Below are positions 1-64,000 of a stretch of 64,000 nucleotides of DNA, piece by piece. Positions within the stretch are counted from its first letter, which is position 1; each line of letters begins with the position of its first letter. The notes beneath the pieces are model-generated. The model had not been told where the DNA came from and ran no database searches. It saw nothing but the letters and a program-made list of their open reading frames with translations. Origin of the DNA: Bryoerythrophyllum caledonicum. Lineage: Eukaryota; Streptophyta; Bryopsida; Pottiales; Pottiaceae. Both the position numbers and the translations under genes were made by a program. The stretch is taken from the NCBI GenBank assembly GCA_963971425.1, contig OZ020519.1, positions 4,294,028 through 4,358,027 of the forward strand, in the 5' to 3' direction.

Positions 1-1379
1 TGGGCTCATGCTACCCGATTGATATCCGATACCCAATTGATATCCAATACCCGGTTGGTACCAGGTACCGACCGATTATCAACCGAGATATATATTTATT
101 ATTATTATTTTTTCTTTTTCCTTTCATACAAAATAAAATTCCTATTCTTTCAAATAAGAATTTAAGTTTTCGACAACAATTAACCTAGAAAGGAAACCTA
201 AACAATTAAACTAGAAAGAAAAACTAGTAACTAGTTGTAGTATAGAAATTCGATCTTTCATTGAACTCTTCAAATTCACTCCGTGCAATTCAATTCTAGG
301 AACTTCCATGGGGAATGGATCTTTTCGTTTAATGTATAAGTAGCTTAAGGTCACATGAAGGTTGTAATTGTATTTGTTATTGAATTAACCAAAGTATACT
401 TCTTTAAGGAATTAATTATTATTCCGGGAACACTCTTAGTCCAATCAAATTGATAGTAACTTTAGTATCCAGTAGATGTATCCATGATCAATTTGATAGT
501 CACAACATTGTAAATTCCTTTACCTTAGTCCATATTACGAATGGTATTATGCCATTTTGCGTAATTGAAATTAGGGTTTTGATACTTAACTCATGCAATT
601 CTCCCGTTCCTCTTTACTCCATCTTTACTTCTTGTAATTCGATCTTAATCCTCCCTTGAGATCACCTTATGTAGGTCAAATGCCTTGATCACAATTCATG
701 GATTCTCACACATCAATTTACCGTCCTCATCTTCTTTAATTACAAAGACTCAATTAATTCTAATTATAATTATAATATTCTCTTGGATGGAGGTTGCGCA
801 TACCTCCTATCCAGTAGATTATCTTTAATTGAATTAATGGTTTTGTATGTCCAATCATTCAGTAATTCATCTAGTGGATATGGTTGGCCAAACACATTAT
901 CCAATAGAACATAATTCAATCAAACATTCACATTTCCATATGACTTTGTATTTCTATATTATAATTTGAAGCATGTATCTTACTCTCAGACTTAGTAATC
1001 TACACTTAAATCAAATTGATAGAATAACTCAAGTCTTAGCTATTGTAGGATCATCATCTCTACAATTAACTGATTTAATTCCAATAGATAGCCACGGCTG
1101 TAGCTCCCAAATAACCCTGGACTTCTTGTGGACTTGCTTATAAAAAAAAAGCCCCAAAGTCCAAGAAGGTGGCTCTCTACCCCCTCCAAACCCTAATCCT
1201 CAACAATGGATGAGAGATGTCCGGACAGATGACATCCATAGCTTGATAGTTTCATCCAAATTCCAGACAATTTTCATCCAAAGTCAGTTCGGACAGTCTC
1301 ATCCACTGTACAGATTCATCCACAGTTCTATTTTTTACCCATAACTACTTTAGTAACTTCAAAAAATTACTACATGGAC
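1..1379. other. AT-rich spacer, no gene recognised
   Basis: No convincing coding sequence is visible. The first 100 bases repeat short variants of a 'gatatccaatacccg' type motif, and around 1200-1330 there are several copies of a GGATGAA/TTCATCC word that recurs near 2960, 4160-4250, 5210-5260 and 5710. The stretch is probably mobile-element debris downstream of the polyprotein relic on the minus strand, but no long terminal repeat could be delimited. Confidence 0.4.
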
Positions 1380-2401
1380 CTTACGATAAGCTCAAATCTT
1401 CGGTTAACAGTGAATGGCCTTAGCAAGGCCATCCGGTAATCACAAAGTCCACGTGACCTTACCGGCACAATTCATCTTCACTGATCAACGTTACATGACA
1501 TCGCAACTTGCCAATGCACCATCCAATTGCAGAAGGTGGTAATTGCTCCGATTACAATGCCAAAAGATGTTGAATGTGGTGGTGAGCGGCACGGTTGGCT
1601 GCAAAGCCAGTACCCACGTAAATGTATCGCTGTACCTGAAGCCCGGCCTCTAACACAATCGCAAGCCCCGTACCGATACCGGCAAATAGCTCCACGAGGG
1701 TAATATCTCATTTGGTGGTCACCACTCAATAGCGCAAGCCAACAACGGAGTGGAAGAGTTTAGTGAGAGATGTGGAGCATCTAGAGCGTCCACGATCTCC
1801 TGGCTTTGACGTATGAGCTCTAACTGGGTCCCTCAAGGAGCAAGTGGATCTTTGCAATAACACGTAGGAATCTCCACTGATAAGTGATCACATGATTCCG
1901 ATACCCCCGACATAAAAGCATTTATCTTCTCCAAAAGCGTGGAACCACATGGCAAATTGGATGCCAAGGCACTGCACCCAAATATAGCATCCGCCAAAAA
2001 GTCACCGTGCTAGCTGCAAAGACATCCGGAATGAGCTCTATTATGACATCACCGGCGGACCACCAAGGCCTAATCCAAGCCTCCTCTATCTAGTTATCTA
2101 CCCTAAAATCAAGTGAATAACGCGTCTGTTGACCAACCAAAATGTCGTAGTTGGTGGCACTAGTCACAACGCAGCGGAGAGATACATGGGAGAACAATGG
2201 ACTTGATCCCATGCTAAACATCAATTGCAACGGATGTCGGGTGTGGCCCATGGCCTTCCATGTGCTCCCTATCGATGTAATAGTTGTAAATGAGCAAGGC
2301 TCGAGGTCCGAAGCACCTAGACTCAAATCATGGGCTAGCTGCTTGTCGATCATCACTGGTTGAGCTTTGAAGTCCAAAATAACACGTAGGCGGTAGCTCA
2401 A
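1380..2401 (-). pseudogene. LTR-retroelement polyprotein relic: retropepsin then cytosine-5 methyltransferase domain
   Basis: Read on the minus strand, 2401-2090 encodes a retropepsin-like stretch that includes the motif YDILVGQQ. In this family that motif sits just after the protease core. After frame breaks, 1710-1380 encodes a domain resembling a DNA cytosine-5 methyltransferase. It has motif I LFAGIGTGL (about 1689-1663), then a segment ending in a YIYV-like strand, and a motif IV-like ITGWPC followed by G-H-S (about 1440-1410). The residue after the PC is a TAA stop (1420-1422) where a glutamine is expected. Two more in-frame stops lie at 1459-1461 and 1552-1554. The order protease then methyltransferase matches LTR retrotransposons I recall from non-seed plants that carry a methyltransferase in the polyprotein; that family match is from memory. 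The copy is clearly dead: stops, frameshifts, and no reverse transcriptase seen nearby. Confidence 0.72.
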
Positions 2402-2756
2402 GTGGAGTTGTTGTCCGTACGGCCAACCACCATAATCCCATCGTCATTCATCAAATGTACCATTCTTGGGCGCCCACTGCGTCACTTCTGTGTAGACTAG
2501 GCTACAACGTTAAATAAATAAGCCACTCCAAAGATCAAGGACTGATCTCTTGAGGACTGATCTATAGGTGTGGTCATGGCATCCGCCTTTAACACGAAAA
2601 TAGCCCCGACCGCTAACTTGGCCCGCATTGCCACCAAATCCTCCTCGCTAGATCATTGGAGTCGTCCTTGCTTGCGGATGGCATGGGCACCTTACGATGA
2701 GATGGACTAGAAGAAACAGGTAGGAGCGGAATCAAAGTGGGAGCTGCAGCAGGAAT
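2402..2756 (-). other. Probable upstream part of the polyprotein relic
   Basis: This lies upstream of the retropepsin relic on the minus strand, where gag would be expected. Short open stretches are present but I recognise no gag or zinc-knuckle motif. It ends at the TIR element starting at 2757. Confidence 0.3.
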
Positions 2757-4510
2757 GCTAGAATGTGAGCAGTGAACAATGAGCAGTGAGTAGTGAGCAA
2801 TCTATTTCTTTCACTTGGGCACCCTATAACCACAGATTTGGGGTGATTTACAAGAAACAATTTTACATTGTGACCTATTTCTGTGGTATGAAAAAAGTTC
2901 AAAATGGGAGAAAGTTGGATTAAAAAACCCGGAAATAAACTATTTGGAGGATATTTGGATGAATGTAGATAGATGGATGAATGTAGATGAATGATTGCTC
3001 AGCTTGTAGATAAAAAAATATAGCAACTTCTAAAATATTAGTATTAAAAATAAATAAAAAATAAAAAACCAGCCGAGGGGCTGCTAGGTACCGAAGAGTG
3101 CCCTGAGGGCAAAACCAAGGGAAACCCAAAAAAAAATACAAAAATACAAAAAAAAAAAATTAAAATTATCGCCCATTAAGAAAAATTCTTCTGAAGGGGT
3201 TATTCAAATTGCCCATTTGGTACTTCAAACTTCTCCGTATATTTGAATACAAAAGTTCTTGCTTCTACTTCAATTTTACATAATTTTACAATTCTTGCTT
3301 CCACTACAATTTGAGTGAGGGGAAAAAAGGCACCTTGGTACCAAAGGGCCCATTTGGCACTCCAAAATTTTATGTAATATTGAACACTAAAATTCTTGCT
3401 TCCATTATAACTTTACATAGTTTGAGTGAGGGGAAAAATGGCACCTCGGTACCGAAGTGCCCATTTGGCACTCCAAAATTTTATGTAATTTTGAACACTA
3501 AAATTCTTGCTTCCACTATAATCTTCATCGTAGTGGAGCATTAGGCCAACGCAAAGCATGGGTGAATTGCAAACACTTGTATTATGTATACAGATTTTTG
3601 TGCAAAGCAAACCTGGAAGACGACAAGTAAATACATGCACCAAGTCTTAGTTTCAATGATGTACAGCTCCTACTTCGCAATAGTAATCTCTAAGTTTTTA
3701 TTGTTTTGGTCATAGTAGTTATGGCAAGTTATTGCCTCTTTTATAGTTTATTTTTGAAACTACACAAAACTTTGGAGGGCCAAAATGGCTCCTTGGTACC
3801 GAGGAACCCTTCTGGGCTTCACAAAAAACTTATGAAGTTCAACGATTTTCACTTGTAGAAATAGTAGAATTTGTTGAGGAATTTTTTTTGAAACATATTT
3901 TACCCGTTGTTGGGAACGGGAAAAAAAATCAAAAAAATTAGAGAAAAAAATAAAATAAAAATGGGCCTAGTAGGCTCTTTGGCACAAAAGAACCTCTTTT
4001 GACTTCTTTAAAATCTTGTAGTTCAGTGATTCATCTTCACTCTTAAAAGGTATATGTTTTATGCAACATGAATTATGAAGCACTGTAAACTAACATAATT
4101 TTTGTTTCCCATTAAATTTCATGTCGCTCAAAGAGAAATTTTCATAAAACTAGATGAAATTATGAATGGATGCCCTAAACTTCATTCATCCATAAACTCT
4201 GTCCATCCATGAAATATATCATCCAAACTTATTCATCCATTTAATGATGATAAATAGTCAACTCCATATTAAAGTTTGGTTAGGTTTGTCCCTAGAATTC
4301 AACATTTATTTTCATGTGAAGCAATTTCATAGCCCATTTGTAAGTGAAAAATCATAGAAGACATTTGTAAACCACGGTAATAGGTTGCAAAATTTTACTT
4401 TTTAAAGAAATTTTCAAATATCATTTACAGAAAATTCCCATAATTAGAATATTCATGTCCGTTTCTATCCTCCCTCCTCACTGCTCACCGCTTACCGCTC
4501 ACATTCTAGC
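2757..4510. mobile_element. 1.75-kb element with about 38-bp terminal inverted repeats
   Basis: The left end starts GCTAGAATGTGAGC and continues with repeated GAGCAGTGAG words. The right end, read as its reverse complement from 4510, starts with the same 14 bases and matches for about 38 bp with roughly six mismatches. The sequence CTAG sits at both ends and could be a 4-bp target duplication or part of the repeat. The interior is AT-rich, carries a 111-bp tandem duplication and several degenerate TTGGTACCGA motifs, and has no recognisable transposase. This is a non-autonomous DNA-transposon-like element, apparently inserted next to or within the older polyprotein relic. Confidence 0.6.
3310..3531. 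repeat. 111-bp tandem duplication
   Basis: Two direct copies begin with TTTGAGTGAGGGGAAAA at 3310 and 3421, a period of 111 bp (37 codons). An open frame therefore runs through both copies without being a real gene. Partial related sequence also occurs just upstream (3250-3310) and, more diverged, at 3780-3830. Confidence 0.8.
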
Positions 4511-7045
4511 GTTGTTGTAGTGAGGGGGAGCGATAATACCGTCTTCGGGTACTTACCACAAACAAAAACCACCTCGGAATCACAATCTAGGTCAATAAAA
4601 AATGGGGCCACCGGAATACACTCACAACAAGCCCACAACACTAAGGAGGTATCACAAAAGATCCAAAAATGAAAACCGGATCCTCTCCCCCAACAACATA
4701 AAAGCGGAAAATGCAAATGACCAGAGCCACTAGCACATGCCTGCAATGGATGGTCGGTAGTCGCAAAACCTGCAACAACACAAGAGACACATCCAAAGGT
4801 GTCCTTTCCGAAGTCTATAACTAAGGAGGCAGCGAGAGCTAATGCGGTTGCGGTATTCACAAACACATGTCCCCCCAACAAAACCCACACGTTGGGTGAC
4901 AAACGCGTTGAACATCAATCCAATACCAAAATTGGATTAATGGTAAAATGTCCTAAATATAGGTGCAAATTTCACTCAAAACCGAGTTAAATTGCCCTTG
5001 TTACATACCTCCAAAGTTTAGACACTAATTTTTATTTTATTTTTAACAACTCACAAAAATGTGGTTTTGGAAAAACTTTTTCCACTAAATTTTTTCTTTC
5101 CACCTTGGTAGAAATCCTTATGGAGAGCTCAAATTCGACGTTAGAATTCAAAAAAAATGAATAGTTAAGAAGATATTAACTCACAATTTATGAATTCTGC
5201 CCAAATTACAATTTCATCCACAGTGGATGAAAATTTCCCCAGTGGATGAATTTGCAAATTAGATGAAAAATCGCAGATTAGGTCCAGTAGTTATTCTTCT
5301 TCCAATTCTTGCACCGCTCACATCATGCTCAAAAATTGTCAAATTTGGGCGCCATTTGTTGCATTGGCTTCATGTTAACGCGCTCTACAACGCCAATTGA
5401 TGCATCCAATTTTTTTCTAAACTGACCCAAACTCAAATTCTAGAACTAAAGAGAGGAACGTGGGAGGGTCATTGTCAAGTGAATAACTAGTAAATCATTA
5501 GGGTAGTCAAGCATCTCGCATTCTACAAAGGGAGAATCAACGAGTGCTAGTAGTTTTAAGAGAATGCCACACCTTTATCAATGATAAACAATCACTTTCA
5601 TGCAAAGGTAATCACTAAATACTCTCTAACTCACTTACAAAGCTTGACTCGACAAAGATGTCAAAGGACGTGTGCGGCGCTACACGCACACACAATCCTA
5701 AGTGGATGGAAATCATCCATGGATGAATGTGGTGCGCTGCCGTACGTCCCTAAATCCCATAGATTAGTAACAAACAAATCTACGCTAATACTAAGATGCG
5801 GAGAGGCCCTCGACCCCACGTCGCGTGGCAAGCTCGAAACCATGTTGTGGCAACTTCCCACACTCGCTTCTAGTTGCGGAAGGGGCCATGATTTGTTGCT
5901 GAAGAGGTACTTCTTTACAACGAGAAGGAAGCACAAACTACATCACAGGGAATGGAGAAGACTCAAGCGCAATCTAGGAGGACCGTGGAACACGTGAAGA
6001 GGTTGCACTAGCCATCGCACTCAGCCATGAAGCCATCAACGTCGTTGTGGAAATTCTTGGAAGGGCTGAAGCTGCCACAACAAGAGATTGTGAGAGAGCA
6101 CACCCACCTATCATAAGAGCGGTGGTGGGAATGCATGGCCGCTTCCTCGCACACCCCGACTTGTCGCACATCCCCGCCACGCCAGAGGATCCTCGATACT
6201 TGCACATACCCTCGCCGCTTCCATTCTTGGAAAATGTCTCCTACTCATCCCCAAAGATCTCCAAACCTACAAAGTAGTTGGCGCAGCTGAGGCCGACGCA
6301 ACTGTCATGCCAAGAGTTGGAGGTCTTATTTCCAACTTTCTGCGCCGAAGAAGCTCTAGGACGTCTTCCTTCTCACTAGTGACCTGCATGATGGCTCTGC
6401 AAATACAAATGGATTCCCTCCTTCGAGCTCTCAGCTGCACCGCCCTTCCGTCCCGGTGTTCCACGTAGTGCACCTAGAAGGTTCATGTTATACAGCTCTC
6501 TCCTCAATGTTTCCCTCCGTGCAGCGTGGCGAGAAAATTTTCAAGTCCCCTAGTGCCACATAATTGTGTGCCGAACAATTCCGCCTTGTCCTAGAAGTCC
6601 ACATCGCAGCACAGGCAGAAGAATGGGACCTCTACTTGCTTTCCGGGTGGCCCACCCCTCCTCTTCTCACGCCTTTAGAAGCAGTTCACGTCCACGAGCA
6701 TCCACTCATACTCGTTCATCATATACGCAACACGTAGGTGCTGTCCGCACTGCATGGAATGACTCTGACACACAATGACATCTTCTAATTCAAACTTGCC
6801 TTGCAAACGTAGCTGCATGGCGAATGGAAGAACAAACATAAAAAAAAAATATTGATTTGCATAAGGAAGGTAAAGAAAGAACACGAATTCCATCGATAAA
6901 CCTACAGCACTCGTCTATATACGGAGCTGATCCTCATTAGAGAGAGTTGACATCAAGTATGGTGGTCCTGTCGCACCGTATGGATAGTGCTTCCACATAC
7001 AATAATTTTTCTAGGTCCGGTGGAACCCGACACTCTACCTAGAAG
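4511..7045. other. Mobile-element debris, no gene recognised
   Basis: Open stretches of 60-138 codons occur on both strands (for example 4492-4902 minus and 5581-5997 plus). None shows a domain I recognise, and they have no consistent exon structure. GC content rises over 5640-6700 compared with the AT-rich flanks, which fits decayed coding sequence of a mobile element. GGATGAA-type words recur near 5210-5260 and 5700-5730. Confidence 0.4.
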
Positions 7046-7597
7046 ATGAGGACAAACAAAAATAATCAAACACCGGGTCTTTCTCAAAGGTGGAAGGAAA
7101 AACATAACTTTTCTTTTTTCATAAATCAAGAAGTGGCAAAATCAGAGGCCACAAAGTCTTTCACCAAATGCAATAGAGTGCCAGCCATGCCTGTCATGAA
7201 AAATGTTGAAGTACAACGAACGTCAATGCAGCAAGACTCCTCCAATGTCGTGACAGCCCCTACCAACGTCGCCACAGTCCCTCTCCACATTGCGACAGCC
7301 CTCGCCTACGTCCCGACAACCCTCGTCAGAGTTCCTACCCACGTTGCAACAACACCCACCTATGTCCCGACAACCCTCGTCAGAGTTCCTACCCACGTTG
7401 CAACAACACCCACCTACGTCCCGACAACCCTTGGTCACGTCATCACAGTAGACACCTTGAAGAAAATTTTATGTGCTGCTCCGACAAGGTCGCCAATCAC
7501 ACTAGGATACTCCCCACCCCGCTTGAAGGGTGGCCCTCTCTTCCACGACCTGCGCTGGCAAGCTGGATGTCTCCCCTACAGATTGTCGGTGCGGTAG
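7046..7597 (+). other. 183-codon open frame with a Val/Thr/Pro repeat, doubtful gene
   Basis: This frame begins with a basic N-terminal part and then runs into a repetitive Val-Pro-Thr-rich segment made by a 54-bp tandem repeat. The opposite strand is also open through the repeat and reads as Cys/Gly-rich, so the length of the frame may simply reflect the repeat. No domain is recognised and the flanks are mobile-element debris. It could be a relic coding region. Confidence 0.25.
7304..7429. repeat. 54-bp tandem repeat
   Basis: The word CTCGTCAGAGTTCCTACCCA starts at 7322 and again at 7376, a 54-bp period with near-identical copies. A shorter, more diverged related unit precedes them from about 7250. 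Confidence 0.75.
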
Positions 7598-8866
7598 AAA
7601 CGCGGCCCAGTACCTCCAATTCCCCTTGCAAACGCTGCCGCCAAAAATGTGAGAATGGTCTCCCAAAATGCCACATTGTCGCTCCCCAATCCGGCGTCAC
7701 ATAATCCTCAAACGGCCAAGCCTACCCACAATTTCGACCCACCTCTCCCTCGCAATCACAAGACAATGTGCTCCGGACAGGATCCCATAGCGCCGCCCAA
7801 AATTCAGCCCCAACTCCAGCAGTCATGCAATCTTCCCAACCACAACCCTATTCTCCACACCTTCGCCCATTTTTCAAAGATGTTTTACTAAATCCACCGC
7901 AAAACAACCGCTCCCTTCCATGCATTCAAACACCAATGAATCACCCTCCAAATCCCTAATGCTCACAATAGGATTGCTCACAAAAACATGTTGAAAAAAA
8001 ACTTGGTCAGCAGCCATCAATGAGAGCAAACCCCCAAAGCTGGAGGGTTTTCCATCTTCAACAGCTCCATTGATAGCGCAATTGATGCGCTATAAGAAGG
8101 GCACATTCAAGTGCCCCGGACACCTAAGAACATAGGTGGAAGTGATGTCCAAGAAGATTGAAGTGGACATAATGAGAGAGACGATTAGTCTGGCAGATGT
8201 GAATGGGGGCTGGATGAGGTCGGAAAATTGGGTGGGAGAGCCTAACGGGCAGGGCGACGATGTGGCGGGATCCGCCACCGTGGCGTGTATGACTGTGGAG
8301 CGCGACAGCGGGGCGGGGCGCCACCGTGGCTCGACGGGCTGTGGCGCGAGGCTCGGGGGGCGAGGCAGCCACTCCACCGCACCTCATGCCCGACCCACGC
8401 TCGACCAGAGATTTCGAGTGGCATTGAGCTGTCAGAAAGCCTGATTCATTGCCCAGTTGCCAGAGAGTTGATTGTCAAAATCCACCTGTGGGTTCAATCA
8501 CACAAGCTTCGCAAGTAGTTACAAGGTCGGCGCACTGCAAGGAGTAGGCTTTCCTAAACTAGTACCAACCTTGGGTTGAAACCCTGCAGAATTTGCTCAA
8601 ATTCGTACAATATAGCTAGTTTCTAAGAATGAAGGTTTTGAGGTAAATGTCACAGCTGACATATATTGCATCATAAATGACTCAGTGCATGTTGTCTGCA
8701 AGCAAGTTCAAGTGATGAACATTAGCAAGTTATGAGCAAAGAGCATTGTACTGAAACCACATCATCATTCAGGGAAACCTCTGCCAAAGTGACGGGTAAT
8801 GTTGATACCAGGATTAAACTCCCAACTCTGTTGTAAAAAGTTACTTTAATAACCCCACAAAGTTTC
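7598..8866. other. Spacer with a GC-rich patch, no gene recognised
   Basis: A GC-rich patch at about 8230-8410 is open in several frames on both strands, which is a composition effect rather than evidence for a gene. The remainder is AT-rich. No domain, exon structure or RNA gene was recognised. Confidence 0.35.
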
Positions 8867-9145
8867 GATTTGACAGGACATCCCCCACGCTTGGACTTAC
8901 CGGGTGGGGGATGAGGTGGTGGGGCCAAAACCTGGCCCCTATTTTTTTTTTGAATGGGGGCCTAAATTTAGCCAAAGGGGGACCTACAAACTAAATTGGG
9001 GCCGTAGGCCCCAATTTTGTAAAAAAAAAAAGTCAAAAAAAGCCTCTGACCCCCCCAAAATGGGAGGGCCAGAAAAATGAACCCATGCAATTAAGATGGG
9101 GGCCCACCTCGGGTAAGTCCGAGCGTGGGGGACGTCTTGTCCGCG
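8867..9145. mobile_element. 279-bp MITE with about 30-bp inverted repeats and 12-bp flanking repeats
   Basis: The ends share an inverted repeat built around TCCCCCACGCT and GGACTTACC; about 27 of 30 positions match between 8872-8901 and the reverse complement of 9112-9141. The direct repeat CCACAAAGTTTC flanks it at 8855-8866 and 9146-9157, which reads as a target-site duplication of up to 12 bp. The interior contains a perfect palindrome around AATTGGGGCC/GGCCCCAATT (about 8993-9017) and A/T homopolymers. A duplication near 9 bp or longer would suit a Mutator-like origin, but that is inference. Confidence 0.65.
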
Positions 9146-9260
9146 CCACAAAGTTTCACAAGGTGTACCAGTAAGACTTCAAGGTTCGTGAACCTATCCC
9201 TCTGGACATGCAGAGGGATCATATCTTGTTCAAAACCGGTTATGAAGAAGGAGGATAAGA

Positions 9261-10631
9261 GAGTTTTCCTGAAAGTCTGAGTTTTAAAGGGTGGCAACCT
9301 TGTGTCAGCCAAAAAGTTCCGGTGCAGCATCTTTTAACCCCAAAAGGACCAAATCTCCTTCCGGGGATTTATGATTTTGGGCACGTTCCTAAAATTTGAA
9401 AAAAAATCTTTTTTCTCTGAAATTTGTATTCTAGATTGCCTCTGATAAGATCTTCGTGGAGATATTTTATTTTATTTTTTGTATTTGTGGTTTGAAAGTT
9501 AGTACCACTTAAAGCCAAAAGTGGGGACTCCGGGCACCTCCAAAATTTTTGACAAAAGTTTCTATTGACATTGCGATTTTTCACAAATATAAAGAATATT
9601 TCCTTCTTTGGAAATTTTCAAAAAAAAATCTTGTCTTTAGTGTAAAAAGGCATTTAATATCAAGTCAAACATTTTCACACATTGTAGGGCAACAGGGGAA
9701 AAAAAATTCATCTTTTCTACATAAAACCTAGAGATCATCATATTTTTCACTTTTTATTTTTTCAACAACAATATGTGGTGAAAACCTTCTTATTGACCGT
9801 TTGGATTATCATTTGAATACATACGTAGTTCACGAAAAAATAAAACGTGAAATGGCAATTTTTGAACCTCCACTCCTTGCACACTTGTTTTGAATATGCT
9901 ACACCCCTTTTATACCTCTAAAAATTGGTATGTTGGGAAATAACATCATGCTTAAGACAATGGTAAAATATTTAGACCTTGTACAATGCAAAAATTTGAT
10001 ACAAAGTGAAGTCAAAGTTTGTTGATCTACTCATTGCAGGGAAGAAAATGAACCATTGTTTTTACTTTAAACACTAAAATCTATCAATCCGTGCGGTGGA
10101 TTGCAACCAAAATTTCATGGCATGTTTATATAGAAGTCAATTTTAAGATCTTGTGGTTGGAAATCCAAAATTCACTTTAAAATGTGATTTTCATGTCTCT
10201 TTTTGGCAGTGGCAGTTTTGGACTGGTTTTAGAGCAAAAGTGGTTGTGGTCCTTTAGGGGTTAAGGACCTTGTGTCTTTCTCTATTCACCATAGCAGGGT
10301 GAGATTTTAATACGACAATATTTGCAGGGTGAAAATTCTCACCCTCCATATTTTATGGGCCACGCGCATGGAGCAAGCTAATGTAACCAAATTAGTAATT
10401 TGGAGTCACCAATGCCACCTTGCATCTATGTTTGGACGGTGACTGTGCCTAGATGATTAATCCTATAGCATGTTGGTTGGCTGACAAAGGACCATAATTT
10501 ATGGAATAAATCCCAAAGTTAACCAAACCACCATATTTCTCAAAAACAAGTGGACTTTCATGTGTACAACCTAATTCGGCATTTTGGGGTGATAGTCAGG
10601 GTTTAAACCTTGAGTACTTTAAGGAAAACTC
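9261..10631 (-). mobile_element. 1.37-kb non-autonomous TIR element, copy A, with TAAGA target duplication
   Basis: Both termini carry GAGTTTTCCT as an inverted repeat that extends imperfectly for about 25 bp. The 5-bp duplication TAAGA flanks the element at 9256-9260 and 10632-10636. The whole unit is the reverse complement of the element at 43075-44466, sharing blocks such as the one around CACCTTGCATCTATG and the one around CACACATTGT. There are no long open frames and no transposase, so it must depend on an autonomous relative. Orientation is assigned arbitrarily, with the 43-kb copy as plus. Confidence 0.75.
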
Positions 10632-10844
10632 TAAGAAGAACTTAGGTTCACTAAGGAGGTAGGAGTAAATAAAGTATCATATCGTTCCACTGGAAATAAG
10701 TCGATGTCTAAAGCTTCCTCACAATACCCTAAGTTCTTAAAAAGTCCCCTCACACCTTTCCCAAGTCAGGTTATTCTTGTCCATGTGGTCCCAATTATTG
10801 ACCCCTAAATTTCCAAGAATCCCCTCGAGGGACTATAGAAGGTT
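10632..10844. other. Short spacer between related repeats
   Basis: Follows copy A of the 1.4-kb TIR element and contains its right TAAGA duplication. No gene seen. Part of this sequence (around the CCATGTGGTCCCAATTA word) is similar to a block near 28360. Confidence 0.5.
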
Positions 10845-11745
10845 TGGGCAGGTTCATGTGGTGTCAATTTATAACATTCTTCTTTGAAATTTTTATTAAA
10901 GATGGACATTACCAAAAGCTTTATTTGAGTCCAGTTTTTTTCCTCAATTCAACATTTAATGAAAAAGTTATAGGGTTTTGAAGTTCAAATGGGGAGAGCG
11001 GGCACGACGGGCAACTCCAAAAACTTTTGTTAGGACACTCTATTGAATGTGATATATTCGGTACTAGCAAATAATAATATTTCCTTTCATATTGTCAAAA
11101 AAAATCTCCTATCTTTAGTGAAAAAAACCATATAAATCCAAGTCAAACATTTTCACACATTATCATACATTGTCGGGCAAGGTACCAAAAAACCTCATCT
11201 TTTTCACATCTCACTTAGAGATCTTCTTATTTTTCACTTCTAAATTTTTTCCATAGCATTATGTGGTGTGAACCTTTGCATTGACCATTCGGATTCTCAT
11301 TCTAAAACATATTAAGTTCACAAAAAAATACAACATGAATTGACATTATTTTGAACCTCCACTACTTGCACAATTTTTAAAAATATGCTACACCCCACCT
11401 CTACCTCTAAAAGTTGGTGTACAAGGGACTAGTATCATCCTTAACAGGTTGGAAATGAATTTAGACCTTGTGTAGTGAAAATATTTGACACCAAGTGAAG
11501 TCAAAGTCTGTTGATCCACAAAACCTAGGGAAGAAAATGAACCTTTTTTCTACTTCGAACACTATAATCTTTCAATCCGTGTGGTCAGAGTTTATGAAAT
11601 TTTGCGAGTATGTTATTTAGTAATTCTTTATTGAGATCCTATAGTTTAAATTAGAAATAGAAGTTTTGCGTTTCTTCATTACTCATTACTCATTACTTCC
11701 TTAAAATTAGTAGTTTTGAAGTGTTTTTGGTGCAAAATTGTCAAA
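10845..11745 (-). repeat. Partial copy of the 1.4-kb TIR family (fragment C)
   Basis: About 900 bp match the interior and one side of copy A in the same orientation, including the blocks around TTCACACATT and the region with GAAGAAAATGAACC. The outer third, including one terminus, is missing. It faces fragment D at 12690-13625 in opposite orientation, making a large imperfect inverted repeat with about 0.95 kb between the arms. Confidence 0.65.
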
Positions 11746-12689
11746 GAAATTTAGGGGTTAATATAAGACCATAAAGTAGGGGGGTCACATGCGGAATGAC
11801 CCTCTTCACTTTCAGGAAAATTCTTCTATGGTCATATTTTTGTAACTCGAATTTCATAGAGAGGGTGACTTGGCCTAGAAAAGGTGTAGGAAAACTACTA
11901 GTCAATTTTTTTGGAACCTAGGATACTGTAGGGGAGCTTTAGCTTGCATCAAATAGAGCTTAAGAACATTGATTGCCATAATTACTCATACATTTCATTT
12001 GTGCAATAAAGGGAGCATGAAATCCCAAATGCTTTCTTTATATCTATATTTATTCCTTTCTCTCTTATTCTTCTTCTTCCTTCAGAAGGGCTTTCAAGAA
12101 AACTCAATTATCAGTGCTACGTATACAATATGGATTGCAGGCAACCGCTTGTTTGCAATGGAACATTGTTTAACCATAAGTTCAATGAGAATAAAACTTA
12201 TATTCCTATATACCTCTTGTCTTCTAACATGTTTGTACAAAATTTCAAGTGTAAGTTGCAACCACGGAAATTGCAGAAACCCCCCCTTCGCGCTTTTGTC
12301 ATATAGGATTATAAAACATCATAGTTGTTGCCAGCCTAGCCGAAGCTGATCAACAAACAATCATTCCCTCACACACAACATGCACTGGGTGCCTTATTAA
12401 TGGATATTAATAAACACCATCACAACAGAAATATAGCTCAGACTTTTAACAGGAAGCTGTTAGTTGGGCACAAATAGAACAGCCCCTTCCCTTCCAGCCA
12501 TTTAACAGAAACCTCCACCCACGACCAAGCTGGAAAGACCACCCCCCAATATCCAAACACCCCTATGCCCATTCCCACAAGGTCATAAATGACCATGTGT
12601 TTAAACCTTGTCACTGTACAGTACATTTGTTCACAGGACAGAGATAAGCAAAAAGGGCCCTTGTCAACCCTAAACCCCAAAAGGCCCAA
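11746..12689. other. Spacer of the large inverted repeat, no gene recognised
   Basis: A 126-codon open frame at 11969-12349 has no recognisable domain and lies in AT-rich sequence between two repeat fragments. I see no supported gene. Confidence 0.4.
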
Positions 12690-13625
12690 GGCATTTTCAC
12701 ACCAAAAACACTTCAAAACTGCTTGTTCTAGTGCAATGAGTAATGAGGTAATCGAAACCTTTCATTTCTACATCTAACCGTATGATCTAAATTAAGACTT
12801 ATTCATTAACGTCTTCACAAAATTTCATAAACTTTGACCGCATGGATTGAAAGATTATGGTGTTTGAAGTAGAGAAAACCGTTCTTTTCCTTCCCTGCTT
12901 TGAGTGGATCACCAGACTTTGACTACACTTGGTGTCAAATTTTTGCACTACACAAGGTCTGAAAACACTACCATCATGTTAATCATGATGTTATTTTCTA
13001 GTACACCAATTTTTAGAAGTAGAGAAGGGGTGTAGCATAATCAAAACAAATGTGCAAGGAGTAGAGGTTCAAAATTTGCCAATACACGTTTAATTTTTTT
13101 GTGAACTAAATATGATTTAGAATGATAATCCGAATGGTCAATAAGAAGGTTTAGGCCACATCTTGTAGTAGAAAAAATAACATGTAAGAAATATGAAGTT
13201 CTCTAAGTTTTATGTGAAAATGAAGAAGTTTTTTGGTACCTTGCCCGACAAAGTGTGACAATGTGTGAAAATGTTTGACCTTGATTATTATGCTATTTTC
13301 CACTTAAGACCAGAGTATTTTTTTGAAAATATGAAAGGAAATCATATTATTTGCCAGTATTGAAAATCTCACATTCAATAGATTATCCCTCCAAAGTTAT
13401 TGGAGTTGCCCGATGTGCCTAGTCTTTCCATTTGAAATTCAAAACCCTATAATTTTTTTCATTAAATGTCGGATTTAGGAAAAAAATTGGACTCACACAA
13501 AGATTTTAGCAACGTCCATCTATAGTAGAAATTTCAAAAAGGAATGTTATAAATTGACACCATAGGAATCTACTCAAACCTTCAAGAGTCCCCAGAGGGA
13601 ACTCTTGAACCTTTAGGGGTTAAAA
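12690..13625 (+). repeat. Partial copy of the 1.4-kb TIR family (fragment D)
   Basis: This fragment matches 43468-44400 of copy B in the same orientation, for example around CACCAAAAACACTTCAAAA and the CCTTCCCTGC block. Like fragment C it lacks one outer part of the element. C and D are inverted relative to each other. Confidence 0.65.
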
Positions 13626-14422
13626 ATAAGTTGGAAACCGTATAGATAGGCTTGTATTTTACTTTGTAGAATACAAAAATGTATCCACATTTAGCAAGAC
13701 TTACACCTTTGGATTGAAGATTCTTCATCTAACAACCTTCATTTGGAGATCATATGAATCAATCTCAACCTTATCATGTTGAAATACAACACCATACATG
13801 TAGAATACTCTGACCACCAGTAGTCCTTTATGACATTTAAGGATTAACCAACCAAAATGATGAAGAACAACGGCCTCTAGGGGAACTAGCAAAATAAAGT
13901 GTATGCTCCTTCCACTCCTGCAGCAATGCCCACATGACAAAGGATTAGAACCAACCAAAATTCACAACCGACAACTATATACTTGGGGTTTATCCAACCC
14001 TCTTCCATCCCATTACCACCTATCACCCAAATAGAGGTCCACTATCAATCAAGACCCCTTACATTGGATTGACGCTTATGGGGGTTACATGTAAACACCA
14101 ACCGACTAAACATGGCAGCACACTTTGAAAATTCATAATTAATTCATTAAAAAAATAAAATGAAATCGCTTGAGTTGAAATCGTAATTCTATTTGGTCAC
14201 CACTGAAAAATAAATTGGTAGAATTCTTTCCTCTCTCCAGATATTCACATTGCGTAAGTTCTCCGTTATTGGGGGGTTTACCTTACGTGACCGCAAATCA
14301 GGTCCCCTCACCTCACCACGGCACGTCACCTCAAACCAGGGTACGTCACTTCAAACCCCCCCAAATCCACGTCCCAAACGTAGGCCCGGAATACGGCCCG
14401 GTATGCGGGGAAGTATATAGGA
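13626..14422. other. Spacer and probable upstream region of the WDR44-like gene
   Basis: AT-rich to about 14210 and then GC-richer towards the WDR44-like gene. A 121-codon plus-strand frame at 14215-14580 overlaps the probable 5' leader and shows no recognisable domain. No clear TATA box was found. Confidence 0.4.
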
Positions 14423-14587
14423 ATGGCGAGTGCCAAGTTTCTAGCGGGCCTGCAAATCATCACCATTGGCGCGTTCTTTCGTCGAGCTCGCTGCACGCAC
14501 ATGATAACGGACTCCGATCTCTGGGAACAGATCACGCTCAACAAGCTTCTGCTTCAACTCCTGGCACTGCAATTTTCTGACTGGTAG
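14423..14587 (+). CDS. Candidate upstream ORF, 54 residues, in the leader of the WDR44-like gene
   Basis: An ATG at 14423 opens a 54-codon frame ending at TAG 14585-14587, about 590 bases before the WDR44-like start codon. The peptide starts MASAKFLAGL, has a central FFRRAR basic patch and a leucine-rich C-terminal half containing NKLLLQLLALQ. The composition looks peptide-like rather than random. It could be a translated uORF, the first exon of another transcript, or chance; the transcript start is unknown. No family was recognised. Confidence 0.3.
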   Translation: MASAKFLAGLQIITIGAFFRRARCTHMITDSDLWEQITLNKLLLQLLALQFSDW

Positions 14588-15172
14588 GTACCACCATCGC
14601 CAGCAAACAATCTCATCAATGATGGTGGTGGTGGTCTGCGCAGTGTTCTTGTCGTGACATGGGGAAGAGCGTTGAATTTTTGTCAACTCCGCAACTCGAA
14701 TTTGCTGCTTTATCCCTGATTCTCTGGCGCGAGGAGGAGGAATTGTCTCTGGAATGTGGAGGTGAGTGAGGATCGGATCGGGGTTTGTGAGATCACTCAC
14801 TGCCGCGCGTTCGTGTGCAGGGTTTTTGAGGTTTTGATCGGAGAGATTTGGTGTGGATCCGGGGAGGGTAATGGCGGGCGTGAGTTGTCTGGATCCGAGA
14901 GCGTCGTAGAGGGGGAAGCGAGAGTGAGAGTGCGCGCCGAGGAGGTTTGAGATCTGGAGAAGCAGGATGCGTTTGGAGTGATGGAGGGTGTTTTTTTCGA
15001 TCGACATTGGAAGCAGACGCCGGATTCGCGCGCGGTGCGATGTGGCAGGAGCCCGGACTAGTTGGGTTGGATTAGGGTTTGGGCGACATGGACGTCTCCT
15101 GTTCTGAGCGTGCTTGGATCAGGAGAGGTGGGGATGGGTGGCGATAGGGTTTGGAGGTTGTGAGGTTGAAGC

Positions 15173-18100
15173 ATGGATGGAAGCAGATCCGGGGACGAGT
15201 TTTTTCACGAGACGCTGGAGGATATTACGTCGGCGTCGAGCTCGGACGCGGAGGAGGGCGGGAGGAGAGGAGGCATGAGAGGAGTGCGCGTCGCGAGAGT
15301 GACGCCCGCCACTCATGAGCGCCCGCCTGTGTGGACGCCCTCGTCGTTTCAATCCAAATTCTCCGTGTGGAAGGACGATCCGAGTAGCGTCAACGACCGC
15401 AGGCAGCGCTTCTTCAAAAACTGGGGCATCAGGAACCTGCGCGAGGAGCCGAGCGTCGGACCTGCAACGTCGGTTGTCACCAAAGGCTTGGGCGTCCAAC
15501 AGGTCGCGGATTTGTCCGCTGCAACGGGTGATGTTCCTTCTGCAGACTGTGATGTGAGTGTCATCTCTCGTCTTCAATCGTGAGCAGATTTTGCGTTATA
15601 AAAATGTGAGAGTGAGAGATGTTGTGGATTATGCAAATTCTAAGCTGCTGGGAGTGGAAGAATTCGTGAATTGAGCCTTGCTTTGGATTGCGGAAATCAA
15701 AGTGTTGGAGTAGTCGTACTGATATGTTTTTTTCTCCCCCTCTTCTGCTTTCGTGGATGTAGAATGGCTCTGCTCCGCATCTGAACGGCTCAGTTGTCAG
15801 AGCAGAAGTGGAGACGAGTGCAGCGGAAAATGGCTGCAAGGATATGAGTACTGGTGTTGCGCAAACTGCTACGGGCAATGAGAGGTTGGAAGAGACCAGT
15901 GGCGCGGTTCTGAGGGAAGTGAAGAGCAAATCGGGGCCTGCTCTGTCGAGATTAGGGCCAATGACAGCGGTGACTGGCGGCGATGGCAAACCACGGAGCT
16001 CCGGATACAGTTCGGATGCGAGTCCCTATCAGGAGCGCACCAACAAGGTGTTGGCGAGTCCTGAGGGAAGCCTTTCGCCGCTATGGAATGGGTACTCGCA
16101 TCATCAAGCATCCAGCTCCCAGGAGAAGCTGACGCACTCGTATGATACGGATAACGGGTACGAGACCAGGAGCCAGGATGGATATAGCGCGGCTGAGGAG
16201 TACGGGATGGATGAAGATGTGTTGAAGATCCGGGATTTGGACAGTGGGAAGGAGTTTCTGATCAACAGGTTCAACCAGGATGGCTCGCTGAACATGCTGC
16301 GGGAGGTGGACACGGGGAGGGAGCTGACGCTGGCGGAGTTTGAGAAGGTTGTAGGTCTGTCTCCGATCACACAGGAGTTGAGAAGACGGCAACGCGCTGC
16401 GGAGAGTGGGATCAGCAGTGAGAAATCCAAAGTTTCAGGCAAGAAGAAGAACGGCTGGCTGAAGTACTTCGTGGTGAAGAAGCCCAAGGAGAAGCCTGTC
16501 AGTGGAGGAAGCACCAGGAGTGACAAGCAGCACTCGCAAAGTGGTGAGGATACCGATGGGTCTACTCACAAGGGAAGGATGCTATCTAGAGATGGATCTA
16601 GGGATGGATCCAAAGAAGGGAATTCTCGAGAAGGCTCGTTCGCAGGTGCTGATAGAGAAGAGTCGACTAAGAGCCGTGGGGATGATGCTGGTGCTAGTCC
16701 CACTTGGAGGCAGCCAAAGAAGGTGAAAGTTAAACTGCGCAGGAAATCCATCAAGGAGCTCTCTGATTTGCACATAGGACAAGAGATTCAAGGTCACCAA
16801 GGGGCGATTTGGACCATGAAATTCAGCCCTGATGGACGTTACCTTGCCAGTGCTGGTCAGGACCGTGTGGTTCATGTCTGGGAAGTCCTTGATCATCCAT
16901 CGTTTTCGAAATTGGGTACGTCCACGGATGTCTTAGTACACTTGTGACGTTGATGTTTCCATGGACTTACAAGTTTCTTATCTCCTAGATTTTCCTGCAG
17001 ATTTGTCTGGTGGACAGGAGAATGGGAACTCAGCAAATGGGCTACATCTTCAGAGGGATGGTGCGTCTGCTAAAGACAGTACTGTGAAGGCTAGTCCCAA
17101 GGGGGAGAAGGAGGGAAGTACAAAGGGCGCTAAGGATGGGAGCACGGAAGCAGACAAAGATGGCAGCACCAGGGGTGCCAGGGAAGGAAGTACTAGGGGC
17201 GCCAAGGAAGGGAGCACCTGGGGTGCGAAGACCTTGTCGCAAAAAAAGCCTAGCATCCTTGAGAGCAAGGGTCCCTTGCCGAAGCTCTTCTGGCTCTCTG
17301 AAAAGCCTGTGCGCTCATTTTATGGTCACACTGGAGACATTCTGGATTTATCCTGGTCGCATTCTATGGTAAATTTCTGGTGAAGACAATCTTTGTTTAC
17401 ACTGACTTGTTTTTTTGTCCCTTCTAATCGGATTTTGCAATTTCTATTTTAACAACGGCTTTGTAACTGTGTATGACAGCTCCTCTTGTCTTCATCTATG
17501 GACAAAACTGTTCGCTTGTGGCACATTTCGGAGGAGGCGTGCCTGCGGGCCTTCTCGCATAACGATTATGGTGAGTAACAACACAGTCCTTTGTAAATTG
17601 GTGAGTTTTTGGGTGTCCTGTTTTATAGTGTCCAAGCATGTCCATATGTTGGCTTTAGATCATGTGTCTTATGGAATTTCATCTTACTCTTGCAATGTGT
17701 CCAAATGGAGGTTTTTCTTTGCCAGAAACGTTAACAATCCGTCCCTTTCTTCGGAGTGCAGTCACTTGTGTTCAGTTCAACCCAATCGATGATAGTTACT
17801 TCCTAAGCGGTGCGTTGGATGAGAAGCTTCGGATTTGGAACATCGCTGACCACCAAGTTGTTGACTGGATCGATCTGCGAGAGGTGATCACAGCAGTGTC
17901 CTACACTCCAGACGGAGAGGTAGGTCCTGCTAATTTTCATTTCATCCAGGAAAGTCTGAGCTATTTGTTGCTGGTGGAGGTTCTAACCAAGCATCATCGC
18001 TGTATTGGTTTCAGGCAGCAATCGTTGGCTCATATAAAGGGACTTGCCGCTTCTACAATACTACAGGTTTGTGTTTCTTTTTGCGAGCGCGATCATATCC

Positions 18101-19403
18101 TGAGATAGATATTATGATGTGGTGGGGATATTCTCATTTTCCTGCTCTCGATTAAAGCGTGCAGTCGGAATATTTTAGAAGGGTTACGCTTCCAGAATCG
18201 TTGTATAGCAACAAGTTGCAAGGTCTCACATGTGCGTTTCTGTTGCAGGAAACAAACTTCAGTTCGAGAATTCTATTGATGTTCGCACTGAGAACAAGAA
18301 AGTAAGAGGGAAAAAGATTACAGGAATTCATGTAAGACACAGCTCCAATGATCTTCAAGTTTTTGCCTTGTCACAGGTTTATCATAATTATGCATTTAAG
18401 TCACAGCTAGATCTCCCTGTAGTGTTAAACACAAGTATTGCATTTGAACCTGACAAGTCGCTATTTTGCAGTGCATGCCTGGGGATCCGCAGAAGGTTCT
18501 TGTGACTTCAAACGATTCTCGCCTGAGGGTGTACGACGACCAGGAGCTATGTGCAAAATACAAAGGTTCGTTAACATGCTGATTCTACTTTGACATCTCA
18601 ATCTCGTTACCAGATCTGCTTCTGGTAGATTCAAATCCTACCAAATCTCAACTCAGCTCTTCCGGTTCATGACAGGTCTGAAGAACATCAACAGCCAGAT
18701 CTCAGCGTCATACACGAAGAACGGAGATTACATCATCAGCGCCAGCGAAGACTCGCGCGTCCTGATTTGGAGCTCCGACAACAAGGACCCCTCCTCGGCC
18801 AAATCACTCTACCGACGAGACAAGCAACTCTCCTGCGAAGAGTTCAACTGCCGCTACGTCTCCGTGGCGATACCATGGCCGGAGCCCACATCCGAGTCCA
18901 GCACCCTAAACACTTCCACAACGCCCACCGGGTCAGACAGGGAACCCGACCTGTCTCCACGCTCAGACGACGACGACGACAACGACAAATTCGAACCCTC
19001 CAACGAGTTTTTGGAGAGCGCAAGGAGAGACCAAGTGGAACTTCTGGAGGATGAGATCCGAGACGATGCTATAGACGCCTCCCCACAGTTGCATTCCTGT
19101 GCGAGTTTCTTCACCGACAAGGGATCCTCAACGTGGCCAGAAGAGCAGCTGCCTGCGTTCGGGAGCCCCGTGTCCTCTCAGCCAGGCTTGACTCGCTCAG
19201 GCTCCCTGGGAAGCGACGACGGCAGGCGCGCGGTGGAAGGTACGAGCCCCGTCCAAGACGCACCCCCTGCTGCAGCAGCTGCTGCGCCTCTCTGGGGCCT
19301 GGTGATCGTCACTGCAGGGCTGGACGGCGTAATCAGGGCGTTCCAGAACTACGGGCCAACCTGTGCGGCTCTGATGCAGCAGCAGCAGCAGCCCAGCGCT
19401 TGA
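15173..19403 (+). CDS. WDR44-like WD40-repeat protein (plant type)
   Basis: Nine exons join to a 1039-residue frame: 15173-15553, 15763-16915, 16989-17368, 17480-17570, 17762-17919, 18015-18066, 18249-18331, 18472-18565, 18676-19403. The N-terminal third is charged and low in complexity. Then comes the plant WDR44-type segment with [17 protein letters not shown] and [10 protein letters not shown], a Lys/Ser-rich linker, and WD40 units: [50 protein letters not shown] and a last unit near the C-terminus ([15 protein letters not shown]). Animal WDR44 binds Rab11 and acts in endosomal traffic; the plant role is not established, so a trafficking or scaffold function is inference. The start is the first ATG giving this frame. 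Two Gly-Ser-Thr-rich repeat patches lie in exons 2 and 3, and a poly-Gln run ends the protein. Confidence 0.9.
17105..17235 (+). repeat. In-frame GST/GAK repeat in exon 3 of the WDR44-like gene
   Basis: Five or six imperfect units of seven to twelve residues of the form (G/A)-x-K-(D/E)-G-S-T-(K/E/R/W) are encoded in tandem between WD40 units. This is low-complexity, probably disordered sequence and a likely site of length variation between strains. Confidence 0.7.
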
Positions 19404-19791
19404 TTCAGCGCTCAGAATGTCCTGTGGTACCCTCTCCGATCACGAATTGTGATCGGCCATTCTTTTTTCTCCTTCTGCATAGTACAGTATAGAGAGAGCA
19501 TTTTAGGCTCGTAGGTGCATGTATTGTAATAAATTCTTGACGTCTGACGGTTAAGTAGACTCCCTTCTCCAGCTTCTCTCTCTCTTGGTCAGTTACAACT
19601 CTTCATCTTTCCATACGTGGTGCTGCTTCAAGCGCCACGCCGCTCTGAACGTTTGTTTCTTTCTGGATCTGGTCTCTCATTCGGACTGTTACTATTAGTT
19701 TCTTCAAATTCAGGTTTATGCTCGGGCGTGAGAATGTTATCAAGGCGTTCTCTATGCTGGCTCCAGAATGAGTTGAAGGTTTTCTATCGAT

Positions 19792-21993
19792 ATGCAAGCC
19801 ATGTCGCAGTTGGGGACAGAGCAGATTCCACATGATGTCACAGACACGGGCATTCCAGTCGTACTTATGTACAGCAAAATCAGTCACCAAGTGCTGTTCC
19901 TGGAAGCTGGAAAAGACTTCGTGGATCTTGTGGTTGGGTTCCTCACCCTGCCCATCGGCTGCATCATCAAGCTTCTCTCCGAGAGTGAGCACTTTCCCTC
20001 TTGCAGGCTAAAAACCGAAAACTGTTGCATCAAACTTCTACAGATAGATACCTTTTCCTTTTCTACAATGCATTCAAATTAACACAAACTTTCCTCTCTG
20101 CACTGGTAAATGAATTGAACTCTTTCTAGAGGTTTTGAGTGATTCATTTGAGATTTCATGAGCAACTGCAACTTCCCATGATTTGACCCCTTGGAAGTTT
20201 TGAGTGATTCAAGTGAGGTTATATGAGCTATAACAATGTTGGACAACAACCTTTCTTCTTTGCATTGATACATGATTTGACCCCTTCTTAGAAATCTCAA
20301 GTGACTCATTAAAGATTTACTGAGCTATAATACAGATTGATCCCTTTCAGAAAGTTATAGTGAGCTATAACACTATTGTACAACAAACCTTCTCCCCTCC
20401 ATTAAATGCAATTTTTCTGGATTAAATGGGCACTTTAGTCCGCATGGGTATTTAGGGGTGAAAAACATGTTGGATGGTGGTACAGATGGAATGCTGACTT
20501 CCAAGACGGTGGGCAGCATTGCAAACTTCTTCAAGAGCATCCAGAGGCTAGAAGGAGAGGAGACGTTGTGCACAAGCAGCAAGTCATTCACAGATCTCAA
20601 GCCAATGGGCCATGAGCGCGATCTCAGAGAAGGCGACTTGGAGCCCTGCAACTACTTCACGTGCGGTGCCAAATCTCATTGCTCCTTCGTCTCTCCCAGG
20701 TACAAATCCCTCCTCCTTCCTCACCATAGGTCTTATTTCTAAAAAGAGAGGTTGAGAATTTGCAAACCTACGTTTTTAGGTTCCCAAGGTTCTCCTCGAG
20801 GTCAAGCTAAAATAAGCATCAGCTATGTGAGGGAGCTGCCATGCCTGCCCTTCACTATTCATGGTGCTCTTCCACTTATAAGATAGTGCTCCAAACCAAC
20901 TACACTATGCATATCACGCATGCACCTGGCACACTGCAACATCAGGCCAAAGAAGGGTTAAAGTATACAAGAAAGAGGCTGATTTTGTTCGTCCATTGAA
21001 ATTTATGCTCCCCAACCAACTGCGCTCTCCATACCACGCATGCATCTGCCACACTCCAACATTAGGCCAAAAAGAGAGGTTAGAGAACGAACGATAGAGG
21101 CTGACTTTACAGATAACGCCATCAGATATGGAGCCAAGTGCCCTCGCCACCACAAGAAGATGACGACGCAGTGCAAGGTGGTGGACGGGTGCACGACGCC
21201 GACGCCGACGCCGACGGAGGTCCCCGACCGTTACGTGAAGAGCAGCAGCAAGTATTTTGTGACGGACAATCTGGAGGTCTTCCCCAGCTCCAACTCCCTG
21301 GCGTTGCTGAAGAAGCTGAAGGTGGAGAATGTGAGCTCCCTTGACAGCATTGACCTCCAAGTCGGCACCGACGAGGTAAGGAACCAACCACATACACATC
21401 ATAGCTTCCCACTCCTAAGTTTGTGCTCACAAGAGAAAAACAGAGGTCCGAGAACTCACTTCTATTTGATGCCACAGGTGTTACAGCTACTAAGAGCGTC
21501 TCTGAGCTCAGCCAACGTCCTTACAGAAGTCTTCGGAAAGGCCCTCCAAGTCGACTCTCCACACCAACTCAAGCCCAAGGACGACGCGCCGCTCATGGAG
21601 TCCATCGACATAGCGCGCGACTGGGGCCGCGGCCTCTACAACGCGCTCCGCGAAGTTCACGAGACCGCCTTCCACCACAGCTACGTCAAGGAGCAGGAGA
21701 AAGATCTCAACTCTCCTGCTTCCACCGACTCCAGTAGATCGAGCTCGTGTGGGACGTTGAAGCACATCAGGAAGAGTCCGGACGGGGACTACCTCATGCT
21801 GCCTGCGCCGTGCAAGGAGATGCTCATGCTGGAGAAGCAGGTGGACAAGGTGATCGCCAGGCTGTGTCACCTCACTTCGGCGGTGGTGGAGGCTCCGGAG
21901 GTCGAAGTGAAGCATAAGCCGGCTACGAAGCCGCCGTGGAACATGTTCCAAAACTCCCGCATCAGGCTTCCTTGCAGAGTGTGGCGCTCCTGA
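19792..21993 (+). CDS. DUF674 family protein, copy 1
   Basis: Four exons (19792-19984, 20456-20699, 21126-21375, 21478-21993) give 400 residues. The first exon carries the DUF674 hallmark: a short beta-strand (IPVVLMYSKISHQVLFLEAGKDFVD), then LVVGFLTLPIG and IKLL. The family's second half follows, with KYFVTDNLEVFP and VLQLLRASLSSANVLTEVF. DUF674 proteins are a plant-specific family of unknown biochemical function; I infer none here. Starts at 19792 or the in-frame ATG at 19801 are both possible. The intron 2 acceptor at 21125 was chosen because the nearer ag at 21110 does not keep the frame. The last exon adds a Ser-rich C-terminal tail of about 100 residues beyond the core. The gene converges on a second DUF674 gene at 22963-24039. 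Confidence 0.85.
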
Positions 21994-22962
21994 TCCTCAG
22001 AGCGCATTAGTGGCAACTTTCTCTAAGTTTTGAGCTGTTAGTGAAGGCACCCGAAGTTTGAACAAGATGCCCCCTCTTAAAATCAGGTGGTTCTCACTTT
22101 ATCTAAGATCAGCTTAAGGGAAAGAGAGGTGGCTAATATTTATAATTGACCTCATGCTAACTCTTTCTTCACTCTTAAAGACGGCTACAACTAGTTTGAC
22201 TTGAGTTTAGAGACCACCAAGCTTTTCCATTGACTGAATTGAAGGATGAGACCACCAAGCTCTTCTATTGAGCTAAGTACTATTCAGAGTGAGGTATCAA
22301 ACGAAGGGGTATCTTGTTGAGACTTTGGGTGACTTTACAAACAGCTCTTTTAAGCACGTCCAGAGATGACGTGATAATCTAGAAATTCTCACATCCAAGA
22401 ATATGAAAGGAGCACCAGAATCTGATAGTAGGCAAACAAATCATTTCCGCAACAGAGATCATATGCTGGCCTGAGTAACTGAGGAGTTTGGACGAGATTT
22501 GATACCTGATGAACATTCTGAATACAGCGGAGGAGATTAACGTCGCCGATTGCACGAGGAGTGTGATGAGTTACCATACCAGGTACAGCGTGGAATCTGA
22601 GGTAATTCGACCTTTAGACAAGCGTGAAATTTTGTTATGCACTTAGTAGATAATGCTAATGTATGATTGAAATCCGGTGCTACTGCAATACGAATCACTT
22701 TTGGTATCATCCAGAGACTTTCTACACGAATACAGAGCCTTGAATTAGGCGAACACACGAAGTCAACTTCATCTGGGATCCAAACAAATCCTCAACATAC
22801 CAAGAACAAACTATGTAAGCTTGCTACCTCGCAAATATACACTTAGAGGTGGCCTACTACCATCCTTTTCTTACCCCTGCTCACCTTTCATTGGAGTCCT
22901 TATACGTGCACATTGATGACAAGGATTTTCTGCACGCTGAGGGGAAAAAGCCTCTTTCTCCT
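21994..22962. other. Spacer between two convergent DUF674 genes
   Basis: Contains the 3' ends of both genes. No additional coding sequence or RNA gene is supported; the open frames here are short and lack known motifs. Confidence 0.5.
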
Positions 22963-24039
22963 CTATAAACACTGTACGCACACCCACACATTCAAGCACG
23001 AGGCATTAATCTTTTGATGAGTTTGGCAAACTAGTTTGGAAAAGCATGTAATAGCATCAACAGCTTTGGCATCCGCACAATACTTGCCGAACACGTCCTT
23101 TAGCACATTTGTGGAAGAAAACGACGACTTCAACAGCTGCAAGATCTATCCAAAAACCAGCATCCACAAATGATAAGCACCTCTCTGTTAACACCGTAAA
23201 AGATGAAATGAGGAGCTGGAGCATTACTTACCTCGAATGTAACCACAGACACAGGCATGGTTTCCAAGTCACCAATACGCTCACACCAAATGATGTTGAG
23301 AGTTATAAGCGCCCCGATCGCCTCAGAACTCGCGTGCATTTCAAGCGTGTTGGTGATCATGTACCGTGTGCCTTCCTTAACATATCTTGCTTCTGGGTCC
23401 TGCCAAACCCAACTTCGCACGTCCAAGCTTCGAAACCCCACAGCTCAGCGCTATGATATAGAGATATCCGCAATATTCGGCATTAATGGTATTGTTGTTC
23501 CGCGAAGGGTAAGATTACACAGGCACTTGGTCTCCGGATTCGAAGAGTAGAGGTTGCAGGCGTTTCTACAGCCGAAGTAACTGGAAGCCTCGGACCTCGC
23601 GTTGAATCTGTCCGTGCTCGAGTCGGGCGTGGTGTGCAGATCCAGCAGCTTGCCAGCTCCGAAGGGGATGAGTGGCTTGGGGTCCACCAGGCAATTCTTC
23701 CTAGCACTCATCTCCCTTGTCGTCCAGCCGGAGCACGCTCCCGAAAATCTTGGAGATGGAGCTCATGGAGAAGTGCTCCCCGGACTCGGTGCCCCCCTTG
23801 GACTCTGGCCTGTGAATCATGGTGGCCCCTTCCAAGAGCTTGATGTTGCAACCCACAGGGAGCATCAGAAACCCCATCAGCGCGTCCACAAACTCCTTCC
23901 CGGCCTCCAAACACAGCACCTGCCCGGTCGCCTTCGAGAACAGCAGCGTGATGGGGATGGTCGAATCCACCTTGCACGGCGGCAAGCCACAGTTGGCACA
24001 AAGCTCCTCTTCATCGTCCGGTGGCTTCGGACCCGCCAT
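22963..24039 (-). CDS. DUF674 family protein, copy 2, frame-disrupted
   Basis: On the minus strand an ATG at 24039 starts a DUF674 protein with IPITLLFSKATGQVLCLEAG, KEFVDALMGFLMLPVG and NIKLLEG. The first exon has no intron where copy 1 has its first one. After DDKGDEC the frame meets TAG at 23701-23703. Skipping one base restores the family sequence (RKNCLVDPKPL...). Further parts follow: 23702-23519, then an inferred 75-nt intron, 23443-23232 with RYMITNTLEMH, and 23136-22963 with the terminal ELLKSSFSSTNVLKDVFGK. With one base skipped the joined reading is about 301 residues. Splice sites and domain order are otherwise intact, so this is either a very young pseudogene or a base error in the sequence. 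The function of the family is unknown. Confidence 0.7.
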
Positions 24040-24761
24040 TGAAACATGTAGAATCGCAACCTGGTGGAAACGCCTTCAAAATATGAAGCCTCAGAAACTG
24101 CATCCACGAACGAATTCACTCAGTTGAAAACGATAATTCCCAAACCTGACATACTCAAGAATTGGTGGGCTTACCAGTGTCCTCGTGCTTTTTCTTCCTC
24201 CAAAACACCATCCTCTTCTGCATCTTTAGGCCAAGAAAACCTGACGCATAGTGCAACACGGATCTCACGCCAAAATACACATCAGTTTCAGTCATCAACG
24301 TGCATTTTAGCGAATCTTTGCCACAAATCTATGTCCTTCAAGATCTCTGTCGCTGTCGCCTCTGAACGAGCACCAAGAGAAAAGTAAAGTAGGATTCCGT
24401 CCAGTAAGCAGGGCTGACAAGCGCCAGGACCATATGTGAATTGGGAACTAATCAGGGGCATAGTTGGCAAGTAGAGGCAGACACGGTCGGAACGTCTCAA
24501 CTAAATCGCTTCAGAATCCGACTGTCGCTTCATTCATTTCCACTCTTCTCATCTATGAAAGTACTACCAAGAAAAACAATAAAACTGGGCATCTAACAAA
24601 GAGACAACCAAAAAAAGAGAGACGTCACTAGAGGCATTCAGCACTTTTATTATTCGTGATCATCACATTCGCTACAAAACTTGGTTGCCGTCTTTATACA
24701 GAGATTGATACGACGGTTTCACAAATATGACTTCTCATAATTAGGCCCAAAACTAGTGATG
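24040..24761. other. Spacer, no gene recognised
   Basis: Lies between the DUF674 copy 2 start and the stop of the plastid-protein gene, both on the minus strand. It should contain the 3' end of the latter and the promoter of the former. No other coding feature is supported. Confidence 0.5.
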
Positions 24762-27013
24762 TCAGAGTGCCCAGGAAGACCGCAACATGAAAGCAGGAGT
24801 TTGCGACTGTCTGTTTAGGAGGTAGACTAAACCAGGTTGCAGGGTAAAACCACGCCCCATGCTAAGTTTCATAAATGCCTCCATATGCAATTGCATGTCA
24901 CATGGCTCACCTGATGCAAAAAGTCACATACCTAGCATGTGAGACGATCTAGTTGTCAAGAACTTGCCACAGATATCATTGAAACCACAAAACTTCACTA
25001 TCTAGCGATCGATAGCTTCCTTCACATACAACTGACATACCTGAACAATCTTCAGGGCCAAGGAAGGCATTGGCTTCGTTTGAGGCATCACTCCAGAGGT
25101 CCACCTTTGAGCTCCCAACACACAACCCCCAGTCGACTGTTGTTCCGACTGTTTTCGTGAGGCTCACACCCCATTCTATCTCTCGCTTCTCCGCCTCATC
25201 AAGCCAGTACCCTCGGTCGGTCTGAACCAATCAAAAGCAGCGATCAATCATGCATGAAATCCTAGGTTATTCTCACTTCTAAAGAGTAATGGAACACTGA
25301 CCTGGGCCCAGCCTGCGAGGCTGACATTCGCACCCACGTCAATCTCTCCAGCCACTGCAACGGATTGCATTGCGTTTCCATGCGGTGAAGGTGTGCCCCA
25401 GGAGGCGTCATTTGACATCCCAGATAGAGCCTGGACATCACTGGAATCTCGCGGACTGCTGCACCGTGTTTTGGACAACACCAGAGGTCCCATTTCGCTC
25501 CAGTGCAAGCCTCGGAAGGAAGGCAGCGGCGGGCTGGGCCAGAAGCGGTTCACTGCGGAGAGGGAGAAGACGGAACTCTCCCATGGCTGGAACATCGCGT
25601 GCGCAAGCGTGGTGAGACAGAGCGGAGGACCCGACGCGCCCCAGCCTGAAAGGTACTGCGAGAGCGAGACGAGGGTGCTCTTCCCTCGCAGCGTCGCGCC
25701 GAGAGCGGAGCCTGCACAGTGCTGGTACATGGCTGGCCCTGCCCTCGCGAACTCTGTCAGTGCCTGGCCCTGTCGCGAATTCCGTATCAGAAATCAACTC
25801 AATCGGAGACGAGAAAACGACAACGACAGCAACACCGTAACGGAAAAAAAGCGAACCTGCAAGGGATTGACAGTTTCCGTGACGTCGCCCGCGCGCGCGC
25901 CCACCGGCGCGACCACAACGTTCAGATCCTGCGTCACCTGCGCGTTGTACACAACCTTGGTGACCGCAAGAGGCCCCCCGAGGACGCTATTGTCGCGCCC
26001 CACGGAGCACTCCGTCACCATCAGATCGGCGTCGCGGTACGGCGTCTCGAAGGTGAAGCGCACATCCATGCCGGTGTGGAGACCGGACTGTTCGACTGCG
26101 GCGCGGGAGGCGCGGCTGCGCTGGTCGTCCAGCAGCAGCAACGCGGCGCCCGCGCACACCTCGCCCTTGAGGCGCGTCTTTGCTTCCAGTGGTGCCTGTG
26201 TCTTGGACTTGCGCAGACCGGTGTGGAACTCCAGCTTGTCGAGGCGCTCCCGCACGCACATCAGGTCCGCAAAGGCTTCGCGCTGCAGGCGCTTCAACGC
26301 AGATGTCTGTGGGAGGACATTACCACGATATGTGATGTTTGCGATGACTCTATGTTAAGTTTGCAGTGAGAGAGACGAACCTCGGATCGCTTGGCGAATG
26401 CGTCGTCAAGTGAGTCCTTCTGGTGGATCGGCTGCGTTGCCTCGTTTTCCATCGCGCGTTGGGAATCTGCTGATGCGTTTACTGCGGCGGCGGTGGAGCT
26501 CAGCGATGCGAGAGATGGAGTGCGAGTTGTGGATGTTTGGTCCTCGTCTTTGCTGTCCTGGTTTGATACCGCGCTGCGGATTTGAAGTTCATGGCTTGAT
26601 GGATCGCTTCCGCCGCTGCTTCCGTCTCCACCATCGCCACTGCTTCCGTCTCCGCCATCGCCACTGCTTCCGCCTCCGCTATGGCCTCCGCTTCCAGTAA
26701 GCTCCAGGGTCCTCGCTCCGACGTTGCTCCAAAACGGCTGCCAAAACGACGACCCGGCCACAACCGAGCCCTGGATGGCGTTCACGCTCTTCTCCCACGG
26801 CGACTCTGCTTCTGCACGCGCCGCGACGCGTCCGCCATTCCGCTTCGATATCCTCGCACCGAGCGCATTTGATTTCGGAATGCACCGAACGCGACTAAAC
26901 CCCGGCCTCTCTGCGAAATTCGCACGCGAGCGCGCGATCTTGTCGCGAGGAAACCTGGACAGAGCGTGCAAATCCGCCTGCGGTGTGGCATGGTGCCATA
27001 ACCCTAACCCCAT
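24762..27013 (-). CDS. Predicted plastid-targeted protein with beta-barrel-like C-terminal half, unnamed
   Basis: Five exons on the minus strand (27013-26381, 26306-25857, 25769-25302, 25221-25041, 24910-24762) give 626 residues. The first 70 residues are rich in Arg, Ser and Ala and low in acid, ending near RVAARAEAESPW, which resembles a chloroplast transit peptide. A Gly/Ser/Asp repeat linker follows. The rest alternates hydrophobic and polar residues in short strands separated by turns, for example MDVRFTFETPYRDADLMV, REIEWGVSLTK, and a C-terminal strand pair ending GFTLQPGLVYLLNRQSQTP. This is the look of an organelle outer-membrane barrel, but the call is inference and I cannot name the family. 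The in-frame GTG at 27034 is not used as the start; the ATG is at 27013. Confidence 0.7.
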
Positions 27014-27669
27014 GGTTTCCAACGGGAAACACACTCAAACTTCACAATTTGTCACGAACTCACCAGCTCTATCAAACTTCTTCGACATGGTCTCGTCATT
27101 CTCTGACACCACGATGAAATCGCATTCCAAGAGCAAGGATTTTGAACGAGACGAGGGTTTAAGGGTTTTGCAGCAAACTTCATGAAATTCTCTTAAACCC
27201 TACTCCGTTCTCCTCTGCCTTGTTTGCACTAAATCCGCAACATTCACAACCTCAACCCTCAAACTTGTTCGTAACATTGGTGTTTCTTGGCAATATTAAC
27301 CAGACTCATTTTCTCAGACATAATCGGTTGGAAAATCAGTACAAATTTGGTGTCATCGTCGAAGTGGTGGCCTATTTCTGTCGCGTCGACTGCAAATCTT
27401 CTGCTGCGCGTTCCGAATTCAGAAAATAGGCTCGTCTGTCTTCGTTCAGTATTTCTTCAATTCAAAGCTCATGTGAAGTATACCATCTAAACAGTATAAC
27501 TTGCAATAGAGTTTCCTTGAAAGAGGAAAGAAATGAAAAAGGTCGAGTGAGATTTCAATACGGAAAGGAAGAGCATGAGGAATTTCATGTTCCCTTTTTC
27601 CGTACCAGTGGAAATAAATGTTCTTGGGCCCTACACAATGCAAGCAAAAGCTCCCTCATAGTACTCTAA
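27014..27669. other. Spacer, upstream region of the plastid-protein gene
   Basis: Probably contains the promoter of the minus-strand plastid-protein gene. A 153-codon plus-strand frame at 26724-27185 is antisense to its first exon and is regarded as a shadow. Nothing else is supported. Confidence 0.45.
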
Positions 27670-28316
27670 GGGGCGGTTTACACTACAGACCTAGAGCCGT
27701 GACCAAGGAAAATGGATTAATTCCATGGTCACACTTCATGGTCATACTTTCATGGTCACACTACACAAAAATGTAATTTTTAAAGCCCTTGGGCCTCTCA
27801 CTAAGTGTAAACTGAACTTGGACTAGGAGGAATGACCATGTACTAAAAAGTGGGCGTGCTGATTTTTTTAATGAATGCCTAAAAAGGGCAGTTTTGCCTA
27901 ATAAAAACGAAGAAAAAAAAACAAGCCATATAGCAAAAGGGTGGCCGCCATGAACAAGCCAAAAAGACAAAAGGGTGGCCGCCATTGTATCTACAGTGAC
28001 GTCGGGCCCCCTCAAAAAAAATTAAAATTAAAATTAGAATCAATTTAAAAATAATGAAACGGCATTTCAGGCCCATGGTCTCCTCGTTCAGCAATGAAAG
28101 AACCCTTTTTGCCTCTCTCGCCGCAAAATCCGGGGGACCCTTCAACATTATCCACTAGGTTTATTTATAGGCCTTTTCAGGACCTCAAATTCTTCAGTCA
28201 CTTTTGTTTTTTCCTCGTAGTGTAAACCCAAGTCATCCTGGGACGAGTTGATGGAGCCAATCACAAATTTTAGAGGTGCATGGGACAAATTCTTGGACTG
28301 TAGTGTAAACCGCCCC
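27670..28316. mobile_element. 647-bp Tourist/PIF-Harbinger-like MITE with TAA target duplication
   Basis: The ends are GGGGCGGTTTACACTACAG at 27670 and its exact inverted copy ending at 28316, with near matches just inside. The trinucleotide TAA flanks both sides (27667-27669 and 28317-28319). A 3-bp TWA duplication with a G-rich terminus is the signature of the PIF/Harbinger superfamily and its Tourist MITEs. There is no coding capacity inside. The left half has short CATGGTCACACT repeats. Confidence 0.85.
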
Positions 28317-29519
28317 TAAGTTCGCAAAGAATTAACCAATAGTTCCTCACACCTTTTCCTGTCTATGTGGTCCCAATTACCAATATAAGACCATAATTAG
28401 GTGGCGACCCCCTTTCAACTCTAATGAATCAAGTCTAAAGCTGCACCTAAATTATTATAATTTCACCAAGTGCAAACAGGCTGTAAGTCAGAAAATGAGC
28501 AATGAATGGGCAAGGGATTATACACAAAGAAAAAACTAGAAGAGTGACATGGAACTTCGACTCATTGTTGAACCCCTGCTACAAGCTATTCAAAGGGTGG
28601 GCCCTTGTCTAAGTAGCAAGAAAGTCCATGGAACTCATTTTTTCTTTTGGGATCCGAAGGCTATATTAAAAATAAAATTGTGCCTAACTTGACACCTACG
28701 GCGCCAATCAACGCTAGGGGACCCAACATGGTACAATAGTTAACCCTTGAATGCCCAAGAGACCCCTGATGGAACTCTTATAGTCTCTCGGATATATCCT
28801 TGGGAATGTAGGGGTTAAACACCAGTAGAGTATTTTTATTGTTTAGAAAGGCCCAACCAACATAAAAAGATAGGGACAAGTTTTGTTCCCATCCCCCTCC
28901 CCCAATACTCTAAATTTGATGTCTAGTCTTAGGCACACTATATAATTTATAAATGCTATAAGTTTTTACTATCAATGGATATTTTTACCACTCATGTTGA
29001 CAATAATCACCCTCTGAGAGTCTGAGCAGTATCGATTGTTTGCAGGTACACTCTCAGTAAAATCGTAATCAAAATGAAATAGTTACCGCGCTTTCAAATC
29101 ATAAAGTACCACTACACTAAACATTCAGTGTAGCACGGAAATATGCCAAGCGCTGTTGGACTGGCCCCCGCGTCGCACCACGGATCGCGCTCTGACCTGG
29201 CGACGAAACTGCGGTGGGTTCGCCGCTCGCCACTTGTGCTTGAACCCACGCAAACCAACGAATGACCCATAATCTCACAAGATGAAAAACACGCCCTTGT
29301 CTCGAGTTCTAGTGCTTGATGAGTCACCGTCGTCCACAATCCAGGCGCGGTACCGTGGAGAATTCCCTCACGAGCTAGCTGCATCAGCGATTTTGCTTGA
29401 TGCCACATCCCTCCCCTGACGCTCAGTGATGGATGATCCCCAGTGAGTGCATCTCGGTTTTATATTGCAATTTCATATTCCGAGGGTGAATCCTTGTTGT
29501 GATTCTAGTGGTCATCATC
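28317..29519. other. Spacer with fragments of dispersed repeats; MATE upstream region
   Basis: Blocks near 28340-28440 and 28750-28820 resemble sequence flanking the 1.4-kb TIR family near 10750-10850. GC rises from about 29130 towards the MATE gene. A minus-strand frame at 29112-29408 lies in the probable MATE promoter and has no recognised domain. Confidence 0.4.
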
Positions 29520-32518
29520 ATGTCGTCGCCGATGGGGATCCCGACGCTGCGGCGCAGCAACTCGAAGCTCGCAGACGCGGCGTCGTCGCTGGTGTCCTCT
29601 TTCCCCTCGCGCGGCGGGTATTTCCGGACGCACAGCCAGCCGGAAGATCATCAGGGCTTCTTACGCTCCCTCTCTTCCACTCGCCGTGAGTCCGCCGAAC
29701 CGCTACTGCAGGCGTCGTGGTCGCAGAAGGATGGGGATGCCGCGGAGCGTGGCGCCGTGGAGTCGGGGGTGCGGGTGGCGGAGAAGCTGTCGGTGGGGCA
29801 GGAGCTGGCGCGGCAGTGCTGGCTGGCCGGGCCCATGGTGTGCGTCAACCTGCTGCAGTACAGCATCACGTTGGTGTCGGTCGCGTTCGTCGGGCACTTG
29901 GGCGAGCTGGAGCTCGCCAGCGCTTCTATTGCCAGCTCGCTCGCGGGCGTGCTCGGGTACTACGTCTTGGTATGCGCCATAGCTCCTTGCATGTCTCGAA
30001 TTCTCCATGTTTTTTGAGGTTTGGTACATGAATGTCTGGGGAGCCTCTTCCATGTTTCGGAGCTTTGGTTTAACCTCGGGGCGCGCATGCAGCTGGGCAT
30101 GGGCAGCGCGCTGGAGACGCTCTGCGGGCAAGCGTACGGCGCGGGCGCGCTGCACTACCACATGCTGGGCACATTCCTGCAGCGCGCGCTCGTGGTGCTC
30201 TTCCTGACGTGCATCCCCATCTCGCTCCTCTTCGTGTACATGGAGCACATCCTGCTCTTGCTGGGCCAGGACCCCGCCATCTCCCATAAGGCCGGCGAGT
30301 ACGCGCTCTGCCTACTCCCCAGCTTGTACGCCTACGCCCTCCTGCAGCCCGTGGTGAAGTTCCTACAGACCCAGAGCGTGGTGGTGCCCATGGTGATCTG
30401 CTCCGCCGTCACATTGTGCCTGCATGTGGGGATCCTGCACACGTTCATCTACACCATGGGGCTGGGATTCCAAGGAGCTGCTCTTGGCACCAGCTTATCG
30501 TTCTGGATCAATGCCATCCTCTTGATTTCCTACGTGAGTCTCTCTGGTGTTTGTAAGCATACCTGGAAGGGATTCACGAAGGATGCGTTTGTGGATCTGC
30601 GTGAGTTTCTGAGCTTGGCCATTCCGTCATGTATCATGATCTGGTAAGACGCATTCTCAGTGAAGAATTTGATTTTCTAGTAAGTATCTCAGAAATTTTG
30701 ATATTAGAAAAACGGATTTAAGCTTCTCACTCTGTTTAATTTTATGGATATTATCATTCTTACAAGTATGTTGCGTGGCTTAAACTAACGGGAATACCTC
30801 TTTTGGAGAGTCAATGATGAAGGGAGCTAATCTGTGAATGTGGCATGGTCTCTCTACAGTCTGGAGTATTGGTGCTTTGAGATTCTGGTGATTTTAGCTG
30901 GACTTCTGCCGAACCCACAGCTGGAACTTGCAACCCTCTCTGTCTGGTATGTTGTGAGAGCGTCTTCTGAGTTTCCATGTTGAAGCTCCATATAGTTAGG
31001 TGGAAGGAATTGCTGATAATGGTAACATTGACGCCACCAATGGGGGTTTTGCAGTTTGAGCACAACTTCGCTGAATTATATGATTCCGTTTGGTCTGAGC
31101 GCCGCTGCCAGGTAATATTGACCCAGCTACTTGGTTTGTGAACTCAGCTGCAGTGTTGTAGAAAGCACAAAATAGGTCTCTTTAAGTATTCCAAACTCGG
31201 TGACTGTTCCAGTTCCATAGATCTTTGGAGTTTGTGTCAGTATTTGGAGTTGCTACTTGTATTGACGTGGAGGTGATTACCGTGACTTGGAATTCGCAGC
31301 ACGAGAGTTTCGAATGAGCTTGGAGCAGGGGATGGTCCTGCCGCGAAACAAGCGGTGGTGTCGGTGGTGAGCTTATCGGCGGTGCAAGCCCTGGTCATTT
31401 CCAGCATCCTTTTGTCGCTCCGCCACAAATGGGGCTGGCTGTTCAGTGGCGATGTCGAGGTGGTAGACATGGTGGCACAAATCATGCCTTTCCTTGCGTG
31501 CATCGCCCTGCTCGATGGCATTCAGGGTGTGCTTTCAGGTAACTATCCATTTATCATGCTAACAAGACCGACTTATCACTGCCTATCAGCTTGGAGAAAC
31601 TTATTTCTTGTCACGTAGGTGTGGCAAGAGGATGTGGGTGGCAAGAACTTGGCGCCATTGTCAACTTGGGCGCTTTTTATGGAGTGGGAGTTCCCATATC
31701 GGTCATCCTCGCCTTCGTGTTCGACTTCGGTGGCCGAGTATGAACTGTTTTCCTTTTTCTTTGTTGTCGTTGGAAAGAACCAAGTGAAAGTTACCTCGCG
31801 TGTTTGCTTTTGGCGAATAGTGTGGAAAACCAGTTGAAACTATGTTCGTCTTGAAGATATTAAGGTCACAGCTCAGGATTTGCATTTGATAGTTTTATTA
31901 GGCAGTCCTGATGATGATTTCTATGCCCTCACACTCTTTTTTATGGATACCGTAATTGTGACTCTTCAAATAACTGCAGGGACTCTTCATAGGTCTCATT
32001 TGTGGATTGGGCACTCAGACCCTTATCCTCCTGTATGTTACATTGCGTACGGATTGGGAGAAACAGGTATGAAACTCTCCCGAAACTCTCTTCAGATTGA
32101 TATTTCATTATGGCTCTTTGAGGACTAAACGGTATTGGATTGACAAGCATAAATGCGCTAAAGTAGAGGTGTTTAGTCCACACTGTTTTCTTCCCTCTAG
32201 GAATCGCACTACTGTATGTATCTGCAAAACAATGACCAGTGGTGTATTATGAAAGTGCTACCAAAATGAACTTGAGATGGTTTGTGAATTGCAGGTCCTC
32301 AAGGCAACAGCGCGCATATTGCACAACGAAGAGGACATGCTTGACAAGGTGTGAGCCTTTAATTTCGCGAAGTTTTCTCTTCTCCACTTCTTCAATAGGC
32401 TTGCAGCTCAAAATTTTCTGTTGTATTTATGTTGAACCTTCAACAAGGACAGTTTGGATAACCTTCTTATGTGTTGTGTCATGGGTGTCATTCTTTGCAG
32501 GGTGATGACAGTAGCTAA
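29520..32518 (+). CDS. MATE family efflux transporter (plant DTX type)
   Basis: Nine exons (29520-29969, 30093-30643, 30860-30946, 31055-31111, 31300-31538, 31619-31737, 31980-32066, 32295-32348, 32501-32518) join to 553 residues, a usual length for this family. MATE proteins are twelve-helix membrane antiporters that export organic cations or secondary metabolites in exchange for protons or sodium. Hallmarks read in order: a cytosolic N-terminus; CWLAGPMVCVNLLQYS; VAFVGHLGELELA; GMGSALETLCGQAYGA; ILLLLGQDP; ALLQPVVKFLQTQ; GLGFQGAALGTS; PSCIMICLEYWCFEILV; GLLPNP; ASTRVSNELGAG in the seventh-helix region; and GVARGCGWQELGAIVNLGAFYGVG. The start at 29520 gives a serine-rich N-terminus; an in-frame ATG at 29499 is possible. 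Substrate and membrane (vacuolar or plasma) cannot be read from sequence. Confidence 0.95.
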
Positions 32519-33231
32519 AGGGTGACTTTAATCAGATACAAAGTCAGGTACCTGTCTCTACAACGTTGTTGATAAGAAACCGGTGAAAATTGTGTCTCTA
32601 ATCTAAGCTGCTCGCATTACAAGTATATCTGCTGATTTTTAAATCACATTTTCAACCAAACTTTTCCACATCCGGGTCCCCTAATATCAGTTGAATCCAA
32701 CGTAATTGGAATCTGATTTCCAACACAACGGACTGCTTGTTGCACTGATTTCAGGGCTAGATGTACGAACATGAGTATAAAGCGCTCTCCTTCTCTTTAA
32801 ACAATTTTGATCGCTGGGCAGCAACGGAGACTGATTTCGCGGCCACTTCAACTTTTCAAGCGAAACCATGTAGATGCTTCTAGAGAACAACAGAGATGAG
32901 GAGTAATCATCTTGCATTGCAGATCAGACTTCGTGGCTGTGCAAATCTTCAGCTTGAAGTACATGCACTAATGTACCCGAGTATGTAATCTACGTAAACT
33001 GAGCCTTTTCTTAATTTTGCATTGATGTTCTGAACAAGATGTGCCTGTTATGTTAGAGTGGATGTTCCATCTTAATCAGTCACGAGGACCCAACTAAAAC
33101 CTGCCAATTAAACCCGTGTTTACGAACTTCCAACTTGGTGAATACATTGAATGTGTATTTGAATTCAAATTTCTTTTAGATCCCATAGGTATATAGCAGT
33201 CTCTACACAGGAGTAGTTTATCTTACATCCA
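32519..33231. other. Spacer between MATE and pectinesterase genes
   Basis: Holds the MATE 3' region and the pectinesterase promoter; a TATATA-like stretch is at about 33189. No other gene supported. Confidence 0.5.
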
Positions 33232-34869
33232 ATGTGCTGCTCTTACACTTCAAGTATGGCTTGCTTGTACTCATTCCTCCTCTTCCTTTCAACAATCCCT
33301 GTGATGGTGTCAAATGGATTGAATCATTCCGAGGGGTTTACTAAGTGGCTGCACCAGGTGCAGTCAAGAGCAAGACTAGGACCACAACTGATATCCTCTC
33401 CTGCACTTGAGATTACTGGCAATTTCACCTTAGTTGTAGACCAGCGAGGAAATGGAGACTTCGTGACAGTGCAGGCAGCTATTGATGCAGTGGCCACGTT
33501 GAACTCACAGCGAGTCACAATTCACATCAGAGCAGGAATCTACTTGTAAGTGTCAATCTTTCCGTTCCTAATACTGTTCATATTTCATGATTTTTGTCAA
33601 TTATTTAGTGTTGATTTGTCTGTTCAATAACTGAGTTCTTCCCAAAGTCACCCAAAGTTCCAATAAGACACCCCTCTTTTTATTTATGATACTACTCTTT
33701 CCTCACTCTAAATAGTCAATGGAAGTGGTGTCTCAACCAGAATACCATGAATCTTAGCTGCCTTTTTTCTCTTTGAGCTGGAGCTCTCTAGGCTTCATTT
33801 TAATCTTAAAAAATAGAAAAAATAGTCCGAAATGCATGGTATTTTGGCCTTATAACTCCAATCGATGTTGTTTTTTACGTTGACTAATTTGTGATAATTT
33901 GCAGAGAGAAAGTGGTGGTTCCAACGACAAAGCCGTACATTACCTTGCAAGGAGAAGGGAGTATGGACACAGTTTTGGAGTGGAATGATACAGCAAGTAA
34001 TGTTGATGTGCAAGAGAACCTGTTAAGAACATACCACAGTGCTACGGTGGCTGTAGAGAGCCATGGATTTGTAGCAAGGAACCTGACATTCAAGGTAACA
34101 TATGAGTTTTTGTGAAGTCAATAAGAGTTTTTTTGACTTCACAGTAAGAGTGTGGAGTGGAAGGAACCAGAAAAAGTTTCGAAGGATCTGTTTAAATGGT
34201 GCTTGTGGTACCAACATCAAACATTTAATATCATTGTCAACTCGCGATGACCCATGTGGCAGAATTCTGCACTGCCACCGCCAAATGGGGCTTTTGGAAG
34301 GCAGGCGGCTGCAATACGAATCTCTGGGGACATGGCTGCATTTCACGGATGCCGGTTTCTCGGGGCTCGAGACACACTCTATGATCACAAAGGCCGCCAC
34401 TACTTCCAAGACTGCTACATTGAGGGCTCCATAGATTTCATCTTTGGTGGGGCTCTGTCCCAGTATCGGGTGCGATCCCTAACCTCTATGACACATAATA
34501 AATAGGAGATATTTCTCAAAAGTTTCAACAAGATACCCCTCTTTTTTCTACTCTACTCTTTTCTCAGATCAATGGAAGTGTTTTGTAGTCTTCTCCTTGA
34601 ATTAAGTTTGAAAAAGTTCGGTGAAATTTTCTAAATTTAGTGAAGAACCATGAAAATCAGCTGCCTTTCTCTTCTCTCCTTCGACGAGATTGTAGATTTA
34701 TTTAGAGCCGATTTAATTCATGAAAAAAATGAGGTACCTTACTCAAACCTTTGGGTGACTTAACAAATACTACAGCTCTATTTTTCATTATTATTATTAC
34801 TATTATTACTACTACTATTAGTATTATTAGTTTTATTAGTATAATCATTATTATTGTTATTATTATTAC

Positions 34870-34920
<51 letters not shown>

Positions 34921-35521
34921 CATCATCATCATCATCACCAAATTCCCAAATGTTTGCTTCATGTATTCTAACTAGCTGCCATTCTCTTAAATATTTCCTT
35001 TCAGGCATGTGAGCTGCATGCCATCTCGCACCAGGGAGCATTCAAAGCACAGAAATGCAAAGCTCCCTTTCACAACAGCGGCTTTGCATTTGTAAACTGC
35101 AAAGTGACAGGCAGCGGGCAATTGTATTTGGGATGGGCATGGGGTCTCTTCACACGAGTAGTGTTCGCCTTCACGTACATGGAAGATGTTGTGGATTCGA
35201 GGGGATGGTCCCACTGGGATGATGCCACTCAAGACATGTAAGTCATAAAATTGACCAAATAAGGTTATGTATGTCATTTACTTGATCATGCATGTTAAAA
35301 TATGTCATATTCTTGATCATGTTGAGGTTTGTAAGGTGAGGTTTATGACAATGGTTTGTGATGTTCACAGGAGCATTTTCTTTGGCCAATACAGCTGCTT
35401 TGGTCCAGGATCTGCCCAAGCAAGACATGTTCCATGGGCTCATGATTTGAGTTACGAGGAAGTGCGACCATTTCTCTCCTTGGCATTCATTGATGGGGAG
35501 CAATGGGTGAATCATCAGTAA
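33232..35521 (+). CDS. Pectinesterase (pectin methylesterase family) with altered active site
   Basis: Five exons (33232-33545, 33905-34094, 34263-34469, 35005-35237, 35371-35521) give 364 residues. An N-terminal signal peptide ([20 protein letters not shown]) sends it to the secretory path and cell wall; there is no PMEI pro-domain. Family motifs in order are [83 protein letters not shown] and RVVFAFTYM. The enzyme normally removes methyl groups from pectin. Here two catalytic-centre positions differ: the usual QDTL reads RDTL (codon CGA), and the usual LGRPW/LGRAW reads LGWAW (TGG). The two active-site aspartates and the first glutamine remain. It may be weakly active or inactive. The overall sequence is closest to QRT1/PME68-type enzymes, from memory. 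Confidence 0.92.
34783..34939. repeat. TTA/ATC microsatellite in a pectinesterase intron
   Basis: About 150 bp of imperfect TAT/ATT triplets passing into CAT/ATC triplets, inside the intron between pectinesterase exons 3 and 4. It creates long spurious frames on both strands. Confidence 0.95.
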
Positions 35522-35895
35522 TCAATGCATAGAATACATTCTGTAGCAGTCCTCATATAGTCACTTCTTTGTTCCTGTATGAAAACTTGCGATACATTTT
35601 GATATCTGGATATGTTTGTCCAGATGGCAAGTTTAATGAAAAGAATTGGATGCCCAATTTTCCGGTTACTTTCTGCGCTGGCACACGCTATGCAGCTGTA
35701 CAGAATCTCATTCAGAAACGAGCTTCAATCCCATATACAGAGACAACTAGAGATCCTCCAGTCTGGCCAAAATTCTGATGATTGCCTAAGAAAGTGTACA
35801 CTCACATGTGTCGTAGCTTTTCTTCTACACATGTAGCAATGAATCTGTAACAAGGTAGGATACAATGAGGATTGGAGTGTTCTCTACTGACTCAA
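35522..35895 (+). other. Pectinesterase 3' region with a short unassigned open frame
   Basis: A 69-codon frame at 35569-35778 contains GRFN-like and FCAGTRYAAVQNLIQKR segments. It does not match the pectinesterase C-terminus and no splice signal ties it to the gene. It may be relic coding sequence. The next gene on the minus strand ends at 35896. Confidence 0.3.
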
Positions 35896-38800
35896 TCAGT
35901 TTCTGAAGCGACGCAACCCAAATGGAATCTTGGTCGCACCTTCTTTCTTCACCTCAGACGATACAGCTTTGCGGCTCGGTTTCACCTCAGACAATGCAGC
36001 TTTGCGGCTCGGTTTCACCTCAGACGATGCAGCTTTGCTGCTCGGTATCGCCTCAGCCTCAGTTTTGTGCTTCGGTTTCACCTCCGACTTGCGGCTTGGT
36101 TTGGAATCAACCTCGGATTTTCGCTCGGGCTCTGATTTGCAAGTCAAGATAGTGATAGGTTTACGTGGTGAGCTTGAAGCAGAAGCTTCGCTTGAAGCGT
36201 TGGGAATGGCCAACGGAGGCGGCCTCAATTGAGCTCGTCTTGATGCAGGTGTCATTTCTTCAGCTTTTCTCTCTTGACGGTGGTGTCCGTTATCCGTCTG
36301 AGAGCTGCCGCTTGACGACTTTGGTCGCTCCGCACCTTGAGTCCCTCTCTGGACCGGTGTCTCCCCTGCAATTGTGCGAGAAATCGTTCAGATAAAAGCA
36401 GCATCGACTTCTTCAAAATAAGGCCAAATCAAAAAACGACATGCCAATTGACTGCACGCTTTTCGAATGCAAACAACCATCCTCGTACTATATTTCTACG
36501 ATCGTGCAATCTCTTACCTGTTAGTGCGTTAGAATCACCATATATCTCTTTGATGAACGCGGTCACATAATTCTCGTCTCGAATATTCACCACTGTACAC
36601 ATGACGTCATATAAGAATATTGACACCCCAGACACAATCCGCATGAACCAATTTATCCTCGTCAGTCTTGTGGCTAAACGACAGAGAAACACTTGTGAGT
36701 TGGGAAACATACAGTGTTTGTAGAAGCCATTTCTTCCTAATGATCCAGCTCCAACGAGCAGAATGGTTGCTTGCTGCTTGTCTCTGGATGATCCAGTTGA
36801 GAGGTTCTTTGTGTCCACGAGGATACCTGCGAGCTGTTTCCCACCCAAACAAGTAAGCCACATGAGCCCAAACAAGTGATAAATTCCATGAAGCAAACTC
36901 ACATGGCTATTTACTAGAACCAGGGCAATGTCATACCAAAAGGGTCTTCATGAAGCGTGCCTGAAGGAGCTTCGGCGATTCCTGTCGAAACCTCTCAGAA
37001 ACGATGGTGCAGCTAGATGCTACCTGCATTCCAAGAAATGTTTTAGCAAAAGAAGTCGTCCAAAAAGCAATGCAGCGTTCCATCATGAGCGTTCAAAATA
37101 AACTTGATCACAAATAAGACCGAATCAGGCCCCAGAAGAGAAGCAATACCTCGCCTTTTGAGACGAGAATATCTTTGCCAGCTACTGCCCGTTTCACGCG
37201 CCCAGGTACAACCGACTCAGAGATCGATGTAATCTGCCCAGAGATTGACAACAAGGTTCAAAACACTAATATTACAAAATATTCAACATAGAGAACTTAG
37301 TGAATCGTCAACTTGGTAATTTACCTCGTCTAAGAAGAGCACAGCCTCTGCTTCGATTCCGCAGACATGGAAAAGCCACGCAGCGTCCCGGTGCTGCCAC
37401 ATATCCTTCTGATTCATGTTCAAGACAGGAATGGGGTGCCATTTCACCGAGGCCGACACAATTGTATTTTCCAACAGCCACGCCGTGCAGAGCGTCGAAA
37501 TCATGGAGCTTAAACCTGAGAGACAAACCTGGATCTCAGTCCAAGTTCTTCGCTGTGTACAACTAGCAATCTGATGTAGAGGAAGATGATGAAAAACGCA
37601 CCTTTGCCGGCTTCTGACAAGATCATGTGAAAGCATTTTTCCGAGTCCGTGTTGAGAGACTCGAGGAACCGCTTCTTCTGTAGCGCGAGGAACTTGTTTA
37701 GATGCTCGATCTCGCGGCACTTGAAGAAGAACTTCATGAGAGTGTTGTCAGTGGGAGGCGACCTACCGCGGCCAGCGACGATCTGCTCAAACGAAACCGC
37801 CGGCGGCCGAGGTGGAGCAGGCAACGCCAGAATCACGTTGTCACTTCCTGACTGACGCTTCTTTCGCTCCTCACTTTCAGGTTCAGTTTTGCGTCCCACA
37901 ACAGAGGCCGACCGCGACCGTGCCCTGGGCCCTGGTTGCTGAGTGCCCCGAGGTTTCGCAGGGCTCACTGGAACGATGGACGAGTTTCCGGAACTCGTGC
38001 TGTCGAAGGAGGAGTTGGCAAGCACAAAGATCTCCTCGCTGTTGGAGCCTTGGCTTAGACTCCGCGTTGAATCCAGCCCTGCAGTTAGCGAGCCCTGGAG
38101 CCATGCGCCATCTGCATTTGCGCCAGGACTGCGTGGAGACGCGCCGTGAACTCCAGGACTTTTTGGACTCTGAATCTCGGTCCAACCTGGCGACGGAGTA
38201 TACAGTCCAGGACTGGTTGGGGTGCTCTGCCTTGTGGCAGACGACGCATACGGCCTGGGACTCACAGGAGCTGGGTATATAGGACTCGATGGAGAGCTCA
38301 GCGGCCCCACAGTCCCTACTCTGACTGGCAACGGCAGCGGCGAATTGAACCCCTTGAAACTCCCGAAAGGACTGCTCTTCGATGAAGCGGGCAAGGAGGA
38401 AGGGCTGATTGGCGGAGTGAGCACCTCAGATATCGCCGGGGAAGCTGAAGTTGGGGCTCTCGGAGAGGGCACCGCAGGAAGAACAACACCTTGCCGCGGG
38501 CTCGTGCTCCTCAGAGTGATGGTTTGCGAAGTGGCAGGAGAAGTTGCAGCTTGAGGTTCAGGGGCGCTCACTAGTCGCGGTGATGACGACGATTTCTCCA
38601 TCGCTTCGAAATTGGATTGTGTGTTCAACGAAGGACCTTTGCCTCTGCGTTGTTGGAACTCCGATTCGCCAATGTTGCCTGTGAGTTTCTTCGGTGGGGC
38701 GAGTAGGATGTGAGCGTCGCTCTTGGGAAGCCGGGGCTGCTTAGGAGAGAAAAGGTGGTCGTTGGGGCTAAACTTGCCGGCGTCCCAGGTGGAATTGCGC

Positions 38801-40224
38801 TTGTGCTTGCCCACGAGCTTGGCGATGGCGTTCTTCTCGAGGTTGAACCGCGCCGAGCCGGGCACCGGCTTCTTGTCGGCGTCGTGGAACGTCGCGCCCC
38901 GGACGGCTGCGTAGATGCTGTCCTCCTCCACCTCCTTGTCAAGCCGCCCATGCAGCTTCTGATGAAACCGCAGCAACCACAGCTTCGACTTCACCGCCTC
39001 GGATTTAGCACTCTTCTTGTGGTGAGAGTGCTTGTGGCTGTGCGACTTCGAACTCACATCCGAGTACGTGGTGCTGACGCTTGACGCCGATCGTGGGCTC
39101 CAGTTCCCGTCGTCGAACGTCTCGGATTCCATCTTCTCCACGCGCTCACTCGCCTCTCGAATCTCGCGTTCCACGTCAATCCTCGCTTCTCCCGTTTTGG
39201 AACTCACCTTCGAGCTCTTCTTACCCAGCTTCCTGTCCAGCGACTTCAAGACCTCCAGACCTGTCTTGGACGCGCCCCAGTGAAGCATTCGACGCATTCG
39301 TCCAGCTGGTTTCACAGCAGCATTCTCCTCAGCCTCCTTTGACAATTTCATCGCCTGAGACTGATTTGGTCGACACATAATTGGCTGAGAATGCGACATC
39401 CCTGCACTAAACGAATGCACACTAGCACTAGAATCCGCTTCACGAGGAGGGCCCTCTCTCTTCCCGGAAATGCTCCTCACCAGCTTCTCCCGCATGGTAG
39501 CGGGCGAGCGCGACCCGACCAAGAGATCAGACGTTGCCTGCAGCTTCAGCAGCGCCGAACTCGCTCCTTTGAAGAAGCGCCCACTTCTCTGTGAAGATGA
39601 CTTCTGCAGCTCCGGAGTTACTTGAAAGCTCGAATGTGCCGTTGTCTTGACCCTCAAATGTGAAGGTAATGGCGCAGGTTTGCCCTCGTAATCCAGTTCT
39701 AACGTCGGCACAGAATTCGACGGCTCCCATAACGACCCCAATCCGCTTTCACCACTTCGTGACATGGTTTCACGTTTCGCAGCAACCTGTTGCGTTCCAG
39801 CTCCAGCATGTTCATTGACAAGACGGGGTTTAGGAGACTTTCGAAAATGAGGCGACGGCGGCGACAGCAATCCACGAATGCTTCGAACACTACCAGTACT
39901 ACGCGCGCTGCCAGGACTCTCATGGACAGAGAGCTCTGACCTGTCTGTTTTCACCTTCAGCTCGGCGATGAACTGATCCGGCTGCAGAAACGAGCTTCCA
40001 GAGCTCCTACGTGCGCTTCGCGGGGTCACCATGTGCTTCTCGATTGGCGAGGTTGAGAAAGCATGCGGAGAGGGCGGTTCTAGGTTCTCGACGTCTATTT
40101 TGAGGTTCATGGGTTTACCCGACCGTTTGGGTTGCTGCGGCTGCTGCTTGGGCTTCATTGCGGACGACGCTCTTCCGTCCTTGCGCGCTACGATTCCCTT
40201 TGCAGTGGATTTCGGCCCGCCCAT
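35896..40224 (-). CDS. PRUNE/DHHA2-like protein with a long disordered N-terminus
   Basis: Minus-strand exons 40224-37602, 37515-37325, 37233-37150, 37023-36937, 36833-36518 and 36365-35896 give 1256 residues. The first 800 residues are Ser/Pro/Lys-rich and probably disordered. The conserved part follows: EHLNKFLALQKKRFLESL, MILSEAGKGLSSMISTLCTAWLLEN, HPIPVLNM, EAEAVLFLDE, RVKRAVAGKDIL, EVASSCTIVSERF, LLLAGILVDTKNLS, a DHHA2-like segment with QQATILLVGAGSLGRNGFY, and RIVSGVSIF. These align in order with animal PRUNE1, an exopolyphosphatase or phosphodiesterase. The metal-binding N-x-D-x-D and DHH motifs are absent: the first reads SEAGKGLSS and the second FLDEI. So a regulatory rather than catalytic role is inferred; plant homologues I recall have also lost them. 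A 39-nt segment at 36712-36674 has splice-like ends but is too short for an intron. The tail holds a 33-bp repeat. Confidence 0.82.
35951..36049 (-). repeat. 33-bp tandem repeat encoding 11-residue SEVKPSRKA units
   Basis: Three copies start at 35951, 35984 and 36017, a 33-bp period. In the PRUNE-like gene they encode the unit SSEVKPSRKAA, with a more diverged fourth copy. The tail is highly basic, ending GLRRFRN. Confidence 0.85.
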
Positions 40225-41747
40225 GGTGAATGAGATCTATGGTCATCACTCCATGGGAGGGCCAAGCTCTTCACGAGTTCGTCGGCATTGAGATAACGCT
40301 CCTTCTCGCTCTTCAAACCGTGCAAATGATTTACTCATTCTCCGGTGTTGTTGTGCCTCTCCTTACGTTACAAGCTCCCTGGAACGTGCATTCTTGTCAA
40401 ATGGTGACTCCAAATAAAACAACTTACAGACGCAAGTAACAACCTCAAAGTGCATGTAACATAACTTACATAAATCATAGCGCTAGCAAGCAATAGCTAT
40501 CACTGATACTCTACTGCCACCAACTCACATTATTAAATCCAACTACGAGATCAGATCGTCCAGCATATTAAGTCAGCGAAATATAAATCTAAGCCAAAGT
40601 CAACAAGTAGCTCTGAAAAGCCCCTCAAATTAAAATAATGCCAAACTTTCAAAAGCAATGCCCCTCTCGAGAAAGTAGGCAAACTGACCTGCATTGAAGA
40701 GAAGCCTGCTGGGAATGTGGACGGTTGCCAACCCTCAAATTGGCATAGCAGACTTAAGAAGCTCTCATGTTGCCGATCTCAGTCTGAGCCGCAACAAACT
40801 TCGCAAAGTACCAAAGCCTGTCTGTAAGATTCAAGGCCTTTGTCCACTTTAGCAGAAACACGGGCTCCGGTCGGTGACAATCCTTGTAAGTCCACGCAGT
40901 AGTGCACAAATCCTCGACATATCTCCAACATAGCACCTACAAAGAGTAGCCCACTCGTACAACAGCCATCGCAAAGATTCAGACACGAATTCTCTCGGTG
41001 CAATTCGCATCGACCATCCCCCAGCTGAGGCAACACTTGCACCGAGGTGCTAGAGCCACAAACCCACTAGTACTCATTTCTGCACCCAAAATTCCTGCCC
41101 AAATCTGTCCTGATAAACGCGAACGCTAAGCACTGATTAGCCTGGGTCACGATTCTAAGACGATAGATAGTGGTGAGAAAGAAAAGAAAACAAGGTGGAC
41201 CGAGAACATGATGGTGGTGATGATGTGACAACGCTGTGTGAGAGGTAGAGAGAGAAGAAAACAAAAGCTGCCAGACAGGTCTCCAGGAATAGGTGGCACC
41301 ATATGTCTTCTACTTTCCTGCAGTAAGACTCCACAGCAGGAACGTGCCTTGTCGATCAAAGCCAAAATTGGCAACTCTTTTATGATATTAGCGAAACGGG
41401 AATAACCGGCCTATCACAGAAATAGCACCCAATTTATATTTGTCCCAAAGTAGATGAACCGCTGTAAATACGAGACTATTCAGGATGCACCATGTTCTGC
41501 TCAAACAAGCCAGCACGGCAAAGAGATGAAACGTAGATCAGTAATCCTCAACCGCACCGACCTAAGAGTATCTCCACTCTGACTGGGAATTTTCCACGCC
41601 GTGGCGGGAGACGTTCGTCAACAGCGGGCACGCTCACAGACTTGGCGATAATTTTGTGCACCTCTACCGGGCTGCCAACCACACGAGAAACCGACAAACT
41701 GATAAAATAACGCAACTAACATGATCTGTTGTAAGCCCATTGGCTAA
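40225..41747. other. Upstream region of the PRUNE-like gene, no other gene recognised
   Basis: Short open frames occur on both strands, none with a recognisable motif. This is probably promoter and 5' leader sequence for the minus-strand gene, which starts at 40224. Confidence 0.45.
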
Positions 41748-42718
41748 GGGCCGGTTTATACTTGGGGCCGGATTGAGGGCCGGCCGAAACTCTCCAAGTT
41801 TCAACCAATAGGGTCTTTCAATCTCTCAAAATCCAACCCAAGAGCTTTATACTTGGGGCCGGCCGAAACCACATTTCATCCTACGTGTCGTCTTAGGTGG
41901 CATAGTTTTGGCGCCAAACCATCCGGTCCCAAAGGAGCAATCGGGACGAGCTTTGGGGTGGCCCAAACTCCTATCTAGGGCCGGATTCGGTTCCTCCGTT
42001 GGATCCTTCAAATCGCTACCATCATTTTATTATATTTTTAATCTTTTCTTTTCTTTTTTTTCTTCTTTTTTGTTTTTTTGTTTTGTTTTTTGTTTTTTGT
42101 TTTTTGTTTTTTTTTGTTTTTTTGTTTTTTTTTTTGTTTTGAAAAAGTAAAAGTACTCCTTCCTTTTGGATATGTATCCAAGACAAGGGATTTGGTCAAA
42201 TAAAGTAAATAAAACTCTTTTTTACAATAGTCAAAATAGGAAGAGGAATTTAAAGTCGCATATATATGAAAAAAAACTCTCTTTTATTTTAGACCTATCA
42301 AAAATTAAGAGAAAAAGGGAAAAAAATATGAAAATAGAAAAAATACTCTTCTTTATTTTTAAATTTTAAATGTAGTAAGGAATGAAAACATAAAAAGTAA
42401 ATATGTGAAACCTATTTTTCTTTAAACTAGGAAAGCAACAAAGACAAAGGCTTGACATATGTGCTTCTATAATTTTTAGGTGAGCCTTATGAAAATCTAA
42501 GACACTTAAAAATTGAAAATTTAGCCTTGGAATTTGGCCCCAACACTTTACATTGACTAGGGCCAAGATGATGAATTTGAAATCCGGCCCTAGAATCCGG
42601 CCTCAATGCTTTATATTATTTGGGGCCGGATGGAAGAATTGGGGCCGGATTGAAGGCCGGATTAAAGGAAAATCCGGCCGGCCTTCCATCCGACCCCAGG
42701 CCTAATGTAAACCGGCCC
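41748..42718. mobile_element. 971-bp Tourist/PIF-Harbinger-like MITE with TAA target duplication
   Basis: The ends are GGGCCGGTTTA at 41748 and its inverted copy ending at 42718, followed inward by imperfect repeats of TTGGGGCCGGAT. TAA flanks both sides (41745-41747 and 42719-42721). The interior holds a run of T tracts with scattered G at 42040-42140 and no transposase. Terminus and 3-bp TAA duplication place it in the same superfamily as the element at 27670-28316, but the interiors differ. Confidence 0.85.
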
Positions 42719-43074
42719 TAAGCAGACGAGGAACCGGAAAGGACGCGATCCATTGTTAGCTCATTGGCCGCGTGGCAGAGGGGAGTGGACATCATCAATA
42801 GAGAATTCTAGCGTCTACACAACAAAATTGAAGAATTTGGTGTTTGACGGGCTGCTCGTTACTAGCCCGGTGGACCGGGATGTCGCCTTGTTGCCTACGG
42901 TGCAAAGAATTCTCGCCTCTGACATGCTACGCCGACAAATTTGTCCGGGCCCCGTGCCCCGCTGGAGATGCTCTAAAGTTGTAGAATTCAAAGTGCTTGA
43001 GTCTATCGTTGATAATGTCACACCCTGTGTTTCACTAAAAACTGTGATATAAACAAGGTGTGACATATATGATA
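42719..43074. other. Short spacer between two TIR elements
   Basis: Open frames on both strands (about 100 codons) show no domain and overlap each other. No gene is supported. Confidence 0.45.
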
Positions 43075-44466
43075 GAGTTTTCCTGAAAGTACTCAGGGTT
43101 TGAACCCTGACTGTCACCCCCAAACGTTGATAGGGGTTGTACACTTGAAAGTCCACTTGTTTTTTAGGAACATGGTGGTTTGGTTAACTTTGGGGTTTAT
43201 TTCATAAATTATGGTCCTTTGTCATCCAACCAACATGCTACAGGGTTAATCACCTGGCACAGTCACCGTCCAAACATAGATGCAAGGTGGCATTGGTGAC
43301 TCCAAATTACTAATTTGGTTACATTAGCTTGTTCCATACGCGTGGCCCATAAAATATGGAGGGTTTGAATTTTCACCCTGCAAATATTGTCGTATTTAAA
43401 TCTCACCCTGCTTTGGTGAATAGAGAAAGACACAAGGTCCTTAACCTCTAAGGTACCGTGACAGTTTTACACCAAAAACACTTCAAAATTAATGGATTCT
43501 AGTGCAATGAATAAAGAAGGTAACAAAAACTTTGATTTTTAGTTCTGGCCGTAGGATCTCAATAAAGGCTTATTAAATAATACATGTACAAAATTTCATA
43601 AATTTTGACCGCACGGATTGAAAGATTATAGTGTTTGAAGTCAAGCAAATGGTTCATTTTCTTCCCTGCGTTTAGTGGATCAGCAGACTTTGACTTCAGT
43701 TGGTGTCAAATTTTTTCACTACACAAGGTCTAAATCTATTACCATCTTGTTAAGCATGATGTTAGCTCCTTACACACCAATTTTTAGAGGTAGAGACGGG
43801 GTGTAGCATATTCAAAACAAGTGTGCAAGGAGTGGAGGCTCGAAATTTGTTAATTCACACTTAAATTTTTTTTGAACTTAATATGTTTTTGATTGATAAT
43901 CCGAATGGTTAATAAGGAGGTTTACATTACATATTGTTCTGGATAAAATAAAAAGTGAAAAATATAATGATACCTAGGTTTTATGTGGAAAAGAAGAAGT
44001 TTATTTGGTACCTTGCCCGACAATGAGTGACAATGTGTGAAAATGTTTGACTTGGGTTGGTATGCTATTTTTCACTAAAGACAAGAATTTTTTTTGACAA
44101 TATGAAGGGAAATAATATTACTTGCGAGTACTGAAAATCTCACTTTCAATAGAGTGTCCTATCAAAAGTTTTTGGAGTTGCCCGAGGTGCCCGCCCTCCC
44201 CATTTAAAATTCAAAACCCTATAACTTTCTCATCGAATGTCCAATTTAGGAAAAAATTGTTTTCCCACTAAGGTCTTGGTAATGTCTTTTTCTATAGTAA
44301 AATTTCAAAGAAGAATGTTGGAAATTGACACCATAGGAACCTCACCGAACTTTCAAAAAACCCATTTTTGACACTTGGTACCTTAGGGCTTAAAGGATGT
44401 TGCACCGGGTCTTTTTGTCTGACACAAGGTAGCCACCCTTTAAAACTCAGACTTTCAGGAAAACTC
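43075..44466 (+). mobile_element. 1.39-kb non-autonomous TIR element, copy B
   Basis: Reverse complement of copy A at 9261-10631 over its full length, with the same GAGTTTTCCTGAAAGT terminal inverted repeat at 43075 and, inverted, at the 44466 end. The left and right flanking five bases (TGATA and TAATG) do not match, so either the duplication has decayed or this copy has moved without leaving one. No transposase is encoded. Confidence 0.72.
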
Positions 44467-45873
44467 TAATGTGTAGTGGGAAAATATAACACATCTTGAG
44501 TCAGAGTACGCTGACCCTGTCCGCTTGGGGAAGAAAAAACACCATGCACACCTTGATGGCACACTGGTCACACTTGTCAGTATCGAGGCCTTTCAATCAT
44601 TCGACTCTCGCTATTACAGGACGACCGCTTGTCGTCATTCTCACGAGCGCTGTGAATCAGAACCAGACCTTGCTGCAGTCCGGTTCGTGGGTGCTGTAGT
44701 TGCCCGCTTTTCAATCTCGTTGTGAATCTCCTCGACCGCAACTTCGAGGTGAAATTAACTCGGGTGCTTTCTGGACCTCGAAACCGGCGATAGCCAGAGT
44801 AGAAGCCTGATTTTAAGGGGATTCTCATGGCACGCCGCGCATGGGGTCCAGAAGCCATAAATAAAGAAGCCCCATTTATAGACCGCCAGCTCCCAAATAT
44901 CCGATCCAAGCCCTCCGTGTTCGACCCAAAAGAGCTTCTTATCCTGCCGAATTCCCAGCAATAATGAATAATACGGTGGTAAAAAAACAGCGTTTGCATG
45001 GCTCCAGATGGAGCACTATTAAGTTTACAAGTGGCGTTAATCTACTTTACCTCTGGAGTACGAGCTCTTAATTAGGCAGAACTACAGTACAATATTCAGA
45101 GATATTCTGGTCCAATTATCTGAATCATACTCCGTTTTCATGTACCTCGTCCGAAGAGTGTCTTCTTCTCTGGATGCTCCCCCACTTCAACACTCACTGC
45201 GCCGGATGGCACAGTTCAATACCTGGTTTACATGTCTGACGCACAACCCACTTGCACCATAAATGCTTTTCCAGAGGATTAGAAAGGCAATGACTTGTCA
45301 ACACCGGGAATCGAAAGTAACATTAAATTAAATTTAAACGAACGATAGCCATATGTTTTGGATCGCCGTAGCTATTTAGAGGCCAAAAGTGAAGAAGATT
45401 AGGTACTCCATTGATAGCGTGACTACTCTGCAATGAGAAGTCGACATGAAAGACATCCATCTGCACTTGAGCAAACAGCATGTCCTTGTTAGAGATTGAA
45501 TTTGGAATCCCAGATACGTCAAGGGAATCAATCACATTGCATCGAAGGTACGTAACAAAGGATGACACTGGGAAATCAAAGGAAGGACCTCCAATGAAAG
45601 CTTCTCCAAGACAAAACTCAGCCTTCCATGAACCAATTCAATATACATTGAAAGAATCGATGACCTTGACTTAAAAAACTAAATGGCGAAAGTACAAAAT
45701 TGAGAATCATGGACACAGAATTACTGCATCATGATCTAACAAGTTTAATCCTCCAAACTCATTTCCGTATAACCTGATGGTTTCCCGCCCTCAAGGCATT
45801 TCGTAACTGCATCAAATCGACATACTGGATCCAAGTATCTAGATTACAGCTCTGACATATACCTCGGAAAAGC
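44467..45873. other. Spacer, no gene recognised
   Basis: A 140-codon minus-strand frame at 44577-44999 is rich in Ser and Arg with no recognised domain, and a plus-strand frame overlaps it. The right part should hold the 3' end of the minus-strand gene at 45874-47532. Confidence 0.4.
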
Positions 45874-47532
45874 CTACTCACTCAACCCTGATTCATCGTC
45901 AGAGTCGTCGTCTTCCGACATGGAAATGTCCTCCGAATCAGTGGCATCCGCATATCTCCTTTGCTTTCCCTTCCCCGCTTCGCCCTCCCCTGCAGCTCTT
46001 GTCCTCTTCCGCTCGTCCTGTTCAGATCTGTCAAAAAACACATCATCCTTCGTATCCGCCTGAATGTTCCCCGCCGCCACAGTGAACTCCCCGTCCGCAT
46101 CGAATCCAGCATCCTTGGGGAAGCTCTTGGATGTATCGATGAAGAACAGCGCTTCCTCGCCAACCTCGTCCATGAGTGCATCCGGGACATCCTCCACCAC
46201 TCCGTCTGTCTTAATGTACGCCTTCTCCAACACCACATTGAAGTCCGCCTGGCTCGCATTCACGAGCCATTCCACGAGCTCCTGCGGCTTCCCCAGCACG
46301 GCAGTGCCGATCAGCACCCGCAATGAGCCTCTCTCACTCAACCACTCTCCAAGCTCTGCAGGCGCGCCGCGTCGGTGCAGCCCTAAGAGCAAATCCGAGG
46401 CGCGAAGGTACTCGCCTCTCGACCTGAACTCGCCTGCCAAGCGCCGAGCGATCATTACTCTCTTCAAAAACGCAACGCTGTCCCTTCCCGTGTTAGGCAA
46501 CACATGGAAGACCTCTGAGTTCGGCACCCCTGCCACCGACATCTCGCCCAGCACGTCACGCACCACGACCTCCTCAGGCTCTGTCAGGATGCCGCACACC
46601 TGCAGAGGCGCATCCAGGAGCATGTCCAAGATGACAGTCGAGCTGCCGAGAAACTTTCCATATGACACCACATCGTGCTTCAGAGCCTTCTCGACATCGG
46701 AAGACGATCGCGCCTCCACGACCGCCGCCACCAGCCGCAGCAACGCCACCTCCGTCTCCACGACTTCTCCCAGAAACAAAACCGACTCGATTGAGTTCAG
46801 GAATCCGTCCACCTTGAGCTGCGACGCAAATGGAAAGAGCGATCCAAACTCTGCGCTCTCAGAGAGCCAGATATCCAAGCCGACATTCCCCGACGGCGCC
46901 TTGAACAGGCCATTCACGACCGGCGCGTCCTTGTGGTGGCACAGGCTGACGAACCCGGCGAGCTCCAGCATCACCTTCTTCAATCTGCGCCACAGTTTCT
47001 CCTTGCGCGTCCCGCTCCTCGCGTACACTCCCAGCGCGTGCACGACAAGTTGCGCCACGGGAGCCGCGGCGGCGATGGCCGAAGGGCCGCTGCAGAGCCC
47101 GGTCGTGACATACTTCAAGGACTGCAGTAGCGACTGCGCCGCGGCGACGAGCGCCGCAACATCGTCTCCGGACACCGATTCCGCCCTCTGAAACGCGAGA
47201 TACGACCACAGAAGCGCCAGTGGCGAATTGCTCCGCGATTGCAGCAGCCGCACTGCGGCGTCGCGCCACTCCGAGCTCGCAACGCCGCGCTTCGCCGCCG
47301 TCACCACCGCCTCCACCGCGCGCGAGTACGCCACACTGCTCAACAGCGAACCCTGCGCAACTCTCAACAGCGGCGCCAGCGCTTCATCATCGCTCACGAT
47401 CTCCGCGTCCTTCTTCTTCACAATCTTCTCGTCCTTAATCTCCTCGTCCTTCAAAACGTCCGCCTTCGCAAACGCTGCCTTCGACTTGGAATTCGGAAAC
47501 GCTGTCTTCGACTTGGCCTTCTTCCCCGCCAT
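45874..47532 (-). CDS. Uncharacterised 552-residue protein with basic N-terminus and acidic C-terminus
   Basis: A single uninterrupted exon from an ATG at 47532. The N-terminal 40 residues are Lys-rich (KAKSKTAF, EIKDEKIVKKKD) and could be a nuclear or nucleolar signal. The middle about 400 residues read as alpha-helical repeats rich in Ala, Leu and Val, with no catalytic motif. The end is Arg/Lys-rich (DERKRTRAAGEGEAGKGKQRR) followed by an acidic Ser/Asp/Glu tail (SEDISMSEDDDSDDESG). This charge layout is common in nucleolar assembly factors, which is inference only. I do not recognise the family. The minus-strand frame is open for 552 codons and GC-rich, while plus-strand frames over it are shadows. 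Confidence 0.75.
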   Translation of the reverse strand: MAGKKAKSKTAFPNSKSKAAFAKADVLKDEEIKDEKIVKKKDAEIVSDDEALAPLLRVAQGSLLSSVAYSRAVEAVVTAAKRGVASSEWRDAAVRLLQSRSNSPLALLWSYLAFQRAESVSGDDVAALVAAAQSLLQSLKYVTTGLCSGPSAIAAAAPVAQLVVHALGVYARSGTRKEKLWRRLKKVMLELAGFVSLCHHKDAPVVNGLFKAPSGNVGLDIWLSESAEFGSLFPFASQLKVDGFLNSIESVLFLGEVVETEVALLRLVAAVVEARSSSDVEKALKHDVVSYGKFLGSSTVILDMLLDAPLQVCGILTEPEEVVVRDVLGEMSVAGVPNSEVFHVLPNTGRDSVAFLKRVMIARRLAGEFRSRGEYLRASDLLLGLHRRGAPAELGEWLSERGSLRVLIGTAVLGKPQELVEWLVNASQADFNVVLEKAYIKTDGVVEDVPDALMDEVGEEALFFIDTSKSFPKDAGFDADGEFTVAAGNIQADTKDDVFFDRSEQDERKRTRAAGEGEAGKGKQRRYADATDSEDISMSEDDDSDDESGLSE

Positions 47533-49237
47533 CGCACGCTCAAACCCTAATACTAAACCCTCACCACCATCTCTCGACCTTAAACCCTAAACCCTAGACA
47601 CTGCAAAATCTTCCACAGAAACGGCAATTTCACAACCGTATTCGAGCGATAGCGCTAGTTCGTAATGTATTTGGAGAAAAAGAGTCAGAGAGCTAAACCC
47701 TAATCGCCATCGCTGCAAAGTCGATACTAAACCCTGCTAAATGAGAAAGGAGTCAAAGAACACACCTTCCGCGAGAAAAATAAAAAGCAAAGAAAACTGT
47801 TTACGAAAAAGTACAAAGTTTAAGTTAACCCTGGAACGGCAGAGCCTATGGCCGTGGCATCAATCCCAAATTCCATTCTACGGAGCCTCGTCACTAGCCA
47901 GCCTCGAAATCGAGGACTGGCTGTGGCCAATCGTCACCATCGATCTCCTAGCCAGATCAACGGCCAGATCTTCTCCTAGCCAGTCCTCGATTTTCGAGGC
48001 TCGCTGGTTGCGAGGTTCTATGGTGTGCTCTAATTTTTTATGGGATTTTTTTTAATTTCATTCTTTAGAGTTGAGATTGCACATCTTGTATTAGATAACA
48101 CAAATTTAGATTGCACAAAAACGTATCAAAATATAGAGATGAGATTACACATTTTGTAAAAAAATTAGATTGTACAAAAATCATAGATATTCTAGTTAAA
48201 ATTTGAAATTATGGTGAATCTTTGAATAAAAAGTGAAGAAAATTCAAATCAAAAGTAGCGTTTGCTTAAAATTTTCCTAAAGGTGCACAATATAGTGTCC
48301 AGAATTGAGGTGTAAATGAAATTTTTGTGTTTAGCTAAACTTAGAAAATTGATCAACCATGCCCAAAGTTCAAATTGCATTAACATATTTAATTTCTTTC
48401 AATTCAACTTAAATGAACCAATTGCTTTCATAAAATCTCAAATTGGATTGGAAACTACCTTGGAAGCTTCATTTCATTGATTGGATCTAGATTCCAAAAA
48501 CATAATTTTAATGATTTGAAGTGAGATTTTAGAGTAGATTCTAAAATTCACTACATTGAGATCTCTGTCACAAATATTTTTCTTAGTATTCTAAGAAAAA
48601 CATGATTGCCTCAATGAGGCAAGTTTCATCATCATATACTACATACACATTCAATGAACTCTCTAAAAAATTGGATGAAAAATTGCTACTCTTCATCTAG
48701 TATTGTCAAAGTCATCCAAGAAGCCACATTTTGGCCGTTTGGACGTTCTAGGGTTAATATATGAATCAAGATCATTGACAGATTTTAATGCTAAATTTGT
48801 CAATGATCTTGATTCAAGAATCTATTGAAATCTATTAAATTTCCATCTAGCACATATTAGAAAACATAGTAAGCATAGATTATTTTATATTATTATTATA
48901 ATTAGATTATCAATTATCATTTAAAAATCTTAAATTTATATTTAAATACATACATTAGATTTGGATTTATTAAAAAACATGGTATACAACATTTTGAAAG
49001 TCTTTTAAATAAATTCATTATTTGATAAAAGCCATGTATAATATATATATAATAAACAACTACCATACTAGAATATTATTTCATAATAAATTAGACATGT
49101 ATAATAATTTAAAATTTGGAGGTCATGAAAGACTCTAGTCAAAGAATCTTCAATCCAAAGGTGTATGTCTTGTTTAACTTAAATACATTTTAATATTCTA
49201 AAAAGTAAAATATGTGCTTGTATATACAATTTCCGAT
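47533..49237. other. Upstream region and AT-rich spacer, no gene recognised
   Basis: About 47533-47760 is probably the 5' leader of the minus-strand gene, with several 'AAACCCTA' words. The rest is strongly AT-rich with no open frame of note apart from the inverted-repeat patch near 47.9 kb. Confidence 0.45.
47901..48000. repeat. Inverted repeat with arms of about 22 bp
   Basis: The arms are GCCTCGAAATCGAGGACTGG at 47901 and its near-exact inverse ending at 48000, separated by about 55 bp that also contains repeated GCCAG words. It could fold into a hairpin. It may be the remnant of a small foldback element. Confidence 0.7.
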
Positions 49238-49249
49238 TGACGTTTGAAG

Positions 49250-49483
49250 AGGAAGAGGAAGAACGCCGGTCTCCAAAGGAGGCCGGCGTGAATAAAGTGT
49301 CTGTTCGTTCCACTACTAAGACCATGCCCACGGGACAAGGAATTAGTGAGCTGGAACTACTTCCCCCTCTCGAGGGTAGACACTATGTAACAAGAAACCA
49401 AAGAACCGCTAGTCAACCAACCAACAAACAAATCACTAACCAAACAACTAGCCAACGAACTAGCCACAAACCAGGCAAGTAGT

Positions 49484-49518
<35 letters not shown>
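49250..49518 (+). mobile_element. Retroposed insertion with poly(A) tail and 12-bp target duplication
   Basis: TGACGTTTGAAG occurs at 49238-49249 and again at 49519-49530, immediately after a run of 34 A residues (49485-49518). A 3' poly(A) plus a flanking direct repeat is the hallmark of LINE-mediated retroposition. The 235-bp body contains a weak box-B-like GTTCGTTCC and a run of CAAC/CTAG words before the tail. It could be a SINE, a truncated LINE or a processed transcript; the parent is not identified. Confidence 0.8.
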
Positions 49519-49520
<2 letters not shown>

Positions 49521-49530
49521 ACGTTTGAAG

Positions 49531-49839
49531 GTTAAGTTGAGAGTAAAAACAAGAACAAAATTTAGAGTTATATTTGAAGTCATTCATAGTTTAAAAAGGA
49601 AATTGATGCAATTCTCTCTCATGACCTGCAATTCTCTCTCATTCATAGTTTTAGAAGGAAATTTATGCCTCGGGTTTGTCATTCTCCGCCTTCACAAGGA
49701 GGACGCCTCTGCAAGCATAGAGGCTCATCTTGTACAAACCGAAAGTCGCAGGGCGTTTAAATTCCTTGCATCTGTGCATCCTTAGCGTGGCTTGCACTTC
49801 TGGCCCCGGTACTCCTAGATGCAGTACAGTAGGCATTCA
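49531..49839. other. Short spacer upstream of the F-box relic's end
   Basis: No recognisable gene; an 86-codon plus-strand frame has no known motif. Confidence 0.4.
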
Positions 49840-50883
49840 AAGGTATTCAAAGGTGATCACCTGATCATCCCTCTCTTCATACACCACAAGAAGATGATCT
49901 TTCCCAAGAGCATAGCACACCGCCGACAATTCGCGAGTACTGAATTGTACATAAGCTCGATCAACACAAGGAATATGGTTGTCGTCACAAGGATGGTTGT
50001 CGTCATCAAGCTCTAGCAGCTGACGCCCTACAGAGTCATATGCACACGAACCGAGGCGATCGTCCACTTCAAAGCTATCGTGCCCGCTAAACTGATGGCC
50101 AAAAACCAGATTCTCATATAATCCACCATTCCACGCTCCACTCTCTGAGCTGAAAACCTTTGCAACCACATGACCAGTCGAATTTTCATCGACAGCTAAC
50201 ACATTGTAGCATCTTCTGCCCTGGTTCATCACCAGTTGCACCATTTGAAGTTCAAGACCTCGCAGGGCCTGATGTGGAAGCACTCTGCTCCGCCCTGTCA
50301 ATGGATTCAACACTGATGATCATTAGCGTCTTGTTCGTATGCATTTCTGCGGAAACGACGCTCCGCCCTGTCAATGGATTCAACACTGATGATCATTAGC
50401 GTCTTGTTTGTATGCATTTCTGCGGAAACGACGCACACCAGCCCTCAATCGCCTGTGTACAACGTACGGATACAATAGAAACGACTCCCTAACTTGTATA
50501 GACCTAAGTTGCCATCTGTTTGCCTTATTATCGTACAACTTCACTAACACACAAAGAGACCCATCGGCATACCCTTCCGACAGCATTGCAAACATTTGAG
50601 GGCTAGCTTCTGCATATGCCCGCTTGAACTCCGAGTCTCTTGAAGTCAGATTCCACTTCCATTTCTTGGACAAGCATTGGAGACGGATCATTTCTGGTGA
50701 AAGCAGACGCGCAAAGACCTATTGCAGAAGCTCGTCGGGTAAAGTGCTCCATAAGGTGGCGGCCATCGGAGCACAATGAGAAGCTCCTCCAGCTTTGATA
50801 GCAGCAAGCTCATCCTCAAGAGACTGAACCTTTTGCGTAAAATGAAGATAGATTTCCTGTAAATCAGGGGTCCCTTGAACCAT
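49840..50883 (-). pseudogene. F-box protein relic
   Basis: On the minus strand an ATG at 50883 opens a frame with an N-terminal coiled-coil-like stretch (KVQSLEDELAAIK) and an F-box start LWSTLPDELLQ, then a TAG stop at 50719-50721. The rest of the F-box follows in frame (VFARLLSPEMIRLQCLSKKW). A kelch/F-box-associated region continues with LNPLTGRSRVLP and later beta-strand-like segments to about 49840. A 73-bp tandem duplication at 50287-50432 breaks the frame further. F-box proteins are substrate receptors of SCF ubiquitin ligases, but this copy cannot make one without suppression of the stop. Confidence 0.72.
50287..50432. repeat. 73-bp tandem duplication inside the F-box relic
   Basis: The unit starting GCTCCGCCCTGTCAATGG occurs at 50287 and again at 50360 with one or two differences. 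Seventy-three is not a multiple of three, so it shifts the reading frame. The copies are almost identical, so the duplication is recent. Confidence 0.9.
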
Positions 50884-52062
50884 GAACTCTCATCCTTTCG
50901 TCTAAAGTCGACATTTTCACTAAATCTTCCTCCACACAAATTAGGAATTCTGCTACGGTGAAGCCAAACTTCTCTCTACATCAGAAAATGTTAACAATGG
51001 TCCTCGACAATGGAACACAGCAGCTAATACAAGTTACCTTATAACATATGAATCATATGAATCAGATGTTTCCATTCAAATTCACTCGGATGGGTTCAGG
51101 GTTTAGGGTTCAAAGCTCAGTCAGATGTTAGTCTTGAGAAGGAACAAGAGGGTACTCAACATCTCGCTTTTAAAAAGTCACAAACCAGGCTCACACAAAA
51201 CCAACTGCATATTCAAAAGAAGAGACCCCAGATTCAAGACAATCCACCATCGATTGATAGCTAAATCGTTCACAACTATCACCAAAACCCGAGAATCTCA
51301 AAACCTAGAGAGAATCCGACGCTCCAACAGCCATCGCCTCTTCTTTCTTATCACCGACACATCACGGTCTTATATACACTAAAATATCCAATTGGTACAA
51401 ACCAGTTCATCAGCCAACACAACCAACAACTGATCATTGGAACACAATATATTACGATGCCGTATTACAAAATACAAGAGCTAAGAAACGATTCTATGGT
51501 AATTGGATTTTGCGCCTGAGTATCTATACACATCGGTCTGGTTTGGACACCCTTTGTACGAACCAAATATTTTTTTTAACACAGTGGTTAGGACACAGTG
51601 GGTATCACCTAGATATTACACAAGTATTGCCTAGATATTATAAGGGTATGACCTTGGCATTACATGGGTACCACCTTAAACAAATATTCTATATTTTCCA
51701 AATTTTTGGACACCCTCCATTTTGAATTAATTATGTACGAACCCGACCGACGGGTAGGATATATGACATTGGTACCACATCAGTAAAAATAGATTTCCAA
51801 AATTTCGTTTCTCCAGCCAAAAATAATTCCTGAAAATAACCTCAAATGGCTTACAACTAAGTGAGAACCCCATCATCTACGATTCAAGCCCTACCGACCG
51901 TAGTCTACATTAAATTCAGAAGACGCTTTCAGGTACAGTAACTCTTTTAGAACCAGCGACGCTTTCATGCTCCGTAACGGGTTCACGCACCCGTCTCTCT
52001 CTCTTCAACGCACCTCGTCGAGCTTCTTCACAAAATCTAGACAGGGAGATTTTGCAGCAGCG
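50884..52062. other. Spacer and VDAC upstream region
   Basis: AT-rich to about 51900, with no recognised gene. From 51967 an ATG opens a frame continuous with VDAC (see the VDAC entry). Confidence 0.45.
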
Positions 52063-53321
52063 ATGGCGGAGGCGAAGATGAAGGCGAGCGTGGTAGGGCC
52101 GCCGCTGTTCGCGGACGCGGGGAAGGCCGCGCACGATCTGGTCACCAAGGGCTTCGTCGGGGGCCACACGCTCATGCTGTCGTCGCCGGGACCGCGCGCC
52201 GCGACCGTCACCACCACTGCCACGATCGTGCAGGATGTCACCGTCGGGATCGTCATGGCCACCTTCCAGGAGGGCAACACCACGCACAACGTCTCCTTCG
52301 CCACCACCGCCAACCAGGTCGCCATCTGCACTAGTCATATTTCATCACTGGCTGGTTTTCCAGGTCAGAATCTCTAGATAGGGTTACGAAAGAGGCCGCC
52401 GTAACATTAGTTTCGAAGGAGAAGTGGAGCGCCATGATCACTGTACTTAGTAGCATATACGTGGTAGTCTTGGTACTATGTTGAGTTGTGAAGACTGAGG
52501 TTATATATGTATGTGCAGATTCAAGTCCAATCCACCATAGCAGACTTTGGTGTCGCAGGTCTGACAGCAGGTGTACAAATAAGTTTTCCGGGCGGGGAAA
52601 ATGGCAAAGCTCATGTATGTGGACGGCACCATTCTTCATACAAGATGCGATGGATACTTTCTGAGTTATTACATCTCTAATGCTCGTGATATTCTGTAAA
52701 ACAGGTCACCTATCAACACGATTTTGCAGCTCTTCATGCCAAAATCCATGGATTCAAGGCTGCACCGGATCTTGAGCTGTCTGCAAATCTTGGAAGTAGG
52801 AGGATGTTTACGGGAGGGTCGTTGCTGTACAACACAGAGACCAGGAACATTGGAATGACAAAAGCTGGTAGGATATAAGGTTTCATTATGTCACTGCATT
52901 TATATCATGTAAAATGCGATGTTGTTTGACCTCATTCAGAATGTTGTTTTACCTGGAGTTGAGTTGTGCAGGAGTTGGCTTCATGGCGGATGAATTCACA
53001 GGATCTCTGGTTATCGACCCTCTCATCGAGAAGAGTTTTGACCTCTACTTCACACGTTTTTTGTCACCAAGATGTCAGGTTGGGACCCACATCCACCGCT
53101 TGTACGAGAAGGGGCTCACTTCTGCCAAGGTTGCAGGCTCATATGTCTACAACAGCCAAACCACGTTGAAGGGACGCTTTGACGACAAGGGTTTGGTGGC
53201 TGGTCTCTTGCAATTCTCCCCCAACCCCCTGGTAACATTCAGTATTCTCGGTGAAGTAAATTCCAGGGACTTGAGAGTGCATCCTAACGTTGGGTTGAGT
53301 CTATCCTATGTGGCCGCTTGA
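52063..53321 (+). CDS. Mitochondrial outer-membrane porin (VDAC)
   Basis: Four exons (52063-52317, 52519-52614, 52705-52867, 52972-53321) give 287 residues, the usual VDAC length. VDAC forms the 19-strand barrel that passes ATP, ADP and small metabolites through the mitochondrial outer membrane. The N-terminal helix reads PPLFADAGKAAHDLVTKGF, then amphipathic strands, and the C-terminus carries the family's last strands: AKVAGSYVYNSQTTLKGRF, VAGLLQFSPNPLVTFSILGE and VGLSLSYVAA. The usual start has a short helix, which fits the ATG at 52063. An in-frame ATG at 51967 would add 32 residues rich in Ser, Arg and Thr without acidic residues until Asp 28. Both choices keep the frame. Confidence 0.9.
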
Positions 53322-55662
53322 AAAGTTAGACAGACTAACAATGGGCAAATGAGTAGCAATGTGCTTTCTGTTGTCATTTTGAGCCTGTGATGTAGGGAGC
53401 GATATATGCCTTTTGTACATAGTCTCCCTTTTAAAGAAGTTGGTGGATGGAAGTGCAAGAAAGAGAATCATACTCAGGCAGAAGCGGTTCTCTTAATACA
53501 ATTGGTCATACTCAGCAAGCCTGAGAACAAGTTTCGAGTTGGAAGAAGCGTTTGCCATTTAAGGTTGTCAGAGCTACCCTTGTCAACATTTGTAGAGTAA
53601 GAAGCATGTAGATGCTGGTGAAGGAATTTTCCTTTTGCAGCCACAAAGACCAAATGACATTTACTTTTATTTGTTTCATCAACGACAGTACTGTCTAATT
53701 CTGTGTTTCTTTGTTGTAGTCACATTTTAATTGTCTGTATTATGAGCTTTTGTTTGACCAGAAATGCTTTTGCAGGGAGCAGCATTGGTTGGTGTATGGG
53801 GAACTGGTTGCTTCACGTGTTTACCCTGGCACAAATGTTAATTAAGGTAGGCAAATTGCTTTGTCTGTTTGCAGATTCTCTTTAATGTTGCTGGCATGTG
53901 ACTGATGCGATTTGATACTGTGGATCCATGACCTACAAGCAGGTGTTGCGAACAATCCTCATGACCAGTTTGCAAAGCCGAGTGTTTTGTAAGAGAATTA
54001 GGTGTTGCATGTCATTCTCATGATGCTAATTAGCATCTTCTAGTGGATACTAATCACAATTGCTGTGCACCAACAAAATCATGTCATTGGGACTGACATT
54101 TCCAACTACCTCTGTTTTAAATCATAATGGATGCAATTTGCGTTTTGTTGCCAATATCAGGTTCTAAATGAATACGGAGAAGCTGTCGAGGTACTCTTGA
54201 AGTACAATCAGGAGTTCCATAAATTCTAATCAGAAATTGGAAGCCTTGATTTCTGGATTGAATCACTGAAACTCATGAGGTCATTGTTGCAAGGGATCAA
54301 GGAGATCATGTGAGAAATTCATCCCTTGTGATAAAAATAATAGAAAGAAAGCGGTACACACCGTTGATGACATCAAATAGTACTGGCGCAACAATTGTAG
54401 CATTTTTCACATTCTTGAAGCAAACATCTTGCATATTGCATCTCAATAATTCTTGATCACAATTCTCACATTGATGTAACAGGTCTTCCATTGATGTAAT
54501 AGCTATTAAAAGTTAACAAAAGACCAGTATCTTATCAAATTTGAGTCTATTTGTGTGAAACACATTGTGTAAGTCAATATTTAAGGTTATTTAGAGCTGA
54601 TTTTTGATAATTTAAACTGAGGAAAGAGGTCCCCAATCAAGTTATCTTTGCCTCACTTTACAAATAACTACCATACTGCTATGGATTTTACCTGCCGTTC
54701 ATGGCTTGCTCGAGTACAAGTACAATTTTCTCAATGAATTTATCATATGTTGGAAAAGCATCCGCTTCAGTTTCGAAACATTCAGAGAAAGCTTCATGTG
54801 AAAAAGAGACAGAAAAATTGTACGCTACCACGGTAAGTTGAATCATAGGAGAGAATCCAAATATATAAAACTCTTCATTGTATGCGCCAAGATATTCGTA
54901 CATGCATGGTGGTAAAATTTAGTGTACAGGCTGCGGTGTGATATCACAATGGGTTTGACTGCAAAAGCGTCAATCCATCATCATGTCGTCTTCACATGGC
55001 TTTAGGAACTTCTCTTTTCACATCTAGCTTGTTGTGAAAAAGAGAAAAAAGGACAGAGATGGTTTACTAACCCAAGAAGCAAGGGTCACGGTGCTGGACA
55101 CATGAAGAACAGCCAAGCAAGGTTGTAACTTGTAACTTGTTCCCACCAGCTTTTGTCAAACTCTCCCAGTTGTGTGTTTTGATGTTTTCTTCATGCATCA
55201 TTTTTGCCCAGTTGCCGTGCAGCAGCCAAGTTGAAGTTCATGTGCCCCTGTCAACACGGCGCCTCCTTGCTCAGCTATAAAAACACCCCTACACATCACA
55301 TCTTCCTCACTTTCTCTTCCAAGCACTTGTTTTCAGGGAGTAGAACTTACTCCGCAAGCATAGAAATCCAAGGCAAAGTGGTATATCTCTTGTGCCATCC
55401 GTCTCTGCCACATACTACCAGGTGAACCTCAACATGGACATCTGAATAGAATATTATGACCATTCCTGCTCCCAAAAACTTGCTTTGAAGTGCACTCTAG
55501 TATGATGCCAGGATCTACTAGAATATAATATCCATTCCTAACCCTCTTGCGTTAAGCCTGACTTTGCTCTGGCCCCAGATGCATGTTGAGTTTCAGAGAG
55601 ATTGGTCAATCGATCAATTCCGAGCGCCCAAGGTTTGAGTGAGTTGTAGACCTTCTGTGATC
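53322..55662. other. Long spacer with two unassigned minus-strand open frames
   Basis: The VDAC 3' region is followed by AT-rich sequence. Two minus-strand frames, 54903-54688 and 54491-54306, have coding-like composition; the second contains CENCDQELLRC. Their splice phases do not join cleanly as I tried them, so no gene is claimed. The right end is the promoter of the aspartic protease. Confidence 0.35.
55276..55281 (+). promoter_or_regulatory. Possible TATA box of the aspartic protease gene
   Basis: TATAAA within CAGCTATAAAAACACCCC, about 385 bases before the start codon. It would suit a transcript starting near 55305 with a long leader. Position alone supports it. Confidence 0.4.
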
Positions 55663-57378
55663 ATGGTGAGACTGGACGCGGTGCTGTGCGTGGTTGTGCT
55701 GCTGCAGCTCCTCGCGATCACTGGACTGTGTCACCCGGGAGTTCACGTCCATGGCGGCCGGAAGCTGGAGCCTCCTCAACGTCCAGCTCTCTCACATACC
55801 ACCACTGTAAGCAATTAAGCACAGAATTTGAAAAGACCATGTTTCAGCAGTGGAAACTCTTGCTACTAGAAAATGAGACATTCTGACATGGATTCCGATG
55901 ATCAGGTGTTGCGAGCAAACCTGGTGCACAGGGACACCCTCCAAACCACCACAGAATCAGCGAGCAAGAGGTTCCTGGAAGCGGTGCAACGGAGCCACAG
56001 GCGCGTCAACCAGCTGCAGAAGATGGCAGCAGCAGCAGCAGCAGCAGCAAAAGCAGTGAACGTATCGGAGGAAGAGGCCACACTCAGCAGCCCGGTGTCG
56101 GTGGGCAGCGGGGAATACGTGATGGAATTCTCGCTTGGCACGCCTGCACAAAGATTCACCACCATTGTGGACACCGGGAGCGACCTCTGCTGGGTGCAAT
56201 GCACGCCCTGCACAAGGTGCATCCAGCAACCGGACGCGGTGTTCAATCCCAGAGCCTCGAGCACATACTCACTTGCTAACTGCACCGAATCCCTCTGCAC
56301 GGTAAACACAAAATTCAACTAATACTTGAGGTGACCTCAATGTTGAACAGATGAACTTGACTTGTTTTCTAGTTCAGTTTTCTACGTAAGAAGCGACAGT
56401 AACCTGCTCTTACAGGCACTCCCTCGCCCGGCGTGCGGCCTGAGAAACACATGCACGTACGCGTACGCGTACGGCGACGGCTCCTACACGCGAGGCGACT
56501 TGGCTTACGAAACCGTCACGCTCGACTCCGCCGTCTCCCACATCGGATTCGGGTGCGGCCACTTCCAGATGGGCAGCTTCACAGGCTCGGACGGCTTGAT
56601 CGGCCTCGGCCAAGGCCCACTCTCGCTGCCCTCCCAGCTGAGCCCCTCGGTCGCCGAGATCTTCTCCTACTGCCTAGTGGACCAGTCCACTTCGTCGTCG
56701 TCCAGTCCGATCACGTTCGGGGACGCGGCAGAGAACGCAGATGCAAGATACACGCCGTTGCTGCGGAACGACGCGAACCCGACGTACTACTACGTGGGCG
56801 TGACGGGCGTCACGGTGGGGACGGGCAGGGTGAGCGTCGCGGCGAGCGCGTTCCGGATCGCGAGTGATGGCGGCGGCGGCGGCGTGATCCTGGATTCCGG
56901 CACCACGCTCACGTACTGGGTCCAGGCGGCCTTTAATCCTATCGTTGCGGTAAATATTCTCTCGCTACACTTTCCAGGAAACACATTAACACTAGATTCA
57001 CAAGCGATTTTCATGAGGACTTACCTGATCTCGGAACGTCATGTGCAGGCTTTCAGACGACAGATTACGTATCCGGTGACTGATGGATCGTCCTACGGCC
57101 TGAACCTGTGCTACGACGTCTCCAACGTAACGACTTCGAGCTTGACGTTTCCGGAGATGGTGGTGCACATGACCAACGTCGACTTCGAGATCCCGGTGTC
57201 GAATCTGTTCATGTACGTGGACAACTCCGCGCGCACCGTGTGCCTGGCGATGGGATCCAGCGACCAGTTCTCCATCATCGGCAACATCCAGCAGCAGAAC
57301 AACCTCGTCGTGCACGACGTGGTGAACCGGCGCATCGGATTCCTGCCGTTCGACTGCGCTACGATAACTAGTCCATAA
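55663..57378 (+). CDS. Pepsin-like (A1) aspartic protease, secreted
   Basis: Four exons (55663-55806, 55906-56301, 56416-56949, 57049-57378) join to 467 residues. A signal peptide (VLCVVVLLQLLAITGLC) opens the protein. A pro-region with a poly-Ala run from GCA repeats (about 56026-56050) follows. The active-site aspartates are in DTGSDLCWVQC and DSGTTLTYW. The Cys-rich insert after the first motif (CTPCTRCIQQ) and YAYGDGSYTRGDLAYETVTL mark the plant nucellin/CND41-like group rather than animal pepsins. The last intron (56950-57048, 99 nt) is in frame without stops, so the frame also reads through; it is called an intron because its removal restores the family segment around FNPIVAAFRRQI. It acts in the secretory path or apoplast; substrate unknown. 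Confidence 0.92.
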
Positions 57379-57884
57379 TCGACAAACATAAAACTTGCCT
57401 CAGAATATATGTAACACCATAGATCAGGCCTATTAATACTATACCAGGAAGAGGTAATTTCGTACCGACGTTGTCTTCAAGTCTTTGTTGGATCCGCGTT
57501 CAAATTTGGCAGCCGGAGTACGTCTTTACTCATAAAATGTCGCTTCTCATTAGAATGTTTACAGGCACAACAAAGATGAGGAACAGACAGACCACTTGGA
57601 GCAGCACAGAAATTGATTAGATGATATATTTCTGCACATTAAAAAAATGGGAGCAGCTGTTGTCCTTGCGCAAAAAAACCTGGGGTGGCTATCGTGGAGA
57701 AACTAAAAGTGTATGCTACATTCCAACTCAAAATTTACACTCTATCAATACAAAATTAGCTAGTGCTATGTGATTGACAATGACGAGACCATCACCTTCT
57801 TGTGCCACACATGGCAGAAAGAGTACATAGTCCTCCTACAATGCACAAAAAGTACATGGTACAAGTATAATTCCGGAAACGGCC
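57379..57884. other. Spacer between convergent aspartic protease and FTR genes
   Basis: Holds the two 3' ends. No other gene is supported. Confidence 0.5.
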
Positions 57885-59051
57885 TTAAAAGTTCTTCGTC
57901 AATTCCGCTATCTCTTCCAGCGAAATTTTCTGGACACAAACAAGCCTACATTAGGAAACGAACTACTACATCTACTTCTTCAAGAGCTTACACAATCAGT
58001 TTTACCATAAGAAAAAGGTACAATCAAGATAATGGACGGTCTATATTTGATGCAATTCATGTATGTTCGGAACAAACCTGTTCTTGTCCTGCAAAGTCGT
58101 TGTCCGGAGTCAAGAAAAGCATGCAATGGCACTCCTTCCTCTCACGCATGGGAACGCAAGGACAGTTCCAAAACCCTTGTTGAACTTCAGCCACCTTGTC
58201 ATCGTAATGCCTGCAGAAGGTATACAATCCAATCTTGAAAACCACATGATTCTTATAAGGACATCCACATGCAACAACGCTTCACAAAAACAAGCAAAAA
58301 ACCAGACCTGCATGGGCAGAGAGGGGCGCCTAGAGTGTCTTTGTGCTCAGCCAAACCCTGCGAAACAACAACCAGTTCAAGCCCTCCGGGAAAATCAAGA
58401 GATGAGGATTCACAGATTCATGGAGAGCATCCCACCTTAACGACGACAGCAGTGACACCCTTGTCCACGCAAAAGAACGTGTCTGATCTCCTTGCATACT
58501 GCTCGGAAAACTTGCGCATCACTTCCAGAGCCTTCTCGGATGGCTCTCCTGTGATTAGAACATAACCAAAGTTCAGGCACCAATTCCTCCCTGCTCTCAT
58601 GACTCAATTAATAACAGAATTGTGTGGATCATCACTCTTATGTTCACAACATACCCAAACGATTAAGGCACCAATTCCCAAACAACGGAACTGGTCTAAT
58701 GAATCAAGCCTCGTTCTCATGACCCAATTCTTAACGACATTGTGAGGATTAAACACCATCATTTTAAGATTAGACTGCCTGCTGCAATTCCCTAAAAAAA
58801 AAGAGTGCCGTTAACCCCAGATCATTTGCAGTTTCCGAACAGGAATTGTTGCTACTGGAGATCGACTTTTTCCGAGATCTGTGACATGAAGCACATATCA
58901 TACCTGCAGCCCGAGCTGCGAGAGTCCTCGGAATAGTGGAAACGGGAGGAGCGCTTGGGGCAGCTCTAGACAGACCACTCGCCTGCGACGCAAACGCGGC
59001 GCGGCTGCTCAAAGCGGCTGCCATTCCCGCACCCGCCATCACGCAAGCCAT
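57885..59051 (-). CDS. FTRC: Ferredoxin-thioredoxin reductase catalytic (beta) chain, plastid
   Basis: Five exons on the minus strand (59051-58904, 58548-58436, 58357-58308, 58210-58078, 57929-57885) give 162 residues including a plastid transit peptide rich in Ala and Ser. The enzyme reduces plastid thioredoxins with electrons from ferredoxin through a 4Fe-4S cluster, linking light to enzyme regulation. Order of motifs: EPSEKALEVMRKFSEQYARR, FFCVDKGVTAVVVK, APLCPCRHYDDK, FWNCPCVPMRERKECHCMLF and TPDNDFAG. All seven cysteines of the cluster and active-site disulfide are present. The tail KISLEEIAELTKN matches the family C-terminus. The start is the ATG at 59051, with a possible leader intron acceptor just upstream. 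It is convergent with the aspartic protease. Confidence 0.95.
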
Positions 59052-60780
59052 CAATCTGCTGCGAACACAATTCAAACAAAAAACCCCCAACTGATGCAGG
59101 AAAAAAAATTCCTCAGTACTCACAATCACACGCAAAAACCTTCCCAGAACTCAAAGGTTGATCAAACCCACCTCGGAATCCAGGCGATGAAACTGAAACT
59201 GAAGCTCAGATTCAAGCAAGTTGTAAGAGTGTGCACGTGAGTGAGTATGAGAGCTCTGAATTAGGGTTTAGGGCTGAGGCAGTGGATAAGAGCAGTTTTG
59301 CACGATTTGAAGCCAATGGCGGAGGGCGCATCACTGCCATTCTTTCTCTTCGGATGATGGAGGCTTTTTAGAAGGAATTCCACACCGCGGCGCGTCGCCG
59401 ACGAAAGAGGTTCAGCTTTTCACACCTTGAATTTCTAGATGATTTTCCTACTACTTCTGATTCTGTGTCCGACGACGAGAATTGCTGGATGCACATCTCG
59501 GCAGAGTTTGCGTTGGTCGCCGTCCCTGCTTTTACGTTTACTTTCACTTTTAATATTTACATTCTAACCTCTTTAATACGACACTCCATTCTATGACAAA
59601 CAGGATACTACAACACATTTTCGCCCAACCAAACTTTTTAGTCTGAAACTCCCTCCATGATACAACTATGACACATGATCATGCGACACTTTGAGACCCA
59701 CACTTTGTCATATTATAGAGGGATATGAATGCATTGGGAACATATTATCATGTGGGGAACGAACTCCGAACACTATGAACAAGCTATCAAGGCTGTGAAT
59801 ACATTGGCACGCAATGGATAGACGTTGCAAATTCTTTGAAATTGTTGGAGGGTTTCAGGGACTCCTCCTCCCAATTGGAATGCAAATTTTGCCATGGAAG
59901 ATGAGCGGGAGAAGAAAAAAATGGTGAAGGAAACTCATGAGCTTATAGGTTTGATTGCACAACTAAAGCTTGGGAGTGAAGAATTACCAGTACGAGATTA
60001 TGTGAGCATGGTTGGTGAAGAGTTTAGAGTAGCTTGTAGTTATTATGATATTTTTGAGGTAGATTTAGAAGGAAAAGTAAAGGAGAGAAAATGGAGAGAG
60101 GTGAAAGGAATTTAAGGTAGTCCCCCATATATTGGCAAAGGTTGTTACCAATTGATACTATGAGTAAAGGCCTTCAAAAAAAAGGCAATATCTCACTGCA
60201 AGTAAACATGCAATTAAGCAATTTTGCCCTCAACATTTAAAAGTGCACTTGAGTAAAAACGCGGCCATTGTGCGCAAAATTGTTAAAATTGCAAAATTTT
60301 AAATTTTAAAAAAGAAAAAATGAAGTTTGTGCAAACATATTGTGTATCATCAAAATTGTTTATATAAAAAGCTATGTAATGGCATTTTCAACAAAGTTTC
60401 AATAAAATTTCAAAGAAATATCAAAAGGATTGTACTGTACAAAAATACGCAATCACCAATAATGATATAATAAGCAACAATTGCCAAATCATAAGTGGAT
60501 ATTCTAAATAGTACATGATATACAAATCAACGAAAATCAATATAAATGCATCTATACATGGACATGAAGATGTCATTTAGCAATAGTAAAAATCTCTTTA
60601 ATCCATAGAATTGCTCCACAATGTCCTATATAACCCTTTCAATATACTACCCTTGCACATACACTAAATAGCAATTATCATACACAATATACTCATAATA
60701 CTTTCACTATCTACTATGTAGCATTTAAGGTTGCTTGCAAGCGGTCGTCGTCGATAGCTTTGGTTTGCATTGCAATGTAT
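59052..60780. other. FTR upstream region, then AT-rich spacer
   Basis: The first few hundred bases are probably the FTR promoter and leader. A plus-strand 73-codon frame at 59894-60115, rich in Lys and Glu (DEREKKKMVKETHELIGLIAQ), is in AT-rich sequence and could be a relic or chance. Nothing else is recognised. Confidence 0.4.
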
Positions 60781-63700
60781 TTTAGTATGTGAGCCTTAGC
60801 CGATTGAAGAATGCGAATCCTACTTTTAACCTACATTCCAAATACACTGCGCTTTCTCCACCGACAAGCACCAGTCATGATTCTTTCCGGTTCATCTACC
60901 CATGAAAAAATGCATGCCTCTTTCTCTATCCAACTATGGCTCTCACTAGATGGCTCCCACAATGAATCCATGCAATTTGCATACCGTTGTGCAAATGACC
61001 CCACTCCATCAACAACCATCCCTCGAATGATGGGCCAATACCAACAAACCTTCATCTTCAATCTCCATCGACCTTTTCCGTCTTCAATCACCTTCTCTAC
61101 ATAGAATGGTATACCACCTTCTACTTCTGCCCGATCAACACTCAAGGCTACAAATTGTCTACAACCGATATGAGATTGTGGATTAAATGGTGGAAATGGG
61201 TCGTGGTTATCTTCATGCACTGCTCCTTTGGCTTGTTCCTCAACATGGTTGCGTTCCGTTTGTTGTGCCCTATGCACTGCTTGATTTGATGGTCTTTCTC
61301 TACGAGGACCAAAATATCCTCGAGCCTCGGCATTTGGTAGCATAGCCACTACTGGTCCACAACAGTTATCTCGCGATTATCTTCACTTGGACGGTCCATT
61401 ACATCCAAGGTTGCACTTTCTGCAGGTGCGGTGTTGGAGACCTCCGAAGGCCAAAATGGTGAAGAACAATGGTCATTGTTGCGATTTTTGTGTGGAAATT
61501 CAGCTAGATAGAGTTTCAACCTTTCGGCCTCCTCTTTTGCATCACGATTCCTGTCCTCATGCTGCAATCTTTGAATGCACCTTTGTTTATATGCAATGAA
61601 GTCATCCGACGCCTTCAGCTCCCGCTCGTCTGCTTCAAATACTTTCGCAAAAGTTGGTCGCTCATCTCTACTTGGAAATGACCTCAAAGTCTTTGTTCGT
61701 GCCTCTAGTCCCCATGGATCCTTGCAATAATGCTTGTGTTGTACTCGAAGCTCACAAATCCCCTCTCGATTATCCATATAAAATCGCATATGGTGCGGAA
61801 ATGTTATGCCAACCAATGCATCCGGAGCTGTTAGTAAGTGAGGAGTTATAAACAATTTCCAATCCCACACATTCTCTAACAGTCGGGCGCTAACAAATGC
61901 TTCCGTAGGGGATGTTCCTCTTTCTATAAGACTAAGCATCTCCTTCAACGAGTCCACGTCCGACCTCTTCAATGTACTTGATATACAACTGAAGCGTTGA
62001 TTAATATCTTCATGCGTATGGCCCACTATAAGAAAAGAGAGTTCCACCTCCTAGAAAAAGCCCAATTCCACCAATGTAGCACGTAGAGCAAACATATAAA
62101 TGTTTTTATTCTCGCGTGTGCAGTTGTCTGCTTAGATGCGCAATGTTGATGGCAAAAACCCCTTCCTCCGCAACACATCTCCTATCACGTACAACAATGT
62201 GCTCACGACCTGGTTGCTATCATGTTTGTGGTGAGCTCCAAACCACACTTCGCAATATAAACCAATCCCATATACAAGGGCCCCACACAAATGGGTCTTC
62301 ACAAATCGGTGCTCAATGTTCTTCACAGTTTGATGCATCCTTGGTACCATGGTTGTGTTTTCGTCCATACCATCCACAATGATGCATATGTACAACTCAG
62401 GGCTAATATAACACGACCTCTTGAATATCCAATAATGCCTACGTTCCTCCATCTCGTTGCGCAGATGCAACATAAACAACTCTTTTATCTTTATCCTTGC
62501 ATCCGCATTAGTGGTTACCTCCATGGCACATTTATACTCCCAACAATGATAACACTTTGAGAACCTCGAGAATGGAGGTATCTGGACGTGAAGATACCTG
62601 ATGCGCCACATCCTCCGGAACGAGCAGATCGCAATGGTATCCCCAATACAAATTCTCTTTGCCTCCTTGTCACGTAATTGAATACATCAGACTTTATTGT
62701 ATTCATGGGAAGGAGAATAAGAGGCACCACTTTGTTGTCACTCTTACAGTTGATAGAACGATGTGGTTGAGGACAACGAGCTTCATCCACGAATGATATA
62801 AAGCAGGCCTCTACCGCGGACATTCTAGTGCTCTCTGTAACCGAGTCTAAAAGGATGTTGCCGTGAATCGCCGTCACTCTTCCATATATTAAACAATCTT
62901 TCTTCAATTGTTTAAAGCGCCTCTACAAGTAGCCAACCCCAAGAGCGTAGCAGGCATTGCAAACTTGTTTGCCATCTAACTTCATTACAAATTTATCCCG
63001 ACGAGTTCCTTCCGTTCGTGTGTTAAAAGAAACCAGCATTTGTCTGATCCACGTACTTCGTACAGGAAACTTGGAAGCCCATGCATTATATCGCATGTCC
63101 AATAGATACCTTGCTTGAACGTCCCTCAAACAATTACGTTTGCAACCTCCTTGTGCTATTGCATTTTGCACGCTTGTAAGGGATATCTTAGTTGTTGTAG
63201 CTTCTGTCAAGGATGCCTCGTTTAAGACTCTCTTTCTCATATTCTGCATAGAATATGGACGACGCGTTGGTCTAACGTAAGCTAACCCATCTACATTGGG
63301 GAGATCTTGAATATTGGAAGTAGTATATTGAGAAAATGGCGAATTCTCATCTACGGGGTTTGAAGCTTGACTAGTGCGCCGAGACCTTTCGGTGGATCTT
63401 GGTGTGTTAATCCGAACATGGAAATCAAATTCTGGAGCCATCATTCGTGTAGGTGTTGTTTGAGATCCATCTTTACCATGGGCATTTCTAATATTAGGTT
63501 CTATGGCCAAGACACGTAGCAAAGACCGGTGCCAACGAATGATCAAGCCATTATACATGCCAATTTAGACGCTCTCCTATAACCTCTCCAGTCCAATGCA
63601 ATGCATTCTCTGCCCTAATGATACGCACCGCCACCTCGAATGGGAACAACTTTGACCCATTCAATTCCATACCACTTTTGAATGCATGCTCCCTTGTTCC

Positions 63701-64000
63701 CAAACCCACAACATCTCCACTTTCTGAGAGCAATTCTACAGTCCTTTCCAATTCAGATGTAATAACCCCAACAGATCTTCTTTGACTTTGCCTTTAACGT
63801 GTTGCTCGTACTAATCGGGCCCCCACAGAGCTATTGGAAAGGATATTATCTCTACGGGTGTTTGGAGGTATCAAAGACGTTTGATATGTCTTGGTCTCCA
63901 TTGTTGCTATTGGTACAAAAAAAACATAGCGGTTGCAAATTGGTGAACATATATGTAGACATTAACCTCTAGAAAACCAATTCAGGGTCAATAAGAAGGT
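60781..64000 (-). mobile_element. Decayed DUF7869-type (RNase H-like) mobile element, incomplete at the window edge
   Basis: Minus-strand coding segments follow in order: 63751-63551; 63558-62923 with CKRNCLRDVQARYLLDMRYN and KQVCNACYALGVG; 62907-62515; 62611-62132 with CIIVDGMDENTT; 62047-61349 with FLIVGHTHEDINQRFSCIS; and 61349-60831. The GHTHEDINQ motif and the preceding DN-x-x-x-x-NKN region mark the DUF7869 family, which occurs in mobile elements of mosses and algae; I cite this from memory. Between segments there are frameshifts, and two in-frame stops: TAA at 62132-62134, where the family reads Gln before ADN, and TAG at 62051-62053. The element is dead and runs off the right edge. 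Confidence 0.7.

What the first reader, a model, noticed from the sequence alone, without database searches (positions are those of the whole stretch)
1380..2401. Cytosine-5 methyltransferase domain fused behind a retropepsin in an LTR-type polyprotein relic
The minus-strand reading shows a retropepsin-like end (YDILVGQQ) and then, after frame breaks, methyltransferase motif I (LFAGIGTGL) and a PC-type catalytic motif (ITGWPC then G-H-S). Retroelements that carry their own DNA methyltransferase are rare and could methylate their own copies or host DNA. Here the catalytic motif is interrupted by a stop, so this copy is a fossil, but intact relatives elsewhere in this genome would be of real interest.
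Basis: partly seen in the sequence, partly recalled or inferred. Interest (0 to 1): 0.72.

Follow-up and report, generated by a model that had tools for sequence, protein, structure and literature searches.

The report
Fossil retrotransposon carrying a DNA methyltransferase
This stretch is the decayed remnant of a plant jumping gene that carried its own DNA-methylating enzyme; better preserved relatives sit elsewhere in the same genome, so it belongs to a known but rare kind of mobile element, with some structural features that look new.

The parts
5466..5830 (-). relic of the left terminal repeat (A1)
   Evidence: 79.5% to A1 and its edge in L010, blastn
4579..5066 (-). relic of part of the leader
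   Evidence: 73.8% to the L010 leader
4520..4577 (-). start of the ORF1 frame (gag N-terminus), 58 nt
   Evidence: 89.7% to L010; tblastn 20 aa, E 1.5e-5
2754..4513 (.). insertion with inverted ends standing where the gag core is missing (not part of the retroelement)
   Evidence: 44-nt inverted arms, 82% complementary; no match to L010 gag
2500..2647 (-). end of the gag part of ORF1
   Evidence: 82.4% to L010, no gaps
2000..2483 (-). retropepsin-like protease part, broken
   Evidence: tblastn 75% identity for residues 33-162 of P0001; in L010 the same part matches Asp_protease_2 at E 5.5e-4, below the curated cut-off
1707..1994 (-). linker between protease and methyltransferase
   Evidence: tblastn 70% identity
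1410..1704 (-). N-terminal third of the DNMT3-type methyltransferase: motif I and motif IV, a stop behind the catalytic Cys, truncated
   Evidence: tblastn 78.6% identity over 98 aa; motif table, row L025

Best explanation
The window holds an old, dead copy of a retrotransposon, Ty3/Gypsy-type by its enzymes, that carries a DNMT3-type cytosine-5 methyltransferase. Shown from sequence: relatives encode zinc knuckle - protease - methyltransferase in one frame, then a conserved UAG-CAA-UCA, then RT - RNase H - integrase - PHD finger, between split direct repeats with TGTC...GACA ends. Inferred: ribosomes mostly stop at the UAG, so the methyltransferase is made in Gag-like amounts; a minority read through and add RT and integrase. 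The methyltransferase is packed with the RNA and methylates the new cDNA, mainly at CG, before or at integration, so that a new copy enters the genome already marked like silent or self DNA; the PHD finger helps choose the chromatin target. The window copy has lost its frames, gag core and 3' half and makes none of these proteins now.
Against: No activity was or could be measured here. In the closest precedent, the KnitGypsy enzyme is listed among those with no de novo methylation in yeast, while two SymbioDIRS-Dnmt3 enzymes were active (PMC5890265, passages). Readthrough rests on context and conservation alone. The protease and zinc-knuckle matches of L010 are below Pfam's cut-off. The methyltransferase is held less tightly than protease and RT. 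The model is weak in residues 107-120, behind the catalytic cysteine, and 213-270. The host has methylation enzymes of its own (a DRM-like exon), so methylation of the element need not come from the element. A 4-bp target duplication fits in 2 of 3 copies; the third differs at one base.
Confidence: 0.55

Rival explanations
1. Same element, but the DNMT3-like domain no longer acts as a DNA methyltransferase in the cycle: it serves as a nucleic-acid-binding or structural part of the Gag-side protein, or methylates RNA.
For: The precedent KnitGypsy enzyme showed no methylation in yeast; dN/dS is higher than in protease and RT.
Against: Catalytic residues of motifs IV and VI are kept in 20 of 20 and 18 of 19 loci and dN/dS is low, 0.076.
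Confidence: 0.25
2. ORF2 is not made by readthrough: the UAG ends ORF1, and RT-integrase is made from a second RNA or by re-initiation.
For: No expression data; retroelements use many recoding routes (general knowledge).
Against: The two frames abut in phase with only the TAG between, and the six bases behind it fit CAR YYA in family 1, in L040 and in the family-2 locus read.
Confidence: 0.12
3. The methyltransferase was captured separately in this plant lineage, convergently with Klebsormidium, rather than inherited from a shared Gypsy-Dnmt3 ancestor.
For: The 2018 paper describes recurrent independent captures.
Against: Same enzyme class, same superfamily by enzymes and same unusual A-coding-B-A-B repeats as stated for KnitGypsy-Dnmt3. 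No Klebsormidium sequence was at hand to test it.
Confidence: 0.2
4. The window copy has been taken over by the host as a methyltransferase gene.
For: None found.
Against: 7 in-register stops, 3 frame breaks, truncation behind motif IV.
Confidence: 0.01

Closest known systems
KnitGypsy-Dnmt3 of Klebsormidium nitens (de Mendoza et al. 2018, PMC5890265)
   Same: Gypsy-type element with a Dnmt3-class methyltransferase in its polyprotein, repeats arranged as in DIRS, purifying selection on the methyltransferase
   Different: Here two families in another plant genome; a conserved UAG-CAR-YYA puts the methyltransferase on the Gag side and RT behind the stop; a PHD finger ends ORF2 of family 1. The words PHD and readthrough do not occur in that paper's main text, and its one 'stop codon' concerns premature stops; its figure 4c and supplements could not be seen, so the Klebsormidium element may share these features.
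SymbioDIRS-Dnmt3 of Symbiodinium (same paper)
   Same: Dnmt3-class enzyme and A-coding-B-A-B repeats
   Different: Tyrosine recombinase there; retroviral-type (rve) integrase here
Ty3 and other Gypsy elements
   Same: RT-RNase H best match Ty3 (E 8.3e-78), integrase best match Ty3 (2.5e-21)
   Different: No methyltransferase and ordinary LTRs (general knowledge)
DNMT3A/3B/3C
   Same: Closest by sequence and fold, same motif order
   Different: No PWWP or ADD reported in L010 ORF1 at E up to 0.01; motif IV reads PCQGHS

Membership tests
Ty3/Gypsy retrotransposons | order protease - RT - RNase H - integrase, RT closest to Ty3 | tested here: met
   L010
Ty3/Gypsy retrotransposons | DDE (rve) integrase with H2C2 zinc finger | tested here: met
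   Integrase_H2C2 4e-18, rve 1.3e-14
Ty3/Gypsy retrotransposons | a pair of identical LTRs | tested here: not met
   A1 ... B1-A2-B2 in 3 of 3 copies read; B1-A2-B2 in 42 of 42 matches. So: Gypsy by enzymes, not by repeat structure
Ty3/Gypsy retrotransposons | short target-site duplication | tested here: inconclusive
   4 bp exact in 2 of 3 copies, 3 of 4 bases in the third
KnitGypsy-Dnmt3 kind | Dnmt3-class domain inside the polyprotein of a Gypsy-type element | tested here: met
KnitGypsy-Dnmt3 kind | DIRS-like repeat order A-coding-B-A-B | tested here: met
   one old copy, L023, shows A and B at the 3' side but no B1 at E 1e-5
KnitGypsy-Dnmt3 kind | common descent with the Klebsormidium element | not testable with these tools
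   no Klebsormidium sequence held
DIRS | tyrosine recombinase | tested here: not met
   Pfam reports rve integrase and no phage-type integrase in L010 ORF2 at E up to 0.01
DNMT3 | unrearranged motifs I-IV-VI-VIII-X with PC and ENV | tested here: met
   (motif names recalled)
DNMT3 | closest solved relative by sequence and fold is DNMT3 | tested here: met
   no tree with plant DNMT3 genes was made
DNMT3 | de novo methylation activity | not testable with these tools
   needs an assay
DRM (plant rearranged DNMT3) | motif X before motif I | tested here: not met
   order I to X in L010; in the host's DRM-like exon L035 a GNS motif stands before motif I (the DRM label is inferred from this)
TMV-type UAG readthrough site | UAG followed by CAR YYA with an open frame behind | tested here: met
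TMV-type UAG readthrough site | measured readthrough | not testable with these tools
   needs a reporter

The most novel reading that the evidence does not exclude
A land-plant retrotransposon lineage uses stop-codon readthrough to build particles in which a DNMT3-type methyltransferase is present at Gag stoichiometry and RT/integrase in the minority. Each cDNA is thereby methylated inside the particle before a PHD-guided integrase inserts it: a parasite that writes its own epigenetic mark on every new copy. The lineage descends from the same capture as KnitGypsy-Dnmt3, so it is older than land plants.
Probability: 0.25. Interest if true: 0.8.

Novelty: new variant of a known kind. Interest (0 to 1): 0.55.

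Why it matters
Plants silence transposons by DNA methylation; an element that keeps its own methyltransferase under clear purifying selection (dN/dS 0.076, against 0.042 for protease and RT and 0.18-0.22 for linker, gag part and tail) asks why a parasite would methylate itself or its host. The 2018 paper left that open (its discussion). Here are two families, some copies apparently young (A1/A2 99.2-99.7% identical in three copies), with a layout (methyltransferase before a leaky-type stop, RT after) that makes a concrete prediction: the methyltransferase is a particle protein. They also offer a place to ask whether the capture is older than land plants.

Tried and rejected
Rejected: chance motif match (against shuffles); DRM capture (motif order; BLASTP to the DRM-like exon 27% over 130 aa); recent capture of the genome's Dcm-like gene (36% over 55 aa only); bacterial contamination of the window (copies on many large contigs).

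Led nowhere: Pfam, NCBIfam and PDB with single window pieces; viral contigs with single pieces (no relative at E 1e-3); viral contigs with A2 gave one 39-aa match in a C5 methyltransferase frame on an IMG/VR contig (L041); Rfam found nothing in the window at gathering scores; the first structure model (A1, pLDDT 39.9) was too poor and was not used. The second model's alignment A3 also held the Dcm-like L032 and L041, which may lean it towards the common methyltransferase fold. In VIA-align, DRM chains were not among the 50 rows shown; that excludes nothing. L039, fetched as a further PF00145 place, had no frame of 150 aa or more and stays unassigned.

Species: no tool names the genome. Plant: TAXi aspartic protease and MatE, DRM-like exon. 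Moss is a guess from genome size and from the 90%-identical copy on a contig of MAG AVDCRST_MAG81 (that the name means desert crust is recalled).

Dropped rows: the 20 loci are half of the 40 places, picked by hand over the identity range. dN/dS used 10 of 20 loci (aligned end to end without gaps; three of them hold 1-2 stops, which were skipped). A1 used 7, A2 7, A3 13 sequences, the copies chosen as stop-free. The split of the 123 PF00145 rows was counted by eye from match ranges: 22 family-1 range, 1 Dcm-like, 1 DRM-like, 1 unclear, 98 left as family-2 range by subtraction; few were read.

Full report
What is in the window. Single pieces are too short and worn for profile searches (0 Pfam families for 6 pieces), though the piece with motif I finds DNMT3A first in the PDB at E 0.029. 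The own-genome search settled it: window 1300-2760 has 39 other matches among 40 scored of 1107 candidates, 78-81% identical, most over the same 1240 bp. Mapping L010 back, in pieces, shows the relic from 5830 to 1410: left repeat, part of the leader, 58 nt of the ORF1 start, then an insert with 44-nt inverted ends (2754-4513) where 1.8 kb of gag should be, then the end of gag, protease, linker and methyltransferase up to motif IV. There are 3 single-base deletions and 7 in-register stops, one of them directly behind the catalytic cysteine; no match to the 3' half was found. Against L010, C-to-T type changes hit 21.3% of CG and 23.4% of CHG sites but 12.6% of CHH sites; other changes at these sites are 5.4%, 9.5% and 5.1%. 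That is as expected if the copy was long methylated by plant-type enzymes (inference; L010 is not the ancestor).

The relatives. I fetched 20 of the 40 places as 10-kb loci, the window's own among them (L025). In 6 of 20 a 1353-aa frame is open, in 4 of 20 the 1047-aa frame behind it, in 3 of 20 both. In L010, ORF1 has a zinc knuckle (E 6.4e-4) and an aspartyl protease (5.5e-4), both just below Pfam's cut-off, and a C5 methyltransferase (1.2e-11, over it); ORF2 has RT (4.3e-31), RNase H (7e-39), integrase zinc finger (4e-18), rve integrase (1.3e-14) and a PHD finger (7.9e-11). RT is closest to Ty3 (8.3e-78), and so is the integrase (2.5e-21). The PHD cysteines and histidine are complete in 12 of 13 loci readable there; one has a stop inside, 7 do not reach it.

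Repeats. In the three copies whose 3' side I read (L010, L011, L016), a repeat of about 361 bp (A1) stands at the left, and B1 (about 106 bp), A2, B2 at the right. A1 and A2 are 99.2-99.7% identical. The element starts TGTC and ends GACA; the inner B1-A2 junction reads GACA-GC-TGTC, as if the two ends were joined with two extra bases. A search with B1-A2-B2 gave 42 matches (40 scored of 2276 candidates), 41 spanning it from the first base and one from the third. An older copy, L023, shows A and B at its 3' side without a B1 at E 1e-5. 4-bp target duplications fit in 2 of 3 copies. This is the DIRS repeat order with a retroviral-type integrase, the combination the 2018 paper states for KnitGypsy-Dnmt3.

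The stop between the ORFs. TAG CAA TCA stands at the ORF junction in 16 of 16 loci where the site aligned fully; in L024 the alignment began inside the TAG, and in 3 loci the region did not align. It is also in L040, a gapless 4053-nt relative (90.4%) on a contig filed under a cyanobacterial MAG, which I take for plant DNA binned wrongly. In the one locus of a second element family that I read there, TAG CAA CCA stands at the same place, in phase, with RT and RNase H behind and zinc knuckle and a weak protease match before; its integrase, PHD and repeats were not read. Both fit CAR YYA, described as essential for readthrough of tobacco mosaic virus RNA (PMC2754532, passages read). Readthrough itself is inferred.

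How common. Pfam DNA_methylase has 123 scored matches in the genome, each over the cut-off, of 1054 candidates. By match range, counted by eye, 22 look like family 1, one is a Dcm-like single-frame gene, one a DRM-like exon, one is unclear, and the remaining 98 look like family 2. Three of the family-2 rows (L033, L034, L038) and two further family-1 rows (L036, L037) were read and agree; one more (L039) showed no long frame. Family 1 and 2 methyltransferases are 56% identical over 333 aa.

Relation to what is known. de Mendoza et al. 2018 (PMC5890265; passages, the charophyte results section and the discussion read) describe DNMT-bearing retrotransposons in Symbiodinium and in Klebsormidium. 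[quoted passage not shown] its supplements, which might list more hosts, were not seen. A plant LTR-element survey (PMC6317226, passages) has neither 'methyltransferase' nor 'PHD' in its main text. Ten full-text searches listed, by title and start of abstract, no report of such elements in a land plant, of a readthrough stop in them, or of a PHD finger in them; three of the lists were capped (15 of 43; 12 of 53; 12 of 13), and the library is open-access only. Kinship with KnitGypsy-Dnmt3 is likely from the shared odd repeats but was not testable.

Verdict. Observation confirmed, interpretation supported. The copy in the window is ordinary debris; the family behind it is a new variant of a rare known kind.

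Noticed in passing
window 2754-4513: AT-rich 1.76-kb stretch with 44-nt terminal inverted repeats (82%) sitting where the relic's gag core is missing; holds a 111-bp tandem repeat at 3310-3521. The genome search for other copies did not complete.
   Followed up: partly
window 9260-13725 and 43073-44467: Several copies, in both orientations, of a repeat matching over 0.5-1.4 kb at 76-81% identity.
   Followed up: no
window 61349-62050: Frame matching DUF7869 (E 1.2e-19), next to other minus-strand frames; possibly another mobile-element remnant.
   Followed up: no
L032 94-1203 (-): Single-frame 370-aa Dcm-like C5 methyltransferase on a 22-Mb contig (Pfam 2.4e-64); looks bacterial or viral in type, possibly a transferred gene.
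   Followed up: partly
L040: Contig CADCWO010000201.1, filed under a Synechococcales MAG, holds a piece of this plant element: probable eukaryotic contamination in a prokaryote reference set.
   Followed up: yes
G000:C202:1985-3020: Two overlapping B-A-B matches in tandem, as if from a concatemer, a circular template or recombination between copies.
   Followed up: no
window 50287-50434: Direct tandem duplication of about 74 bp, 98.7% identical.
   Followed up: no
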